NCBI GenBank assembly: GCA_017309115.1
Contig: JAFLEF010000016.1
Span: 1 to 64,000, forward strand
Source: Verrucomicrobiota bacterium
GTDB taxonomy: Bacteria; Verrucomicrobiota; Verrucomicrobiia; Limisphaerales; UBA9464
DNA length: 64,000 nucleotides
Direction of reading: 5' to 3'
Position numbers and translations under genes: made by a program. Positions 1 through 64,000 of the stretch are shown one piece after another (position 1 is the stretch's first letter; each line of letters begins with the position of its first letter). The notes beneath the pieces are model-generated. The model was not told the DNA's origin. It searched no databases and worked only from the letters and a program-made list of their open reading frames with translations.

Positions 1-164
1 TTCAACGACTTCATTCCGGTTCCAACCGGCTTCTTTTCCATCCTCGTGTCTCCTTCAGCCGGTTCGGGCAACTGGGACCTCCCCCCGGCTCCCCTCCATC
101 CTAACAACACCGTCAAGATGCACCCGTGGAGTGGTGGCGCGTGACTTGCCGCCTGGCCCTCGCC
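1..164. other. non-coding left edge
   Basis: No coding region that I can support lies here. A short palindrome (CCGGTT, two bases, AACCGG) near position 17 is followed by a pyrimidine-rich stretch. This could be the terminator of a plus-strand gene ending to the left of the window, but that gene is not visible and the hairpin is short. Confidence 0.3.
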
Positions 165-209
165 TGTGGGAAAGCGGTAGCTTCGCGGGCTTCGCTACCG
201 CACTCCACA
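165..209 (+). repeat. REP-like palindromic repeat, copy 1
   Basis: This is an imperfect inverted repeat. The left arm reads TGTGGGAAAGCGGTAGC and the right arm GCTACCGCACTCCACA, with GCGGTAGC/GCTACCGC pairing perfectly. It starts 4 bases beyond the stop of the TIGR03790 gene. A near-identical unit lies in opposite orientation at 55255-55299 and an interrupted one at 55426-55645, so it belongs to a dispersed intergenic family. It may also act as a transcription end for the minus-strand operon, although no T-run follows. Confidence 0.7.
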
Positions 210-213
210 CGGT

Positions 214-1947
214 TCACGGCTTCGCGGCCGGCGGCGGGGAGAGCCGTTCAATCTCGGCCTTCAATCGCTCAATGTCCGAAGTCCAACGCAGATCCTTGGC
301 GTACTCCAGTTGCTGACGACGCACACTCAGCAGCCGGGGATGCCCCGGGAACTCCCGGGCAAACCGCTCCAGCGTGGCATACGCCTCGGGCGGTTGGTCG
401 AGCACGCGCTGCCATTCGGCCAGATCGAGCATCAGGCGCACCCGCTGCTGCGGGGTCCCGCCCAGGGCCAAGGCCCGCTCCGCCGCCGCAATCGCCGGCT
501 TGAGGCGGGACTTTTGCTCATACAACCGGGCGAGCTTCTCGGAAAGGACCGGGGAATTGGTGGTCACCGGAAGGTCTTCCAGGGCCTTGATCGCCTCGTC
601 CACCGCCAACCCCTGATTCAACTGAAAGTTCAACGTCTGCCATACCGCAAAGGGCAACAACGGACTGTTCGTCCGGTTCATTTCCCGACCGCGCTCCAGC
701 AGATTGGGCACAAAGGGGCGGTACAACGGATCTCCCACCAAAATGGTCTGCCAGGACAGGACGGGGAGCGACGCCAGAAACGCTTCCGCGACATTCATGC
801 CGCCGGCGAGTCGGGCCAGGAAGACGCCGATGTTGGGAGTCATCTGCAAGTAGGGCTCATCGACACAGCCCATCGTTACGGTGGCTCCCCGATCGATCAG
901 GGGTCCCACCCAGTTCTTGTTGGCATTGCGGGGATTGCCGGCCGAGAACGAGTGAAGGTGATAGGCGATGGCTCCCGGGGCGAACTCCACCGACGGCAGG
1001 GTGAACGGACCCGAAACATCGCCATCGTACCACCCGGCATAAATCGCCACCTCACTCAGCGGAAAACTCACGGGAAACGTGGTCGGCGCGGAATCCACCC
1101 AAGTCTCAAATCCCATGGTGCGGGCGATCTGAGCCGCCGCGTTAATCCAGTCATCGCCCGTCTTGTACTGTCCGTCCTTGATCCCGCGCAGATCGAAGTA
1201 GGCTCGTCCCCACAAACCGTCCCGTTCTGCCTGCAGCGCCTTGGTGACCAGCCCCTTGGCGAGCTCGGGTGTGGGCCCATCCAAACGGGAGACCAGGAAC
1301 ACCCCATTGGAGGGGTTCATCACCGCCGCGTTCGTACCGGAATGAAACGGATTGTTGGCCGGACCGGTGAGCGGAAACCGGCCCACCGAAGGCAGCAACA
1401 TCAGGTCATTATCCAGAGCCGACCCATTCTTGCGCAGGTGCGGCGGCATCGTTTCGGTCGGGGTATCGATCCGGTTGGTGTCGTTGCCAATCCGGTACGG
1501 CATGCCGTAAGCCAGCACCAGGTACCGGATCCGACAGTCCCGCAGCCGGTATTGAACCGTTCCCGGCTGCCCCGCCTTCGCGGGAATGATGTCCGTGACA
1601 AAATTAACCAGCCCCCGGGCCTCCAATTGCTCCCGCAGCGGATTCTCCACCTGCTTCTCGTAGTCGGTTCGCGAAATGACCGTCGGACTCGTGCAGGAGA
1701 GCCCGATCACGTTGGTCTCGGGAATGCCCCGCTGACGGGCATAAAATTCGGCCACTTCCTGGGAATGCTTCGCCCGGGAATTGTAGAGCACCACCACCTT
1801 GTCCGCCTCGGGGGCAGCGGCGCCCAGGGCCTGCCCCAGCCCATTTGCCCACCCCAACAGCACCGCCAGGAGTAGCCCCACCCAACGCCACCCGCGCGAT
1901 TCAGGCGCGACCCAACCGTTCGCGCACGTGCCGGAGCATGACGTCAT
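214..1947 (-). CDS. TIGR03790-type secreted protein
   Basis: The protein is about 577 aa with a hydrophobic signal segment (VGLLLAVLLGWANGLGQALG), so it is probably exported. The mature region begins VVVLYNSRAKHSQEVAEFY and contains blocks such as YLVLAYGMPYRI, ETMPPHLRKNGSALDNDL and VGDPLYRPF, which I recognise as the TIGR03790 family common in Verrucomicrobia and related phyla. Its biochemical function is unknown. The C-terminal third looks helical and TPR-like. The open frame extends to 1992, but that would overlap cmk by 92 bases; the internal ATG at 1947 (or 1956) sits just before the signal peptide and reduces the overlap to about 47 bases. It is the last gene of the tyrA-aroA-cmk run, and its link to that pathway is probably only positional. 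Confidence 0.8.
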   Translation of the reverse strand: MTSCSGTCANGWVAPESRGWRWVGLLLAVLLGWANGLGQALGAAAPEADKVVVLYNSRAKHSQEVAEFYARQRGIPETNVIGLSCTSPTVISRTDYEKQVENPLREQLEARGLVNFVTDIIPAKAGQPGTVQYRLRDCRIRYLVLAYGMPYRIGNDTNRIDTPTETMPPHLRKNGSALDNDLMLLPSVGRFPLTGPANNPFHSGTNAAVMNPSNGVFLVSRLDGPTPELAKGLVTKALQAERDGLWGRAYFDLRGIKDGQYKTGDDWINAAAQIARTMGFETWVDSAPTTFPVSFPLSEVAIYAGWYDGDVSGPFTLPSVEFAPGAIAYHLHSFSAGNPRNANKNWVGPLIDRGATVTMGCVDEPYLQMTPNIGVFLARLAGGMNVAEAFLASLPVLSWQTILVGDPLYRPFVPNLLERGREMNRTNSPLLPFAVWQTLNFQLNQGLAVDEAIKALEDLPVTTNSPVLSEKLARLYEQKSRLKPAIAAAERALALGGTPQQRVRLMLDLAEWQRVLDQPPEAYATLERFAREFPGHPRLLSVRRQQLEYAKDLRWTSDIERLKAEIERLSPPPAAKP

Positions 1948-2608
1948 AGGTTTCATCAGGTGTCTGGCCGGTGTTGTTGATTCGAATCGCATCCAGGGCC
2001 GGAATCAGCGCGCCCTTCTTGCGGGTGCTGTCCATGTGGTCCCGCCGGGCGGCACTGGTATTGCCTCCCCGACCTTCAATGCGCTTCTGTCGTTCGGACT
2101 CATCGGCTTCCAGGAAGAACTTCACTGGTGCCAGCGGAAACACAACCGTTCCGATGTCCCGACCTTCCATCACCAGCGGACCCAGATTCACACACTCCCG
2201 CTGCCGCGCCACCATCCAGTCCCGCACCTTGGAAATCTGGGCAATAACCGGCACCGCATGCTCCACCGCATCTCCGCGAATCTCCTTGGCCGGAAAGTAG
2301 CCATCGACATGCAGCCACGCCTGTCCCTCGACCACCTTCATCTCCGCCTTCCAGCGCCGCAGCTGAGCGTTCACCGCCGTCTGCCCGGCATCAGACAACG
2401 GAGCTTCGAGCGAAATGCCCTGCCGAAGAACCCACCAGGCCAGCGTTCGATACATCGCCCCACTGTCGACGTAGATGTAGCCCAGTTCCTTCGCCAACCG
2501 GCGCGAAAGTGTGCCTTTGCCAGAGGCACTCGGACCATCCATGGTGATCACCTGGGGCAGGTGAAGCCGGCTGGCGCTGGATTGAGAGAAAGAAGAGGAG
2601 GAGGACAT
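1901..2608 (-). CDS. cmk: cytidylate kinase
   Basis: CMP/dCMP kinase of 235 aa, transferring phosphate from ATP to CMP or dCMP in the cytoplasm. The P-loop GPSASGKGTLS is at about residues 25-35, followed by YVDSGAMYRTLAW, the conserved CMP-binding stretch. MEGRDIGTVVFP near the middle and the LID-like region DHMDSTRKKGALIPALDA complete the usual family order, and length is normal. Its ATG overlaps the aroA stop by one base (TGATG), which implies translational coupling. The cmk-aroA pairing is common in bacteria. The first 15 residues are Ser-rich and may be an over-called start, but the coupling favours this one. Confidence 0.95.
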   Translation of the reverse strand: MSSSSSFSQSSASRLHLPQVITMDGPSASGKGTLSRRLAKELGYIYVDSGAMYRTLAWWVLRQGISLEAPLSDAGQTAVNAQLRRWKAEMKVVEGQAWLHVDGYFPAKEIRGDAVEHAVPVIAQISKVRDWMVARQRECVNLGPLVMEGRDIGTVVFPLAPVKFFLEADESERQKRIEGRGGNTSAARRDHMDSTRKKGALIPALDAIRINNTGQTPDETYDVMLRHVRERLGRA

Positions 2609-3903
2609 CAGTCAGGCAACAGGTCAGAACCCAAAAGAACGCGTCCGCTCACCGCCTCGCGGACTTGGACGCCCAACCCCTCGGGCGCCGGGGCGGCCAG
2701 TTTTTGAAAGAAGTTGGGAAAGGTCTTCTTCACGCACGCCGGATTCTCGAGGCGGATCCCCGGCACCTTCAAGCCCAAGGTCGCAAAACACATCGCCATC
2801 CGGTGGTCCTGATACGTCGCCACGGTCGCCCCGTGCAGAGTTCCCGGCCAGACCGTCAGGGTATCCCCCTGCTCCTCCACCCGCGCGCCGCAGCGGAGCA
2901 GTTCGGTCCGCAGGGCCAGAACCCGTTCACATTCCTGGACCCGCAGCCGACCCAACTCCGTAAACGTCACCGGGGCCGACGCAAACGGGGCGAGCACAAT
3001 CGCGGTCATGATGCTGTCCCCGAGATCCCGTTCCCGTGAGACCACCGCGGGCAGGGGCAGATAGTTCGGGAAGCGGGCATCCACCTGCCAACCGCTCGTC
3101 GGCCAATGACGCACCCCCACGATCGACTGAGCTAAGTGCCCCGCAGCCCAGAAATAACTGCCGCTCGAAGCATCCGGCTCGACGAGAAACGTCCCACCGC
3201 GCCGGGGAAACACATCAATCAGGCGCCGGGTCATTTCCACATACGGCAACTCCTCCACATTGGCGCCGGTCACCGTCACGTCCCAGCGAGCCGTCGAACC
3301 CGACAACAGCAGTGCCGACGCGAACTGGGAACTCTGATCCACACTGACCGCGACCGGTCCCGGCCGGGGCCCCTGCCCTTCAATGACCGCCGGCAGATGG
3401 TCTCCGGGCGCTTCCAGGGAGTATCCCAACGTGCGCAGCGCCTGGAGCAGCGCGGATTGCGGGCGTTGATGCATCCGAGGTACGCCGCTGAGCCGATAGA
3501 ATCCGCGACCCAGACACACGAGAGCCGTCAGAAAGCGGGCCGCCGTTCCCGCATTGCCCACAAACAATTCCAACGGCGCCTCGCGCGTTCCGCCGGGCGG
3601 AATCTGGCCGCCCAATCCCACCACTTCGATCCGTCGGTTGGCCGATTCGGCCGGATCTGGCGTCACGTCCACGCGAAAGCCCAGACGCCGGAGGCAGTCG
3701 ACCATGACTTCGGTGTCTTCACTCCACAGAGCCCCCTCCAGACAAACCGTTCCTTCGGCCAACGCCGCCAGAATCAGCGCCCGGTTGGTAATGCTCTTGG
3801 AACCGGGAATGGTGACATTGGCCGCCGCCAGCCGGGCCGGGGGCACAATTTCGATGAGGGAAGGAAGAGCCACGGTAAAATTGGAGGAGAGGAGCACCCA
3901 CAC
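2608..3903 (-). CDS. aroA: 3-phosphoshikimate 1-carboxyvinyltransferase (EPSP synthase)
   Basis: Condenses shikimate-3-phosphate with phosphoenolpyruvate in the shikimate pathway. The 431-aa protein shows PGSKSITNRALILAALAEGT near the N-terminus, FVGNAGTAARFLTAL (the PEP-binding motif), SQFASALLLSG, and the C-terminal RVQECERVLAL and DHRMAMCFA motifs. All expected blocks are in order, so the enzyme should be active. A GTG at 3873 is an alternative start that would remove about 10 untypical residues; no clear ribosome-binding site decides it. It lies 38 bases downstream of tyrA and is coupled to cmk, so the three genes probably form one operon for aromatic amino acid synthesis. Confidence 0.95.
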   Translation of the reverse strand: MWVLLSSNFTVALPSLIEIVPPARLAAANVTIPGSKSITNRALILAALAEGTVCLEGALWSEDTEVMVDCLRRLGFRVDVTPDPAESANRRIEVVGLGGQIPPGGTREAPLELFVGNAGTAARFLTALVCLGRGFYRLSGVPRMHQRPQSALLQALRTLGYSLEAPGDHLPAVIEGQGPRPGPVAVSVDQSSQFASALLLSGSTARWDVTVTGANVEELPYVEMTRRLIDVFPRRGGTFLVEPDASSGSYFWAAGHLAQSIVGVRHWPTSGWQVDARFPNYLPLPAVVSRERDLGDSIMTAIVLAPFASAPVTFTELGRLRVQECERVLALRTELLRCGARVEEQGDTLTVWPGTLHGATVATYQDHRMAMCFATLGLKVPGIRLENPACVKKTFPNFFQKLAAPAPEGLGVQVREAVSGRVLLGSDLLPD

Positions 3904-3941
3904 TTCCGGAAGCGATTCCGAAGGGCACGCACTCCCAAACT

Positions 3942-4826
3942 TCAGTCAGTCGTCGCGGTGTTCAGGGCGGTCAGCCAGGCATCCCGACGACGCTTGGCCG
4001 TTTCGAAGAAGTCGCCCACTGCCCGGGTGTCCTGATCCTGCAGGGCCCGTTGAAATTCCTCGAGATCGGCAATCAACACCCCCAGCGCCCGACCCAGGTG
4101 CTGCCGATTGGCCAAGGCAATGTCGCGCCACAATTCGGGGGAACTGCTGGCAATTCGCGTGGTGTCACGAAAGCCGGTGGCGCACAGCCGATTCCCCGTG
4201 GGGGCATGGGCCGGGCTCAGCACGTAGTTCACCAAGCCCGCCGCCAGCACATGCGGCAAATGACTCGCCCGACTCACCAATTCGTCATGCTGGCTCGGAG
4301 ACAACGACAGGACCGTGGACCCGACCGACCGCCACAAATCCTCCACCACCGCCACCGCCGGCGCATACGAACGGGACGTCGGCGTCACCACGCAGACCGC
4401 CCGATCAAACAAGTCGGCCCGAGCCGCCCCAAACCCCGTTTTCTCCGAACCCGCCATCGGATGGCTGCCCACAAACCAGCCGCCCGCCGCCTCGATGATG
4501 GGTTCCAACCGGGTCACGACCGATTCCTTCACGCTACCGACATCCGTCACCACCGCTCCCGGCTTGAGATGATCGCGAATGGCTTCGGCCATGGCCGGCA
4601 TGGCCCCAACGGGCAGACACAGCACCACCACGTCGGCATCCCGCACCGCTTCCGCCAACTGCGTCGTGGCCCGATCCACCACTCCAGCCGCCTCCGCCTC
4701 GGCAATCACCCGATCCTGTCGGACGACTCCCCAGACCTCAGTAGCCAAGCCACGGCTCCGCAGGGCGAGTCCCAAGGACCCACCCAGCAAGCCGACGCCC
4801 AACACGGTGACTTTCCGGAATGGCAC
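3942..4826 (-). CDS. tyrA: prephenate dehydrogenase
   Basis: NAD(P)-dependent oxidative decarboxylation of prephenate to 4-hydroxyphenylpyruvate in tyrosine synthesis. The N-terminal Rossmann motif is GVGLLGGSLGLALR. VVLCLPVGAM, VTDVGSVK, FVGSHPMAGSEKTG (the conserved H-P-M-A-G-x-E block) and SRASHLPHVLAAGLVN follow in family order. At 294 aa it is a plain TyrA domain without a chorismate mutase or ACT extension. The C-terminus GFRDTTRIASSSPELWRDI is the typical helical dimerisation region. It is the first gene of the apparent tyrA-aroA-cmk operon, 113 bases after the CbiX-like gene. Confidence 0.93.
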   Translation of the reverse strand: MPFRKVTVLGVGLLGGSLGLALRSRGLATEVWGVVRQDRVIAEAEAAGVVDRATTQLAEAVRDADVVVLCLPVGAMPAMAEAIRDHLKPGAVVTDVGSVKESVVTRLEPIIEAAGGWFVGSHPMAGSEKTGFGAARADLFDRAVCVVTPTSRSYAPAVAVVEDLWRSVGSTVLSLSPSQHDELVSRASHLPHVLAAGLVNYVLSPAHAPTGNRLCATGFRDTTRIASSSPELWRDIALANRQHLGRALGVLIADLEEFQRALQDQDTRAVGDFFETAKRRRDAWLTALNTATTD

Positions 4827-4939
4827 AGGCCGATTAAGGCGGACCGGGCGGGTCCCCCAAAGAAAATTTTCCCGGCGAATTCGGGTGCTTCCCCGTTGTC
4901 AGCTGACCACCCACGCCGTGACCCGGCCGCCGTGGCGTC

Positions 4940-5791
4940 TTAGGACGAAGCCGCTTCCCGCACCCGCTCCAGAATTACGTCCAGCATTCGCGGATCCCGG
5001 CCGATTCCTGGAGTGTACCAAACCCATTTGTCCCGCTGCCGAGTCGGGTTCAACCACGTGGGTGTTCCCGAACGAAACCGCGCCTGCACCGTCGCTTCCG
5101 GTTCCCCCAGCATGACCGGGATGTCCTCGTAACTGTGCAGACCGTCGCTCACGAAAAATGGGACCACGACCAGATCCTCGGTCTGCGCCAGCCGATAACA
5201 TTCTTCGATCCGGGGCTCCTCTTCCATGAATAGCGGATGCACGTCGGCGTAGCCCCCAACGGCCCGAATCTGCTCCACCTGATTCTCGATCGCCTTGCGG
5301 GAATTCTCGTTGTTGCCAGTGCCATGCCCCGCCACGAACAGGGTGATCTCGGATCTCGGAGGAATTCGCCCGCCCGGCGCGGGAAACTGGCTCACCACAC
5401 CCGCCGCTCGTTCCACCAGCAGATTGGTCATCAGCGCATGTGTTCCCACCGGATCACAATAATGGATCAGTTGGCCACCTCGCTGTTGCCGGCGATCCAC
5501 TCCACCCGAGGCATTCCGCAGGCCCAGTTCCCGAGGAATCACCTCCTCGGTGAAGTAGCCTTCGGAGATGAACAAAGGCACAACGAACACCCTGTGCGCC
5601 AACGTCTGGCGCAGCGCACCCGCCAAAGTCGGGTGCTCCTTCCAGAAGGCGGTCTTGACCTCCCCGAACAGCCCCTGCCGCCGCAACTCGGCCGCATGCT
5701 GCCGGGTCGGCAGGGCCGAATCGGCGTTTACCGTCGACCCATGCCCCACCAGCAACAGCGCCGCGTCTGCAAACTCATCGGTCATCACCAC
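4940..5791 (-). CDS. CbiX/SirB-like chelatase family protein, two-domain
   Basis: The 283-aa protein has two tandem CbiX-like halves. The first carries LLLVGHGSTVNADS and VFVVPLFISEGYFTEEVIP; the second carries LFVAGHGTGNNENSRK, VHPLFMEEEPRIEE and LVVVPFFVSDGLHSYEDIP. The two-half arrangement resembles the long class of sirohydrochlorin cobalto/ferrochelatases, with metal-binding His residues in both VxGHG motifs. The substrate cannot be told from sequence, and no cobalamin or sirohaem genes are nearby. It sits 61 bases after the response regulator gene on the same strand, so co-transcription is possible but not implied by function. Confidence 0.75.
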   Translation of the reverse strand: MVMTDEFADAALLLVGHGSTVNADSALPTRQHAAELRRQGLFGEVKTAFWKEHPTLAGALRQTLAHRVFVVPLFISEGYFTEEVIPRELGLRNASGGVDRRQQRGGQLIHYCDPVGTHALMTNLLVERAAGVVSQFPAPGGRIPPRSEITLFVAGHGTGNNENSRKAIENQVEQIRAVGGYADVHPLFMEEEPRIEECYRLAQTEDLVVVPFFVSDGLHSYEDIPVMLGEPEATVQARFRSGTPTWLNPTRQRDKWVWYTPGIGRDPRMLDVILERVREAASS

Positions 5792-5852
5792 CGCCAGCGT
5801 GTCGCCAATCCGATCCCACGCAAGCCACGCCAGCCCGGATTCGCTCCGATCG

Positions 5853-6614
5853 TCAGCCTTCGGGTGGGAAGGCCGTCTGCTCCGTCTCCAACCAACGTGT
5901 GGCGTAATGAATCAAAGCGGTCGAGTCTGGCAGCTTGAGCTTGTCCTTAATGTGCCCGCGATGGACGTCAACGGTCTTGGGGCTCAGGCCCAATTCATGG
6001 GCGATCTCGCGCGTGGTCATGCCCTGGCCAATGAGCCGAAATACTTCGAATTCCCGGTCGGTCAGATCGGCAATGGCCGGTTCCTTCCCGGGTTTGGTGG
6101 TGCGGCCGATGTTCTTGACGACCTTCTCGGTGATTCCCGGGCTCAGATAGATCCCGCCATTCAGTACCTTGCGAATGGCCACCATGAGTTCGCCCCCGCC
6201 CGCCCCCTTCATGATATAGCCCTGGGCGCCCGCCTTCAGCGCCCGCTCCGCATGCAAATCCTCGCCGTTCATCGACAAAATGAGGATCGCCAGTTCCGGC
6301 ATGCGCGCCTTGATGTCGCGGACAAATTCCATGCCGCTCCGTCCCGGCATGTTCATGTCAGTGAGCACCAAATCCGGCACCATGCGATCAAGGAGCGTCA
6401 TCGCTTCCGCCGGATTGCCCGCCTCCCCGCAGATCTCCAGGTCTGGCTCCTTGCCGATCAATTGGGCCAACCCCATCCGCAAAATGGGATGGTCCTCGAC
6501 CAACATGATTTGCTTCTTCTTCACGGCCGGCGGTTCTGGCTCCGGCGGCGGCGCAACCGCTTTGGGGGCCTTGTCCGTCGACTCGACTTTTTCCGCCTTG
6601 TTTTTCGATTTCAT
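5853..6614 (-). CDS. NarL/FixJ-type response regulator
   Basis: The N-terminal receiver begins IMLVEDHPILRMGLAQL, with the phosphorylatable Asp in LVLTDMNMPGRSG and the conserved Lys in GYIMKGAGGGEL. The C-terminal LuxR-type HTH reads LTDREFEVFRLIGQGMTTREIAHELGLSPKTVDVH. A Lys/Pro-rich stretch of about 35 residues precedes the receiver. The frame is open to 6635, but the ATG at 6614 overlaps the stop of the upstream kinase as ATGA, which strongly favours 6614 (253 aa). It is therefore translationally coupled to the HisKA_3-type kinase and is very likely its cognate DNA-binding output. Target genes are unknown; palindromic sites elsewhere in the window are candidates. Confidence 0.92.
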   Translation of the reverse strand: MKSKNKAEKVESTDKAPKAVAPPPEPEPPAVKKKQIMLVEDHPILRMGLAQLIGKEPDLEICGEAGNPAEAMTLLDRMVPDLVLTDMNMPGRSGMEFVRDIKARMPELAILILSMNGEDLHAERALKAGAQGYIMKGAGGGELMVAIRKVLNGGIYLSPGITEKVVKNIGRTTKPGKEPAIADLTDREFEVFRLIGQGMTTREIAHELGLSPKTVDVHRGHIKDKLKLPDSTALIHYATRWLETEQTAFPPEG

Positions 6615-9600
6615 AAAGCCTTCCAGAGGGAACACATGATGCTCAAACCTTTCCGGGGTGCCGGACGCGCCTCCAGGGTCGCTCCGATCATTTCCGCCCG
6701 GTACTTCATCACCCGCAAGCCCATGCCGGTATCGTCGCCACCCGACTCAGTGAATCCGACGCCATCGTCCTCGACCCGTAATTCGATCCGAGGCGCCCGA
6801 TACGACATCAGAATTCGAATCGTTTTGCCCCGGGAATGTTTGACCGAATTGTTCACGGCTTCCTGGGCGATCCGGTAGAGCTGGGTGGCGGCCGTCACAT
6901 CCTTCAGGAGCACCGGTCGCCGACAGATAAACCGGCACTTGAACCGGGTCATGGACGTCGTGCCGTCCGCCATCTCCTTTAAGGCCCGCATCAATCCGTC
7001 CTCCTCCAGCGGCACCGGCGAGAGCCCGTGGGACAGCAATCGAGCCTCCTTGACGGCTTCCCGCAGATGGTGGGTCAGATTCTGCGACTGGGAGTACAAC
7101 GTTGGCGCCTTGGTTTTGATGTCACTGGCCAGCGCCTGAGCAAACAGTTCCAGAGCGGTCAACCGCTGCCCCAGGCCATCGTGCAAATCGCGGCCGAAGC
7201 GGCGCTGCTCCCGTTCCCGAGCTTCGAGCGCTTCCTGCTCGAGTTCCACCCGTTCGGTGATGTCCATCAAGGTCCCGACAATCTTGACAGTCTTCCCTTT
7301 GCGCGCCGCCACGGCTTCGCCCACCACCTTGACGTGGCGAACCTTTTGATTGGGGCGAACAATTCGACACTGGAAATCAAAACCCAGCGCCCCCCGAACC
7401 ACCTTGGAAATGGCGTCGTTCACCCGGGCCCGGTCTTCCGGATGCACCATCTCCTGAACGAACTGTTCCACCGACAACCGTCCTTCGGGTGGCAGTCCCA
7501 GGATTCGGAACACTTCGGCCGACCAGCGTCCCTTTTCCGGGGAATTCACGACCAGTTCGTAGCTGCCCAAATGCGCGATCTCCTGCGCCCGCGCCAAACT
7601 CGCCTCGCTGCGCCGCAGGGCATCCGCCGTGTGCTTGCGATCAATGAACTGACCGATCTGGCCGCCCAAAGTGCCGACGATCCGCAGCAACTCGTCGTCC
7701 GGCCCCATGGCGTCCGGACTGAAAAACACCATCACCGCCAGCGTGCGACCTTCAAAGATCACCGGAAACGCCAGGGCTGACTTCAAATTCGCTCGGGCCG
7801 CCGTTCGTTTGCGGGGGAATCCCTCCTGCCGACTCAGGTTCGAGACCCAAAGCGGTTCGCCGGTTTGGAGCACCTGATGCGCGAGGGGATCGGCCTGCAC
7901 GATGCGCGGAGACCACCCCTGGTTCACAAACTCCGCCAAGGTCGGAGACGGGGAGTGCCACGCCTTAACGATCCGCAGTTCGCCCGTATCGGAGTCCACT
8001 TCCCAAAATTCTCCCACCGACCATTCCAACGGCTCCGCCACGGCCCGAAGGAGCTCGGGAACAGCTTCGTCCAAGGTCTGGGCCGCGGCCAAAACCCGCG
8101 CCGACTCCAGCTGGAGCCGCCGCAAAATCTCCACCTGCTTCCGGGCAGTGATATCCTGCAACGTGCCTGCAAGCCGTGCCGGTCGTCCGTCCGGCCCGGC
8201 CAGCGTCTCGGCGATACTGTGCACATGCCGAACCACCCCGTCCGGACGCACAATCCGAAATTCCACGTCGTAAGGATCCCCTCGTTCAGCCGTGCGCAGC
8301 AGCGCTTCCTGAACCCGCGCCCGGTCGCCGGGATGGACATGCTGCTCAATGAACTCGAGTTGAGTGGGGTCACCCGCCTGGGGATCCCGGCCCACGATCC
8401 GATACATCTGTGCCGACCACCGGAACGGGCCCCGCGATGGAACGTCTCCGGTGTAGCTGCCCACGTGCGCAATCTCCTGCGCTCGGGCCAGATTGCTTTC
8501 GCTTTCCCGCAAGGCGAGTTCCACCCGCTTGCGCTCCGTGATGTCGCGAACGAAGGCCGTAAATATTCGTCGATCCGGCAACCGCACCTCGCTCAACGAA
8601 AGGTCCATCGGAAACAGAGTTCCGTCCTTCCGCTGTCCTTGAACCTCCCGACTCACGCCACCCAGAGGCAAATGGGACGCGACCAACTGCGGCATGTCGC
8701 CTTCCCAACCTTCCTGATCCGACGAGGATATCAACCGGCTGATGTTTTTCCCCAACACCTCCGAATGGGTGTAACCGAACGTCTGCTCCGCCGCCTTGTT
8801 GAACGACTCGATGAAACCGGATTCGTCGGTCGTAATGATCCCTTCCGCCGCCGTGTCGAGCATCGCCGTAAGCCGCGCTTCGCGGTCCCGGACCTGATCT
8901 TCGACCTTCCGCCGCAACGTTACGTCCAAATGGGAAACCACCGCTCCGCCCCGACCCCGGGTCAAGGGCGTCAGACTCATCAGGAACCACCGACGCTGCT
9001 GGGTCCGGCATTGGCACTGGTATTCGGTCATGAACCCGGTGCTGTCTCCTTTCAACACGGCTTCGATATCCCGAATGGCTTCGTGACTCCAAACGGTCGA
9101 GCGGCGACACACTTCGAGATAATTGGTGCCCACCCCGGAACGTTCGAAATCCACCGGCCCCTGCTGCTGCGCAAACCGACTCCAGGCGTCATTCGTCGCC
9201 ACGACCACCCCGTCCTTATCGAGCAAGGCAATGTGCGAGGACAGCGCACTTAGAATCTCCTGGTTCACCGCCTGCGCTTCGCGGGCCACCTTGCGGATCA
9301 TGGCATCCTGCAATTCCCGCTGCACCACCGGGGCCAACCGCGCCAGATTCTCCTTGCGGACATAGTCCTGCGCGCCCGCCTTCATCAACGCGACCGCGTT
9401 CTCTTCGCCAATCGTCCCGGACACGATGATGAACGGGATGTCCAAACCCGATTCCTGAAAAATCTCGAGGGCGGCATTGGCACTAAACTGAGGGAGATTG
9501 AAGTCGGAAATCACCACGTCCCACGGACTGGTCGCCAACGCTTTCCGCAATTCATCCGCCGTCTCCACCCGGAGATGCTCCACCTTCTTGCCATCCCGGG

Positions 9601-9667
9601 TCAGACTCCGAACGACTAACGCCGTATCGAACTCAGAATCCTCGACGACCAGGACACGCAGGCTCAT
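6611..9667 (-). CDS. multi-sensor histidine kinase (REC-PAS-GAF-PAS-HisKA_3)
   Basis: The kinase is 1018 aa with no membrane segment seen. It opens with a receiver domain (VLVVEDSEFDTALVVRSL, Asp in VVISDFNLP). Several PAS units follow (for example GIITTDESGFIESFNKAAEQTFGY), a GAF-like region around 510-670, and another PAS. The dimerisation/phosphoacceptor segment GRDLHDGLGQRLTALELF (His about 829) is of the NarX/HisKA_3 type, and the ATPase follows (VEDDGVGF, GMGLRVMKYRAEMIGA). HisKA_3 kinases pair with NarL regulators, matching the ATGA-coupled gene downstream. The N-terminal receiver suggests it takes input from another kinase, possibly the truncated one just upstream. Its ATG lies 7 bases after the stop of a receiver remnant. 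Confidence 0.93.
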   Translation of the reverse strand: MSLRVLVVEDSEFDTALVVRSLTRDGKKVEHLRVETADELRKALATSPWDVVISDFNLPQFSANAALEIFQESGLDIPFIIVSGTIGEENAVALMKAGAQDYVRKENLARLAPVVQRELQDAMIRKVAREAQAVNQEILSALSSHIALLDKDGVVVATNDAWSRFAQQQGPVDFERSGVGTNYLEVCRRSTVWSHEAIRDIEAVLKGDSTGFMTEYQCQCRTQQRRWFLMSLTPLTRGRGGAVVSHLDVTLRRKVEDQVRDREARLTAMLDTAAEGIITTDESGFIESFNKAAEQTFGYTHSEVLGKNISRLISSSDQEGWEGDMPQLVASHLPLGGVSREVQGQRKDGTLFPMDLSLSEVRLPDRRIFTAFVRDITERKRVELALRESESNLARAQEIAHVGSYTGDVPSRGPFRWSAQMYRIVGRDPQAGDPTQLEFIEQHVHPGDRARVQEALLRTAERGDPYDVEFRIVRPDGVVRHVHSIAETLAGPDGRPARLAGTLQDITARKQVEILRRLQLESARVLAAAQTLDEAVPELLRAVAEPLEWSVGEFWEVDSDTGELRIVKAWHSPSPTLAEFVNQGWSPRIVQADPLAHQVLQTGEPLWVSNLSRQEGFPRKRTAARANLKSALAFPVIFEGRTLAVMVFFSPDAMGPDDELLRIVGTLGGQIGQFIDRKHTADALRRSEASLARAQEIAHLGSYELVVNSPEKGRWSAEVFRILGLPPEGRLSVEQFVQEMVHPEDRARVNDAISKVVRGALGFDFQCRIVRPNQKVRHVKVVGEAVAARKGKTVKIVGTLMDITERVELEQEALEAREREQRRFGRDLHDGLGQRLTALELFAQALASDIKTKAPTLYSQSQNLTHHLREAVKEARLLSHGLSPVPLEEDGLMRALKEMADGTTSMTRFKCRFICRRPVLLKDVTAATQLYRIAQEAVNNSVKHSRGKTIRILMSYRAPRIELRVEDDGVGFTESGGDDTGMGLRVMKYRAEMIGATLEARPAPRKGLSIMCSLWKAL

Positions 9668-9674
9668 AGCTTGG

Positions 9675-9809
9675 TTACTTTGGGTTGTGCCGACCCAATT
9701 CTAACCAGGGGCGTCCCAGAGACTCAATCGCCGAGACACGCTGATCAAAACTGACCGACTCGCGAATGTAGCCATCGGCCCCCAGACCATAGCCAGCGGA
9801 AAGATCCCG
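9675..9809 (-). pseudogene. remnant of an Rcp1-like receiver protein
   Basis: Directly after the TAA that ends the upstream kinase, the same frame stays open for 44 codons to a TAA at 9675. It reads RDLSAGYGLGADGYIRESVS, then FDQRVSAIESLGRPWLELG. This matches the last third of Rcp1-type single-domain receivers, which typically end with a GxxxYIxKPVDFxQFxxAxxxLGxYWLxLN pattern. The conserved Lys of the K-P motif is replaced (YIRES). The Asp-bearing N-terminal two thirds are absent. I read it as the leftover of a deletion that also removed the ATPase domain of the neighbouring kinase. It could be translated only by readthrough of the TAA. Confidence 0.65.
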
Positions 9810-11447
9810 TTATTCCGTTGGCGGCGAACCAACTTGGGGAAACGGCGGGACGCGCGGCCGGAGGGAGGCCGACGAGTCGCTCTTTTCCCGAGGCGATTCC
9901 AAGGCGGCAACGCGCGGTATTTGCAGCAAATCATCCACGGCCAACCCCATTCTCCGGATCTCCGAGCGGACCCGCTGCAGATACCCCCGACCCGTTTCGT
10001 CCAACCGGTCCCCGAATTCCTCCAACAAAGCCTGGCTCCAGCCATCGATCCCCCGCAGAGGACCGCGTAGGTCATGCGCCACGGTTTGACTGAGGGTCTT
10101 CAACTCTCGGTGGGTGGTTTCCCAGTGCGACTGGCATTCCCATAGTTCTCGCTCCACCCGTTTCAACTGCTCCACATCAGTCAGCGTCCCGAACCACTGT
10201 CGCACTCGCCCCGCCGAGTCCCGCAGCGGTTCCATGCGACTGCGGAACCGACGCCAATGTTGATCCGTCCCGCGCACCGCCAACTCCGCCTCAAACGGAG
10301 CGCCCTGTTCGACCTCCCGAAACCAGCGCCCCCGTACCGCCGCGCGACTCTCCGGCTCCAGCACCTTCACCCAACCCCACCCCTCCCAATCGCGAAAATC
10401 CCCCCCGACGTAGGCATACCAACTCCGATTGAACCAGGTGACACTCCCCGCCGAGTCCGCAATCCAGGCCAATTGGGGAATGGCGTTGGCCAAGGTCCGG
10501 AATCGTTCCTCGTTCGCCTGCAACACCTCCCGGGCCATATGCGACTCGGTAATGTCGGTAAGCAGGGTCAGCGATCCCGTCACGGATTCCCGAGCATCCC
10601 GCAACGGCTGCATCTCCAAAGCCGCCCAAAAGCTCCAGCCAGCCTTATGCCGACTGAAGATCTCGCCCGCAACGAGCCCGACGCCACTCGACGGCAGAAT
10701 GGCGCTCGCCTGCCCTCCCGACCCAGCGGCAGGGAGCAAATCAGTCAATCTTCGCCCCCGGGCCTCCACCGCGGTGAATCCCGTCAGGCGGGTAAATCCA
10801 TCATTGATCCACTGGACCAATCCTTCCGCGCTGGCGATCGCCACTCCCTGGCTGGTCCGACTCGCCACCAAGGCCAAGCGTCTTAGTTCCGCCTCGCTCC
10901 GCTGCAGCGCCTCCATGCCCCGTTGTACATCAGCCGCCAATTGCTGCTGCTCACGGAGCTGACGCCGGAGTTCCAGCTGCGCCAGCACCTGACGGCCCAG
11001 AATTCTCAAGGCCTCGGTTTGGGACGGCTCCAACTCCCGGGGCCGAGTGTCCAACACGGCCAATGTCCCCAAAGCCTCCCCGCCCGCCGTCAACACGGGA
11101 ACCCCGGCGTAAAAACGAAAGCGCGGCCCGGACACCACCAACGGATGATCTGCAAATCGGATATCTTCCCCCAGGTCAGTCACGATCAATAAATCGTCAC
11201 CGAGAATGGTGTGGCTGCAGATGGCCTCGGTTCGCGGGAGTTCTACGAGCGAGAGCCCCCACTGCGCTTTGAGCCACTGACGGTTTCCCGCCACCAGGCC
11301 AATCAGGGCCGAAGGTGCCTGACACACCATCGCAGCCATTCGGGCCAAGTCGTCAAAACAGGGCTCCGGAGAGCTGTCGAGAATGGCGTACCGATCCAAA
11401 ACCCGCAGGCGGGAGAGTTCGTTCAGGGGCAGATGGGCGGGAATCAT
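9810..11447 (-). CDS. GAF-PAS-HisKA kinase lacking the ATPase domain
   Basis: The GAF domain opens with LSRLRVLDRYAILDSSPEP and RQWLKAQWGLSLVELPRTEAI. Two PAS units follow (VASRTSQGVAIASAEGLVQW; LANAIPQLAWIADSAGSV). The phosphoacceptor segment is LSQTVAHDLRGPLRGIDGWS, with His near 458 of 545. The protein stops about 88 residues later with a low-complexity tail, so no HATPase_c N, G1 or G2 boxes exist and it cannot autophosphorylate alone. The frame is open to 11630, but that start lies inside a strong terminator; ATG 11447 directly precedes the GAF region. Its tail is followed in frame by a receiver remnant, pointing to a deletion. It may still be phosphorylated in trans or may be non-functional. 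Confidence 0.8.
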   Translation of the reverse strand: MIPAHLPLNELSRLRVLDRYAILDSSPEPCFDDLARMAAMVCQAPSALIGLVAGNRQWLKAQWGLSLVELPRTEAICSHTILGDDLLIVTDLGEDIRFADHPLVVSGPRFRFYAGVPVLTAGGEALGTLAVLDTRPRELEPSQTEALRILGRQVLAQLELRRQLREQQQLAADVQRGMEALQRSEAELRRLALVASRTSQGVAIASAEGLVQWINDGFTRLTGFTAVEARGRRLTDLLPAAGSGGQASAILPSSGVGLVAGEIFSRHKAGWSFWAALEMQPLRDARESVTGSLTLLTDITESHMAREVLQANEERFRTLANAIPQLAWIADSAGSVTWFNRSWYAYVGGDFRDWEGWGWVKVLEPESRAAVRGRWFREVEQGAPFEAELAVRGTDQHWRRFRSRMEPLRDSAGRVRQWFGTLTDVEQLKRVERELWECQSHWETTHRELKTLSQTVAHDLRGPLRGIDGWSQALLEEFGDRLDETGRGYLQRVRSEIRRMGLAVDDLLQIPRVAALESPREKSDSSASLRPRVPPFPQVGSPPTE

Positions 11448-11697
11448 GACAAGGCGGGGCAAAGGAGAACGCGTCAGAGGGCACTGGAGAATCTGCTGGG
11501 CCGGAATCTGTCCCGACCCTTCCACGGGCCTCACTCGGACTGCTGACCGCCGCGACTCAACCACCCACGAGTCCAGGCACCACGCCAGCGAATCAGGAGA
11601 ACCCAGAAAACGGATAAAGCGCCGGGGCATCGAATCCTGCCCCGGCGCCGCCCGTCCCGCCGCTGCTTACAGCGAGACGGACTCCTGCACCCCAAAA
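11448..11697. other. intergenic region with terminator
   Basis: This 250-base gap separates the metzincin gene from the truncated kinase, both on the minus strand. It holds the strong terminator at 11619-11648 and presumably the promoter of the kinase cluster between that and 11447. I could not assign -35/-10 boxes with confidence. Confidence 0.4.
11619..11648 (-). terminator. rho-independent terminator of the metzincin gene
   Basis: Perfect 11-bp arms (GCGCCGGGGCA and TGCCCCGGCGC) enclose an 8-base loop. On the minus strand they are followed by TTTATCCGTTTT. It lies 50 bases beyond the stop of the metzincin gene and argues against a kinase start at 11630. Confidence 0.75.
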
Positions 11698-14600
11698 TCA
11701 AGGGGCCGTAATCACTTCGGTCGCCGTGCTCACTTGATTGAGCGAGGGATCGTAAGTGTAGTTGGCCAAAACCATCTTGGTGATCGAGAAGGTCAGCGTT
11801 CCCGCCGTGGTGACCTTTTTCGACGCAATCTCCACCTCACCGTTTGCATTCGTGGTCAGGGTCTTGTTGTTGCTGGCGATTCCAGTCCAGCGACCGGTCA
11901 CCGCGATCCCCGAGATCGGCGATCCCGAAGGATTGGTGACGCGAACCCGAGCGTAAGCCGTCGTTCCGGTCGGGGTCACCACCGTCCGAGTGGTGATCGT
12001 TTCGACCCGCAGGATGCGTTGTTCCACTGCCTGTACGACAATCGTGGTCGAAGCCACACTCACGCCGCCCAGATTGTCCAGGACCGCGAGATTTACCTGA
12101 TAGGTTCCCGCCGCCACGAAGCTGTGTTGCGCGGTTTCTCCAACCGCCGTGTTGCCATCACCGAAGTCCCAGGCGTAGGCCACAATTTCGCCGTCAGCAT
12201 CTGTCGATCCGGTCGCATCGAAGACCACAGCGAGCGGCATGGTTCCAGAGCTGGTGCTCACCGACAGTTGCGCCGTGGGCGGCACGTTGGCCGGGGCCAC
12301 TTCGATGGAGAGCGATTCCGAATGGGTCAGACCGCTGTCGTCGGTGATGGTCAGGACCGCGGTGTACGTTCCCGCCTGGGTGTAGGCATGATTCACAATC
12401 GCGCCCTGAGCAGTTTGGCCATCGCCGAAGTTCCAGTCGTAGGCCACCACCGAACCATCGGAGTCGAAGGACAGGCTACCGTCGAAACTGACCGACAGCG
12501 GCGCCGTACCCACCACCGCACTCGGGTTGATCACCGCCACCGGAGCCACTGGCTGAACGGGATTGGCCACCGTACCCGTCACCGAGTAGTTGCCGAGCGA
12601 CCCATAGGTGGAGTAGCCGGTCGTGACCGATCCGCGGCCCTCGCCCTGAACCGCCAAGAAGTAGGTTCCGGCCGGAAGGTTCAGATTGAATACCGCCGAC
12701 AGTGTCGTGGGGGAACTGGCCGACGCGACCAAGGCGCCGGTGGAGTCGTAGATCGTGGCCCGCACATCCAGGTTGGGGCCGCGGGACTGCGGAGCCACCG
12801 TCAACGTCGCCAAGCCCTCGCCCGCTACGAAGGCAAACATGTCGACATCCGTGTTCCGTTCGATGATGCCGCTGGCCGCCAGCTGCATTCCCAGCGGCAG
12901 GTAACTGGCCACGGCGGTTTGGTCGCCATGGTCATCCGCCCGGTACGTCACCCCGTAGTTCTGCATGACCGCGAGATCATCCTGGGTGTTGCTGGCGCTG
13001 GCGTATTCGCCCCGGCTCCATTGGGTCACATTCTTTGAGTAACCGACGCCCATGATCGGCGCCCACCCCGTCTCACCCGAGCCATTGCCGGCGAAGTAAC
13101 TCGCGCCATTCAACACTCCGTCATGACTCAATCCAAGAGCATGACCAGCTTCATGCGAGGCCGCTTCCGCAATGTTCTTGTCATTGGTGGCTCCCAGCTT
13201 GTCCGAGAACACGAGGGAAGGTTTCCAGCTGTCGCCCACGTCGTTGAACGTCCCCAGGTACGAGACACCACCGTAGTTGCCGAAGTACGAACTCAGGGGG
13301 CTGATAAGAACCCGCACCCCATAGTACTCATCCGACGGATTACTCCGGGTCAGCTGAGCTTCGCTGAACAGTTCCGTGGTCACGTCGATGTCGAGCGGAG
13401 CGTAATCCTCCGCCACCCGCTGCCAGATCTGGATGATCCGGGTCCGCTCGGCGTCACTGAACGTGGTCGGTGAGCCTTCCGTGTTGTAGGCCGGAGCCAC
13501 AATGTTCGTGCCCCCGTTGTAGAACTCCGTCCAGGCGTTGCCCGACATCACATGACCATCGAAATCGAGGAAGATGGTTCGCTTGGCTCCTGGTCGGCTG
13601 TGCAGTTTGAACGCATCCACCGGCTGCGGAGTCTCCAGGGCGTTCATGGCCATACGCACCGGAGGCGACGGAATCTGTTCCAGCGGATTGCCGCCCAAAC
13701 CGTTCTCCTGCGCCCGTACCGGCGGGGACGGAATCTGCTCCGACGGGTTGTTACCCGGAAAGTTCGCCACCGGAGGCGACGGAATCTGCGTGGAAGGAGA
13801 ACCGTCAAAGCCACTCAGCATATTCCCGGTCGGCGGCGACGGAATCTGACCCGTGGGCGGGTCGATCAAGCCATTCTGGGAGAATCGAACCGGAGGTGAC
13901 GGGATCTGGCTTGAAGGGTTTCCGCCCAGCAGCACCGGAGGCGAAGGAATCTGACCCGAAGGCGTCCCACCCAGCAGCACCGGAGGCGAAGGAATCTGGC
14001 CCGAAGGGGTTCCGCCCAGCAGCACCGGAGGCGAAGGAATCTGACCCGAAGGGGTTCCGCCCAGCAGCACCGGAGGCGAAGGGATCTGACCCGAAGGCGT
14101 CCCACCCAGCAGTACCGGAGGCGAAGGAATCTGGCCCGAAGGCGTCCCACCCAGCAGTACCGGAGGCGAAGGAATCTGACCCGAAGGCGTCCCACCCAGC
14201 AGCACCGGAGGCGAAGGGATCTGCGTCGAGGGGTCGCCTTCCAGCAGCACCGGAGGTGAAGGGATCTGCGTCGAGGGGTCGCCCTCCAACAGGACCGGAG
14301 GTGAAGGGATCTGCGTCGAGGGGTCGCCTTCCAGCAGCACCGGAGGTGAAGGGATTTGCGTCGAGGGGTCACCTTCCAGCAGCACCGGAGGTGAAGGGAT
14401 CTGCGTCGAGGGGTCGCCTTCCAACAGGACCGGAGGTGAAGGGATCTGAGTGGAAGAGTCTCCCAGGTCCACATCCGTCAACGGATCAGTATAAAGAAGC
14501 CGTCCCTGGGGATCCACCGCCAGACTCGAATCCGCCCGCAATCGCAGGTGCAGTTCCGTGGCCGTCAGACCGTACGCCCGGGCCACATCAGGTAACCGCA

Positions 14601-14919
14601 GTCCCAATCCGTTGATCGCATCTTGCCCGCGTCTAATACCGCCCATACTCACGACGGGGAAATTCACGTAGCTGGGCCCCTGACCGGGTCCGGCATGAGC
14701 AGTCATCAACAGGGCAACAGACAGCGCGGCCGCAGTGGCGCGCTGTCGGTTCTGATTGTGGGAGCAAGATTTCATAGCAGAGGTTCGATTCGAGTTTGAG
14801 GTTGCAGAGGCCGGATTCATCCGGTCCTCCGGGTGAGAGGCACTCCTCGTCGGACTTGGGATCTGATGGCGGAGTTCCTTCTGCACGGACCCAGCATGCT
14901 CCTTTGTTGCATTATTCAT
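11698..14919 (-). CDS. secreted metzincin-type metalloprotease with 15-residue repeats and PKD domains
   Basis: The protein is 1073 aa. A hydrophobic export segment (ATAAALSVALLMTAHAG) starts near residue 62, unusually preceded by about 60 polar residues; a strong AAGGAGGT 8 bases before ATG 14919 supports that long start. Residues about 150-420 are a repeat region built on QIPSPPV. The catalytic region contains HEAGHALGLSHD (about 588-599), the HExxHxxGxxHD zinc motif of metzincins, and a Met-turn candidate PIMGVGY. A pre-peptidase-like domain (about 655-770) starting at DDHGD, two PKD domains (about 790-875 and 880-960; YDWNFGDG and YAWDFGDG) and an Ig-like tail follow. A secreted protease is the likely role; the substrate is unknown. 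It shares the DDHG domain plus PKD layout with the gene at 24220-26265. Confidence 0.88.
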   Translation of the reverse strand: MNNATKEHAGSVQKELRHQIPSPTRSASHPEDRMNPASATSNSNRTSAMKSCSHNQNRQRATAAALSVALLMTAHAGPGQGPSYVNFPVVSMGGIRRGQDAINGLGLRLPDVARAYGLTATELHLRLRADSSLAVDPQGRLLYTDPLTDVDLGDSSTQIPSPPVLLEGDPSTQIPSPPVLLEGDPSTQIPSPPVLLEGDPSTQIPSPPVLLEGDPSTQIPSPPVLLEGDPSTQIPSPPVLLGGTPSGQIPSPPVLLGGTPSGQIPSPPVLLGGTPSGQIPSPPVLLGGTPSGQIPSPPVLLGGTPSGQIPSPPVLLGGTPSGQIPSPPVLLGGNPSSQIPSPPVRFSQNGLIDPPTGQIPSPPTGNMLSGFDGSPSTQIPSPPVANFPGNNPSEQIPSPPVRAQENGLGGNPLEQIPSPPVRMAMNALETPQPVDAFKLHSRPGAKRTIFLDFDGHVMSGNAWTEFYNGGTNIVAPAYNTEGSPTTFSDAERTRIIQIWQRVAEDYAPLDIDVTTELFSEAQLTRSNPSDEYYGVRVLISPLSSYFGNYGGVSYLGTFNDVGDSWKPSLVFSDKLGATNDKNIAEAASHEAGHALGLSHDGVLNGASYFAGNGSGETGWAPIMGVGYSKNVTQWSRGEYASASNTQDDLAVMQNYGVTYRADDHGDQTAVASYLPLGMQLAASGIIERNTDVDMFAFVAGEGLATLTVAPQSRGPNLDVRATIYDSTGALVASASSPTTLSAVFNLNLPAGTYFLAVQGEGRGSVTTGYSTYGSLGNYSVTGTVANPVQPVAPVAVINPSAVVGTAPLSVSFDGSLSFDSDGSVVAYDWNFGDGQTAQGAIVNHAYTQAGTYTAVLTITDDSGLTHSESLSIEVAPANVPPTAQLSVSTSSGTMPLAVVFDATGSTDADGEIVAYAWDFGDGNTAVGETAQHSFVAAGTYQVNLAVLDNLGGVSVASTTIVVQAVEQRILRVETITTRTVVTPTGTTAYARVRVTNPSGSPISGIAVTGRWTGIASNNKTLTTNANGEVEIASKKVTTAGTLTFSITKMVLANYTYDPSLNQVSTATEVITAP
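13884..14463 (-). repeat. 45-bp tandem repeat array inside the metzincin gene
   Basis: Thirteen consecutive units of 45 bp encode the 15-residue repeat xGxPSxQIPSPPVLL. The N-terminal-side units are of an EGDPSTQ type (5 after an initial SSTQ unit) and the next six of a GGTPSGQ type, followed by one GGNPSSQ unit. Units within each type are nearly identical at DNA level, which indicates recent expansion by slippage or unequal exchange. Four further diverged QIPSPP copies continue to about 13660. Confidence 0.92.
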
Positions 14920-14927
14920 ATTGGGCT

Positions 14928-14935
14928 ACCTCCTT
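14928..14935 (-). promoter_or_regulatory. strong Shine-Dalgarno site
   Basis: AAGGAGGT stands 8 bases before the ATG at 14919. This is one of the few near-consensus ribosome-binding sites in the window. It decides for the long start of the metzincin gene, about 48 codons before the ATG next to its signal segment (14775). Confidence 0.75.
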
Positions 14936-15052
14936 GCTTTTACTAAGTCATATTCCCAATTGAGCTAATTCATTTACCGGAGTGTCCCTCAGCGATTTCC
15001 CGACTAGCCCTAGTAGTTTTCACCTAGCCCGGAATCCGAATTACCAAGCCCA

Positions 15053-15069
15053 GTAGGGACCTTCCCTAC
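15053..15069. promoter_or_regulatory. palindromic operator candidate, copy A
   Basis: GTAGGGACCTTCCCTAC has perfect 7-bp arms. It lies in the divergent gap between the metzincin gene (minus) and the GAF/PAS kinase gene (plus), 134 bases from the former start and about 50 from the latter. Related palindromes occur at 23908 and 26379. A second small palindrome, ACTAGCCCTAGT, is at 15003-15014. The dyad length fits a dimeric NarL/LuxR-type regulator, but that is inference. Confidence 0.45.
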
Positions 15070-15120
15070 CCACGACGGGGACCGCGCCCAATAGGCACGC
15101 GCCTACAACTGGGCAAGCTC

Positions 15121-17361
15121 ATGACCGTGCGAACGAATCTTATCCACGGCAGTCACGGCCATCCGACGCCCGGGACCGCGTTGCGGGATCGTTCGCTCAT
15201 TGGTTCCCCTTCCCCGGAAGCGGCCTCCCCACTCGAGCTGACCCGCCTGCAGAACCTTCAGGAGTATCGGATATTGGATACCGCACCGGAACGCGAATTT
15301 GACGACCTGGCCCAACTGGCCTCCCAACTCTGCGAGGCGCCGGTAGCGTGGATCAGCCTGATTGACCACGAGCGCCAATGGTTGAAGGCGAAGGTGGGAC
15401 TGACGACCGACACCTTCCCACGCGAGCACTCCTTCTGCGCCCAAGGACTGCTCCAAAGCGCCCCGCTGGTCGTTGAGGATGCCCAGTCGGACCCCCGGTT
15501 TCAGGACCACCCCCTCGTCAGCCAACCACCTCGCTTGCGCTTCTTCGCCGGAGCTCCCGTGCTGTCCTCCGAAGGCCGCGCCCTGGGAATGATCGGCGTG
15601 GGAGATCGCGAGAAGCGGACCGTAAACGCCGATCAACTCGGTGCTTTGACCTCCCTGAGCCGCCAGGTGATGGCCCAATTGGAGCTTCGACGCGTTCAGT
15701 ACGATCAACAGCAGATGATTCAGCGACTCCGCCAGACCGAGGTGGCGTTGCACCGGACCGAAACCGAACTCAATGCCACCCAGATGGGGGTCAAGGCAGG
15801 AACTTGGGAGTTCAATCTGGAGTCAGGGGCGGTCAGTGCGTCACCCGGCATTGGGGCCATGATCGGGCGCAATCGATCCCTGCCGGTCGTCACCTGGGAC
15901 GAATTCTTGAGCGGCGTTCATCCGGCAGATGCCGACCCTTTGCGCCAATTTGCCACTCAGGCTCGAGCTGATGGGCGAATGAACCGGGCGGAGTTTCGTT
16001 TTCGCCATCCCGACGGCAGCACGCGTTGGTTCTCCTGGACCTGCGATCCCATTTTCGACGCCGACGGAAGCTTGCGACGGATCCTCGCCTCGGTTCAGGA
16101 CGTCACTGACCGTCACCGCCACACCGAACGACTTGATGCCTACGTTCAACGCCTCGCCTTGGCGACCGAAGCGGGTCAATTGGGCGTCTGGGAATGGGAT
16201 GTCGAAACCAACCTGATCCGATGGGATCCCCAGACCTGCATCATCTACGGACAGCCTTATCGGGAGTATGTGACCTTCGACGCTTGGGCCACTTCGCTTC
16301 ATCCGGAGGACCTTGTTCCGACCGAAAAGCGGCTGCGCAGCGCCATTACCAAGAAGGGACAATCCAGCTTCGAATTCCGGATTGTCCGATCCAACGACGG
16401 ATCCATTCGTCACGTACAGGTGGCCACCAGCGCTTTGGTGGATTCCCAGGGGCACGTGACCAAGGTGGTGGGGGTCACCTTCGACATCACCGACCGAAAG
16501 CAGTCGGAACGTGAATTGGAGCAACTGCGCCAGCAACTGCTCGAGGCTCTGCGCCGCGGCGAACAGGCGGAGATGGCGACGAATGTCCTCCACAACGTGG
16601 GCAATGTCCTCAATAGCGCCAACGTTTCAGCGACCCTCGTCATCGACAGTCTGCGCTCCTCCAAAATCACGGGTTTGGCCAAGGCCGTGGCGCTGCTCCA
16701 GGAACATCCCGAGGATCTGGCCGAGTTTCTCACCCAGGATCCCCGGGGGCGGCAACTTCCCACGTATCTCGCTTGTCTCGCCGAGCACTTGCAGGCCGAA
16801 CGTCAGGTCATTGCCGATGAACTCGAGTCGCTGCGCCGCAGTATTGATCACCTCAAGGAGATCGTGAGCATGCAGCAGAGTCATGCTCGAGGAGGGGGAA
16901 GGCGGCAACTGATCCGCGTCTCCCAATTGGTTGAAGATAGCTTGCGCATGAATGACCTGGCCCTGACCCGGAAGGGTGGCCTCGAGATCATCCGCGACTT
17001 CGCTCCGCTTCCCCCGGTCCATTTGGATCGGCACAAGGTCCTGCAGGTGCTGATCAATCTCGTCAGCAACGCGACCTGGGCCTGTGGCGAGTCTGCACGG
17101 GAGGATTCACGGTTAACCCTGCGAATCGGTCGCTGCCAGGACCGTCTGCGAATTGAGGTAACGGACAACGGAGTCGGCATTCCTGCGGAGAACCTCACCC
17201 GAATTTTCGAACACGGATTCACCACCCGGAAGGGCGGGCACGGTTTCGGCCTCCATAGCGGGGCCCTCGCCGCCCGGGAAATGGGTGGATCTCTCACTGC
17301 TCAAAGCGGAGGTCCCGGACAGGGCGCCTCCTTCACCCTCGACCTCCCCTACGAGCCATAG
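15121..17361 (+). CDS. GAF-PAS-PAS histidine kinase with atypical H-box
   Basis: The kinase is 746 aa without membrane segments. The N-terminal GAF domain (LQNLQEYRILDTAPEREFDD, ERQWLKAKVGL) is paralogous to that of the truncated kinase at 9810-11447. Two PAS/PAC units follow (about 220-340 and 345-460). The phosphoacceptor region reads TNVLHNVGNVLNSANV (His about 490), a less common H-box than HExRTP. The ATPase is complete: NLVSNATWAC (N box), DNGVGIP (G1), FEHGFTTRKGGHGFGLH (F and G2). The downstream hybrid kinase begins 9 bases after its stop, so the two are co-expressed and the hybrid's first receiver is a likely phosphate acceptor. Confidence 0.9.
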   Translation: MTVRTNLIHGSHGHPTPGTALRDRSLIGSPSPEAASPLELTRLQNLQEYRILDTAPEREFDDLAQLASQLCEAPVAWISLIDHERQWLKAKVGLTTDTFPREHSFCAQGLLQSAPLVVEDAQSDPRFQDHPLVSQPPRLRFFAGAPVLSSEGRALGMIGVGDREKRTVNADQLGALTSLSRQVMAQLELRRVQYDQQQMIQRLRQTEVALHRTETELNATQMGVKAGTWEFNLESGAVSASPGIGAMIGRNRSLPVVTWDEFLSGVHPADADPLRQFATQARADGRMNRAEFRFRHPDGSTRWFSWTCDPIFDADGSLRRILASVQDVTDRHRHTERLDAYVQRLALATEAGQLGVWEWDVETNLIRWDPQTCIIYGQPYREYVTFDAWATSLHPEDLVPTEKRLRSAITKKGQSSFEFRIVRSNDGSIRHVQVATSALVDSQGHVTKVVGVTFDITDRKQSERELEQLRQQLLEALRRGEQAEMATNVLHNVGNVLNSANVSATLVIDSLRSSKITGLAKAVALLQEHPEDLAEFLTQDPRGRQLPTYLACLAEHLQAERQVIADELESLRRSIDHLKEIVSMQQSHARGGGRRQLIRVSQLVEDSLRMNDLALTRKGGLEIIRDFAPLPPVHLDRHKVLQVLINLVSNATWACGESAREDSRLTLRIGRCQDRLRIEVTDNGVGIPAENLTRIFEHGFTTRKGGHGFGLHSGALAAREMGGSLTAQSGGPGQGASFTLDLPYEP

Positions 17362-17370
17362 GAACACCCC

Positions 17371-19710
17371 ATGAATACAACCCCACTCGAACCCAACCGT
17401 CGCGTCCTGCTGGTGGAGGACAACCGCGGAGTCCACGCTGACTTCCGGAAGCTGCTCAGTCCAACCACCGTTCTGGACCACGGCCTGGAAGCCTCCGAAG
17501 CCATCCTCTTCGGTGCCCAGTCAAGCCCGTCGCGACCCAGCTATGCGGTCGACTCCGCCTATGATGCCGCTGAAGGAGAAGCCCTGGTCCGCCAGGCGAT
17601 CCAGGAAGGCCAGCCGTATGCCGTCGCCTTTGTGGATATTCGCCTCCCCGGGCAGGACGGCGTGGAAACCGCCACCCACCTTTGGGAGCTTGATTCCGAC
17701 CTGCAGATCGTAATTTGCACCGCGTATTCTGACCTTCCCTGGGATGAGGTCCTCCAACGGCTGGGACACTCGGACCGTCTCGTCGTTCTCAAAAAGCCCT
17801 TCGACCCGGTCGAAGTACGCCAACTCGTGGCTTCACTTTCCGAGAAATGGCGTCTCACCCGCGAAGCCGCTCTCCAACTGGCAGATCTTGAGAAGCGCAT
17901 CGAAGAGCGCACGCAGGAACTCAAGGCTGCCAACACGCATCTGGCGTCGACCAACCAGGAGTTGATCGTGGCCAATCAGCGAGCCAACGAAATGTCGACG
18001 GCAGCCATGGTCGCCAACGACGCCAAAGGGGAGTTTCTCGCCAAAATGAGCCACGAAATTCGCACGCCGATGAACGGCGTCGTGGGCATGACCGATTTGC
18101 TGCTGCACACCAATCTGGATCCCCAACAGCGCGAGTTTGCTGAAATCATCCGAAGCAGTGCCGGTTCGTTGTTGGCCATCATCGAGGACATTCTGGATTT
18201 CTCGAAAATCGAGGCCGGCAAACTCGTCTTCGAACATCGCGATTTCAACGTGCGGGAGGTTGTCGAGGACGCCCTCGAACTGCTCGGTGGTCAGGCTCAA
18301 TCCAAAGGCATCGAACTCGTCGGTGAAGTGCCCCATGACCTGCCCGTTAAATTCCGCGGCGACCCGGGCCGACTCCGTCAGATCCTGATCAACCTGATCA
18401 GCAACGCCATCAAGTTCACCGGCCAGGGCGAAGTGGTCGTGCGGGTGCGTCAGGAGGGCGAGGGCGAGTCGGAATCCTCCCTTCGCTTTGAGATCAAGGA
18501 CACGGGCATCGGTATCGCCCCGGAAGCCCAGGCCCGGCTTTTTCAAACTTTCAGCCAAGCCGACACGACCACGACCCGGACCTACGGGGGTTCCGGCCTG
18601 GGATTAGCCATCGCCAAACAGTTGGTCGGCCTCATGCACGGTCAGATCGGACTCGAAAGTGCCGTTGGCCGGGGATCCACCTTCTGGTTCGCCATCCGCT
18701 TTGAAAAACAGCCAGAACGCCTGGCCACCGAGCCTGGACACAAGAGTCTCGCTGGACGCCGCGTACTGATCGTGGATGACAACGCCACACATCGACAAAT
18801 GCTGCGGCAGCAGATTCTCGGCTGGCGAATGCAGACCGGCGTGGCCGCGGGCGGCCGCGAAGCGCTGGTGCAACTGAGTCAGGCCGAGCGCGACGGGAAC
18901 CCCTTTGACCTCGCGTTGGTTGACTTGCGCATGCCGGGTATGGACGGACTGACCCTCGCCCGGGCGATGCAATCCAATCCCGATACCCGGGAGACTCGCA
19001 TCGTGTTGTTGTCTGGCCTGGGCGACCGACCCCAGCCCGAGGAACTCCAGGCGGCCGGGGTCACGGCCACCCTGACCAAGCCGGTCAAACAGGTCCGCTT
19101 GCTGGAATGTTTGTCGAACATTGCGGCCACCCTGCCCGTCCGCCGCCCGGTTTCCCGACCCCCGACCCCGGTGTTTGAATCCGACACCCAACAGGCCCGA
19201 GTGCTCTTGGCCGAAGACAATCCGGTGAATCAAAAGCTCGCCCAAGCGCAGCTGCAAAAGCTGGGCTATCCGGTCGATGTGGTGTCCAACGGCCGGGAAG
19301 TGCTGGAAGCCCTGGCCAAGCGACCTTACGACATCATTCTGATGGACGGTCGGATGCCCGAACTGAATGGCTGCGAAGCCACTGCGGAGATCCGTCGCCG
19401 CGAAAAGGCCAAGGTGTATCAAGAGCTCGGCCGACTTCGCCCGGTGTACATCATCGCCCTGACCGCCAGTGCCCTTCAGGGGGATCGGGAGAAGTACCTC
19501 GCCGCCGGCATCGATGACTACCTCAGCAAACCGGTCCAATTGAAGGAGCTGAACGCCGCCTTGCACCGCTGGAACGAGAAGTACGCCGACTCCGACAGCC
19601 ATCCCATCCTGGTCGACCGCTTGCTGCCCACGATTGGATCGCCTCTGATCGTACCTGGATTCGATTCGACCTTGAATGGTCGCGGAATGGGAACACGGGG
19701 TACGCGATGA
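17371..19710 (+). CDS. hybrid histidine kinase (REC-HisKA-HATPase-REC-REC)
   Basis: The 779-aa protein begins with a receiver ([18 protein letters not shown], Asp in [11 protein letters not shown], Lys in VLKKPFDP). A coiled-coil linker ([20 protein letters not shown]) leads to HisKA ([19 protein letters not shown], His about 226) and HATPase_c ([30 protein letters not shown]). Two C-terminal receivers follow: [13 protein letters not shown] with Asp in [11 protein letters not shown], and [14 protein letters not shown] with Asp in [11 protein letters not shown]. No Hpt or DNA-binding domain is present, so the final acceptor must be encoded elsewhere. The N-terminal receiver probably takes phosphate from the co-transcribed GAF/PAS kinase 9 bases upstream. 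Confidence 0.93.
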
Positions 19711-19793
19711 GTCACCGGCGCCGACGAGCCGACGAAACCGATTTTTTTACACCGCCTGAATAAGGGACTGTTTTCCCGGGTCGTTTCCGGACA

Positions 19794-22700
19794 GTGTCCC
19801 GCATGATTTTCCCGCTGCGGATAGCCCTCCTGGGGGTTGTCCTTCTCTCCACCGGATTGGCGCAAACTCCGGAATGGATTTGGTTCAACAAGACCGAAGA
19901 GGCCGAGAACCGCTTCTTTCGCAAAACCGTGGTGGTTCCAGGAGAGGTTACCGAAGCAACGCTGACCGGCACCGCGGATGACGGTCTGGAGATTTTCTTA
20001 AATGGAAAGCGCGTCCTCTGGGCCGACGAATGGAAAAACGCCTTCGCGGTCGATGTCCGCTCCCAACTGAAGGCCGGGACGAATCAGATCGCCATTCGCG
20101 CCTGGAATGGTGACGAATCCCCCGCCGGGGCCACCGCCCAACTGGTGTTCGTAACGCCCCAAGGCAAGCAGATCATTGTGACGGACAGCACCTGGAAGGC
20201 CGCGGATCGCGAGGCCAAGGATTGGAATCAACCGAATTTCAATGATTCCAACTGGGGTTCGGCTCGATCGCTGGGTCGAGTAGGCATTGATCCGTGGGGC
20301 GCTGTCTTCGCCAGCACCGTCAAGGGTTCCGCCAAAGCGGGCGGATCGGGAGGAGGTACCGCCCGGGCGGCAACGCCTGCCGAACAACTGTTCCACCTGC
20401 CCGACTTCAAGGTGGAGCTCATCCTGACGGGAGAGCCGACCGAAGGTTCCTGGGTGAATTTGTGCCAGGATCCCCAGGGTCGCCTGATCCTGAGTCCACA
20501 GTACGCCAAAACCAACCCTGAGGCCGGCCTGCTCCGGGTCACCTTGGGACCCGAAGGTCGGGTGACGAAACGGGAGTTCATCGCCAAACCGCTTTATGAC
20601 GCCCAAGGCATGTGCTTCGCCCACGGAGCCCTTTGGGTCGTGGTGAACCACTACTCTACCAAGTTCGAATCGGGTCTTTACCGCATCACCGATGACGGCA
20701 GCGATACCTGGTCCAACATCCAATTGGTGAAGAAGCTGCCCGGTGGTGGCGAACACGGCCCCCACGCCGTGGAACTGGGTCCGGATGGCAATCTCTGGGT
20801 CATGGCCGGCAACCACACCAAACCGCCGGAAGGTCTCTCTCCGAATTCGCCACACAAAAACTACGCCGAAGACCATGTCCTCCCGCGGCAACCGGACGGC
20901 AACGGCCACGCCACCGGGGTCATGGCGCCCGGCGGATACATCCTTCGGGTCAACCCCGACGCCACCCGCTTCGACTTCTTCTGCGGCGGTTTCCGGAACC
21001 AGTTCGACTTCGCCTTCAACGTCGATGGGGAACTCTTCGCCTGGGACGCCGACATGGAATACGACTGGGGCGTACCCTGGTACCGGCCTACCCGCGTCAA
21101 TCACTCGGTATCCGGCGCCGAATTCGGCTGGCGCTACGGCACTGGCAAGTGGCCCGACGATTATCCGGACAGCTTGGGCGCGGTGGTCGACATCGGCATC
21201 GGTTGCCCGACGGGTATGAGCAGCGGGCGCGGAGCCAAGTTCCCGGCCCAATATCAGCGTTGTCTCTACGTGCTGGATTGGACCTACGGCCGTTTGATGG
21301 CCGTCCACCTGAAGCCTGAGGGCGCCAGTTACACCGCCACCTGGGAAAACTTTGTGGCGCCCCTGGGCCTCGTGAAACCGGGCGAACCCAAGCCGCCGCT
21401 CAACCTCACCGACGTAATCGTAGGCGCGGATGGAGCGCTCTACTTCACCATCGGTGGTCGCGGCACCGCCTCCGGACTCTACCGAGTCACTTACACGGGA
21501 TCGGAATCAGTGGCCCCCGCCCTCGAACCGAATCAGGAAGGCGCCCAAGCCCGCGCCCTGCGCCGTCAATTGGAAGGATTCCATGGTCAACCCAATCCGG
21601 CATCGGTGGCTTTTCTCTGGCCGCACTTGAACAGTCCGGACCGCGCCATTCGTTATGCCGCCCGGATCGCCCTTGAAGCCCAACCGGTCTCGCAATGGCA
21701 GGCGAAGGCTCTCGCTGAATCGTCGGCTGACGCAGGTCTGACTGCGCTGCTGGCCCTTGCCCGGGTCGGCGACCAAGCGGTTCAAGCCGATGCCCTCAAG
21801 GCCCTCGGCAAGTGGCCCTTGTCGTCCCTCACGGAACGGCAACAGGTCGACAAGCTTCGAGTCATCCAGGTCAGCCTTGCCCGGCACGGGCTCCCCTCTA
21901 ACGACCTCGTCCAACTCGCCATCGAACGACTCAACCGGAGCTATCCCAACGCCAGCGCCCGGGTGAATCGTGAACTCGCCCAGGTGCTCATCGCCCTGGG
22001 TTCTCCCGACGTCGTCGAGAAAACACTGGCCGTCATGGCCCGGTCGACCACGCAGGAGGACCTGATGAACTACGTGTTCCATCTGCGGAATGCCCGGAAC
22101 TGGACGACGGAGCAACGCCGCGAGTACTACGAATACTGGTTGAAGGTCCGGGATGGGTACGCTCACGAACCCCAACTGGTCCGTTGGTTCGAAGAAGCCG
22201 GCCGACCCTACGGCGACGGCGCGAGCTTCAACAATTTCCTCAAGAACTTCCTCAAAGACGCCACAGCCGGGCTCACCGAATCGGAAAAAGCCGAATTCTC
22301 TCCCCTGTTCGCCACCATTGCGAGCAACCAGGGATCCAAGAAAGGTGTGAGCGCGTTCCCGGCACCGAAAACCCGGCCATTCGTCAAGGAATGGACCGTG
22401 GCCGAACTTTCACCCAAACTCGACCAGGGCAGCCGGGGCCGGAATTTCGAACGAGGACGTCAGGCCTTCGCGGATGCCCAGTGCCTCGCCTGTCATCGCT
22501 TCGGTCGGGAAGGCGCCGGCATCGGCCCGGACCTGACCGCGGTTAGCGCGCGCTTCACCCGACGCGACGTGCTCGAAAGCATTCTCGATCCCAGCAAGGT
22601 GCTGTCCGAACAGTATGAGAACACCACCCTCACCCTGAAGGACGGCGAAGAGCACACTGGCCGGCTGATTGAAGAGACACCCGATTTCGTGGTTCTTCTG

Positions 22701-22886
22701 CCGAACCCACTGGCCCCAGAGAACAAACTCTCGATCAAGACTGCGGACATCAAAGCTCGCGCGGCCTCCAAGATTTCCCCCATGCCGGTCGGTCTCGTGG
22801 ATGGGCTCAGCCAGGAGGAGATTCTTGATCTGCTGGCCTTCATCGAGTCGTCCGGGCGCCGTCAGCACGCCGCCTTCGCACCCTGA
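19794..22886 (+). CDS. PVC-type secreted propeller/HEAT protein with C-terminal cytochrome c domain
   Basis: The 1030-aa exported protein has a signal peptide ending near GLAQ. A galactose-binding-like domain follows (residues about 25-165: EWIWFNKTEEAENRFFRKT, FLNGKRV). A beta-propeller comes next (HLPDFKVELILTGEPTEGSW; GMCFAHGALWVV; FRNQFDFAFN), then a helical HEAT-like region (about 590-830). The C-terminal TIGR02603-like haem domain has CLACHRFG and GIGPDLTAVSARFTRRDVLE. Such proteins are expanded in Planctomycetes and Verrucomicrobia and are thought to be periplasmic dehydrogenases acting on sugars or derivatives; the substrate is unknown. One CxxCH means one c-type haem. It stands alone in its transcription unit. 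Confidence 0.88.
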   Translation: MSRMIFPLRIALLGVVLLSTGLAQTPEWIWFNKTEEAENRFFRKTVVVPGEVTEATLTGTADDGLEIFLNGKRVLWADEWKNAFAVDVRSQLKAGTNQIAIRAWNGDESPAGATAQLVFVTPQGKQIIVTDSTWKAADREAKDWNQPNFNDSNWGSARSLGRVGIDPWGAVFASTVKGSAKAGGSGGGTARAATPAEQLFHLPDFKVELILTGEPTEGSWVNLCQDPQGRLILSPQYAKTNPEAGLLRVTLGPEGRVTKREFIAKPLYDAQGMCFAHGALWVVVNHYSTKFESGLYRITDDGSDTWSNIQLVKKLPGGGEHGPHAVELGPDGNLWVMAGNHTKPPEGLSPNSPHKNYAEDHVLPRQPDGNGHATGVMAPGGYILRVNPDATRFDFFCGGFRNQFDFAFNVDGELFAWDADMEYDWGVPWYRPTRVNHSVSGAEFGWRYGTGKWPDDYPDSLGAVVDIGIGCPTGMSSGRGAKFPAQYQRCLYVLDWTYGRLMAVHLKPEGASYTATWENFVAPLGLVKPGEPKPPLNLTDVIVGADGALYFTIGGRGTASGLYRVTYTGSESVAPALEPNQEGAQARALRRQLEGFHGQPNPASVAFLWPHLNSPDRAIRYAARIALEAQPVSQWQAKALAESSADAGLTALLALARVGDQAVQADALKALGKWPLSSLTERQQVDKLRVIQVSLARHGLPSNDLVQLAIERLNRSYPNASARVNRELAQVLIALGSPDVVEKTLAVMARSTTQEDLMNYVFHLRNARNWTTEQRREYYEYWLKVRDGYAHEPQLVRWFEEAGRPYGDGASFNNFLKNFLKDATAGLTESEKAEFSPLFATIASNQGSKKGVSAFPAPKTRPFVKEWTVAELSPKLDQGSRGRNFERGRQAFADAQCLACHRFGREGAGIGPDLTAVSARFTRRDVLESILDPSKVLSEQYENTTLTLKDGEEHTGRLIEETPDFVVLLPNPLAPENKLSIKTADIKARAASKISPMPVGLVDGLSQEEILDLLAFIESSGRRQHAAFAP

Positions 22887-23174
22887 GCGGCGATTTTCGG
22901 TCAATGACGGAAGAAGCAGCGAAGCCTCCGCCGTTTTGAGAAGCCGGCAACCTGGCGAAGGCACCCTCCAATCATCAACTTTGGGGACGTGATTTCGCAC
23001 GGGGCCAGTCCCCCCAAAAAAAGAAATCCCCACCGAAACGGTGGGGATGAATGGGCGATTGTCTTCAAGAACCCGAGGCATCCACCCAGATACCTCACTG
23101 AAGCCGATCGAACTCATTCTGCCGATGCCGTCCGGAGGAACATGAAACTCCGGCCGACACCTGCTTTCTGAAAG
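22887..23174. other. convergent intergenic region
   Basis: This 288-base gap separates two converging genes. It contains the minus-strand terminator at 23016-23048. No other gene-like signal is seen. Confidence 0.4.
23016..23048 (-). terminator. rho-independent terminator
   Basis: A perfect 10-bp stem (ATCCCCACCG/CGGTGGGGAT) with a 3-base loop lies at 23026-23048. On the minus strand it is followed by TTCTTTTTTT. It serves the small membrane-protein gene that ends at 23175. Confidence 0.85.
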
Positions 23175-23615
23175 TTACTTCGTGGCCGCCTCCGTAGTCG
23201 CGGGAGCTGCGGCCTCTTCCATCATCAGGGTCCCCGGCAGCTGGGCCGAAATCGAGGGAGCCGAGGTCACGGCCTTTTGAACCACCTTGCCCGCGGGCAC
23301 CGAGGGCGAGGTCAGGGCGAGAATGGCGAAGACCAATCCGAACCAAAGAGTGATGATCAGCGAGGGCGCGACGCGGGCGACCCAGCCTTTGGCGGTCTCT
23401 TCGCGCATGGCCATGATCGGCGCCTCGGCCGTCCGGGACTCTTCGCGCAGGGCCCGCAGCCGCAGATTGCTCAACTGTCGTCCGGAGATGATCTCGGACG
23501 CGTGGGAGATCCGGGTCGCGATGGCCTCGGTCGCGTGGGAGATCCGCGTGGCAATGATTTCCGTGGCGTCTTCGAATTCGGTGGGAAAACCGACTGTTGG
23601 GTATTTGGCAGTCAT
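23175..23615 (-). CDS. small repeat-containing single-span membrane protein, unknown function
   Basis: I do not recognise a family. The 146-aa protein begins with polar residues and then two near-exact repeats of IATRISHATE type (residues about 18-45), predicted to be amphipathic helix. One hydrophobic segment follows (SLIITLWFGLVFAILALTS, about 84-102) and a Pro/Ala-rich tail. No signal peptide is seen, so it is probably a single-pass membrane protein with its repeat region on the cytoplasmic side. It has its own terminator and a long structured upstream region with a perfect 17-bp palindrome, so it appears to be an independently regulated unit. Confidence 0.6.
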   Translation of the reverse strand: MTAKYPTVGFPTEFEDATEIIATRISHATEAIATRISHASEIISGRQLSNLRLRALREESRTAEAPIMAMREETAKGWVARVAPSLIITLWFGLVFAILALTSPSVPAGKVVQKAVTSAPSISAQLPGTLMMEEAAAPATTEAATK

Positions 23616-23729
23616 GGCTGGTGTGATTTAGTGGTTTGAAGTTGGGTGGATTAATCAGTTGGTGCAGTGGCGGGCTGGATTGCTCAGTTCCGAAGGCCCG
23701 CCGGGCTTCCGGACTCCGGTCCTGTCTGA

Positions 23730-23782
23730 CCGGGTCCACTCACACTCCGGAGTGGACCCGGCCGCCAGGATCGGCGGATTTT
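23730..23782 (+). promoter_or_regulatory. double hairpin followed by T-run
   Basis: The arms CCGGGTCCACTC (23730-23741) and GAGTGGACCCGG (23750-23761) pair perfectly. CCGCC/GGCGG (62-66/73-77 of the same block) forms a second hairpin followed by ATTTTTAGG. The order resembles a plus-strand terminator, yet no plus-strand gene is evident just upstream. It could end a small RNA or shape the 5' leader of the minus-strand gene. Confidence 0.4.
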
Positions 23783-23907
23783 TAGGTTTGGTTTTGGTTG
23801 TTTGGCATGTCCCACAGCTTGTTCTGACGGGGATACTGTGACGCGCCCCCACCGAACCAACAATCAGCCGAGCCCCTCTACCGAGGTCCGTCGGAACCCC
23901 TAAGCGA

Positions 23908-23924
23908 CTAGGAGAATCTCCTAG
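23908..23924. promoter_or_regulatory. palindromic operator candidate, copy B
   Basis: CTAGGAGAATCTCCTAG is a perfect 17-bp palindrome, 293 bases before the small membrane-protein gene. It shares the CTAGGA...TCCTAG pattern with the site at 26379 and GTAGGGA...TCCCTAC at 15053. Confidence 0.5.
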
Positions 23925-24148
23925 ATCGTCTGGGGCCAACTCCTTTAGGCAGTTCGGAAACTCACTGGACTGGACCGGGCGCTGCGAGACCACCCGGCGC
24001 GAAAGGAACTGAATCCCCCCTTCGTTACGGCGCTCTGCCGAGCGACCCGAGCTACCGCTCTGGGAGACACTGGCTCCGCGGAGCTCGTTGGATTCTGTTG
24101 GGAAGAGGTTCATCGGAGGGAAGAGAAGGTTTTCGGTGTATTCTGGAG

Positions 24149-24193
24149 AAAAAGGACCGCCAGGACTTCCTGCTCCGGATCATCCCGGCGGTG
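24149..24193 (-). terminator. probable terminator of the PKD/caspase-like gene
   Basis: Ten-base arms (ACCGCCGGGA and TCCTGGCGGT, one G-T pair) enclose a 17-base loop. On the minus strand CCTTTTTC follows. It sits about 30-70 bases past the stop of the gene ending at 24220. Confidence 0.45.
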
Positions 24194-24219
24194 TTTTCAG
24201 GGTGCGTTCCGAAACAGAC

Positions 24220-26265
24220 TCAGGGCTTGAGAGTGATGGTCGGGTCGCCGTAGAGGACGCGGTACACGTTGCCCACGCTGTTGCTCACCGTCTTGCGCCA
24301 AGCCTCGCCAAGCGTCTCGCCGGAGAACACCCCGTCCAAATTCCAGCGATCCCAGGTGTACGATCCGGTTGCCAGGGCACCGGTCAGCAGCGGATTCACC
24401 AACCGGGGAGTACCGAAGTCGATCTGGTAGCTGCCGAAGTAGAGGTCCAGCACGGCCCAGTCATTGGTCCGCTTGGTCCAAGTGGTGCCGGTGGAGGGCA
24501 TGACTTTGAAGTCAATCAGCACTCCGAAGGACGCGCTTTGCTCCACCGAGTAGGGCTGGGTCGTGTTGGCCGTGACGCTGCGGAAGAATCGGTAGTTGTC
24601 AGCACCCACCGTGCTGCTGGCCCACTCGGCGATCCCGGTCCAGGGCTGACCATTGTAGGCCATGTGCGCCACCTTCGTCCGGGGAGCCCAGGCGCCGGTG
24701 CGATAACCGTGCAACCGAGCGAAGTACTTTTGGTAGCGATCAATCAGGAAGTCCTCAGCGGAAAGGGTGCTGCCGAAGGTCTTGGGATTTCCGAAGCTCA
24801 GATCCAGGAATCCGACACAGGCCAGGGCTTCACCACCCAGTTCCTGCCCGAGGCTGTTCCGATTTCCCGGCGCCGTGTCCTGGTCGAACTTGCCGTCACC
24901 CGGGCGATTGATTTGGTCGGGCTTCACCGCCACCGCCGTGTTGTCCTGAACGTCCGTCCAACCGCTGTAAGGCATCGCGTAGTAGGCCGTGGTAGCATAG
25001 GCACCCTTCGTATCCCAATGACCATCCGGCAGGGTGTTGATGCCGGAACGGGGCATCGGGACCTTGCCAATGAAGAAGATGTGCAGGTTCGTGGTCGCCC
25101 GAACCCGGGGCCAAATTTCCTTCTGCGCGAGCTCAATGTGCTGCATCGGCTTCTTCGGATCCCGACGAGCGGTGTAGATCGTCTCCACCACCCAACCTTC
25201 GGCTCGGAGGTCGGCCTCGTGTTGTTGCAGACTCGGAGCCAGCGCCATCGGCAAGGTCGATTCCACCACTCGCAGGAGCCGGCGGCTGGGAGCCACCGCA
25301 CCTTCCGGCAGACCGCCCACCTCTCCGGTGTTCACGCTGTACCCCTCCGCCACCACTCCTTGGCGTTGAGCGAATTGGGTTGTCGCCAGATTGCTCCCGG
25401 AGAAGTTGACCACTTCGTTTCCGGTCACCACCGAACCATTCACCGTCACCACCGTGGACTGCGAGGAAACCAGCCCGTCCTGATCGGTTACCGTCAGCAC
25501 CACCGTATAGCTGCCTGAGGCGGCATATCCGTGGGAGGCAACCGCTTCACTGGCGGAAGATCCATCACCGAAGTTCCAGGCGTAACCGACGATCGCGCCA
25601 TCCAGATCAAAAGACTGCGAGGCGTCGAAGGTCACCCCTTCGGAAGTCGCGCTCGTCTTCGCCACCGCCACCGGAGCCACCGCTTCCGGGGCCACCACGG
25701 TGCCGGAGATGCTGTAGTTGAATCGGGCCGTCTCGTTTTCGGCGCGAACCGTCAGAAAGTATCGGCCTGCCGCCACTTCGACGTTCACTTCGCCAGCGGA
25801 CGTCGTCACCAGTTCACCCGCCTCAGTACGCAATTCGGTGCGCACCGTGGCGTTGGACTCCCCAGTAACCATCAGACTTACCGGGCCGGCGGCGGCGTGG
25901 AAGGCGAAGACGTCGAGGTCAGCACTCCCGTCCACCAGTCCGGAGGCCTCCAGGACCGGTCCCACCGGGAAGTAGCTCGCCGTAGTCGGCAGGTTGCCAT
26001 GATCGTCCGCGCCGGACTGCTGACCCTGGGCGGTCAGGAGGAAGCCAGCGGCCAGAGCGAGGGAGCCCAAGCGGAGGGCCCGGGCGATATTAAGATTCGA
26101 GTTCATGGAGCAGGAAGTGGTTACGGAGTTGGGTGTGCGGGCCGACAGCTGGCGGCCGGACAGGGCATCCGAAACCAAGCGCAAACCGGCCTGAATCGAG
26201 GCTTCCGCTCCTTCGCGGCTCATCCCGTTCTCCGGCGTTGCACTCAGCAGAGGTTTCGTTTGCAC
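24220..26265 (-). CDS. secreted PKD-domain protein with possible caspase/gingipain-like region
   Basis: The 681-aa protein has an export segment LRLGSLALAAGFLLTAQGQQ near residue 65, preceded by about 55 polar residues from a GTG start at 26265; ATG 26106 next to the signal is an alternative. A pre-peptidase-like domain (DDHGNLPTTASYFPVG) and one PKD domain (YAWNFGDG) follow, as in the metzincin. The large C-terminal region contains RVVESTLPMALAPSLQQHEA, LHIFFIGKVPMPRSG and VLYGDPTITLKP. Alternating hydrophobic strands and the final GDPT block recall the TIGR03790 and C25-peptidase/caspase-like folds. I see no certain catalytic His-Cys pair, so peptidase activity is speculative. It is a single-gene unit with a palindrome upstream. 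Confidence 0.7.
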   Translation of the reverse strand: MQTKPLLSATPENGMSREGAEASIQAGLRLVSDALSGRQLSARTPNSVTTSCSMNSNLNIARALRLGSLALAAGFLLTAQGQQSGADDHGNLPTTASYFPVGPVLEASGLVDGSADLDVFAFHAAAGPVSLMVTGESNATVRTELRTEAGELVTTSAGEVNVEVAAGRYFLTVRAENETARFNYSISGTVVAPEAVAPVAVAKTSATSEGVTFDASQSFDLDGAIVGYAWNFGDGSSASEAVASHGYAASGSYTVVLTVTDQDGLVSSQSTVVTVNGSVVTGNEVVNFSGSNLATTQFAQRQGVVAEGYSVNTGEVGGLPEGAVAPSRRLLRVVESTLPMALAPSLQQHEADLRAEGWVVETIYTARRDPKKPMQHIELAQKEIWPRVRATTNLHIFFIGKVPMPRSGINTLPDGHWDTKGAYATTAYYAMPYSGWTDVQDNTAVAVKPDQINRPGDGKFDQDTAPGNRNSLGQELGGEALACVGFLDLSFGNPKTFGSTLSAEDFLIDRYQKYFARLHGYRTGAWAPRTKVAHMAYNGQPWTGIAEWASSTVGADNYRFFRSVTANTTQPYSVEQSASFGVLIDFKVMPSTGTTWTKRTNDWAVLDLYFGSYQIDFGTPRLVNPLLTGALATGSYTWDRWNLDGVFSGETLGEAWRKTVSNSVGNVYRVLYGDPTITLKP

Positions 26266-26378
26266 GGGATGAGATTGCTCCGTTTATATTTCCTGCATAT
26301 TGGTGTAGTTCCTGTCTGTTATTAGGCGTTTCACCTATGATATTTTCCTAACACCCCCTCATCATATCGCGGACCCCG

Positions 26379-26395
26379 CTAGGAATTTTCCTTAG
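26379..26395. promoter_or_regulatory. palindromic operator candidate, copy C
   Basis: CTAGGAATTTTCCTTAG is a near-palindrome with one inserted T in the right arm, flanked by CG on both sides. It lies 114 bases before the PKD gene start. It is similar to the perfect palindrome at 23908. Confidence 0.45.
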
Positions 26396-26527
26396 CGGCG
26401 ATCCGGAGAGTTCCCCCGCCCGCATTTCCCCAGCCGCCGACGACTTCAGAGTGATTCGACGACGGAAACCCCTTCCCACCACAACCCAGGACGGCGCGAG
26501 GACGCGCTCAGCCGGAGAGGCCTCATC

Positions 26528-26556
26528 AAAAAAAGAAGCGGCGCCGAGGCGCCGCT
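26528..26556 (-). terminator. rho-independent terminator of sppA
   Basis: Perfect 9-bp arms (AGCGGCGCC/GGCGCCGCT) with a 2-base centre, presumably opening to a small loop, are followed on the minus strand by TTCTTTTTTT. It lies about 70 bases after the sppA stop. Confidence 0.8.
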
Positions 26557-26624
26557 ACCCGGAATGCCCAGAGGCATCCCCCAACTTCAATATGCTCTTC
26601 AGGCCGACCAGCGGCCGGGGTCCC

Positions 26625-27779
26625 TTAGTGGATGTGCAAAGGGGAAACGAAGTAAAGCCGACCTGGGGCCAGTCCTGCTTCCGGCAGGAAGCCCGGCAAC
26701 TCCACCCGTACTTGAGTGGTGCCGGCCGCCTTGCCCCACAATCCCAATAGATCGCCAAAGGTCGGCGGCGCCTGGTAGGTGACCAGATTCGCCCGGGATA
26801 CTCCGGCCAGTGACTTCGCCCGGCCCACCGCCCGTTGAAAATCCCCCAACTCATCCACCAAGCCCGACTCAAGGGCTTGCTTGCCCGAAAGGATTCGTCC
26901 ATCGGCGATCTCTTCCCAGTTGGCTGCCAATTCCCGTCCCTCCTTCACTCCCTCTTCCTGATTTTGCTGAGCCGACCACCGACGTCCCTGCCGAATCACC
27001 TCTTTGAAGCGGTCAAAACTCTCTCCCACGAGCTGCTGCAAGATCTGCCGCTCTTCGGGCAGGACATCCTCGGGGCGTTGCTCTCCGCTGAACATGTCCT
27101 TGAGTTTGCCGCTCTTCACCACGTCCGGCAGTACCCCCACCTTGTCCATCAATCCGCGATAATTGTAGCCGTGGAAAATCACACCGATGCTGCCCGTGAG
27201 CGTCAAAGGATGGGCGACAATCCAGCGGCAGGGCGCGCTGACGTAGTATCCACCCGAGGCCGCGAGCGAACCCATGCACGCCACCACTGGAACATCATTC
27301 GACAACTGGAACGTGCGCAACGCCTCGTAGATTTCATCACTGGCCAGCACCTCTCCTCCCGGAGAATCCACGTGCAGGACGACCGCTTTCACCTGGGAAT
27401 CCTCCGCGGCCCGATCCAACTGCGCGCGAATGGAGTCCACGAGACTTCCCCGCATGCCGAGAGTTCGACCACTGATCACGCCCTTCAACTCGATGACCGC
27501 CACCTTATCCCTAGCTCCATGGTCTTCGAGAACAGTCTCGAAAAGTTGACGCGCTCCAGTTCCACCGCTCGCCATGAGGGAACTGCTGCCAACCACCGCT
27601 CGGCCGACCAGAAACGCTCCCATCAAAGAGACCCCAACCGCCGCCACCAGGATCAGCCCCACCCAGAGCCACACGGAGGTCCGCCGCGATGCCGGCGGGA
27701 TTGCCCGTCCCGGGGTGGGCAACGGCTCGGGAAGCGGAGGCAGAGGCGGTGACACACGAGGAGGCAGGGAATCGGACAT
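26625..27779 (-). CDS. sppA: signal peptide peptidase SppA (S49 family)
   Basis: Membrane-bound serine peptidase that degrades cleaved signal peptides. The 384-aa protein has a Pro-rich cytoplasmic N-terminus and one transmembrane segment (VWLWVGLILVAAVGVSLMGAFLV, about 38-60, given in part). The S49 core follows: VAVIELKGVISG, VLHVDSPGGEVLASDEIYE, and the nucleophile Ser in GSLAASGGYYVS, then TLTGSIGVI. The general-base Lys is expected downstream in the GRILSGKQALESGLVDELG block. Size fits the short, single-domain class that works as an oligomer. It is divergent from the RelE-like gene and ends at its own terminator. Confidence 0.93.
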   Translation of the reverse strand: MSDSLPPRVSPPLPPLPEPLPTPGRAIPPASRRTSVWLWVGLILVAAVGVSLMGAFLVGRAVVGSSSLMASGGTGARQLFETVLEDHGARDKVAVIELKGVISGRTLGMRGSLVDSIRAQLDRAAEDSQVKAVVLHVDSPGGEVLASDEIYEALRTFQLSNDVPVVACMGSLAASGGYYVSAPCRWIVAHPLTLTGSIGVIFHGYNYRGLMDKVGVLPDVVKSGKLKDMFSGEQRPEDVLPEERQILQQLVGESFDRFKEVIRQGRRWSAQQNQEEGVKEGRELAANWEEIADGRILSGKQALESGLVDELGDFQRAVGRAKSLAGVSRANLVTYQAPPTFGDLLGLWGKAAGTTQVRVELPGFLPEAGLAPGRLYFVSPLHIH

Positions 27780-27892
27780 GACCCGCCCAAACTAGGAAGC
27801 ATCCCCCAGCTTGCAAGCCGGAGCCACTGTCACCCGTGACGGCCGCGCGGGCGCCTTGAATCGGATGGGAAGCGTTCGTAGGCTGCCCGCCG

Positions 27893-28264
27893 GTGCAACC
27901 GTTCCAAATCATCTTCAATCCCACGAGTGCCGCGGAGCTCTCCCGCATGCCAAAGGAGCTCCAACTGCAGATCCTGGGACAATTCCGGGGATTACCCCAT
28001 GAATTGCAGCGGGAGGAAGGGCAGTACGGACATTTGACCCGGGCCGGTCGCACCCTGACCCGCTACCGACTCGGTGAGTACCGAATCTATTTCGAGCGCC
28101 ATCCCCTGGGCATCGTGGTGCACCGAATTCTGAACAAACATTCCCTGAAAGACTTCCTCTTCCGCTCCAACCTGAGTCAGGAAGAGGACGCATCTCTGGC
28201 CGAGAATCCCAAGTTTTGGGAGCTCATTGAGCAATCCCGCAGCGCGGCCAAGAGCTTCGATTGA
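27893..28264 (+). CDS. RelE/ParE-like toxin-fold protein
   Basis: The 123-aa protein uses a GTG start (27893). The pattern FQIIFNPTSAAELSRMPKE, then TRYRLGEYRIYFERHPLGIVVHRILNKHSL, resembles the RelE/ParE fold: an N-terminal helical pair, then Arg-rich strands. The residues RYRLGEYR and HRILNKHSL fit the usual basic active-site strand. No antitoxin-like gene adjoins it: sppA is divergent upstream and a metallophosphoesterase follows after 307 bases. It may therefore be an orphan or domesticated toxin, and activity cannot be inferred. Confidence 0.6.
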   Translation: MQPFQIIFNPTSAAELSRMPKELQLQILGQFRGLPHELQREEGQYGHLTRAGRTLTRYRLGEYRIYFERHPLGIVVHRILNKHSLKDFLFRSNLSQEEDASLAENPKFWELIEQSRSAAKSFD

Positions 28265-28571
28265 TCCCCCGGCAACAGGCGGATCGGGCCGACACCGGAG
28301 CCTGCCTTCCTTGGAATTCCTTAAGCGTGCAAGGGTCACCCATGGGTGGTCCGGAATACTGTCGTCCCGCCGGACAACATCCCTCGGCTCACAGCGGCGA
28401 TGCTTGGCCCGGAGCCCCGGTCGGACCGAGCGTCAATCTACTCCCACGCATGAGCTCGGACCCAGGGGATAGTCGTCTTCCAGTGGTGGTCCTCAATCTC
28501 CGGATTCAATCGTTCCACCGGGACATTTGCTTCGACGATTCCAGGCACAGCCGCCATGTTTCGACCCACGC
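28265..28571. other. intergenic region, nothing recognised
   Basis: A 307-base gap between the RelE-like gene and the metallophosphoesterase gene. I see no gene, clear hairpin with T-run or repeat. It presumably holds the promoter of the metallophosphoesterase. Confidence 0.3.
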
Positions 28572-29339
28572 ATGCGGTTGCTCTTCGTCGCCGACCTGCA
28601 TTACGCCCTCAAACAATTCGACTGGGTGGTGGTGAATGCGCCGACCTATGACTTCGTGGTCATTGGTGGTGATCTGCTGGACCTGAGTTCTGCCCTGGAT
28701 CTGGACGTCCAAATCGTTGTGGTGGAAAAGTACCTCACCCGCATCAGCGCGCTGGCCCCGGTGTTGGTGTGTTCCGGAAATCACGACGGCGACCAACGCT
28801 CCGCAGCCGATGAATCGGTGGCGCGTTGGCTCCAGGATGCCCGCTCAACCCGCATCGCCGTCGACGGGGACAGCGTCGAACAAGACGGAACCCTCATCAC
28901 GCTCTGCCCCTGGTGGGACGGGCCGGAATCCCGTGCGGCGCTGGAAGCCCAACTGGCCCGGGACGCCGCCCGATCCAAAGACCGCTGGATTTGGATTCAC
29001 CACGCGCCGCCCGACCGCTCACCCACGAGTTGGACGGGCAAGAAATTTGGCGGCGACGAATTCCTCGTGGGTTGGATCGAAAAGTACCAGCCCACCCTCG
29101 TGATGTGCGGACACATTCACAATGCGCCGTTCTATCCCAACGGATCCTGGGTGGATCGCCTGGGCAAAACCTGGGTCTTCAATCCCGGGCGCCAAATCGG
29201 TCCCAACCCGGCTCACATTGCGCTGGATCTAACAACCATGAGTGCGGAATGGATCTCCCTTGAAGGCCAGGTGATCCGTCATCTGGAACCGGCCGAACCC
29301 GAGCTTACTTCGCGGGAGGCCGCGGTTGCCGGTGCATGA
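28572..29339 (+). CDS. calcineurin-like metallophosphoesterase
   Basis: Cytoplasmic two-metal phosphoesterase of 255 aa. The family motifs appear in order: DLH in FVADLHYAL, GGDLLD, CSGNHDGD, the His in IWIHHAPP, and CGHIHNAPF. All metal ligands are therefore present. The substrate is unknown. The frame is open from 28527, but the ATG at 28572 begins directly at MRLLFVADLH and is preferred. Its 3' end overlaps the convergent cyclic-nucleotide-binding gene by 35 bases. Confidence 0.88.
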   Translation: MRLLFVADLHYALKQFDWVVVNAPTYDFVVIGGDLLDLSSALDLDVQIVVVEKYLTRISALAPVLVCSGNHDGDQRSAADESVARWLQDARSTRIAVDGDSVEQDGTLITLCPWWDGPESRAALEAQLARDAARSKDRWIWIHHAPPDRSPTSWTGKKFGGDEFLVGWIEKYQPTLVMCGHIHNAPFYPNGSWVDRLGKTWVFNPGRQIGPNPAHIALDLTTMSAEWISLEGQVIRHLEPAEPELTSREAAVAGA

Positions 29340-29757
29340 GTGTGCCGAGAACGTCGTCCACCATTCCCAGGTGGTCGTGCCCTTCGTATTGCCGCTTCAC
29401 ATCAATCAGGTAGCGGTTCAAAGCGTCCAACCGCCGGGCCAGCAAAAAGGCCACGTGCAAACTGGCCTCGGCCGAAGACTGAAGAAATGCCGTCGGCTCC
29501 ACGACCACCGCAAATGTGCTGGGCTTCACCGCCCGCACCGTCGCCGTACAAGGCCCTCCCATCAGCACCGACATCTCTCCAAAAACCGCTCCAGGCTCGC
29601 TTGAACGAGCCACGCGAACCTCATCGCGCAGTACCTCCACTTCGCCCTCGATCAGGACCAGCAACACCGAAGCCGGCGCGCCCTGCTCCAGGATGACTTC
29701 AGCAGGCTCACAGCGTCGCCGGGGCAACTCCGCCACCAGATCGAGGATTCCAGCCAT
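29305..29757 (-). CDS. cyclic nucleotide-binding domain protein
   Basis: The 150-aa protein consists of one cNMP-binding (CRP-like) beta-roll: VILEQGAPASVLLVLIEGEV, GAVFGEMSVLMGGPCTATVRA. The phosphate-binding cassette FGEMSVLMGGPCTATVRA keeps the Glu and Arg-like positions. No DNA-binding HTH follows; the last 50 residues are helical. It is likely a stand-alone sensor or scaffold. It starts 16 bases downstream of the bioB stop and is probably co-transcribed. It overlaps the convergent metallophosphoesterase gene by 35 bases. Confidence 0.82.
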   Translation of the reverse strand: MAGILDLVAELPRRRCEPAEVILEQGAPASVLLVLIEGEVEVLRDEVRVARSSEPGAVFGEMSVLMGGPCTATVRAVKPSTFAVVVEPTAFLQSSAEASLHVAFLLARRLDALNRYLIDVKRQYEGHDHLGMVDDVLGTLMHRQPRPPAK

Positions 29758-29772
29758 CGGTTCAACTCGGTT

Positions 29773-30831
29773 TCACGCCGACACCGCACAGGATTCCACA
29801 GTCGGAACCCGGTTGGCCAGTTCTCCGGCACGCGGCGCGTTGGGATTATCAAACGGTGCACGAGCCACCAGGCCCAGAATTTTCAGGAGTTCCGCATCAG
29901 CATCGTAGCTCGGCGAGGGCACCGCCGGGGTCAGCATATATTCCGTCTCACTGGAGAAGATCGAATTCGCCCCGGCCAGGAAACACAGGGCCTGCTCCGT
30001 CGCCGACAATCGCGCCCGACCTGCCGTCAGCCGAACGTCGGAGGCCGGCATCAGGATTCGGGCGGTCGCGATCATTCGGATCACATCCCACACCGGGACC
30101 TCCTTCTGCCCCGCCAGCGGAGTTCCCTCGACTTGGCTCAAAATATTGATGGGTACTGATTCCGGGTGCGGCTGAACGGCCACCAAGGTTTGCAGCATCT
30201 TCAAGCGGTCCGATACCTGTTCGCCCAGTCCAATGATCCCCCCTGAACAGACCGTCACCTTGGTCTTCCGAACATTTTCAATGGTGTTGAGCCGGTCGGC
30301 GTACGTCCGGGTGGTAATGATGGTTTCGTAGAACTCGGCGCTGGAATCGACGTTGTGATTGTAGGCGTACAAACCCGCCTCCTCGAGCCGGCGTGCCTGG
30401 GTCTCGTTGAGCATTCCCAAGGTGCAGCAGACCTCCAGACCCAAATCCGTCACGCCTTTGACCATGTCCACCACCCGGTCGAACTGACCATTATCCTTCA
30501 CTTCCCGCCACGCGGCTCCGAGACACACCCGGGACACTCCGGACGCCTTGGCGCGGGCAGCCAGACCCAGAACCGCCTCCTTCTCCAGCATTCGCTCCGG
30601 GCTGATCCCCGTGGAATACCGGGACGACTGCGCGCAATACGCACAATCCTCCGGGCAGGCCCCGGTCTTGATGGAAATCAGCTTACACACCTGCATTTCA
30701 CGGGGGTCGTGATACTGCCGATGCACCGTCGCAGCACGAAACACCAACTCCAGGAGCGGCAGGTCGTGCAACTCGCGGATTTCCTCCAGGGACCAATCGT
30801 GACGGATGTCCGCCTTCATGGGTGTCAGCAT
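29773..30831 (-). CDS. bioB: biotin synthase
   Basis: Radical SAM enzyme inserting sulfur into dethiobiotin in the last step of biotin synthesis. The [4Fe-4S] motif is [16 protein letters not shown]. Conserved [28 protein letters not shown] and the [2Fe-2S] Arg region in [12 protein letters not shown] are all present. Length is 352 aa from ATG 30831, or 348 aa from ATG 30819; both are plausible. The frame runs open to 31146, but that extension has no BioB similarity. No other bio genes are adjacent, so biotin genes are dispersed. Divergent from the M14-type gene. Confidence 0.95.
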
Positions 30832-30942
30832 GCGAGGGTCGCCCGCGCTTGTAAACCCGCGAAGACAGTCAGGTTGACGCCAGCGAGGCCGCTGTTGGAT
30901 CGCGAACATTGCGCGTTTTCGAGTGCCCCCCATTCTCCGCGT

Positions 30943-31734
30943 GTGCAACGACTGGGTCGCAATGTGAATGGGTATTTTGGGGAACGAATAGATCTGACCG
31001 CCACGTTGTCGGGCTGCGAGGCGGCGGCCTTGGCCCACGGTTGGAAGCAGGACTTCCTCCCTCCGGAAACCCTCCGGCGGCCCGCTTATTTCCGAAAATC
31101 CCCCACCGGCCAGGGTCCTCGCTTTTATATTTCCACAGGCATGCATGGGGACGAACCCGCGGGTCCTCTCGCCGCCCGACGTCTGCTCGAGCTCAACCGC
31201 TGGCCCAATGCTGATCTCTGGCTATTGCCCTGTCTCAATCCCACCGGACTACGCGCCGGAACACGGAACAATGACCAGGGCCATGACATCAACCGGGATT
31301 ACCGACACTTCCGCACTCCAGAAGCCCAGGGCCATGTGGACTGGTTGCGAGGCCTTCCGCCGCTCGACCTCAGCCTCCTGCTGCACGAGGACTGGGAATC
31401 TCATGGCTTCTACGTCTACGAACTGAACTGGACGAATCGGTCTTCCCTGGCCCGGCCCATGGTGGATGCCGTGCGGCAAATCTGTCCCATAGACGAATCC
31501 CCGGCGATTGACGGTCGGGAGGTGAGCGAACCCGGAATCATCCGTCCCAAACTCACCCCGGAAGAACGTCCCGATTGGCCGGAGGCGATCTGGCTTGGAA
31601 TGAACAAGGGCCACCTCAGCTACACCGTTGAAGCACCCAGTGACTGGCCCTTGGAGATCCGCGTCCAAGCCCTGGTCACCGCAGTATACGCCGCCTTCAA
31701 CGCCTTTGACCCCGCCGCCGGCTTTCGCTACTGA
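30943..31734 (+). CDS. M14-type zinc carboxypeptidase-like protein
   Basis: The protein is 263 aa from a GTG at 30943; the open frame extends further upstream, across bioB, without similarity. Zinc ligands fit the M14 layout: HxxE in [11 protein letters not shown] and a later His in LLLHEDWES, with a candidate catalytic Glu in [32 protein letters not shown] carries the substrate-binding Asn-Arg and N-R-D-Y pattern. It probably hydrolyses a peptide or acyl-amino acid amide; the substrate is open. No signal peptide is visible. It overlaps the convergent MFS gene by 7 bases. Confidence 0.78.
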
Positions 31735-32987
31735 ACCGTCCGCTCCTTGGGACGGATCAGCAACACCAGCATTAATGAGACCACACAGAGGCTGGCAAAA
31801 ACCGAGAAGATGGCATTGATCGAGATCCCGCGATCCCGCATCAGCCCAAAACCCCAGTCCGCAAAGCCGCCGCAACTGATGCTCACGAAGTTCATCAGCC
31901 CATAACCGGTGGCCCGCAATTCGGGGCGAACGATCTGACAGAGAATCGGCATGTTGTTGCCGTCAAAAAACCCCCAGCCAATTCCGAACAGCACCAACGA
32001 CGCGATCGCGAGGCCGAAGGAATTCAGTCCAGTGGAATTCCCCACTCCGAACAGCGCCGGAATAATCAGCAGCATACCGGTGGCACTCACGTAGATTCGC
32101 CCCCGCTCGTTCCGCCGCATCCAGCGATCGGCCCACCATCCGCCCCCCAAGGCCGCCACGATCGCAGCGGCCTGCCAATACAGGGTCGCCGATACGCCGG
32201 CGATCCCCTGGCTGATGTTGAAGCTCTTTTGCAAAATGGCCGGCATCCAATCCCGCACCACCCAACCGGCCAACGCCGGTAACGTGAAATAGAGGACCAA
32301 CAGGATGAAGGAACTATTCCCCAAGAGTTCGCGCAGGGACCCCAACGGTGAAGCTTTGGCCGGAGCTCCCACCGCCGCCGGTGGACGTTTCACATCGCGC
32401 AACAGCAGAAACAACGGCACGGCGTAAAGAACGCCTGCCAACCCTGTGAAATTGAACGCCCCGCGCCAGCCCAGCGTCGGCGATTCGGCCGCGTAGCCGC
32501 CAAAGCCACCCAGGATCACTCCGAAGTAAATACCCATCTGATGCATCCCCACCGCCCGGGAACGCGTCGGTCCAGTGTGGTAATCGGCGATCAACGCCAG
32601 CGCCGCCGGAATGTAGAAGGCCTCGCTGATTCCCATCAGGGTGCGCGTCCACAGCAGTCCCTGGTAAGAATCCACATGACCGGTAGCGAAAGTGATCGCC
32701 GACCATCCAAAGAGACTGCCACAGATCGTCCAGCGCCGGCTGAACCGGTCGGCCAGATATCCTCCCACCGGACTGAGGAAGGCATACACCCACTTAAACT
32801 GGCCCAGCATGTATCCCCAATTGGCCTCCAGACCGATGTCAGAGATGTCGCGCATCACCGACAACTTCATGGAGGCGATCATCTGCCGGTCGAGATAGTT
32901 GAGCATCGCCACCGGGAACAGCAGCGCCACCACCATCCAGGCATACCGGCCGGGACTAGACGAGCCCTCCGTGGAACTCATATCCAT
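31728..32987 (-). CDS. MFS transporter, sugar-acid (ACS) type
   Basis: The 419-aa protein has about 12 hydrophobic segments. The MFS signature between segments 2 and 3 is GGYLADRFSRRWT, and the N-terminal MLNYLDRQMI is typical of the anion:cation symporter group that imports hexuronates, galactonate and similar acids. Family placement is by pattern; the substrate is inferred from the neighbour. It overlaps the DapA-like gene by 10 bases, so the pair is translationally coupled and probably forms an uptake-plus-aldolase module. Confidence 0.85.
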   Translation of the reverse strand: MDMSSTEGSSSPGRYAWMVVALLFPVAMLNYLDRQMIASMKLSVMRDISDIGLEANWGYMLGQFKWVYAFLSPVGGYLADRFSRRWTICGSLFGWSAITFATGHVDSYQGLLWTRTLMGISEAFYIPAALALIADYHTGPTRSRAVGMHQMGIYFGVILGGFGGYAAESPTLGWRGAFNFTGLAGVLYAVPLFLLLRDVKRPPAAVGAPAKASPLGSLRELLGNSSFILLVLYFTLPALAGWVVRDWMPAILQKSFNISQGIAGVSATLYWQAAAIVAALGGGWWADRWMRRNERGRIYVSATGMLLIIPALFGVGNSTGLNSFGLAIASLVLFGIGWGFFDGNNMPILCQIVRPELRATGYGLMNFVSISCGGFADWGFGLMRDRGISINAIFSVFASLCVVSLMLVLLIRPKERTVQ

Positions 32988-33886
32988 CCCCGCTGGCGAA
33001 ACTGAACCCGCAGCGCCGCAGTCACACCCTCGCGAGCGGTCCGCGTCGCCGCTGAAAGCGCCTGTTTGGGTTCGCCCACCACAAACCCGCGCGCGGCCAT
33101 ACCCGCCGGAACGTCATGCGGAAAGGACAAACCGCCCAAGAGGGCCGCCGTCTCCCGCAGTTCCCGAGTCGCCATCGCCGCGGCCGCGGCATCACCCGCC
33201 TGACACGCCTTGAACGCCGCCACGATCGGTTCGGCGACGAAATTGGAGAGGCCGGAAATGCAGCCGGAGCAACCCAGCGTCATCGCATCCGCCAAGCGAG
33301 TGTCCCAGCCGGTCAGGACCGAAAATCCCTTGGCTCGGGCCAAGGCCATGACTTCGCCGTGCAACTCCCACGCACCGCCGCTGAGCTTGATTCCCGCCAG
33401 CGGCGCCCGCTCAGCGAAGTCCGCCATGGTCTCCGGCAGGATCGCCGTGCCGACCCGTTCCGGGAAATTGTAAAGAAAGACGGGCAACGGCGCGGCGGCT
33501 TCGGCGGCTCGCAGGAAGAATTCCAGTAGATCGGCCTGCGTGATGGAAAAGTACCAGGGCGGCAAAATGGCCACCGACGCACAGCCGGATTCCCGAGCCG
33601 CCCGCGCCAGTCGAGCCACGACGCGGGGACTAATGTCACTGATATTGGCCAACACCGGCAAGGGAGCCACCCATTCGGTCACCCTCCGGAGCAACTCCTC
33701 GCGCTCGTCCACGCTGAAGTACGGAAACTCTCCCGTGCTCCCCAAAACCATCAACCCGTGCGCCCCGCACCGTTTCAAATACGCCACATTGTCTCGGATC
33801 GCCGATTCGATGATGCGGCCGTCCCGATCGGTTGGCATCCACAAGGCCGGAAACACCCCGGCGGAAGGAAGAGGAGGAGTCACCAT
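32978..33886 (-). CDS. DapA/NanA-family aldolase or dehydratase
   Basis: TIM-barrel lyase of 302 aa. The family order is visible: GLMVLGSTGEFPYFS (the GxTGE motif), a Tyr in VFLYNFPERVG, and the Schiff-base Lys in LAGIKLSGGA. The Tyr and Lys place it in the class I pyruvate-type aldolase superfamily (DapA, NanA, KDG aldolase). It is probably not the lysine-pathway enzyme, because it is coupled to an MFS sugar-acid transporter; catabolism of a keto-deoxy acid is the likely role. ATG 33886 gives a normal length. Confidence 0.85.
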   Translation of the reverse strand: MVTPPLPSAGVFPALWMPTDRDGRIIESAIRDNVAYLKRCGAHGLMVLGSTGEFPYFSVDEREELLRRVTEWVAPLPVLANISDISPRVVARLARAARESGCASVAILPPWYFSITQADLLEFFLRAAEAAAPLPVFLYNFPERVGTAILPETMADFAERAPLAGIKLSGGAWELHGEVMALARAKGFSVLTGWDTRLADAMTLGCSGCISGLSNFVAEPIVAAFKACQAGDAAAAAMATRELRETAALLGGLSFPHDVPAGMAARGFVVGEPKQALSAATRTAREGVTAALRVQFRQRGWI

Positions 33887-33937
33887 AAACAGAGAAGCGG
33901 GCGAACTCTGCCCGGGCGGCCATCGCTTGCGAAGCGA

Positions 33938-35812
33938 TTACTCGTGGCGAAGAACAATCTGCCCGTCGGCATAACTAATTTGGAGGAGGGAAACCGATCC
34001 AGCGGAGTTGCTCAGGCGAAAATAGGCCGTCGAGGTAGCCGGCGCCGGAATCCGGATCACCCCGCTTTGACGGATTAGCTGCGCCTCGGGAATCGGGACG
34101 AAGACTGCATCCAACGCCGAGGCGGCGAGAACGCTGATCCCCTCCGGGGCCGCCTCCAAGTAAGCCGCCGGACCACCCGGACCATTGACCAGGAATTTCT
34201 GCCCATCGTTGCCGATGACGAACCATTCCAGCTGACTTCCGCCGATGTTGTCATACCAAACGAGCCGGAACGGATAGAGTCCCGCTTCGGCGACAAACAC
34301 CGAGAATTCTTCGTTGGCAGCGCTGCCATTCATGCGGCCCACAATGGGATTCACGATCAACGCGCTGGACGTGATCTGAAATCCGTCGTCACTCAAGGTT
34401 CCAAACCGGGTCGTGCCCGCCGGCAAATCCAGCCAACAGGTCACCTCCATGGCGTAGTTGTCGGAGGGCCCCTCCAAGGTTTGTCCCGGGAACGGCTGGT
34501 CACCCTCAAAGTTGCCCTCCGATCCGCCGTCCGGTAGCACGGCCCGCTGGGAGAAGTTGATGGTGCTGGCCACGGTCCGGGTCGTGTAGCGGGCAGGAAT
34601 TGGAGAATTGGTCTGCAACTGCAGGAACGCGCGTTCCAGACTGTTGCCCAGTCCGCGCTCCTGTTGGACCGCCTGAGTCAGCCGAAGCTGAAAACCCCGG
34701 TCGGCTCCCGGCCGGGCAGGCCCCCGGAGATACTCCGAATGAAAACCCCACTGCTGAACCCGCTTCGTTCCCTGACCGTCGGTAAATTCCACGCGCACGG
34801 AGTGCGGTCCGGCCGGCAAATCAGCGGCGGGCTGATAGCTCAGCGTGGCCCCCGGAAAAGCGATGATCTGGCCCGGGCTAAAGACTTCCCCGGTCACGGT
34901 CCATTGCGCCGACGGAATCGGCACGTCATCCAGCCAAAGGGCGAAGGAATCAAGGCGCACGGATCCCTCTCGGTTCAGTACAGCAATTCGAATCTCCGGA
35001 CGAACCTCGTGTACCCCGCTGGCGGGCGTCGGCCGCAACTCGAAAACCACTGGCTCCAAGGCTCCCGCCGCCGGCACACGAATCGAGTAATTGTCGAAGG
35101 TTGCCGACGCGACCACCGCACCTGAGGTGTTGGTGTTGTCCTGATCGAAATTGAAAAGACCCGCTACGCCCGAAGCGGTGGTCGAATCCTCCACCACCAA
35201 ACCGGCGACGGGATTGCGGTCGTCCGGCAACTGGTACACCAATCCCAGCATCATTCCGCCCCACGTGCTCAACTCCCATCGATAGTCAAATCGGGCTGGA
35301 TCCAGGAAAATCGTGGTCTGCGCCAGAGTCCCGGCAGCGGCTTCGCTGGAGACCCGGTTGAGCTGAAACAAATCATCCGTGGGCAGATAATCGAGGATGT
35401 ACCCGGAAGTGGTTCCTGCTCCAATGGTGTTGGCCCGAAACAGGATTCCAAAGGCCACGTTCGGCATGGCGGTCCAATCAAGGACATCCACCTGCAGCAC
35501 CGCGCGGGAATACCGCGCGCTGCGAAACGAGAATGCCCGGCCGGGTCCATAGGTCTCCGGATCGGGACTGGCATACGAATTGATGCGATAGGCCCGACCT
35601 CCCTTGCCGTCATCGGGAAACGCGTAGGTGGCGTAAGGCCCACCCGGCAATCCCGCGACCGACAGATCAAAATGGGACCAGCCGGACTCGACCCCGGAAT
35701 CGAACGAGTCGGCGAAGTCCGCCTGTCCGAAAGCAAGACAACCTAAGAGAAGTCCGCCGGTTGTTCCGACCCGACGAACCCATCCGCAGGAACGAGGAGA
35801 AGAGAGTCGCAT
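33938..35812 (-). CDS. secreted protein with LamG-like and PA14-like regions
   Basis: The 624-aa protein has a signal peptide (GGLLLGCLAFGQA). The first part (DSFDSGVESGWSHFDLS, ... FGILFRANTIG) looks like a concanavalin-type beta-sandwich. A middle Ig-like region follows (PEIRIAVLNREGSVRLDSF). The C-terminal part (TTRFGTLSDDGFQITS, ... FRLVWYDNIGGSQLEWF) has the PA14-type order, with a D-D-G block and a W-Y-x-x-x-G block ending in strands. PA14 domains usually bind carbohydrate. No catalytic motif is seen, so I consider it a surface or secreted binding protein of unknown ligand. Single-gene unit. Confidence 0.65.
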   Translation of the reverse strand: MRLSSPRSCGWVRRVGTTGGLLLGCLAFGQADFADSFDSGVESGWSHFDLSVAGLPGGPYATYAFPDDGKGGRAYRINSYASPDPETYGPGRAFSFRSARYSRAVLQVDVLDWTAMPNVAFGILFRANTIGAGTTSGYILDYLPTDDLFQLNRVSSEAAAGTLAQTTIFLDPARFDYRWELSTWGGMMLGLVYQLPDDRNPVAGLVVEDSTTASGVAGLFNFDQDNTNTSGAVVASATFDNYSIRVPAAGALEPVVFELRPTPASGVHEVRPEIRIAVLNREGSVRLDSFALWLDDVPIPSAQWTVTGEVFSPGQIIAFPGATLSYQPAADLPAGPHSVRVEFTDGQGTKRVQQWGFHSEYLRGPARPGADRGFQLRLTQAVQQERGLGNSLERAFLQLQTNSPIPARYTTRTVASTINFSQRAVLPDGGSEGNFEGDQPFPGQTLEGPSDNYAMEVTCWLDLPAGTTRFGTLSDDGFQITSSALIVNPIVGRMNGSAANEEFSVFVAEAGLYPFRLVWYDNIGGSQLEWFVIGNDGQKFLVNGPGGPAAYLEAAPEGISVLAASALDAVFVPIPEAQLIRQSGVIRIPAPATSTAYFRLSNSAGSVSLLQISYADGQIVLRHE

Positions 35813-35883
35813 GGGAAGAACGCTGGCGTTGGGTTACGCTCCCCCATCTCCCTCCGACCTCGTTCACCGGTCAATCCCAAATC

Positions 35884-36429
35884 CTAGGCCGATCCTTTTC
35901 CGATCGCCGCCGACTCCGGCTTCACTGCCTCCGGAACCCGCCAAATCTTCGAAAGACACCAACTGACCAGGACGCCCACCAGGCATCCCAACAACACCTC
36001 ACCCACCCGGCGCAAACCAATCTCCATCGCCGACAGCTTCGAGTCGTGGGTCATTCCCGCCGCAATGACCAGGGCCGCAGTGATCGGCGCCTGGCGCCAC
36101 ATTGTTTGCACTCGCACCACATACGTCGTGAGCAGCACCGCGACCGCCAAGGCCACCGGCAACTTCCATTCCCCCGAACCGCTTACGGCGAGAAACGCCA
36201 AACCCACCAGACAACCCAGTAGGGCGTTCACAAACCGCCCCCGAAACGTCTTCAACGCCTGGGTCACCAGCGGATCGCTCGCGGCGATCATGGAACTGAT
36301 CGCCCAGATGGGATTCAGCCCCGCCATCTTCCGAAGTATGAGCCAGAGCAGCGTCGTGGCGACGAACACATTGACCGCGAGGTGCACCCCCATCCAGCGG
36401 TCCTTGTCGAAGGATGCTCGCCAGTTCAT
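35884..36429 (-). CDS. FUSC-like small membrane protein
   Basis: The 181-aa protein has about four to five hydrophobic segments. The pattern NPIWAISSMIAASDPLVTQALKTFRGRFVNALLGCLVGL (quoted in two parts in my reading: segment one, then the FRGRFVNALLG motif) matches the FUSC/aromatic acid exporter family, which has a conserved R-x-x-x-T-x-x-G block. It is about half the size of full exporters, so it may work as an oligomer. Its ATG overlaps the stop of the channel gene as ATGA, so the two are translationally coupled. The substrate is unknown. Confidence 0.6.
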   Translation of the reverse strand: MNWRASFDKDRWMGVHLAVNVFVATTLLWLILRKMAGLNPIWAISSMIAASDPLVTQALKTFRGRFVNALLGCLVGLAFLAVSGSGEWKLPVALAVAVLLTTYVVRVQTMWRQAPITAALVIAAGMTHDSKLSAMEIGLRRVGEVLLGCLVGVLVSWCLSKIWRVPEAVKPESAAIGKGSA

Positions 36430-36977
36430 GAAGGGGTGACCGGCGCGGACCCCGGCTGATGTTTGTCACGCGGAGGTGTGCTTCTCGCCCGCCGCTTCTC
36501 ATCGCGCTTTTGGAGCAAGCCGAGTTGCTGCTCCTGAAACTCCTGGGCCAACGTCAGGAGCACTCCGGTCGACCAGGCAAATCCCATGAGTCCGGCGGTG
36601 GCAATCATACCCTCCAACAGTCGCCAGTTCTGCGGCAGGTTGTACTCACTGCCGACCGTCGTGTAATCCATAAAGGCGAAGTACGCCGCTTCACTGTAGT
36701 TGGGGAAGCAATCCTTCCATTGAAAAAAAGCCGCCCAGACCATCACTTCGGCGATGTGCACAAAGGTAATGATCCAGGTCGTGAGGATCAGGATGCTGAT
36801 GCCGGCAAGAAACGAGGGATCGGGCTCAAAACGCCGCTTGAGGGCATTGCTGATGCGGAGGGTCCAGATCATTCCAAACCCGTGAATCGCCAGGGTGAGG
36901 GCCACTAGAATACTGCCCCACACAATCTCGTCGATCGAGGTGACGTAATGCGAATGGACTGGCGGGGAATTGGTCAT
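36426..36977 (-). CDS. two-TM-type ion channel protein
   Basis: The 183-aa protein has N-terminal membrane segments, then a pore loop AYFAFMDYTTVGSEY and a final segment (GMIATAGLMGFAWSTGVLLTLA). The order matches the Ion_trans_2 potassium channel family. The selectivity filter reads TTVGS rather than TVGYG, so potassium selectivity is uncertain. The charged tail (QKRDEKRRARSTPPRDKH) carries no recognised RCK or cNMP domain. It lies 15 bases downstream of a CYTH-like gene and is coupled to the FUSC-like gene, forming a three-gene operon. Confidence 0.7.
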   Translation of the reverse strand: MTNSPPVHSHYVTSIDEIVWGSILVALTLAIHGFGMIWTLRISNALKRRFEPDPSFLAGISILILTTWIITFVHIAEVMVWAAFFQWKDCFPNYSEAAYFAFMDYTTVGSEYNLPQNWRLLEGMIATAGLMGFAWSTGVLLTLAQEFQEQQLGLLQKRDEKRRARSTPPRDKHQPGSAPVTPS

Positions 36978-36992
36978 CCGATCTTCCTCCGG

Positions 36993-37946
36993 CTACTCGT
37001 GGGCCGTCGGCGGATTTCCTCGCAGTCGATAGACCGAACCCGTCTTGGTGGTTCCCAACGACAGCCACTGTTCCGCCACGTGTTGCAGGGCCACAAAGAA
37101 CTGTTCGCAACGCCGCATCGCCACCGCATGCAATTCGTCAGAACGCTGAAACTTTGCCTGATACGCAAACTCGCCCACGAACTGCCGCTGATCGCCCCGA
37201 GTACGCCAAACCGCCACGTTACACTTGGCGGAGACCCCTTTCCCAAAGTTCAACATGCCCAGATCCAGGAGCACTTCCTCCACGGCGGTGTTGTTCACCA
37301 GGGTCACCTTGTCGGCATGCTTCAGCTTGAGTTTTTGCAAGGCCGGCAGTGCCTGCACCACCGTCGCCATGGAAGTGGGATTGACCGCATGTACGGTGCT
37401 CATCGGGAACTCCACGTTGTGCGAGTACAACATGCGAACCCCACCAATCTTGTCCTTCAACGGCAGGGCCTCGGCCTTGAACTTGATCCGGAAGTCGCCG
37501 GCGATCTTTGGTCGAACGTCCATCTCCGCCGCAGTCTGCAGGTCCGGATGACGGAACTTGAACACAATCTCCGGATCCCCCGTCGCAAACCCGTCCACAT
37601 AGTTGACCCTCCGGCGCAGAATGAAGGCGTTGTTGTAGAGGGCGAAGTCGGCGGTATCCAAAAAGAGTACCTCCCGAATCTGCGGTCGCAGCCCCTTAAA
37701 CCCCTTTCGTGAATAATCGATTTCGGCCGCTTCGGCCGCCTGACGTACGAGCTTTGAAAACTCGTTGAAGCTCTCCATCGAAACGAAGCGATTCCCGTTC
37801 AGAATGACTTTGCACTCGAGATACTGGATCTCGTCCAGCGGATGCCCATCGCTGTAATGCCCCTTCTTTAGGTCCGGCACCCGCTTCTTGGAGTCAGCTT
37901 CGGCGGAGAGTTTGAGGGCAACAGTTTTCTTGGATTTGTCCTTCAT
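36993..37946 (-). CDS. possible CYTH/triphosphate-tunnel-fold protein
   Basis: No family is recognised with certainty. The 317-aa protein (ATG 37946) has features of the CYTH fold in order: an ECK at the first strand (QYLECKVILNG), the REVLFLDTADFALYNNAFIL block followed by RRRVNY, EIVFKFRHPD, an Arg/Lys-rich middle, GEFAYQAKF, and a C-terminal SK-like TTKTGSVYRL. CYTH enzymes bind triphosphates or polyphosphate with acidic and basic residues facing a tunnel. This is inference from pattern only. The N-terminus is Lys-rich and no membrane segment is present. It is the first gene of an operon with an ion channel and a FUSC-like protein. An upstream in-frame extension to 38681 is spurious. Confidence 0.5.
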   Translation of the reverse strand: MKDKSKKTVALKLSAEADSKKRVPDLKKGHYSDGHPLDEIQYLECKVILNGNRFVSMESFNEFSKLVRQAAEAAEIDYSRKGFKGLRPQIREVLFLDTADFALYNNAFILRRRVNYVDGFATGDPEIVFKFRHPDLQTAAEMDVRPKIAGDFRIKFKAEALPLKDKIGGVRMLYSHNVEFPMSTVHAVNPTSMATVVQALPALQKLKLKHADKVTLVNNTAVEEVLLDLGMLNFGKGVSAKCNVAVWRTRGDQRQFVGEFAYQAKFQRSDELHAVAMRRCEQFFVALQHVAEQWLSLGTTKTGSVYRLRGNPPTAHE

Positions 37947-38173
37947 ACGGGTCGTTGGCAAATGGATGTTCGCTGTTCGGGAGCGGTCCTGGAGTGTCTG
38001 GGCAGTTAGGCGTCGGTACTTCGTAGCCAATACCGGCCGTTGTTCCCCAGGAATCCCGGACGAATCGAGCCGCGAACTGTGGACCGCAGCTGTATGCCGT
38101 CGACCGCTGGATGTCCATACGATGTTGTTTCGGCCCGCCGCATTCGACTTCGGAGTTGGCTTCGCAAATCTCC

Positions 38174-39079
38174 TCAACGCCCCAACCAAGCTCGCACGTT
38201 TCGCCGAACGTCTTCGGGCGCGTCCTGCTGCACAAAATGACCGGCCTCGGGAATAGTCACCAAGGTCAGGTCGCGTTCGACAAACTCCCAGGTGCCATCC
38301 AGCGCCGGCGAAAGCAGCGCCGTATCCTTGAGCCCATGAATCATCAGCACGGGAATGGTCACTTTGACCACGGGTGATGGGTCCTCCAGATAGGGTTCCC
38401 GAGGGAAATTCCGTCGGTAGTAGTTCAGCATGGCCGGGAAGTCCGACCGCCGGAACGCCTCCACATAGCGAGCTTTCACCACTGGATCCTGAACCCAGAA
38501 CGCGAGCCCTTCGGCCGTGAGATTGGTGTGTGCGCCTTCCTGTTGAAACCGACGGGCGTAGGCACTCGCCGCTTGCTGCCGGGGATTTCGCGCCAGTTCC
38601 CGCAACAAGGCCCGGGGATGCGGCAAATTCAGAATTACGAGCTTCTCCACCCGCTCGGGATGGGTCTGCGCCAAGGTCCACGCCACCGCCCCGCCCCAGT
38701 CATGGCCCACGACCACGGCTCGCTCGCGACCCCGCGACTCAATCACCGCCACTACATCTTCAACCAGTCGGGCCAGGTCGTAAGCCTCCACTCCCGCCGG
38801 CCGGTCGCTCAGGTTGTACCCGCGCTGATCCACCGCCACGACTTCATGATCCCGAGCCAGATCCGGCATCAGATCCCGCCAGGTCAGCCAGCAATCGGGA
38901 AACCCGTGGATCAACACCACCAGGGGTCCCTGCCCCAGGCTGGCGTAATGCAGGCGAACGCCGTTGTTGGTCGCGTATCCGTGCGACACCTTCCTTTCGA
39001 TGGGCAGCAACTCACCGGTCTGCGCCTGAACCCACCCCGCCCAGACCAATCCGATTCCCCACAACCACCGCTTGATCAT
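38174..39079 (-). CDS. secreted alpha/beta hydrolase, epoxide-hydrolase type
   Basis: The 301-aa protein has a signal peptide ([15 protein letters not shown]). The HGxP motif is [14 protein letters not shown]; the nucleophile Asp is in [12 protein letters not shown]; the later acid is in the HGLKD region; the His is in [11 protein letters not shown]. An Asp nucleophile with an HGFP motif points to epoxide hydrolase or haloalkane dehalogenase rather than esterase. YYRRNFPRE in the cap may give the epoxide-activating Tyr. Start is ATG 39079, because the extension to 39319 has no similarity. Divergent from the SMP-30 gene, with about 118 bases for two promoters. Confidence 0.82.
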
Positions 39080-39197
39080 GTTGGCGACGCTACGCGCCGA
39101 GTCGATCCCACAAAAGCGCGAATCCCGCTTGCTCGGATCGCGTTGGATCGCCACAGAAGTTCCGCGGGGCGTCCACCCCGTAGAACTCCCTCGTCGC

Positions 39198-40097
39198 ATG
39201 CCGTCCTTTACCCGCGCCCTGTTCGCGTCCCTGCTTGCCGGTTCCGTTTTGCCTCTGGCCGTGGCCGAGACCCTTTTTGTAGCCACACCCCTCACCCAGG
39301 GCGATTTCACCGGAGGCATTGAAGGCCCGGCGTGCGATCAGGACGGCAACATCTACTGCGTGAGCTTCCGGGAGGCCCGCAGTATCGCCCGCGTGACTCC
39401 CTCCGGAAAGGCCGAGCTGTTTGTGGCCTTGCCCGAAAAGAGCGCCGGGAACGGCATTCGCATCCTTCGGGACGGCACCCTGTTAATTGCCGATTACACC
39501 GGACACAACGTGCTTCGGGTGAATCCTACGACCCGGGAGATTTCCGTCTTCGCTCACAACTCCGCCATGAACCAACCCAACGACCTGGCGTTGGCTGCGG
39601 ATGGTACCCTTTACGCCAGCGATCCCAACTGGAAGAACAGCACAGGACAAATCTGGCGCATCGATCGTTCCGGCCAAACCCACCGCGAAGTCGCTGACCT
39701 GGGAACCACCAACGGCATCGAAGTCAGCCCCGACGGACGCACCCTGTACGTCAACGAAAGCGTACAGCGGAACATCTGGAAGTTTGATCGCGCCGCCGAT
39801 GGCACGCTGTCGAACAAGCGGCTGTTAAAATCTTTTCCCGACCACGGATTCGACGGCATGCGCTGCGACGTGGACGGCAATCTTTACGTGACCCGACACG
39901 GCAAGGGCACCGTGGTCAAATTGTCCCCCACCGGTGAAGTGCTCCAGGAAGTCGACGTCCTGGGACCGCATCCGACCAACGTCTGTTTCGGCGGCCCAGA
40001 CGGCCGGACCGCCTATGTCACCGAGGCTCAAGCGAAGCGCCTGGTTCAGTTCCGGGTGGATCGTCCCGGTTGGGAATGGCAGCGCCTTCAGCCGTGA
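39198..40097 (+). CDS. secreted SMP-30/gluconolactonase-like protein
   Basis: The 299-aa protein has a signal peptide ([16 protein letters not shown]). It is a six-bladed propeller: [16 protein letters not shown] (first metal ligand Glu), [36 protein letters not shown] (the Asn of the metal site), [19 protein letters not shown], and [18 protein letters not shown] (Asp). The metal-binding residues of the SMP-30/gluconolactonase/LRE family appear complete. A periplasmic lactonase role is plausible. The in-frame ATG at 39072 would extend into the divergent gene and is not preferred. Confidence 0.85.
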
Positions 40098-40127
40098 ATC
40101 TAAACATTCGGTTCGCAAAAAAGAGGA

Positions 40128-40604
40128 TCAGGGACCGATGATTAGACCACGCAGTTCCGGAGATAACCAGAATCCAGCTAACTCCTGAAGATCATCAACT
40201 ACGCCTTTCGGATCGCGCAGCAGACCGCGTTCTCGAGCGTCAACCAGCACCCCGACCAGACCCGTCACTTGCAACCCCAGCCGTTTGGCGACAGACCGAC
40301 CTAACCGCTCGTCCATCAATAGAACACAACCATTCGTCTCGCGCGCCAACGCTATGGCTTCCGATTCGCCAGCGCCGAGATCGCGTCGGAGGACGGAGAC
40401 TAGAGCACGATCCTCAACTGATTTTCGCTCGATCCATTTAGCCTCAAGAACTGACACGGCTCCAGGCCGCTCCATTCCCTCACCGGTCAGCTCATTCCAA
40501 ACTGCATCTGGCAGAAGAAGCGTGCCGAACATCTCTCGCAACAGATCTAAACGTTGAACACGGGAGAGTGCGATCAGGGGCGAGGTATCGGCGACAACAA
40601 TCAT
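40128..40604 (-). CDS. DUF3368-type PIN-like toxin
   Basis: The 158-aa protein opens MIVVADTSPLIALSRVQRLD with the first acidic residue of the PIN active site (D6). E-A-I-A-L-A in LGAGESEAIALARE and the later acidic residue in LLMDERLGR complete the PIN nuclease pattern. Such proteins pair with UPF0175 antitoxins and are predicted RNases. Its ATG overlaps the antitoxin stop as ATGA, so translation is coupled. Confidence 0.88.
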   Translation of the reverse strand: MIVVADTSPLIALSRVQRLDLLREMFGTLLLPDAVWNELTGEGMERPGAVSVLEAKWIERKSVEDRALVSVLRRDLGAGESEAIALARETNGCVLLMDERLGRSVAKRLGLQVTGLVGVLVDARERGLLRDPKGVVDDLQELAGFWLSPELRGLIIGP

Positions 40605-40858
40605 GGGGCACGCAAACTGGCCAACATGGCGGCGTCTTCGTGAGCATCTAACTCGTCATAATTTGGACCGATATGGCGTGCCCCGAGGTGCATTTGAAAC
40701 TCCACCACCGGAAGCTGAGCCAGTTCCGCTGCCTTCCCTAAGGAAAGCCGCCGGTTGGCAAACAGGGCTATGGCCAATTCCAGTCTCGCTTCCTCCAAAG
40801 TTAAACGCGCCGACGCCAAGGTGTCGTTCGGAATTTCGAGGCTAAGGGAACCGGACAT
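40601..40858 (-). CDS. UPF0175-family antitoxin
   Basis: The 85-aa protein has the UPF0175 pattern: LEEARLELAIALFANRRLS then LGKAAELAQLPVVEFQMHLG, an HTH-like helix pair that may bind DNA as well as the toxin. It precedes the DUF3368 toxin with a 4-base overlap (ATGA). Together they form a standard type II toxin-antitoxin module, probably autoregulated from the region upstream of 40858. Confidence 0.85.
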   Translation of the reverse strand: MSGSLSLEIPNDTLASARLTLEEARLELAIALFANRRLSLGKAAELAQLPVVEFQMHLGARHIGPNYDELDAHEDAAMLASLRAP

Positions 40859-40968
40859 GGAGCAAAGCTATCGCCCAACAAGTCTGCCGGCAAGGAGCCG
40901 CAGCAATACCACAAGAATTCCCCGCAGAAGGACTCGGTGTTTCCGGACAGGCTCTCGAGTTCCCTAAC

Positions 40969-41301
40969 TCAATTCTGCTTTGGAGATCGGCTCCTACCTG
41001 CCCCACCGGGTCGCGGCCGGGATTTCAAAACCGGAATACCCAGGGCCGACAGCAGGGCCACCGCCGCATGCCGACTATGCACTCCGAGCTTCGCCTGAAT
41101 GCTCAGGCAATGCTTGTTCACGGTGTGTCGCGAAATGCCCAACTGGGCGGCGATCTCGGCAAAATTGACGTCTTCCCCCAGCCAGCCGGCGAGTTCTCTC
41201 TCCCTCGGGGTGAGACCGAAAGGAGACGCAGCACGAGGCACAGGTCGGCGAGTTGGCAGCAAATCTGAGGACACAGCTGACTCAGAAACGCCGTAGGTCA
41301 C
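40969..41301 (-). CDS. stand-alone LuxR-type HTH protein
   Basis: The 110-aa protein (GTG start, no clear ribosome-binding site) contains only a LuxR/NarL HTH: LTPRERELAGWLGEDVNFAEI then LGISRHTVNKHCLSIQAKLG (quoted in two parts). The recognition helix is intact. No receiver or ligand domain is present. It is a candidate regulator that acts without phosphorylation, or a fragment of a larger regulator that lost its input domain. The start could lie further in, at an unknown position. It is 73 bases downstream of the WD40 kinase gene on the same strand. Confidence 0.75.
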   Translation of the reverse strand: MTYGVSESAVSSDLLPTRRPVPRAASPFGLTPRERELAGWLGEDVNFAEIAAQLGISRHTVNKHCLSIQAKLGVHSRHAAVALLSALGIPVLKSRPRPGGAGRSRSPKQN

Positions 41302-41374
41302 CTTCGGTTGGCGGGAATTTCAAAAAACTTTAAGTCCCTGCCAAGAGACCGCTCGCGACTACAAATCTCCCTAG

Positions 41375-44300
41375 TCAGCGTCCGTCGCCCCCGGGTTTGC
41401 CCAACGGGACTCTCCACGCCCGAAGCTTCTGGCGAACCTCCCCACCGGGACCGATCTCACGTCGCATTTCCTCTCGTTTAGCCGTCGAACCAGTCTCGGC
41501 CCAGTCGGCCTCGTCCAGCGCCAATTGAGCCCACGCCAACATCCGAGCCGGTGGCGGGAGTTGTCGGGAAGGCAGGTCGAGCACCTCCAATCGCGCTCGC
41601 GGTCCAGCTTCGATTCTCAGGATGATTCGCCGGCCATCATCCGAAAAACGAATGTCAGGAACTCCGCTGTAATGCCGACGTTCCTCAATGGGGCTCAGCG
41701 TCGGATAATCCCAAAGCTCCAAGTCCCGCCCAGCCACCGTCGCCAGATGGTGGCCATCCGGACTAAACAACACCGTCTCCAGCGGTCGGCCAAACCGGAG
41801 CGGCCGGCCCTGGAGAACTCCGTCCGAAAGACGCCACCGCTTCAACTGCCGGTCGAGCCCTCCGGTCAGCAGTTCCCGGCTGTCGGGAGAAAAAGCCACG
41901 CGGGAAAGCTCCGCCCCGTGGTTCAGCCGTAAGGGTGGCCGATCCAGTTCTCCCAGTCTCCAAACCCGCACTCCCTCGCGGTCGGCTACGGTCAGCCAAC
42001 GTCCATCCGGACTGAACACCACTTCCCGGTGCGGACCGGCGGGAAGTTCCGGCAATAGAACCGGCTCCCCTCCATCCACGGTTCGAATCCAGATTCCGTT
42101 GGGCGTCACTTCCGCAATCCGTCGCCCCGACGGACTCAGGTAGCCCTGGGTGGCGGTCGGCACCTCCCAGGCGAGTGCCGACCTCAGTTTACCTTCCGTC
42201 AGATCCCACAATTCCATCCGACCCCTGCCCGTCAGCAACAGATGGTTCCCGGTGGCGTCCCAACTCAATTGATTCGGTCCAACGGTCCCATTGGTCTTGA
42301 GCAACATCCATGATCCCAGGGCCGATCGGCCATTGCGCAAGGCCAACGCCCCGCCTCTTCGGGCTACCAACCAGCGGCCGGACCCGTCGTACTCCAAGGA
42401 ATCCGGTAGCCAGGGCAATTCACCCAGGGGAATGGAGGTCAACCCATCTTCCAAATGAAACCATCGAACTGACCGATCCTCTCCCACCAATACAATTCCC
42501 TGGCCGTCGGGACTGCCCACGCCGGCCACCTGATTGGTCCGGGAATCTGTCTGGGTGGTCAGGAGTTGATTTCTCGTCGTCAGAACATGAACGACACCTT
42601 CCGAAGTTCCCACGGCGAGCCGCCGTGCATCCGAGCTGAAGGACAGATCCTCGGGAACTCCAGAAACGAGGAACGGCTCGGACTGGTTGTGCAGGCGGAT
42701 CTCCCCGTTCTCCATGGCGAACGCCAAGGTGGTGCCATCCGGGGAAAGCTTGGCTTGAACCAAATTCATGAAACCTGCTCCCGGACTGAATCGATCGGTC
42801 CTGCCTCCCGGAACCTGCAGAATATGGATGCGTTCGCGGGTCGTCAGAATCACTTTGCTCCCATCCGGACTGAAGACGGCCGACTCCATGGGGAGGGTGT
42901 ATCCCAACCTCAGTCGCTCCGGCGATCCAGGCGCCGGCGGCCCAATGCTGGCCACCTTTTCTCCGACCAGGAGGTAACCCTCACCTCGCGGGGACGACTG
43001 CACGGACTCAATCTGACCAATGGCTGGTTCCAACGACTCCAACAACCGACCCCAGTCCGCCGAACACCGCCAAGCTATCCCATTCACTCCCACTGCCAAC
43101 AACTCCTGACCGTCGTGGGAAAAGGTCAGCAGAGATCCCGCCGCTGGAAGCCGAACCGACCAACTCAAGGAACCGCCCCGCCGGTCTCGCACCTGCAGGT
43201 CCCGACCGTGAAGGGTGGCCACCGCCTGGCCGGAGGGACTCAGCGCCGCCACCTCGGCCTTACCCAGCGAGTCCCAAGGACCCGGAATCCGCTCGCCCTG
43301 GGGAAGCGCCCGGCATTCGGCCCGACCTTCCGACGAAATCACCAGCAGACACCGACCGGCGGCATCGAGCTGCCACCCTTTCGACGAAGCCACCGGCACG
43401 GAGAAAACGGATACCGCCGACTGAGTATCCCAGACGGTGACTGACGGAGTCTGCCCTCCCGCCCCCACCACGAGCCAACGTCCGTCCGGACTGAAGACTA
43501 CTTTCCCGATCGGTCCGGCATGGTTCAGCGGTGGCAACTGCCGCATCAAATGATGCCGCGTCACCAACGCCGACCACAGACGCATTCGAATCAGGTCGCT
43601 GTCGGGGTTTTCCTGGTGCAACCGAACCAGGTCCCGCAACGCCTCCTTTCGCTGCGCCCGAGTCGATTCCAACTCGAATCGCTCCAGGGCAAGTCGGACA
43701 TTTGTTTCCTGCAAAATCCGGCGCGCCTTCTCGGCGGAAATCCACTGCCAGGTGGTCAACGCCAACCCCAGACACAACGACAACCAAACCGCCGCGCCGG
43801 ACAACGCCAGCACCCGGTTCTGTCGGACCCACGCGGCTATCCGTTCGTCCGGCCGTTGCGGACGTACCGAAAGCGGCCGTCCCGCCATCAACGCCTCCAG
43901 ATCTTGGGCCACACTCCGCGCCGACGCATACCGACGCTGCGGTTCCCGCTCCAGACAGCGCAGACAGATCAGTTCGAGATCACGTTCCCACGCAGCTTCC
44001 TGGGGGCTCTGCGGTCCGGGGCGATTCGCTTGGCGAACCCGTCGTGGGGCCGGGGGTTCCGTCGTCCGGATCTTCTCCAGGAACTCTGGATAACTCTTGG
44101 CCACATAAGGCGGACGTCCGGCGATCCACTCATAAAGAATGGCTCCCAAGCTGTAGATGTCCGACGCCATCGTCGCGTCCTGGGCGCCGTTGCGGGCGAC
44201 TTCCGGCGCCATGTACCCGCAGGTTCCCAGCGGAGATTGAGCGAGTGTCAGGCGCAGATCGGATCCCAGCAGCTTGGCCAGGCCGAAGTCTGTGAGGTGC

Positions 44301-44740
44301 GGATTTCCTTCCTCGTCCAGAAGGATATTGGACGGCTTCAGATCCCGATGCAGCACGCCCCGCTGGTGTGCGTGTTCAACTGCCGCCGCGACCGCTGCCA
44401 GCAACCGGGGCGCTTCGAACAGATTGAACGGTCCGGAGGCCCAGTGTTCCGCCAGGGTTCCCCCGGGCAGATACTTCATCGCCAGATAGGGCGTCGCCCC
44501 GGTTTCGCCAATATCGAGAATGGGAACAATGCCGGGATGGTCCAACGCTCCCGCCGCTTCCGCCTCGACCCGCAACCGCCGCTTGCACTCCGTGGGATCC
44601 TCCAAACCAGGGCGAATCACCTTGAGCGCCACCAACCGACCCATCCGCGGATCCCGGGCCAAGTACACCACACCCATGCCACCCGACCCCAACTCCCCCA
44701 ACAACTCGTACGGTCCCAGATTCTCGAAGACCGTTTGCAT
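41375..44740 (-). CDS. membrane Ser/Thr protein kinase with WD40 propeller
   Basis: The 1121-aa protein starts with a Hanks-type kinase (about 12-275): GELGSGGMGVVYLARD, catalytic Lys in VALKVI, HRDLKPSNILLD, DFGLAKLL, APEVARNG. A transmembrane segment (LALSGAAVWLSLCLGLALTT, about 312-331) is followed by an extracytoplasmic or cytoplasmic helical stretch and many WD40-type repeats with recurring FSPDGRW/FSPDGS blades to the end. All kinase residues are present, so it should be active. It begins 3 bases after the ECF sigma factor stop, so the two are co-transcribed. This arrangement is a known PVC pattern in which kinase and sigma factor are paired. Confidence 0.93.
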   Translation of the reverse strand: MQTVFENLGPYELLGELGSGGMGVVYLARDPRMGRLVALKVIRPGLEDPTECKRRLRVEAEAAGALDHPGIVPILDIGETGATPYLAMKYLPGGTLAEHWASGPFNLFEAPRLLAAVAAAVEHAHQRGVLHRDLKPSNILLDEEGNPHLTDFGLAKLLGSDLRLTLAQSPLGTCGYMAPEVARNGAQDATMASDIYSLGAILYEWIAGRPPYVAKSYPEFLEKIRTTEPPAPRRVRQANRPGPQSPQEAAWERDLELICLRCLEREPQRRYASARSVAQDLEALMAGRPLSVRPQRPDERIAAWVRQNRVLALSGAAVWLSLCLGLALTTWQWISAEKARRILQETNVRLALERFELESTRAQRKEALRDLVRLHQENPDSDLIRMRLWSALVTRHHLMRQLPPLNHAGPIGKVVFSPDGRWLVVGAGGQTPSVTVWDTQSAVSVFSVPVASSKGWQLDAAGRCLLVISSEGRAECRALPQGERIPGPWDSLGKAEVAALSPSGQAVATLHGRDLQVRDRRGGSLSWSVRLPAAGSLLTFSHDGQELLAVGVNGIAWRCSADWGRLLESLEPAIGQIESVQSSPRGEGYLLVGEKVASIGPPAPGSPERLRLGYTLPMESAVFSPDGSKVILTTRERIHILQVPGGRTDRFSPGAGFMNLVQAKLSPDGTTLAFAMENGEIRLHNQSEPFLVSGVPEDLSFSSDARRLAVGTSEGVVHVLTTRNQLLTTQTDSRTNQVAGVGSPDGQGIVLVGEDRSVRWFHLEDGLTSIPLGELPWLPDSLEYDGSGRWLVARRGGALALRNGRSALGSWMLLKTNGTVGPNQLSWDATGNHLLLTGRGRMELWDLTEGKLRSALAWEVPTATQGYLSPSGRRIAEVTPNGIWIRTVDGGEPVLLPELPAGPHREVVFSPDGRWLTVADREGVRVWRLGELDRPPLRLNHGAELSRVAFSPDSRELLTGGLDRQLKRWRLSDGVLQGRPLRFGRPLETVLFSPDGHHLATVAGRDLELWDYPTLSPIEERRHYSGVPDIRFSDDGRRIILRIEAGPRARLEVLDLPSRQLPPPARMLAWAQLALDEADWAETGSTAKREEMRREIGPGGEVRQKLRAWRVPLGKPGGDGR

Positions 44741-44743
44741 ACC

Positions 44744-45493
44744 TCAGTCCCGTTCCGCAGCATCCATCGCCAGACTCTTGAGGTAGCTATCCTCGGCCGC
44801 CAAATCCCCCGGCAGACACAGTACCCGAACCTGACGGCAGAACAGCTCGGAATACTCCGCCCGTATCGTGAACAGGCGCCCTTTGGCCTGCGACTCGGTC
44901 AGACCACAGGCCTGCGCCGGTTCCCTATACCCACCATCCGGCACCGGATGCGCAAAGATCAGGGGCAACAACGCGTCCAACACCGGTCTCCGCCCGGACC
45001 GGTCCCACCGGCCCCGCATCTCGACCAAGACCTGATCATGAATGCGCCGGGCCAGTTCCCGGTCCAGCGCGGCGTCGGCCTCGGTTGCATCGGAAGCCTC
45101 CGCCCAGCCGGAAAACTCGGCCAAGCGCTCACTCCGACCGCGCTTCCGCCAAAAATCGTACAAGAGCCGGCGAAGACATTGGGCCAGCCAAGAGCGAAAA
45201 CTGACTCCCGGACGCCGATCAAACTGGACCAAGTGTTCCTCCACCAACCGCCGAACCAGGAATTGATGGGTCAAATCCTCGGCGTCTTCCAACGTCAATC
45301 CATGGGATCGAAACCAGTTCACCATCGGCAGACGATAGCGCTCACAGAGTTCCCGGAGGGCCTGCGCCGCCTGGACCGGATCCTGATTCTGGACATGACG
45401 AATCGCCGACCATTCCGTGGCCGGGAACACACCAGTTTGCGCGGATGAAGCGACTTGCGGCGGGTCTGAGTCCATCGCCGTGGTCAGAATCAT
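44744..45493 (-). CDS. ECF sigma factor paired with a Ser/Thr kinase
   Basis: The protein is 249 aa from ATG 45493 (or 243 from 45475). Region 2 includes LRELCERYRLPMVNWFRSHG and DAEDLTHQFLVRRLVEE, the RNA polymerase-binding and -10-recognising part. SFRSWLAQCLRRLLYDFWRK is region 2.3-2.4-like. Region 4 ends with YREPAQACGLTESQAKGRLF. The layout fits the kinase-linked ECF sigma factors of PVC bacteria, which have no anti-sigma factor. The open frame to 45613 is low-complexity and not chosen. It is followed 3 bases later by the WD40 kinase, which may control it by phosphorylation. Confidence 0.85.
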   Translation of the reverse strand: MILTTAMDSDPPQVASSAQTGVFPATEWSAIRHVQNQDPVQAAQALRELCERYRLPMVNWFRSHGLTLEDAEDLTHQFLVRRLVEEHLVQFDRRPGVSFRSWLAQCLRRLLYDFWRKRGRSERLAEFSGWAEASDATEADAALDRELARRIHDQVLVEMRGRWDRSGRRPVLDALLPLIFAHPVPDGGYREPAQACGLTESQAKGRLFTIRAEYSELFCRQVRVLCLPGDLAAEDSYLKSLAMDAAERD

Positions 45494-45705
45494 GAAACCG
45501 CCTGGCTCAAGCAAGCCTGAGCCGGGGGGAGTCGGCCCGGAGTCGGCCCTGGGCAACTCTCCGCCCATGGTTTCGCCGGATTGCGCGACCGAACAACGCC
45601 TGGGCCGACCCAATTGGCCTCTCTTTTCCCTTCCCGAGTCACTTGGCTGTTGAGTGTTTAATCCCGGAGGAGTAGCAACAGGCGTTCCCCAAGAATTTCA
45701 CTGTC
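45494..45705. other. divergent promoter region
   Basis: A 212-base gap between the ECF sigma factor and the NHL-propeller gene. It should hold promoters for both. I see no reliable boxes or repeats. Confidence 0.35.
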
Positions 45706-46794
45706 ATGAACCGTCGTTCCTTCCTCCAGAAGGCCGCGACGGCGGCTACGACCGCCGCCGCCTTCCCGGCCTTGGTTCGAGCCGCCGATAAAGCTGGCTC
45801 CAAAGTCTCAATCGTTGGCACGGGTGAATACACCTACGAATGCCACCACGGCTGGGGCGAACTGCCCTCGCATCTGAAATGGGGCGAAACCCATGGAGTC
45901 GCCGTCGACGCCCAGGGCTTCATCTACATCAAGAACAACACCGGCCCCTCCGGACTACGCCACCAGGACTGCATCGTGGTGTTCGATCCCAACGGCAAGT
46001 TCGTCCGTAGCTTCGGCGACGAGTACAGCGCCCATAACATCCATACCGTCGGCCACGGCATCGATATCCGGAAAGAGGGCGACACCGAGTATCTGTACCT
46101 TACCCATACCTGGGCCAACTTGGTCACCAAAACGACCCTCCAGGGCGAAATCGTCTGGGCTCTCAGCACGCCTTGGGAAGCCGGCGTCTTCAAGGACCGG
46201 AAGGATTTCATTCCCACCAACGTCGCCTTCCACCCGACCGACGGCACCTTCTACGTCGCGGACGGCTACGGCACGGGCTACATCCTTCGCTACGATGCCA
46301 ATGGGAAGTTTCTCAGCGCGTTTGGCGGCAAAGGCGGACCCGAACAGCACGGAAAATTCTCCACGCCTCACGGACTCTGGGTGGATGCCCGGCCAGGTCG
46401 CGAACCCCAACTCTGCATCTGCGATCGCGCCAATGCCCGCCTCGAATACTTCACCCTCGACGGCAAGTATGTCAGCACCGTCTCCGGTCTCAGCTATCCG
46501 GCCCACCTGGACACCCGGGGAGACGTCCTGCTCTGCCCGGATCTCCACGCCCGGGTCACGCTGTTCGACAAGAACAACCAGGTTATTTCCCACCTCGGCT
46601 TCGACCAGGCGTGGACCGACAAGGTACTCAACAAAGGCGGTCAGGGCGGCTTCATCATGCGCACCAAACCGGAAACCTGGCAGAACGGTCGGTTCATCCA
46701 TCCCCACGACGCCTGCTTCGATCAGGATGGCAATATCTATGTCGTGGAATGGGTGTCCGTCGGCCGCGTGACCAAGCTGCGCAAGGTCGGCTGA
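45706..46794 (+). CDS. Tat-exported NHL-repeat propeller protein
   Basis: The 362-aa protein has a twin-arginine signal (MNRRSFLQKAATAATTAAAF). The mature part is a propeller with NHL-like blades: GVAVDAQGFIYIKN, GHGIDIRKEG, NVAFHPTDGTFYVADGYG, FSTPHGLWVDARPG, IHPHDACFDQDGNIYVVEW. The His and acidic residues in these blades resemble those of peptidyl-alpha-hydroxyglycine lyases, but the function is not certain. Tat export indicates folding, perhaps with a cofactor or metal, before transport. It converges on the sugar isomerase-like gene, and a UUCG hairpin lies between them. Confidence 0.8.
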   Translation: MNRRSFLQKAATAATTAAAFPALVRAADKAGSKVSIVGTGEYTYECHHGWGELPSHLKWGETHGVAVDAQGFIYIKNNTGPSGLRHQDCIVVFDPNGKFVRSFGDEYSAHNIHTVGHGIDIRKEGDTEYLYLTHTWANLVTKTTLQGEIVWALSTPWEAGVFKDRKDFIPTNVAFHPTDGTFYVADGYGTGYILRYDANGKFLSAFGGKGGPEQHGKFSTPHGLWVDARPGREPQLCICDRANARLEYFTLDGKYVSTVSGLSYPAHLDTRGDVLLCPDLHARVTLFDKNNQVISHLGFDQAWTDKVLNKGGQGGFIMRTKPETWQNGRFIHPHDACFDQDGNIYVVEWVSVGRVTKLRKVG

Positions 46795-46813
46795 GACCCG
46801 CTCCCGCGCTTCA

Positions 46814-46837
46814 GGCTGGGGGCTTCGGCCCTCAGCC
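46814..46837. terminator. hairpin with UUCG loop between converging genes
   Basis: GGCTGGGGGC and GCCCTCAGCC pair over 10 bases (one G-T) around TTCG. It overlaps the stop of the minus-strand gene. No T-run follows on either side, so it may slow or end transcription only weakly. Confidence 0.4.
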
Positions 46838-47746
46838 CATCTGATCCTGCATCTGTTGGAGCAGGACCGGGACCCGCTTCCACGGGTCCTCTTCCAGTTC
46901 GTACTCGAGGGCGACCCAGCCTTGATAGTGCGCGTCGCGCAGAATCTGAAACGTCCGGGCAAAGTCGGCTGGCTCTGATCCCTTCTGACCCCGCCGGCTG
47001 ATCTTGCCCTTGAACTGCACATTGACCGCGTAGGGGGCGCACTTCGCCAGATCCCGATACGGGTCGTCGGTATGGAAATTCCCGGTGTCGAGATTGATGC
47101 CAACCCAGGGCGAATTCACGGTCTTGACGATGTCGAGTAACTCGTCGGCTTCCTCCACAATGCCTCCGTGATTCTCGATTCCGAGGATGATGCCGTGGCG
47201 TCCCGCCGTCGCCGCCGCTTCTTCGAGCGCGGCAATACAGAGTTTCTTGGCCGCCGCCTGCGTCTGACCATGCGCTCCGCCAGCGAAGACCCGAATGTGC
47301 GGGGCTCCGAGGACCGCCGCCTTGCGGATCCAATCCTGCACGGAAGCCTGTTCGGAATCTCGTTTGGCCCCCAACGGATGGCAGAAGTCATTGCCCACCG
47401 CCGTACCGCTTACGGTCACCCCTCGCAGGTGACAGCGACGGCGAACCTCCGCGAGATAGGTGTCCGTGACGCCATCTGGGAAGTAATAACTCGTCAGTTC
47501 CGCGCCATCACAGTCGTGATCGGCGCAGTAATCCACGAACTTCAACATGTCCATCTTCGCCGTCGCCCCATTGGGTCCGGGCTTGAAGTCGTCCCGAAAC
47601 GAGTAGGCCGCCAAGGCCAGGCGCAGCCGCGGTTTGCCGGGTCGTTCGAACGGCTCGCCGCCGAGCACCCGGGAACCCAAGGCTAGGCCGGCCAACGAAG
47701 CCGCACTCAATCCCAAAAAGGCCCGACGCGACGAGGTGATGTTCAT
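46832..47746 (-). CDS. Tat-exported sugar phosphate isomerase/epimerase-like protein
   Basis: TIM-barrel of the AP endonuclease 2/xylose isomerase-like family, 304 aa. The Tat signal is SRRAFLGLSAASLAGLALG. Barrel strands contain the metal-binding acidic residues: ENHGG in LGIENHGGI, INLDTGNFH, and Gln/Glu in ALEYELEED. Such Tat-exported members are common in PVC genomes and are thought to act on sugars in the periplasm; the substrate is unknown. It lies downstream of the FAH-family gene on the same strand, with 84 bases between. Confidence 0.85.
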   Translation of the reverse strand: MNITSSRRAFLGLSAASLAGLALGSRVLGGEPFERPGKPRLRLALAAYSFRDDFKPGPNGATAKMDMLKFVDYCADHDCDGAELTSYYFPDGVTDTYLAEVRRRCHLRGVTVSGTAVGNDFCHPLGAKRDSEQASVQDWIRKAAVLGAPHIRVFAGGAHGQTQAAAKKLCIAALEEAAATAGRHGIILGIENHGGIVEEADELLDIVKTVNSPWVGINLDTGNFHTDDPYRDLAKCAPYAVNVQFKGKISRRGQKGSEPADFARTFQILRDAHYQGWVALEYELEEDPWKRVPVLLQQMQDQMG

Positions 47747-47810
47747 GAGGATGTCGGAGCGTACCGCCGGCTCCCGGGCAGCGGAAGACGGGAATGCCCG
47801 TCCCGGCGAA

Positions 47811-47829
47811 TTCCCCGGTCACCGGGGAA
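47811..47829 (-). terminator. hairpin after the FAH-family gene
   Basis: TTCCCCGG and CCGGGGAA pair perfectly around a 3-base loop, starting one base past the stop of the FAH-family gene. Only TTCG follows on the minus strand, so it may be an attenuator rather than a full terminator. Confidence 0.35.
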
Positions 47830-47830
47830 A

Positions 47831-48700
47831 TCACACTTCCACCACGGTGTTCACCAGTTCGCCCACTCCAGAGATTTGAATTCGCACCACATCGCCCACC
47901 GCCAGGGTGAATTCATTCGGCGGGACAACGCCCGTCCCGGTCAGGAGAACTGCTCCGTGCGGAAACTCCTGACTACGATTCAGCCAACCCGCCAGTTCCT
48001 CGAAGCCGCGCTTGATCTTGGACACGGGCGTTTCGCCCTGAAACATCACCGCGCCCTGACGTTCGATCCGAATAGAGATGGTCCAGGTGCGAACCTCCGT
48101 TTCCGTCACGCCCACCGTGATGCAGGGTCCGAGCGCACAAGAATGGCGGTACATCTTGGCTTGCGGCAGATAGAGCAGGTTCTCGCCTTCAATGTCCCGC
48201 GAGCTCATGTCATTCGCAATGGTATAACCCACGACTTGGCCGCGGGAGTTCAACACCAGCGCCAATTCCGGCTCCGGCACGTTCCACTTGGCATCGGCCC
48301 GAATGCCCGCCGGTCCACCCGGACCAGAAACCTTTTCCGCCAAAGATTTGAAAAAAATCTCCGGCCGGGGCGCCTCGTAGACCCGGTCATACGCCGTGGC
48401 GCTGAAATCAGATTCCTCCATGCGCGCCGACTTGCTGCGCAGATAGGTCACTCCCGCCGCCCAGACTTCCTGACGATCCACCGGCGGCAACAAGCGAACG
48501 TCACTCAGCAGCCGCGCCGAAGCGGTTCCCTGAAAGCCCGCCAACAACGCCACCAGATCATCGCGGTCCAGCAACGCTGAAAGATCCGTCCAACCTGCGG
48601 CAGTCAGGTCGAGCACAGAGGCCCCATCCGGAGTCAGCAGACCCACGCGGGCAGGAGAGGACGACGCAGATTCGGACGGGAGGAATCGACAGAGCTTCAT
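47831..48700 (-). CDS. fumarylacetoacetate hydrolase-family enzyme
   Basis: The 289-aa protein contains VWAAGVTYLRSKSARME, RPEIFFKSL, WNVPEPELALVLN (the E-x-E metal pair), VVGYTIANDMSSRDIEGEN (a family hallmark with the third acidic ligand), and GTGVVPPNEFTLAVGDVV. This places it in the FAH/2-keto-4-pentenoate hydratase superfamily. The closest role is a sugar-acid 2,4-diketo hydrolase or dehydratase, as for arabinonate or fuconate breakdown, but this is not decided. ATG 48700 (MKLCRFLPSE) is the natural start; the upstream extension lacks similarity. Confidence 0.85.
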   Translation of the reverse strand: MKLCRFLPSESASSSPARVGLLTPDGASVLDLTAAGWTDLSALLDRDDLVALLAGFQGTASARLLSDVRLLPPVDRQEVWAAGVTYLRSKSARMEESDFSATAYDRVYEAPRPEIFFKSLAEKVSGPGGPAGIRADAKWNVPEPELALVLNSRGQVVGYTIANDMSSRDIEGENLLYLPQAKMYRHSCALGPCITVGVTETEVRTWTISIRIERQGAVMFQGETPVSKIKRGFEELAGWLNRSQEFPHGAVLLTGTGVVPPNEFTLAVGDVVRIQISGVGELVNTVVEV

Positions 48701-48840
48701 GGCCGGGAGGCTATGTCGGAGCCACCGCAGAGGGAAGACCGCGTCGGAACTCTCCCCCAACTTTTCTGAAACCGGCACTGCCCTCGCGGTGTGCTCTCCC
48801 CGAAGCGCCCCTCTGGGCCCAAAATTCTGTTTCTACTACC

Positions 48841-49407
48841 ATGAAGACCTTTCTGCTTCCCCTCGCCACCGCTGCCAGTCTGAGCTTGTCCCTGCTCCAC
48901 GGCGCCGACTCCGCCGGCTACTTCGACCTCGGCCAGTTCACACCACCCAAATCCGGCGGCACCTTTGTTGAGGTCAATCTCAAGGGAAACCTCTTGTCCA
49001 TGGCCGCCAAGATCGCCGCCAAGGAGGAACCTGAGGCCGCTGAATTGATCCGCAGCATTGAATCCATCCGGATCAACGTGATCGGACTCGACGACGCCAA
49101 TCGTGCAGAAATTAAAGGCCGGGTTGACTCCGTCCGGACTGGGCTCAACGCGGCCGGTTGGGAACGCGTTGTCACCGTCCAGGAGGACGGCAACGATGTG
49201 GGCGTTTACACCAAGACCAAAGACGCCGATTCCATCTCCGGCGTGGTGGTCACCGTACTGAGTCAGGACGGGGAAGCCGTGTTCGTGAACGTGGTCGGCG
49301 ACATCAAGCCCGAACGTCTCGCGGAACTGGGCGAGCACCTGCACCTCGATCCGCTCAAGGCCGTCAAGAAAGCCGCGAAGGAAGACGCCGCCGAGACCAA
49401 GAAGTAG
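48841..49407 (+). CDS. secreted DUF4252-like protein
   Basis: The 188-aa protein has a signal peptide (LPLATAASLSLSLLHGAD). The mature region (VEVNLKGNLLSMAAKI, IESIRINVIGLDDANR, GWERVVTVQEDGNDVGVYTK, VNVVGDIKPERLAELGEHL) follows the DUF4252 layout seen in Bacteroidota and Verrucomicrobiota. Function is unknown. Its C-terminus is Lys/Glu-rich. A second gene with similar blocks follows after 24 bases, so the two form a tandem pair, probably co-transcribed. Confidence 0.75.
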   Translation: MKTFLLPLATAASLSLSLLHGADSAGYFDLGQFTPPKSGGTFVEVNLKGNLLSMAAKIAAKEEPEAAELIRSIESIRINVIGLDDANRAEIKGRVDSVRTGLNAAGWERVVTVQEDGNDVGVYTKTKDADSISGVVVTVLSQDGEAVFVNVVGDIKPERLAELGEHLHLDPLKAVKKAAKEDAAETKK

Positions 49408-49431
49408 GCTTCCCACACATCCCGCCACTTC

Positions 49432-50046
49432 ATGAATTCAATCCCGCCTGTCCAACCCGTATCCCGCCGTAGCTGGGCTTGGATCTGGGCCGCCCTCGGA
49501 TTCATGGGCGTATTGATGCTCGTACCGCTCACCCTGGCGGTGATGGTGTGGAGCGCACTGCACACCGGACGCGACGCCACCGCGTTGCGTCTGGCCGCCG
49601 CCCGGGCCTCCGACGTTCGCTGGGAGCGCACCGTCGAATTCAGCGCCGGCTCCTGGCTGTTTTCACTCGCCCGCTTCGGTCTTGGTTTTGCTCCGATCGA
49701 CCCGGACGCCCGCTTGGCCCTGCGCTCGGTGGAGCGAGCCGAGGTGGCCGTCTTTGAACCTAAGCCGGGGGCGTCCGCACCGCTCAACCGCGCCGCCATC
49801 CTGACCGAGACTGATGCCGTCATGACTCGCCGGGGTTGGGAGCGACTGGTCGGTGTGGTGGATTCCGAGCAAACCGTCGCGGTGTACGTTCCTTCCCGGA
49901 TCGGACGGGACCAACAACTCGACGCCTGCATTCTCGTGGTGAACCCCGACAACCTCATCGTGGTTTCCGCCCGCACTGACTTAAATCCCCTCCTGGAACT
50001 CATTGGGCGGCGGGATCGCCGGGGATTGCTCGCCCTAGGCCATTGA
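49432..50046 (+). CDS. membrane-anchored partner of the DUF4252-like protein
   Basis: The 204-aa protein has one N-terminal membrane segment (AALGFMGVLMLVPLTLAVMV). The body mirrors the preceding protein: RSVERAEVAVFEP, MTRRGWERLVGVVDSEQTVAVYV, CILVVNPDNLIVVSARTDLNPLLELI. I infer an old duplication or a shared fold with DUF4252. The two products may interact at the membrane. No catalytic motif is visible, and the function is unknown. Confidence 0.6.
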   Translation: MNSIPPVQPVSRRSWAWIWAALGFMGVLMLVPLTLAVMVWSALHTGRDATALRLAAARASDVRWERTVEFSAGSWLFSLARFGLGFAPIDPDARLALRSVERAEVAVFEPKPGASAPLNRAAILTETDAVMTRRGWERLVGVVDSEQTVAVYVPSRIGRDQQLDACILVVNPDNLIVVSARTDLNPLLELIGRRDRRGLLALGH

Positions 50047-50080
50047 GCGGCGGAAGTCTTTGCCCGGACCGCTTGTCCCG

Positions 50081-50713
50081 CTAAAACCCTAAGTCCGTCC
50101 GCACCGGTAGTGCCTTCACAAAGCTCGCTTCCCTGAGATAAATCGGCGTCAACGAGTCAGCGGGGGTAGGCGTTCCCTTCGCCCCAAATCGGGCTAACGA
50201 CGACGCGGAAGGAAAGTGCTCTCCCGCTCCGGGCAGGAGCCGAGCAATCTCTGGCCCGGTCACCTGATGTCCCGACGCGTGCCAGGCGCGAATTTCTTCG
50301 AGGGACCGCAATCTTACCGGTTCGAGCAACTGCCCCCGTTCCGCCCGGGCGCTCGCGAAATCCCCGCGTTGGGCGTCAATCGCCAACAGCCATTCCCCCG
50401 GCAGATCCTTCACTGTCTCGGCGAGGGCATCCAAACTGCTCCGGCCCACCACTGGCGTGCCCCGACCCAGCTGCCAGCCCTGCACCAAAGAGATCGCCAC
50501 CCGAACTCCGGTGTAACTACCCGGTCCCAGCCCGACCACCAGGCGTTCAATGTCCTCCCGCTGAACTCCCGCCTGCGTCAGCGCGGTATCGATCAACGCC
50601 ACCACTGGAGTCTCCCGCGTGGTTTGGTGAATCACTTCCGACCGGAGCGATTCCCCTTCCGCCACCGCCACCGAACGTCGGTCCGTAGAAAATTCAAAGG
50701 CCAGGCACATCAT
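50081..50713 (-). CDS. tsaB: tRNA t6A synthesis protein TsaB
   Basis: ASKHA-fold partner of TsaD in threonylcarbamoylation of tRNA A37. The 210-aa protein contains LAFEFSTDRRSVAVAEG, IERLVVGLGPGSYTGVRVAI (the family signature), and LLAIDAQRGDFASARAE. As expected, the TsaD metal ligands are absent. Start is ATG 50713 or 50710. It overlaps the tsaE gene by about 20 bases, and both follow thiL, so t6A functions are coupled at translation. Confidence 0.92.
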   Translation of the reverse strand: MMCLAFEFSTDRRSVAVAEGESLRSEVIHQTTRETPVVALIDTALTQAGVQREDIERLVVGLGPGSYTGVRVAISLVQGWQLGRGTPVVGRSSLDALAETVKDLPGEWLLAIDAQRGDFASARAERGQLLEPVRLRSLEEIRAWHASGHQVTGPEIARLLPGAGEHFPSASSLARFGAKGTPTPADSLTPIYLREASFVKALPVRTDLGF

Positions 50714-51131
50714 GCGAAATCTCCCGGGTCTGCTCGTCCACCACCGTCAGATGAATCCACCAACCTGCCGCCGCTTCCGACCACCGTTCCATCCACTCGA
50801 CCACGCTGACACCGTCGGGCTGATCCAAATACTCTTCCAACCCAGCGCCGCGAACCTCCTCCGCCGAGTTCAATCGATACAGATCAAGATGAAACAGCCG
50901 GGCTCGTCCTCCCGTGTATTCGTTGAGCAAAGCGAAGGTCGGTGAATGCACCCGACTTCGACAACCCAGGCCTCGCGCCAATCCGCGAACCAGCGCCGTC
51001 TTCCCGGCACCAAGATCCCCGCTCAGGCCGATCACCAGCCCAGGGGTGGCCCGCTGACCCAAGCGTTCACCCAACGCTTCCGTCTCAGCCACCGAGTGTG
51101 ACCGCTGTTGGAAGGGAAGCAGGCGGCTCAT
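50694..51131 (-). CDS. tsaE: tRNA t6A synthesis ATPase TsaE
   Basis: The protein is 145 aa from ATG 51131. The Walker A motif is GDLGAGKTALVRGLARGLG, and the family marks HSPTFALLNEY and FHLDLYRL (the D-x-Y-R motif) follow, with VVEWMERW. It hydrolyses ATP to reset the TsaB-TsaD complex. Its ATG overlaps the thiL stop as ATGA, which fixes the start and excludes the open upstream extension to 51257. Confidence 0.93.
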   Translation of the reverse strand: MSRLLPFQQRSHSVAETEALGERLGQRATPGLVIGLSGDLGAGKTALVRGLARGLGCRSRVHSPTFALLNEYTGGRARLFHLDLYRLNSAEEVRGAGLEEYLDQPDGVSVVEWMERWSEAAAGWWIHLTVVDEQTREISHDVPGL

Positions 51132-52075
51132 GAGAAGTGTTCGTAGCCTTTCATGTTGAGTGGCCGGATGCCGTCCTCGGTGCGCAGTCGGATTCCCGGT
51201 TCGGCCGTTATCTTTCCGATGCAGCTCAGACGCACTTGAGGGAATCGAGCCTTCCAACCATCCAACAAGGGCACCGCCTGACCGGGAGGTACCGCGAACA
51301 CCAATTCAAAGTCCTCACCATCCGACAAGGCCGCCACCCGCGCCGGTTTGGACAGGTCACTTTGCCGTGCCTGTTCCTTGGCGGCCGGGCTGATGGGCAA
51401 AGCTGCCGCCCATAGATCCGCGCCCAGTCCGCCACTGGCCGTCAACAGGTGTCCCAGGTCTCCAGCCAAACCATCACTCACATCCATCATGGCATGAACC
51501 CGACCGGATTCCGCCAGCCAACGTCCCTCGTCCAACCGCGGCTCGAAGTCGAGGTGCTTCCCCAGTAGGGAGCCTCCCAGTTCGCCCGTCACAAAGAGCG
51601 CATCACCCATCTTCGCGCCCGACCGGAGCAAGGCCTGACCGCGGGGTACCGTTCCCAACACGGTCACACTGATCCAGAGCCGCTCTGGATTGGTCGTCGT
51701 CTCCCCGCCGACCACCGCCACCTGATACCGCGCGGCCAATCGGTTGAGTCCACGGTACAGTTCCTGAATCCGCTGCGGATCGAACTGCCGGGGAAGTCCG
51801 AGCGAGATCAAGGCCGCGGTAGGGGTACCGCCCATGGCCGCGATATCGCTAAGCGCCCGGGCCAGCGCTTTGTGCCCCACCCGGGCGGGTTCGGTCTCCG
51901 GCAGAAAGTGGATACCTTCCACCACCGCATCGGTCTTGAGCAACGTCTGGGTTCCGGGCGAGCCCAGTTCCAACACGGCACAGTCGTCCCCTGCGCCGCG
52001 CACCACGAAATCGTTGGTGGGCAGACGGGCCGTCAGCGCCGTAATCAGTTCAAACTCGGTCACGCCCCCGAGCAA
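51128..52075 (-). CDS. thiL: thiamine-monophosphate kinase
   Basis: Phosphorylates thiamine monophosphate to the active diphosphate. The 315-aa protein has FVVRGAGDDCAVLEL, LLKTDAVVEGIHFLPE, KALARALSDIAAMGG (the family's metal and ATP residues), VVGGETTTNP and VHAMMDVSDGLAGDLGHL. The start is TTG at 52075 or GTG at 52063 (GTG ACC GAG); neither has a good ribosome-binding site. It is first in thiL-tsaE-tsaB, with an ATGA overlap to tsaE. Confidence 0.93.
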   Translation of the reverse strand: MLGGVTEFELITALTARLPTNDFVVRGAGDDCAVLELGSPGTQTLLKTDAVVEGIHFLPETEPARVGHKALARALSDIAAMGGTPTAALISLGLPRQFDPQRIQELYRGLNRLAARYQVAVVGGETTTNPERLWISVTVLGTVPRGQALLRSGAKMGDALFVTGELGGSLLGKHLDFEPRLDEGRWLAESGRVHAMMDVSDGLAGDLGHLLTASGGLGADLWAAALPISPAAKEQARQSDLSKPARVAALSDGEDFELVFAVPPGQAVPLLDGWKARFPQVRLSCIGKITAEPGIRLRTEDGIRPLNMKGYEHFS

Positions 52076-52376
52076 ACCACAATCACGCCGGGTGGAGAGA
52101 AGCTGAAAGTTGAACTTCCCGACCGACTCCGCTCACCAAAACTACCCCGAACCGATCTCCTGGCCTCCTTCCAATCGGGCGACCGCTTGGGCTGCCTAAC
52201 GGACTCCCGAAATCTCCCACAACACAATCACCGACAGCCGGTGCCCTCCGCTCGGGGCGGGAACGTGGGGAGGGCCCGCCTTCGCGCGGGGCGCTACGGC
52301 GGGGTAGCCTTCACTCTCGGCAAGCCTCGAGCGAAGGCTGAAACCTTCGGTCGCTGGGGTGCGTCTGTTCCGGCGT
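52076..52376. other. divergent intergenic region, GC-rich inverted segments
   Basis: This 301-base gap should carry the promoters of thiL and the DUF1800 gene. Near 52310-52353 it has overlapping short inverted repeats (for example AGCCTTC with GAAGGCT and CGAAGG with CCTTCG). They may be a degenerate dispersed repeat. I could not match them to another copy in the window. Confidence 0.35.
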
Positions 52377-53846
52377 ATGATGTCGCCGTTACCCCCTGAG
52401 CGGTGGAATTTCGCCACCGCGGCGCACTTGCTGGGTCGCGCCGGGTTTGGAGCTACGCCCGCCGAGATTGAGCGGGCCGCCGGGCAGTCGCCAAAGGAAG
52501 TCGTCCAAGCCCTGGTGAACTGGGAGGCGGTCACCGACTCCACCACGAATCCGGAGTGGGCCAAGCCGGATCCCGAACGTGGCGCCAAACTGAAGGCCTA
52601 CCGGGAATCCACCGGCGAGGAACGCGCCAGGCTGCAGAAGGAACGAAACCGCGAACAACGGACCCACCTGGTCGAGCTGCAGTCCTGGTGGCTCCAGCGC
52701 ATGGCCACCGGTCCTCGGCCGCTTCAGGAAAAGCTGACGTTGTTCTGGCACGGCCACTTTGCGACCAGCGCCCAGAAGGTGCGCGACGCCTACCTGATGT
52801 GGCGTCAGAACGATTTGTTCCGCCGCCAAGGCGCTGGCTCGTGGAAGACACTGCTGCGGGAGGTTTCGCGGGATCCCGCGACGCTGATCTGGCTGGATCA
52901 GGCGCAGAGCCGTCCGCCGAATCCCAACGAGAACTACGCCCGGGAACTGATGGAACTCTTCGCCCTCGGCGAGGGCAACTACACCGAGCAGGATGTCACC
53001 GAAGCAGCTCGTGCGCTGACCGGGCTGACGTTGGATCGGCTAACTCAGGAACCCGCCTATCGGCCACGCTTGCACGATCCCGGCACCAAGACCGTCCTCG
53101 GCAAAACCGGCAAACTGGGTCTCGACGAACTCCTCGACGTCATCGTGTCGCAACCCGCCGCCGACCGCTTCATCACGGGCAAGCTGTGGATGTTCTTCGC
53201 CGGAACCCAACCCTCGCCCGAGCTGCAGGAAGCCTTAGCCGCCCGCTTTCGCGAGGGAGGACGTTCGTTCGCACCCTTTCTCCAGGCGATGTTCCTGAGC
53301 GAGGAGTTCTACGCGCCGAATGTCATCCGCCAACAGATCAAGAGTCCCGTGCAGTTGGTAGTCATGGCGTGCCGTCAGCTGGAACGTCCGCTGCCGCCAG
53401 CCGCGCAGTGCACCAACGCTCTGCGGCTGCTGGGTCAGGAGTTGTTTAATCCGCCCAACGTGAAGGGTTGGGAAGGCGGGATCGCGTGGATCAACACCAA
53501 CACCCTGCTCAACCGCCACAACCTCGCCCTCCTGCTCGTCACGGGGGAGAACCCGATGGCCATGGCCACCCGCAAGCCCACGTCGGCCGCCGGCAAGGGA
53601 CTGCAACGCGTGCTCAACCGACCCGCCGGCGCCGCGAATCCGGACCGGCTGCTGTCGGAGGCCGATCGCACGTCGCCAGAGAAACTGCTGCAGGCCGTCG
53701 AGCGCCGCTTCCTGAACGCGCCCCTCAAGGCCAAGGAACGTCAACCCTTGCTCGACTACCTCGCCGCTCAGGGCGCATTGGACGATCAGGATCTGCTCGG
53801 CCTGATTCGTCTGACCTTGTGCACCCCGGAATACCAATTGTGCTGA
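52377..53846 (+). CDS. DUF1800 family protein
   Basis: The 489-aa protein starts at ATG 52377, with a GTG at 52359 as an alternative. Family blocks: FATAAHLLGRAGFGATPAEI, RMATGPRPLQEKLTLFWHGH, NENYARELMELFALGEGNYT, DVTEAARALTGL, LFNPPNVKGWEGGIAWINT. DUF1800 proteins occur next to DUF1501 genes across PVC and other bacteria. Their function is unknown; a role in an exported complex is suspected. No clear signal peptide is visible. The DUF1501 gene follows after 39 bases. Confidence 0.9.
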   Translation: MMSPLPPERWNFATAAHLLGRAGFGATPAEIERAAGQSPKEVVQALVNWEAVTDSTTNPEWAKPDPERGAKLKAYRESTGEERARLQKERNREQRTHLVELQSWWLQRMATGPRPLQEKLTLFWHGHFATSAQKVRDAYLMWRQNDLFRRQGAGSWKTLLREVSRDPATLIWLDQAQSRPPNPNENYARELMELFALGEGNYTEQDVTEAARALTGLTLDRLTQEPAYRPRLHDPGTKTVLGKTGKLGLDELLDVIVSQPAADRFITGKLWMFFAGTQPSPELQEALAARFREGGRSFAPFLQAMFLSEEFYAPNVIRQQIKSPVQLVVMACRQLERPLPPAAQCTNALRLLGQELFNPPNVKGWEGGIAWINTNTLLNRHNLALLLVTGENPMAMATRKPTSAAGKGLQRVLNRPAGAANPDRLLSEADRTSPEKLLQAVERRFLNAPLKAKERQPLLDYLAAQGALDDQDLLGLIRLTLCTPEYQLC

Positions 53847-53885
53847 ACTGAACCGTCCCCGCTTTCACGTCATCCCCTGATTCCC

Positions 53886-55223
53886 ATGTCACTGCATACT
53901 CGCCGTTCGTTTTTGCGCTCCACCGCCCTGGGAGGCGCGTTGAGCTGCACCGTTCCGTCCTTCCTGGCCGCGACGTTCGATCAACTTCACGCCGATTCCG
54001 CCGACCGGGCCATCGCCACGCCCACCGGCAAAGACGCCCCGATCCTGGTGGTCCTCCAGATGGCCGGAGGCAATGACGGGCTGAACACGGTCGTGCCCTT
54101 TGCCGATGACCATTACCACCGCGCCCGACCCAAACTCGGCTTGAAGCCGGATCGCGTTCTGAAGGTGACCGATACCGTGGGGCTGCATCCAGCGCTCCAG
54201 GGATTCCGTTCCCTGTACGATGCCGGGCAACTCGCGGTCGTGCAGTCCGTGGGATATCCGAATCCCAATCGGTCGCACTTCCGCAGCACGGACATCTGGA
54301 TGACGGCCACCGACAGCGACCGGGTCAGCAACGTCGGCTGGCTGGGACGGTACTTCGACAACGCCTGTCCAGGAGCGGATCCTACCGTCGGACTAGCCGT
54401 GGGACGTCAGTCCCCACTGGCCTTCGCCGCGCGCAAACCCACCGGCGTGGCCTTGGAGAATCCGGATGCGTATCGCTTCGCCGACCGTGACGAACCTGAG
54501 GAAGGCGAGATGGCGGGCAGCGGAAAGTTCTATCGGCAGATGAACGCCAACTTCGACGACCCTTCACTGGGCGATCCCGCCAACGCCGGCGGGACGGTGA
54601 ACTCGCTGGGAGGCTCGAAGTCCATGTCAGGAGGGTCGCCCCTGGACTTCCTCGAACGCACCGCCCTCGATGCGCAGGTCAGTTCCGATCAGATTCGCGC
54701 CATCGCCAGCCGCACTAAGAATCAAGCTTCCTACCCGTCGTCCAAGCTCGCCAACGATCTCAAGCTCGTCGCCCGACTCATCGCCGGCGGTCTGGGAACC
54801 CGGGTGTACTACGTGAGTCAGGGCGGCTATGACACCCACACCAACCAAGTCACCTCCCATCAGCGGTTGCTGACCGAACTGGGCGATTCGGTGGCGGCCT
54901 TTCTGAAGGACCTGGCAGCGCTCCAGCAGAGCGATCGCGTCCTGCTGTTGACCTTTAGTGAATTTGGCCGGCGCGTGGCGGAGAACGGCAGCGGAGGAAC
55001 CGATCACGGAGCCGCCGCCCCGTTGTTCCTCATGGGATCTCGCTTGAAGCCCGGCTTCCACGGCCCGGCGCCGTCCCTGGCTCCCGACACATTGCTAAAG
55101 GGGGACGTGAAGTTCCAAACCGACTTCCGCAGCGTGTACGCCAGCGTGCTCCAGGGCTGGCTCAAGACAGATCCCAACGCGGTCCTTGGCGGGAAATTCG
55201 ATCCCGTACCGCTGCTCGCCTGA
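53886..55223 (+). CDS. Tat-exported DUF1501 family protein
   Basis: The 445-aa protein carries a twin-arginine signal (TRRSFLRSTALGGALSCT). Family blocks: VLQMAGGNDGLNTVVPFADD, VGYPNPNRSHFRSTDIWMTA, YVSQGGYDTHTNQ, LLLTFSEFGRRVAENGSGGTDHG. This is the alkaline phosphatase/sulfatase-like fold family DUF1501, with candidate metal residues D and H in GGYDTH and GTDHG. The substrate is unknown. It is co-transcribed with the DUF1800 gene. The downstream 600 bases are a repeat island rather than a gene. Confidence 0.92.
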   Translation: MSLHTRRSFLRSTALGGALSCTVPSFLAATFDQLHADSADRAIATPTGKDAPILVVLQMAGGNDGLNTVVPFADDHYHRARPKLGLKPDRVLKVTDTVGLHPALQGFRSLYDAGQLAVVQSVGYPNPNRSHFRSTDIWMTATDSDRVSNVGWLGRYFDNACPGADPTVGLAVGRQSPLAFAARKPTGVALENPDAYRFADRDEPEEGEMAGSGKFYRQMNANFDDPSLGDPANAGGTVNSLGGSKSMSGGSPLDFLERTALDAQVSSDQIRAIASRTKNQASYPSSKLANDLKLVARLIAGGLGTRVYYVSQGGYDTHTNQVTSHQRLLTELGDSVAAFLKDLAALQQSDRVLLLTFSEFGRRVAENGSGGTDHGAAAPLFLMGSRLKPGFHGPAPSLAPDTLLKGDVKFQTDFRSVYASVLQGWLKTDPNAVLGGKFDPVPLLA

Positions 55224-55254
55224 GCCACCGATGACAGCGCTCCGCAGAGCCGTT

Positions 55255-55299
55255 TGTGGAGCGCGGTAGACTTTCTAGACTTTCTACCGCTTTCCCATG
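55255..55299 (-). repeat. REP-like palindromic repeat, copy 2
   Basis: Read on the minus strand this is ATGGGAAAGCGGTAG...CTACCGCGCTCCACA, matching copy 1 at 165-209 in both arms but with a different loop. It begins 31 bases after the DUF1501 stop. Conservation of arms and not of loop suggests selection or mobilisation of the hairpin. Confidence 0.72.
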
Positions 55300-55315
55300 G
55301 GCGAGGCGCCAAACC

Positions 55316-55345
55316 AGCTGAGAGCTGAGAGCTGAGAGCTGAGAG
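55316..55345 (+). repeat. AGCTGAG heptamer array, left arm
   Basis: Four full AGCTGAG units plus two bases. The exact 30-base reverse complement stands at 55681-55710, so the two arrays form a perfect inverted repeat around 335 bases. Confidence 0.9.
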
Positions 55346-55425
55346 GAAAAGCCGGGAAGCGGTAAGGAGACGCGAAGCTCTCACCCACGCACCAACACTC
55401 CACTCGGAGGCGATCGACGGCCCCC

Positions 55426-55645
55426 AAAGCGGTAGAGGGGCTAGCCCGGATATTTCACACTCTTTCTGCTGCGGCTGGCTGCAAGCCCGTCTGGCGGCGT
55501 TGGCCTCGTATTCCTCGCCGGACAGTATGTCCCCATACAGCCCGGTTCGGAATCGCTTCGGCCGCCTTGCCAGACGGGCTTTCGCGGCGCCTCGCGACGA
55601 AAGCCTGTGAAATATCCGGGCTAGAGGGGCTGCCGCATTCCATGC
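55426..55645 (+). repeat. REP-like palindromic repeat, copy 3, interrupted
   Basis: The left half AAAGCGGTAGAGGGG (55426-55440) and right half CTGCCGCATTCC (55630-55641) rebuild a REP-like unit when the 184-bp element and one AGGGG copy between them are removed. The right arm has one change (CTGCCGC for CTACCGC). Confidence 0.65.
55441..55624. mobile_element. MITE-like element, 184 bp
   Basis: Perfect 19-bp terminal inverted repeats, CTAGCCCGGATATTTCACA at the left and its reverse complement at the right. A second inverted pair lies inside (AGCCCGTCTGGC at 55484, GCCAGACGGGCT at 55569). AGGGG flanks both ends (55436-55440 and 55625-55629) as a probable target-site duplication. No open frame of useful size exists inside, so it would depend on a transposase in trans. 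The family is not known to me. Confidence 0.75.
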
Positions 55646-55680
55646 GCTCCGCGCATCTCTCACCGCTTGTCCCTTCCGAC

Positions 55681-55710
55681 CTCTCAGCTCTCAGCTCTCA
55701 GCTCTCAGCT
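55681..55710 (-). repeat. AGCTGAG heptamer array, right arm
   Basis: Exact reverse complement of the array at 55316-55345. Confidence 0.9.
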
Positions 55711-55822
55711 TTCCCACCCTCGGTGGGGCGAGGTTCCACCGAGCAGTTCGTGTCCCGGCGAATTACGCGCAGGGAGGCCACACACGGACGGCTCCGCGGA
55801 GCGTCGCCTTACCGCTTACCGC

Positions 55823-57376
55823 TTACCCCTTCCCCTGCTCCACCCAGTGACGAGATTGCCGCTTGGGTAAAGTTGCGGGACGAATCGGCGAGGCCGATTC
55901 CGGAAGGGCCGTGACGCGCCACCACTCGGGACGATCGCTCCGGCCGGCCCGCTGATAGTCGCGAGTGAGCGTCAAGCCGACCCGCTCGGGATCCTGCCCC
56001 GCCTGAGTGGTGAGGTACTCCCACAGCAGGTCGAACTGACGCGTCAACGCCACGCCACTCGTCTTCACGCCCCGGCCGTGAAGCCAGTCGCTCCAGCCCA
56101 GGAAGGCCACGAAGGGTGATTCCAATCCCGCGGGGAGCTGCCACAGCAGCGGCAACGATTCGCGGAAGCGGCCGCTGTTGCCGAACAGATCCCAGAAGCC
56201 CGCGAACCGACGCAGCCGGCTCAGGGTGGCAAAGTCGAGGTCTTTGGTTTGCAGAACTTCATACGGTGGCTGCGGGCTGTAGACCATCGACCATTCCCGG
56301 TCGTGACGAATGATCGGAGTCCCGCGCAGACGCTTCAGAATTCCCACCTGAATCTCCTGCGGTCCCAACGCCAGCAGCCGATCAAATCCCCGTCCAAAAC
56401 TCTCCAGGTTCTCGCCGGGCAAACCTGCAATCAAATCGGCGTGGACATGCACGCCGCTTTGCTCGCGCAGCCAGCGGAAGTTTTCCTCCATGCGAACATG
56501 GTTCTGCCGACGGCTGATCAGTTCCTCCACCGCAGGATTCAGTGTCTGCAAGCCCACTTCGAATTGCAGCGCGCCCGGAGGAAACCGGCCGATCAATTCG
56601 CGCAACGGTTCCGGCAATCGATCAGGCACCAGCTCGAAATGGACAAACAGCCCTTCCCGCCAGCGATCCAGAAAGAACTTCAGGATCGCGGTGCTGGTGG
56701 GCAGGTGCAGGTTGAAGGTCCGGTCCACGAACTTGAACTGCCGCACCCCGCGGTCGAGCAGCCCCTGCATCGCCGCCAGAAACCGGTCCAGAGCAAACTG
56801 CCGCACCGGGATGTCGAGGGACGATAGACAAAACTCGCAGGTGAACGGACATCCGCGCGACGCCTCGACGTAAATCACCCGGTGCGCCACATCGCGTTCG
56901 TCGTACAACTCGTAGGGCAACTCCAGTCGGTTCAGATCCGGAAGTCCGGCCGGGATGAGACGCTGCAAGGGCGGCGCGGGAGGATCCTGCAACAGGTGCC
57001 GGCACACCTCCGCAAACTTCAGATCGGCTTCGCCCGTGATGACATGATCGGCGAGCCGGACGATTTCCTGTTCCTCCGGTTCGTAGCTCACTTCTGGCCC
57101 CCCCAGAATGATCCTCATTTCGGGTCGCATCCGGCGCAGTATGGCGACCAGTTCGGTCGTGGGCCGGACGTTCCAGATGTACACGCCCAATCCGAGGATC
57201 CGAGGCGAGCGAGCCAGGATGGCTTCGGCGATTTCCAGCACCGGCTGGTTGATGTCGAATTCCACCAGCGCCGAGCGCGGGCGCAGTTCACCCAGATTCG
57301 CTTGCAGGTATCGCAGACCAAACGCGGCGTGCAGATACCGGGCGTTCAGCGTGGCGAGCAAAATATCGGCGCTCAT
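55823..57376 (-). CDS. B12-binding radical SAM protein (DUF4080-like)
   Basis: The 517-aa protein has an N-terminal cobalamin-binding-like domain (LATLNARYLHAAFGLRYL; ILGLGVYIWNVRPT; ILGGPEVSYEPEE). The radical SAM motif is ASRGCPFTCEFCLSSLD, with a barrel following (VDRTFNLHLPTS, FEVGLQTLNPAVEELI, DLIAGLPGENLESF). A C-terminal DUF4080-like part begins near 380. The substrate is unknown; such proteins are often annotated as B12-dependent oxidoreductases or methyltransferases. It starts 24 bases after the Nudix gene stop and is the last gene of a minus-strand run. Its 3' end abuts the repeat island. Confidence 0.88.
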   Translation of the reverse strand: MSADILLATLNARYLHAAFGLRYLQANLGELRPRSALVEFDINQPVLEIAEAILARSPRILGLGVYIWNVRPTTELVAILRRMRPEMRIILGGPEVSYEPEEQEIVRLADHVITGEADLKFAEVCRHLLQDPPAPPLQRLIPAGLPDLNRLELPYELYDERDVAHRVIYVEASRGCPFTCEFCLSSLDIPVRQFALDRFLAAMQGLLDRGVRQFKFVDRTFNLHLPTSTAILKFFLDRWREGLFVHFELVPDRLPEPLRELIGRFPPGALQFEVGLQTLNPAVEELISRRQNHVRMEENFRWLREQSGVHVHADLIAGLPGENLESFGRGFDRLLALGPQEIQVGILKRLRGTPIIRHDREWSMVYSPQPPYEVLQTKDLDFATLSRLRRFAGFWDLFGNSGRFRESLPLLWQLPAGLESPFVAFLGWSDWLHGRGVKTSGVALTRQFDLLWEYLTTQAGQDPERVGLTLTRDYQRAGRSDRPEWWRVTALPESASPIRPATLPKRQSRHWVEQGKG

Positions 57377-57400
57377 GCGGCGTCCCGGGTCGAGGCCCGG

Positions 57401-58174
57401 TCAGAGCGGCGGGGGCGGCAAGTGCCGGAGCAACTCCCGATTTTGCTCATGCGTCAGAAGCTTCAAGGCTTCCTCCCGGGTGACCCAACGCACCTCTTTG
57501 ACCTCGCCATTGTCGTAGGCCCGACCTTCACCAATCGCTTCCATGTCCCAGAGGCAGACGACCTTGTTGTCGCCCTTGACCTCGTATTGCATCACGCCCG
57601 CAAACCGCAGTAATCGGGCTCTGATTCCCGTTTCTTCCTCCACTTCCCGCACCGCTGCCTCCTCGAAGGTTTCGCCCGGATCCAGCTTCCCCTTGGGCAA
57701 CGACCATTCGTTATCCCCATGCCGGGCACGACGAATCAGCGCCAGTTCCAGCCCGCGCGCGCCTCGACGCCACACCAACCCACCCGCCGCGCGAACGGTG
57801 GAAACATTGTCCCGCACATCAGAAGTTTGCCTACCCATACCGGCCGCAGAATAGCCAGACCCAGCGGCACGCCCACCGGGAATTTGTGACGATTTCTGTG
57901 GGGCTTCGACTCGCCGGAGGGACTCCAATTGGGCCTCCGGATGCCAGTTCGCGGGTGCCTTCTGACCGCGACTCCACCATTTCATGCCGCCGGCAATCCA
58001 GCGTTGCCGATGGTTCAGATACGTCTCCCCCCGGGCATCGTCATCGTAACCAAACTGAAATCCGCAGCACGGACAGATCTCGTAGGAGGCTCCTCCGGCC
58101 GGCGAGCGCGGCGCTTCCGCCAACGGGGAGAAGCCACAAACGGGACACGCAGGGGACGGGGCAGCGGGCTTCAT
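57401..58174 (-). CDS. CPCC zinc-ribbon/Nudix hydrolase fusion
   Basis: The 257-aa protein joins two parts. Residues 1-88 hold a cysteine-rich CPCC-type domain: CPVCGFSPL, YEICPCCGFQFGYDDD, YLNHRQRWIAGGMKWW. Residues 125-257 are a Nudix hydrolase with the box GKLDPGETFEEAAVREVEEE continuing TG. The linker is Gly/Ser-rich, and an internal ATG (Met113) could start a separate Nudix product. The frame is unbroken across the join, so a fusion is the simplest reading. The substrate may be a nucleoside diphosphate derivative or a dinucleoside polyphosphate. Its ATG overlaps the stop of the upstream gene as ATGA. Confidence 0.82.
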   Translation of the reverse strand: MKPAAPSPACPVCGFSPLAEAPRSPAGGASYEICPCCGFQFGYDDDARGETYLNHRQRWIAGGMKWWSRGQKAPANWHPEAQLESLRRVEAPQKSSQIPGGRAAGSGYSAAGMGRQTSDVRDNVSTVRAAGGLVWRRGARGLELALIRRARHGDNEWSLPKGKLDPGETFEEAAVREVEEETGIRARLLRFAGVMQYEVKGDNKVVCLWDMEAIGEGRAYDNGEVKEVRWVTREEALKLLTHEQNRELLRHLPPPPL

Positions 58175-58902
58175 CGGGGGAGCGGCAACTCGGAGAATTT
58201 GCGGAGGTCAACGGATTTGCCGGGTTGGTCGGCGAAGTAACCGCGGCGTCCGGGTTTGAAGTAGGTCTTGGTCGTGCCGTCGGGGTTGTAGGCGGCAAAG
58301 GCCCCGGTCTTCGCATCAAACACCCGAACCACACCCTCGGAGTCCACCTTGGCCGGCAATCCTTCGGTCTTGGCTCGGACCAGGAAAAGCCAGGCCTGAG
58401 CAGCGTAGTTATCAGGATCGGCCGCCGCGAAGTCGGCCCCATGTCGGTCAAAGTGATCCTGCAACGTCCGCAAACTCCCCCAAGTCACCCGCGTGGGCGG
58501 AGGACGGGGCTGGGTGGTCGGCGTGGCCGCGGTCGCTGGCGGAGTCACCACTCCATTGGTGGGCGACTCCGTCACCTCAACGTCCCGCACCGGTGTGGTA
58601 AAGGCATTGGTGGCGAGAGGCACCCGCGCGGTGCCCACCGTGTAATGGTAGGTGGTGCCAGGCTTGAGACCGGACAGACGAACCTCATGCTCGGTTCCGA
58701 CGTCCGACTGCTCGCGTCGATCCATTCGCGTCGGCGAAACGCCAAACTGCACGCGGGAACCCGACGCTACATCGGTGGTCCAGCGAACGACCGCATTGGT
58801 GGGCGTTGGCGCCACCACGGGTCCCTGCACGAGGCTGACCGCCTGAGCCGCCCCGCCCAACCAGAGCCAAAGATACCCGAGGAAGCAGCGAATCCGGCGC
58901 AT
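58171..58902 (-). CDS. secreted fibronectin-type-III-like protein
   Basis: The 243-aa protein has a signal peptide (FLGYLWLWLGGAAQA). One fibronectin III-like domain follows (PTPTNAVVRWTTDVASGSRV, VRLSGLKPGTTYHYTVG), of the kind found at the N-terminus of purple acid phosphatases. A Thr/Pro-rich linker leads to a C-terminal part of unknown fold (GVVRVFDAKTGAFAAYNPDG). No enzyme domain is attached. It is coupled to the CPCC-Nudix gene by ATGA overlap and lies 18 bases after the DUF2959 gene. Confidence 0.65.
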   Translation of the reverse strand: MRRIRCFLGYLWLWLGGAAQAVSLVQGPVVAPTPTNAVVRWTTDVASGSRVQFGVSPTRMDRREQSDVGTEHEVRLSGLKPGTTYHYTVGTARVPLATNAFTTPVRDVEVTESPTNGVVTPPATAATPTTQPRPPPTRVTWGSLRTLQDHFDRHGADFAAADPDNYAAQAWLFLVRAKTEGLPAKVDSEGVVRVFDAKTGAFAAYNPDGTTKTYFKPGRRGYFADQPGKSVDLRKFSELPLPR

Positions 58903-58920
58903 CAGAACCTTCCTACGCGA

Positions 58921-59568
58921 TCACTTCGGCAACGTCTTGATGAACTCGTCGGCCTGTCGGATGGAGTTGTTCATTTGATCCAGGAGTCGGGTGATCTCGG
59001 TCTGAATGTTCGCCGCCTCGCCGCGCAGGGCGCCAATCGCGGCCGCGTTCAGATTGTGTTTCAGGTACAGTACCTGTTCCTTTAGCTGGCCCAACACTGG
59101 CGTCATGCTCGCTTCAGCAGACTTGAGTGACGTCGCCAACTGTTGGTACTTGGTTCGGGTTTCGTTGAGCTGGCGCCGGCTGTTTGAGGCGTACGTCTCG
59201 TTGGTGAACTGGGCGATCTCCTTTTCCCATTCCGCGAAGAGATCATTGGCGATCTGGTCCATCTCCTTGATGCGCTTACGCACTGCCTCCGCACTCTTTT
59301 CCGCCGACTCGTACTCGCCCTTCAGTTTGTCGTAATTGGATTCCAGCGCTCCTCCGTTCACGGCGTACATCTCCCGCAGGCGGGTAAGAGCATCCTTGAA
59401 TTGCGTGGCGGCCTCGTCCTGGGAATCGCGGGCCTCTTCGACGGCGGACTTGAGCAGGTCACGCTTTTCGACACCAAACTTCTCCATCGTGGCGTAGTAC
59501 ATCGACTGACAGCCAGCGACAGCGAGAACGAGAACAAGCAGGAAAGAAACGACGGGGAGTCTCTTCAC
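58921..59568 (-). CDS. DUF2959-like lipoprotein
   Basis: The 215-aa protein has a lipobox (LAVAGC, Cys20), so it is predicted to be a lipoprotein. The rest is helical coiled coil (YYATMEKFGVEKRDLLKSAV, YESAEKSAEAVRKRIKEMDQ, ending IRQADEFIKTLPK). This fits DUF2959, a family of unknown function widespread in Gram-negatives. It could be a periplasmic structural or stress protein. It starts 75 bases downstream of the universal stress protein gene. Confidence 0.82.
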   Translation of the reverse strand: MKRLPVVSFLLVLVLAVAGCQSMYYATMEKFGVEKRDLLKSAVEEARDSQDEAATQFKDALTRLREMYAVNGGALESNYDKLKGEYESAEKSAEAVRKRIKEMDQIANDLFAEWEKEIAQFTNETYASNSRRQLNETRTKYQQLATSLKSAEASMTPVLGQLKEQVLYLKHNLNAAAIGALRGEAANIQTEITRLLDQMNNSIRQADEFIKTLPK

Positions 59569-59643
59569 GCCGGAGAGCGTATCTGGTGTCCGAGGGGGAG
59601 CAATCTTGAAGCGGCCTTGACCCTGGACCTGAGCCGTGATCGA

Positions 59644-60966
59644 TCACCGTCGGGATCGTACGACGTGAACGGGACGGGTGCTTTGGGCAATGACCTGCTG
59701 CGCGACGGAACCAAACAACATGGAAAGCGCCGCCCCCTGGCCATGGGACGCCAGGCAAATGACATGGGCACCAAACTGCCGGGCCTGCTGGTCGATGGTT
59801 TCGGCGACATCACCGGACACCACTACGACGACCTCGTGCGTGATGTGACGTTGCAGCGCTTCGGCGGGAATCAGGCTGCCCAACTTGCGGCGGGCGTGCT
59901 GCACCAATTGATGATGTTCACCCGGCGAAAGTACGGGCCGACGCGACCGACCCCGGAGGAAGGAAAAAGCCCCTTCCACGGGCGCAGCCACGTGCAAAAT
60001 CCGCAAAACCCCTCCTCGGGAGAGCAAGGCGCAAGCAGCGGGAATGGCCTGGTTTCCCAGGGGCGAAAGATCGGTGGTCACCAAAACGCGGGACAGCGGT
60101 GGGATCACATTCCGAGCCAAACTGCGCGCCTGGGTTGGGACCACCAAGACACTGGTGGGCGCATCAGCCAGAAGTGATCGCGACGTCGATTGATGCCAGA
60201 TCCGGGCCAAGCCCCGATGCTGGTGGGCTCCGGTCACGATGACGTCCGCCCGGTGCTCCTTGGCCAATTCGATCAATCCTTCCGAAGCGGTTTGTCCCGC
60301 GGGTGCCACTGCCAACTCGAAACGATGCGGCTGGAGTTGAGCCGCCACCTTCTCGCGGAGCTCCGCTTCCCGCTGACTGGGACTTGAGCCTTCGGTGACC
60401 TCATCGACGTGCGCCACATAGCCGGCGATCAGTTCGCACGCTCCCGCCTGAGTAAACTCCCGCGCGAATCCCAACGCGGCTTCGCTGGAATCGGAAAAAT
60501 CAACCGCCACCAACACCCGCAGGGGACGCCGTCCGTCGAACCAGTCGCGAAACGGCAGTGAGTTGCGCACCACCAACGTCGGCACCGCCGCTGATTCCGC
60601 CACACGGTCTGCCGTGCTGCCGAGGAGCACTCGAGCCAGGCCGACCCGGCCGATGGAGGCGACCACCAAGAGACGCGTGCTGCCCGGCTTGGCCCGCCTC
60701 CGGAGCACCTCCGCCGGAGTACCCAATTCCACCTCCGCCTTGACCCGGGTTCCAGCGTTCGCAAGGGAATCCCGAAGCGACTCCAATTGCTGACGCAGAA
60801 CCCCTTCCACCGGCAGCCAGACCTCCGGAGGCAACCCCTCATCCGCCGGCGGGAGGGTGGCATGAAGCAACTCCAGAGTGTCGTTGAATCGTCGGGCCAG
60901 TCCGGCCGCGGTTTGCACGGCATCGGCCGCATTCGGACTGAAATCGGTTCCGCAAAGAATGTTCAT
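59644..60966 (-). CDS. universal stress protein with three UspA domains
   Basis: The 440-aa protein repeats the UspA fold three times (about 1-135, 148-280 and 293-440). Each opens with a strand and Asp (ILCGTDFSPNA; VLVAVDFSDSS; VLVTTDLSPLG). Each closes with the nucleotide-binding block: VASIGRVGLARVLLGSTADR, TGAHQHRGLARIWHQSTSRS and LASHGQGAALSMLFGSVAQQ. The first and third keep the G-x2-G-x9-GS pattern of ATP-binding members; the second has His for Gly and Gln for Gly and is probably non-binding. Most known proteins have one or two domains. It is the first gene of a colinear minus-strand run to 55823. Confidence 0.88.
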   Translation of the reverse strand: MNILCGTDFSPNAADAVQTAAGLARRFNDTLELLHATLPPADEGLPPEVWLPVEGVLRQQLESLRDSLANAGTRVKAEVELGTPAEVLRRRAKPGSTRLLVVASIGRVGLARVLLGSTADRVAESAAVPTLVVRNSLPFRDWFDGRRPLRVLVAVDFSDSSEAALGFAREFTQAGACELIAGYVAHVDEVTEGSSPSQREAELREKVAAQLQPHRFELAVAPAGQTASEGLIELAKEHRADVIVTGAHQHRGLARIWHQSTSRSLLADAPTSVLVVPTQARSLARNVIPPLSRVLVTTDLSPLGNQAIPAACALLSRGGVLRILHVAAPVEGAFSFLRGRSRRPVLSPGEHHQLVQHARRKLGSLIPAEALQRHITHEVVVVVSGDVAETIDQQARQFGAHVICLASHGQGAALSMLFGSVAQQVIAQSTRPVHVVRSRR

Positions 60967-61058
60967 CGACGCGAGGGGGTTTCAGGGTGTCTGAGACTTT
61001 CACAAGCGATGGATCCTGCCAACCGCTCAGTGACAGTAGGCACTGGGAGCCGTGCCCG

Positions 61059-61093
61059 AAAACAAAAGAGGGCCGGGATTGCTCCCGGCCCTC
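61059..61093 (-). terminator. rho-independent terminator of the beta-helix gene
   Basis: Perfect 11-bp arms (GAGGGCCGGGA/TCCCGGCCCTC) enclose a 4-base loop at 61068-61093. On the minus strand TTTTGTTTTC follows. It lies 20 bases after the stop of the gene ending at 61113. Confidence 0.85.
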
Positions 61094-61112
61094 GTGAATT
61101 CAAACCCGAACC

Positions 61113-64000
61113 TTAGTTGGTGGCCCGATACATCTGGACCGCCGCCAAGCTACCTGCCGGGATGCGGTACGGACTGGTGGCACCGGCCACGGCCGTGAAG
61201 GTACCGTTGATCGTGCCGCTGGATTGCAGCAATCCGGTGTAGGTGAGGATCACGTCACCCGAGGCATCCCGGGTCACCGTGAGCGTCGGGGTTACCGCGC
61301 CCGGTCCGGCCGGAACCGGTACTGAGAACAGCGTCGTAATGGTCACCCCATTGCGGGTGCCCGCCGGGCTCTGCGAATAGTTCGCGGTCACCGTGAGCGG
61401 CGTATTGACCGCGATACCGAGCGACGAGATGTCAAACTCGTAGGCCCCCACCGCCGGGTTCAAGTCCGCCGGACTGTTGTCCAGGAAGGTCCCGAGCGAA
61501 GTCTTTCCTTGGATCCAGCCATCCGGATACAGGGAGGCATCCAACGCCTTGCCGGTTGCAATACCTTCGGCATCTACGACGTAGAGGTCGATCATGACCA
61601 CCGGCCAAGTGTTGGTCGGCAGCGGTGCTGTTCCAATGAGCCGGCTGACCGTGGTGTTGGCGCTGAGGGTCGGAACCAAACTGGCCTCGGGATCAGCCAC
61701 CACGCGGGAATAATAAGCCTTCATGAAGGCTCCTTCGGCGCGCAGGGGATCCACCGGCGGGGTGTAGTTGTTCACCAACGAATTGCCGCGCAGCGACGCA
61801 ATGCCCGTCTGGGCCAACTCGTCGAAGAAGGAGAGCACGGCTTCGGACACGAAGGACGCCGGGTAATTGTTGTAAACCACATTGCCTTCGAGCGCATCGC
61901 TGACGCCATCGAAGTCGGAACCAAACCGATACTGGGCTGTCCCGCCAGCGGCGTTCAGCGGAGCGACGGCGTTGGTGAAGCGAGTGACGCCATCCACGCC
62001 GAGACCGATGTAGTTACCGGCAATCACAATGTTGGTTCCGGGCGTCTGGCCGTAGAACTCCAGCGAGTGATCATAGCCACCCAGGCTTTCGCGCACCATG
62101 CCACCGAAGATATTGCGCTCTTCCGCGTCATTCACGCCGTCGCCATCCACGCCAATGATGGTGTTGTTTCCCGCGCGACCAATTTCGATGAAGCCTTCAA
62201 AGAAAGTCGCCAGTTCCGGCACCAAGGCCACGTTGTAGTCGGTCACGCCATCCGGCAGCACGCCGAAGAAGTTACCGGAGAAACGATGATTCTCGCCTTC
62301 CAGAATGACCGGAATCGCCGGCACGCCGGTGATCACATTGAACTCGGCACGGGGATTGGTGGAGTTCTTGGCCACACCAATGGTGACCCCGCTGACCAAG
62401 ATCGTGTTGGTCACGTTGTTGTTCTCGTCCCGCCCGCGGTAACGGAATCCAGTGACACCGTCGGCCGGCGCGATGAACGGAGCGGTCTTGCCATTGAGGT
62501 CGGTACCGATCCAGCACCCGGCGATATGACCGTTGGCACCCTTGGCGAACGCCACACCGTAAACCGAGACGTCCTGTTCCGGCCCGGTCAGCGGCACGGC
62601 CAGCATGCCCACGCCCTTGATGGTGACATTGGTGGCACCCAGAACGCCGAAGATGGCGGATTCGCCCGAGCCGTAGCCAGTGTCGTCATTCGGCGTGTCA
62701 CCCGGGAAATCCATGATCTTGGAATTCCCGTTTCGGGAATCGAGGACGATTTTGATCTGCGCGTTGTTGGCCGCCAGAATGGGATTCGTGTTCGGCACCG
62801 CGCCCGGCTGACTGTAGCCATTGATCGTGACGTTGTTCGCCGTGATGTACGGATAGCCACCGGCCGGAGTGAGAATGTAGTGAGGTCCGGCTCCCGGGAT
62901 GGCGAAGTTGATGGTATCGCCGTCGCCCAGCATTTCGATCGCCTGGGTCAGATTGGTCTGGCCGGCGACGATCGCGCTGTTGGCCGAGGTGACCGTGATG
63001 GTCTTCGGACCGACGGCTGTTCCAGCCACCTTCAACACCACGGTCGTAGGATTGTACTGCACCTCCCAAGTCAACCCAGTCTTGAGGGACGCATTCTCGA
63101 AGTCGGTGGACAGGAACTGGCCATCGAAGCTTCCCGCAGTGATCAGGGTGTAGGTCTCACCACCCGTCGGCGAATAGCCACTGAGGTTGACCTTCAGATG
63201 ACCATTGGCGATCCGGCCGATGTTGGTCACGACCACGGTGGTGTGAGTCGGACCGGTGATCGTCGCCGCGAAGGTTCCGCGTCCCGGGGTCGCGGCGCCG
63301 TCGAGGTCCACGGCGAGGCTCAGGTTGCCGCCAATGTGAACCTTGGCGTTGGGTCCCACGACTTCGAAAGTGCCGATCGAACTTTCCGCCGCGCCCGTGC
63401 CCACGGCCAGGTCTTGATTGATTACCAAAGAGGCCCGGTCGAGAACGCGCATGATGGCGGTGCCACCGGGATTGCCGAAATCACGCGGACCCGAAATGGC
63501 GATGCCCTTCGTCGGTCCCGATTCCGGATCCGAGTTGACGGTCATCTGCGCGTCATCCTGAAGAACAAATTCACCATAGCCCGGGTCGGCCGAGACAAAG
63601 GTGCTATTGGGTCCCGTCTCCGGCGGACGATTCTCCGGGGAACCTCCAGACCCGGCGAACACGTCGAAAATGTGGAACTGCCCCTTACCCTTGACGGTGA
63701 TGTAGCTGTTGCCGTTGCGGGCGCTAAGGCGGCGCAGGTTGAAGATCGCATTGTCCTCAATCGTGAGGCGGCCGGTGCTGTCGACCGCAGAGGCCATCGT
63801 CAGGTAACCTTCGTCGGTCGAACCTTCCGGACTGCCCGCGCCCATGCTGTTCCCGGAGTCGACCCGGGCATTGCCGCGGAGAATCATGATCTGGTCATTC
63901 GGATTGGGTCCGCCTTCCGACACGCTCACGCCGCTGCCGACGGAGGCCACAGAGTTGCCGTCCATCAGGACATACCCGTTACCCGCGGCATTGGCGCCGA
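61113..64000 (-). CDS. large secreted beta-helix protein, 5' partial
   Basis: At least 962 codons are open to the right edge without a stop, so the true start lies beyond the window; the internal ATG at 63965 is not the start. The visible N-terminal part (SYITVKGKGQFHIFDVF, ASLVINQDLAVGTGAAESSI) resembles strand-rich autotransporter-type passenger repeats. The middle (TLTQAI-like SNLTQAIEMLGDGDTIN context; VTINGYSQPGAVPNTNP; NVTIKGVGML; GNYIGLGVDGVTRF) has the right-handed parallel beta-helix pattern. The C-terminal part is Ig-like (ITTLFSVPVPAGPGAVTPT). No catalytic motif is recognised. A strong terminator follows. Surface adhesion or polysaccharide binding is possible but unproven. Confidence 0.75.
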   Translation of the reverse strand, partial: GANAAGNGYVLMDGNSVASVGSGVSVSEGGPNPNDQIMILRGNARVDSGNSMGAGSPEGSTDEGYLTMASAVDSTGRLTIEDNAIFNLRRLSARNGNSYITVKGKGQFHIFDVFAGSGGSPENRPPETGPNSTFVSADPGYGEFVLQDDAQMTVNSDPESGPTKGIAISGPRDFGNPGGTAIMRVLDRASLVINQDLAVGTGAAESSIGTFEVVGPNAKVHIGGNLSLAVDLDGAATPGRGTFAATITGPTHTTVVVTNIGRIANGHLKVNLSGYSPTGGETYTLITAGSFDGQFLSTDFENASLKTGLTWEVQYNPTTVVLKVAGTAVGPKTITVTSANSAIVAGQTNLTQAIEMLGDGDTINFAIPGAGPHYILTPAGGYPYITANNVTINGYSQPGAVPNTNPILAANNAQIKIVLDSRNGNSKIMDFPGDTPNDDTGYGSGESAIFGVLGATNVTIKGVGMLAVPLTGPEQDVSVYGVAFAKGANGHIAGCWIGTDLNGKTAPFIAPADGVTGFRYRGRDENNNVTNTILVSGVTIGVAKNSTNPRAEFNVITGVPAIPVILEGENHRFSGNFFGVLPDGVTDYNVALVPELATFFEGFIEIGRAGNNTIIGVDGDGVNDAEERNIFGGMVRESLGGYDHSLEFYGQTPGTNIVIAGNYIGLGVDGVTRFTNAVAPLNAAGGTAQYRFGSDFDGVSDALEGNVVYNNYPASFVSEAVLSFFDELAQTGIASLRGNSLVNNYTPPVDPLRAEGAFMKAYYSRVVADPEASLVPTLSANTTVSRLIGTAPLPTNTWPVVMIDLYVVDAEGIATGKALDASLYPDGWIQGKTSLGTFLDNSPADLNPAVGAYEFDISSLGIAVNTPLTVTANYSQSPAGTRNGVTITTLFSVPVPAGPGAVTPTLTVTRDASGDVILTYTGLLQSSGTINGTFTAVAGATSPYRIPAGSLAAVQMYRATN

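Follow-up and report, generated by a model that had tools for sequence, protein, structure and literature searches.

Locus and anatomy of the element

The window analysed here is a 64,000-nt stretch of a Verrucomicrobiota genome (GCA_017309115.1, contig JAFLEF010000016.1, positions 1–64,000). The gap between two converging genes, a DUF1501 gene (53886–55223, plus strand) and a radical-SAM/B12-binding gene (55823–57376, minus strand), contains a 184-nt segment at 55441–55624 that is bounded by perfect 19-nt inverted ends (CTAGCCCGGATATTTCACA). The segment is flanked by GCGGTAG-AGGGG on the left and by AGGGG-CTGCCGC on the right. These flanks are the two halves of a host palindrome, each half including one AGGGG spacer (55429–55440 and 55625–55636, both plus strand), as judged from the window sequence and from empty units of the same palindrome family.

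The outermost four bases of the inverted ends, CTAG, are the duplicated target; the left copy (55441–55444) and the right copy (55621–55624) were assigned from empty sites and from end tetramers. Accordingly, the inserted length is 180 bp, comprising a 176-bp body (55445–55620, plus strand, CCCGGATATTTCACA ... TGTGAAATATCCGGG; delimited by the copies and their ends) and one CTAG; the inverted repeat proper measures approximately 15 nt (CCCGGATATTTCACA), with its left occurrence at 55445–55459 on the plus strand and its right occurrence at 55606–55620 on the minus strand. The earlier note on this DNA had described a 184-bp element with 19-bp repeats; the perfection of the ends stands, while both lengths are shortened. 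Directly inside the duplication the element has CC..GG termini (CTAG/CCCGG...CCGGG/CTAG).

The internal inverted pair reported previously is present and perfect (left arm, 55483–55495, plus strand; right arm, 55569–55581, minus strand), and it extends over 13 nt, not 12. None of 200 shuffles folds as well as the segment, whose z values are −8.9 as DNA and −10.8 as RNA. A count of pairing in 27 copies, drawn from four genomes, showed 93.3% of the paired cells kept (shuffled mean, 92.3%), with changes on both sides in 11 of 74 pairs, compared with 3.8 in the shuffles. Five of these doubly changed pairs are in the outer helix holding the end repeats and six are in the inner helices. Because the sequence in the window supplied the structure and relatedness among copies is ignored in the shuffles, support for an inner hairpin maintained across copies is moderate. 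No Rfam match was found in the window. Tandem runs of the heptamers CTGAGAG and CTCTCAG, in opposite orientation, lie on either side of the element (55320–55345 and 55680–55712), and similar runs occur near two other copies (L012 and L018). The window also contains a tandem array with a 45-bp period at 13660–14518.

The copy family and its host palindromes

The genome of the window (G000; 7.53 Mb in 111 contigs) contains at least 23 full copies at 82–100% identity, whose flanks differ, one copy at 71% and 16 partial copies. This copy number is a lower bound, since 40 of 77 first-look candidates were scored; the remaining rows are the same places on the opposite strand, or split. Matches were found in five of the 59 genomes searched, the window's own included. 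G000, G003 and G004 belong to one genus, in which two of four same-genus genomes carry copies and the other two (G001 and G002) carry none. G038, from another family, has five full copies at 84–86%, and G009 has two short matches only. Full-length relatives at 68–71% were found in two further MAGs, of Spartobacteria and Chthoniobacterales. The element thus recurs in G000, G003, G004 and G038, the genome and its relatives being where the earlier note had proposed to search for it. The segment at 55441–55624, being multicopy, shorter than about 300 bp, bounded by inverted ends and devoid of a transposase gene, is a miniature inverted-repeat element (MITE) and a member of a repeat family rather than a chance arrangement. 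The copies and the empty palindromes described below bear out the earlier description of a MITE-like, non-autonomous element that sits inside a REP-like palindrome and whose insertion history can be read. At three places (L018, G000:C2:17357; L055, G004:C361; and L067 2743–2746), the TAG of the CTAG would be the stop codon of a neighbouring open frame, as judged by eye. An approximately 50-bp palindrome in G000 (L068 2942–2989, contig C44) is made up of little more than two such inverted ends.

G000 has 22 exact palindrome units with a central CTAG and no element, while a control pattern gives one. Their layout is GCGGYAG-X-CTAG-X-CTRCCGC, and the spacer X is identical on both sides in 19 of the 22; genome-wide, the spacer sequence differs between units and is often identical within one unit. 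Such an empty unit, GCGGTAG-ACTTT-CTAG-ACTTT-CTACCGC, lies at 55263–55290 (plus strand), approximately 140 bp upstream of the element, and displays the layout of an unfilled site. A further REP-like palindrome with a tandem 8–9-mer loop was noticed at 174–201 of the window.

A length pattern admitting 20–38 nt counted 56 units, and the 50 listed measured 28 nt (42 units), 20 nt (three), 26 nt (two), 37 nt (two) and 31 nt (one). The lengths of 20, 28 and 37 nt suggest that a loop of 8–10 nt may be present once, twice or three times. The two 9-mers are identical in only 6 of the 42 28-mers and match at six of nine positions in 22. Eight of the 50 listed units contain CTAG; all three 20-mers lack it. 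In the window, the target would be the central CTAG of a REP-like palindrome in which the loop repeats a 9-mer in tandem (GCGG-TAGAGGGGC-TAGAGGGGC-TGCCGC), and this tetramer forms where the two 9-mers meet. Since CTAG comes about where one loop repeat abuts the next, loop doubling probably made the landing site of the element.

Palindrome arms are present on both sides in 3 of the 23 full copies and on one side, by a loose match, in two more; this count admits one mismatch per arm, and a control with random window positions gave 39 of 20,000. With about 1,880 CTAGs in the genome, a total estimated from the density in the window, the three filled sites among 25 CTAG palindromes compared with 20 among the rest correspond to odds of 12.5 (p 0.003), and counting four filled sites gives odds of 17.6 (p 0.0002) on the same estimated total. 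This enrichment could be partly or wholly due to survival bias in non-coding DNA. As only 3 of 23 copies, and not most of them, lie inside REP palindromes, the pattern points to a CTAG preference that the palindrome satisfies, not to strict REP targeting.

The duplicated target and its alternatives

Read from the sequence, the duplicated target is CTAG, not AGGGG. CTAG is present at both ends in 17 of the 23 full G000 copies. In the paralogous empty units L206 (C90:122378–122403; GCGGCAGAGGGCTAGAGGGCTGCCGC) and L208, one CTAG lies between two spacers, and both units align, without a junction gap, across the junctions of the filled copies L009 and L027. Other paralogs count against so simple a picture: in L207 the tetramer is CTGG and there is a gap, eight bases are missing from L209 at the junction, the paralog of L019 has CCGG at the site with equal length, and at the L054 site, whose eight paralogs all belong to G003, no paralog has an intact YTAR. 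Three same-genus orthologous places were followed among the matches listed. For the G004 copy L062, G001 and G002 both read through a single CTAG, and the adjoining gene start aligns at 73–74% over 312 columns, at one place in each genome; just 6 nt of the left flank align in these empty sites, and a TA-only duplication would look identical there. At the G002 place orthologous to L015, the alignment stops 5 nt short of the junction. Empty sites, which the earlier note had proposed to look for, were thus found, with a single CTAG, among paralogs (L206 and L208) and orthologs (G001 and G002). The ancestor it had proposed, by removal of the element and one AGGGG, is incorrect; removal of the element and one CTAG restores the usual two-repeat palindrome. 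Because empty units have the spacer twice around CTAG, AGGGG was present twice before insertion, and AGGGG-CTAG-AGGGG is the likely ancestral layout.

The tetramers on the two sides are identical in 54 of 80 elements with these ends, being CTAG in 43 and other sequences, all of them direct repeats, in 11 (TTAG in four, CTAA in three, and TTAA, ATAG, CTAT and GTAG in one each). A stricter filter, which also required 13 of 17 end bases to match, left 79 elements and reduced the identical non-CTAG pairs from 11 to 8; elements with duplicate flanks or near contig ends were removed from both counts. These 79 comprise 36 with identical CTAG, 8 with identical non-CTAG tetramers, 19 without TA, which were set aside, and those with differing tetramers, of which 13 differ in the outer base only, one in the inner base only and two in both.

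AGGGG does stand directly outside both CTAGs, as the earlier note had observed, and it was there taken for a 5-bp target duplication, which would call for a transposase that duplicates 5 bp. Of all 23 full G000 copies, the one in the window alone has pentamers that match beyond its end tetramers, and CTAG is the sole extra copy in the aligned empty sites. We take the repeated spacer already present in 19 of 22 empty units as refuting the pentamer duplication, which is consequently very improbable. Still less credible is a compound palindromic repeat of 220 bp that spreads as a whole. In its favour, the C76 copy L009 has the element and palindromic flanks in common with the window; 20 of the 23 full copies without arms on both sides and the 22 CTAG palindromes without the element are taken as refuting it. 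The 220-bp segment is not always one unit, since copies lie outside palindromes and palindromes occur without the element.

The remaining alternative is a MITE of the IS630/Tc1-mariner type that duplicates only TA, with G...C belonging to its own ends and cTAg as its preferred target. In G000, G003 and G004, the base adjacent to the element indeed stays G or C while the outer base varies (TTAG/CTAG and CTAG/CTAA), as this alternative would have it. On elements elsewhere with the same ends, the pairs ATAG/ATAG, CTAT/CTAT, GTAG/GTAG, TTAG/TTAG and CTAA/CTAA were observed, and such non-palindromic identical tetramers, not being expected from a TA-only duplication, disfavour it. Moreover, both full-length elements with assigned frames encode IS1380 and not IS630 transposases (see below), and the two DDE_3 matches in G000 have no such ends at either locus. 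We consider a TA duplication improbable, and a 4-bp duplication of CTAG is preferred.

For the 4-bp duplication, the 13:1 skew between outer and inner changes (p 0.0009; 0.005 when allowing for how the contigs were found) hints at a carried CTAG overhang, because chance decay would be expected to strike inner and outer bases with equal frequency. Taken alone, the four MITE-host genomes give 6:1, which is not significant by itself. It is possible, and we propose it only tentatively, that IS1380-type elements bring their own 4-nt CTAG overhang into a new site, as piggyBac brings TTAA. The carried overhang would pair with the four bases of the target, so that the donor would supply the inner base and the target the outer one, and a non-CTAG target would yield a mismatched junction. 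For piggyBac, hairpinned ends and ligation repair at TTAA are described in the text available from PMC3878927. If the skew is real, it offers a sequence-only test of a piggyBac-like hairpin and overhang route for IS1380; if the overhang reading is true, IS1380 would work mechanistically as a bacterial piggyBac, and genome sequence would suffice to show it.

IS1380-type ends and comparison with known systems

A scan of GTDB genomes for TAGCCCGGATATTTCACA gave at least 112 stretches, which, among the matches listed, fall in Verrucomicrobia, Gamma- and Betaproteobacteria, Hydrogenedentota, Myxococcota, Planctomycetota, Omnitrophota and others. One of them (L153, JANXMD010000612), whose sequence equals the match in G034, a genome of the window's family, is a 1.76-kb element with CTAG on both sides and with both ends identical to the 15 nt of the window. 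Its 486-aa ORF matches the IS1380 model NF033539 at 339.8 bits (cut-off, 180) and PF13701 at 416 bits. Another, from a Cycloclasticus MAG (L162, PADC01000003), is 1.58 kb long, has CTAG on both sides and ends identical over 15 and 13 nt, and contains a 443-aa IS1380 open frame (397.2 bits). The transposase bounded by the same ends that the earlier note had proposed to look for thus exists in these two elements, and none was found in the MITE-bearing genomes.

In particular, the draft assemblies G000, G003, G004 and G038 yielded neither relatives of the L153 transposase at E 0.001 nor an IS1380 gene with these ends. Because the assemblies are drafts, this absence is weak evidence; a partner in the same genome does not define a MITE, but it would be expected if mobility were current. 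Candidate partners were examined and rejected. The sole PF13701 gene of G000 (C45:61001–62254) scores as IS1380 at 215 bits, but its ends differ (GCCGGAACGATGC); an IS1380-family element with these different ends (L070 1360–2890, G000:C45) interrupts a gene that reads in frame as a putative site-specific recombinase. No such ends lie within the 3,468-bp locus of the weak PF13701 match in G038 or at the two DDE_3 (IS630-type) loci of G000. A 1.2-kb segment of G000 (L067 1525–2746, at 206.5–207.7 kb of C1) has inward-facing IS1380-type ends with CTAG on both sides and may be a passenger module or chance; as an autonomous element (C1:206528–207727) it was rejected, with a DTW-domain ORF and no transposase seen among its open frames. 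A phylum-wide pattern search of 387 genomes for paired exact ends, which left out the other same-genus genomes and divergent ends, found them in G000 only. The interior of the MITE was not seen, by eye, in the insertion sequences found, which have only the ends in common with it. The same IS1380-type ends were also observed in a second family of approximately 222 bp in another Verrucomicrobiota MAG (JAKQKQ01 contigs; L115, L124, L148 and others), in a 158-bp element of a Myxococcota MAG (L161 and L167) and as a 1.57-kb pair in Parasulfuritortus.

Taken together, the element is very probably a non-autonomous miniature transposon with IS1380-type ends that was inserted by an IS1380-family transposase at the central CTAG of the palindrome, with duplication of 4 bp. 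We infer that an IS1380 enzyme moves the MITE by cut-and-paste chemistry. An IS1380-family transposase from an insertion sequence not visible in the assembly would bind the 15-nt ends, excise the element and join it to CTAG or, less often, to another NTAN such as TTAG or CTAA, duplicating the four bases.

A literature search of titles and abstract openings, with few subscription papers, found no IS1380-type MITE of Verrucomicrobiota. Two papers that mention both IS1380 and MITEs describe other elements: PMC11578231 links its MITE to IS1182, and PMC3542288 links its MITEs to no insertion sequence. As an element it is ordinary; what it contributes is a connection of a Verrucomicrobiota MITE family with the IS1380 family and with a 4-bp target of the CTAG type. 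It also teaches that landing in a palindrome with a pre-existing direct repeat can lead to a wrong reading of the target duplication.

The host palindrome resembles the GTAG-tagged REP families, which include Opitutus terrae of the Verrucomicrobia and are described in the available text of PMC3733652 as short GTAG/GYAG palindromes in many copies. Compared by description only, the likeness lies in the GTAG/GYAG motif and the many copies, and the difference in the tandem 8–9-mer loop including TAG. REP palindromes are targets of insertion sequences of the families IS3, IS110, IS4, IS256 and IS5 in the parts of PMC1525189 consulted, and IS1380 is named zero times in its main text. IS1397, ISKpn1, IS621, ISPpu9/10 and ISRm22 are described there as inserting inside a repeated extragenic palindrome, as the element did in the window; unlike such REP-targeting insertion sequences, the element has just 3 of 23 copies in these palindromes. 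Like other bacterial MITEs, it is short, multicopy and hairpin-forming, with inverted ends and a target duplication, but the mobilising family would here be IS1380, as end identity indicates, and the interior is not evidently derived from the insertion sequences found. In ends and duplication the element resembles the IS1380 family (NF033539, PF13701), distant kin of eukaryotic piggyBac; IS1380 and piggyBac have 4-bp duplications and CC..GG termini in common, according to the available part of PMC10045372. With the IS1380 insertion sequences the element shares CC...GG termini, the 4-bp duplication and the same ends, but its body is 176 bp without a transposase gene, and its target is centred on CTAG in contrast to the TTAA of piggyBac.
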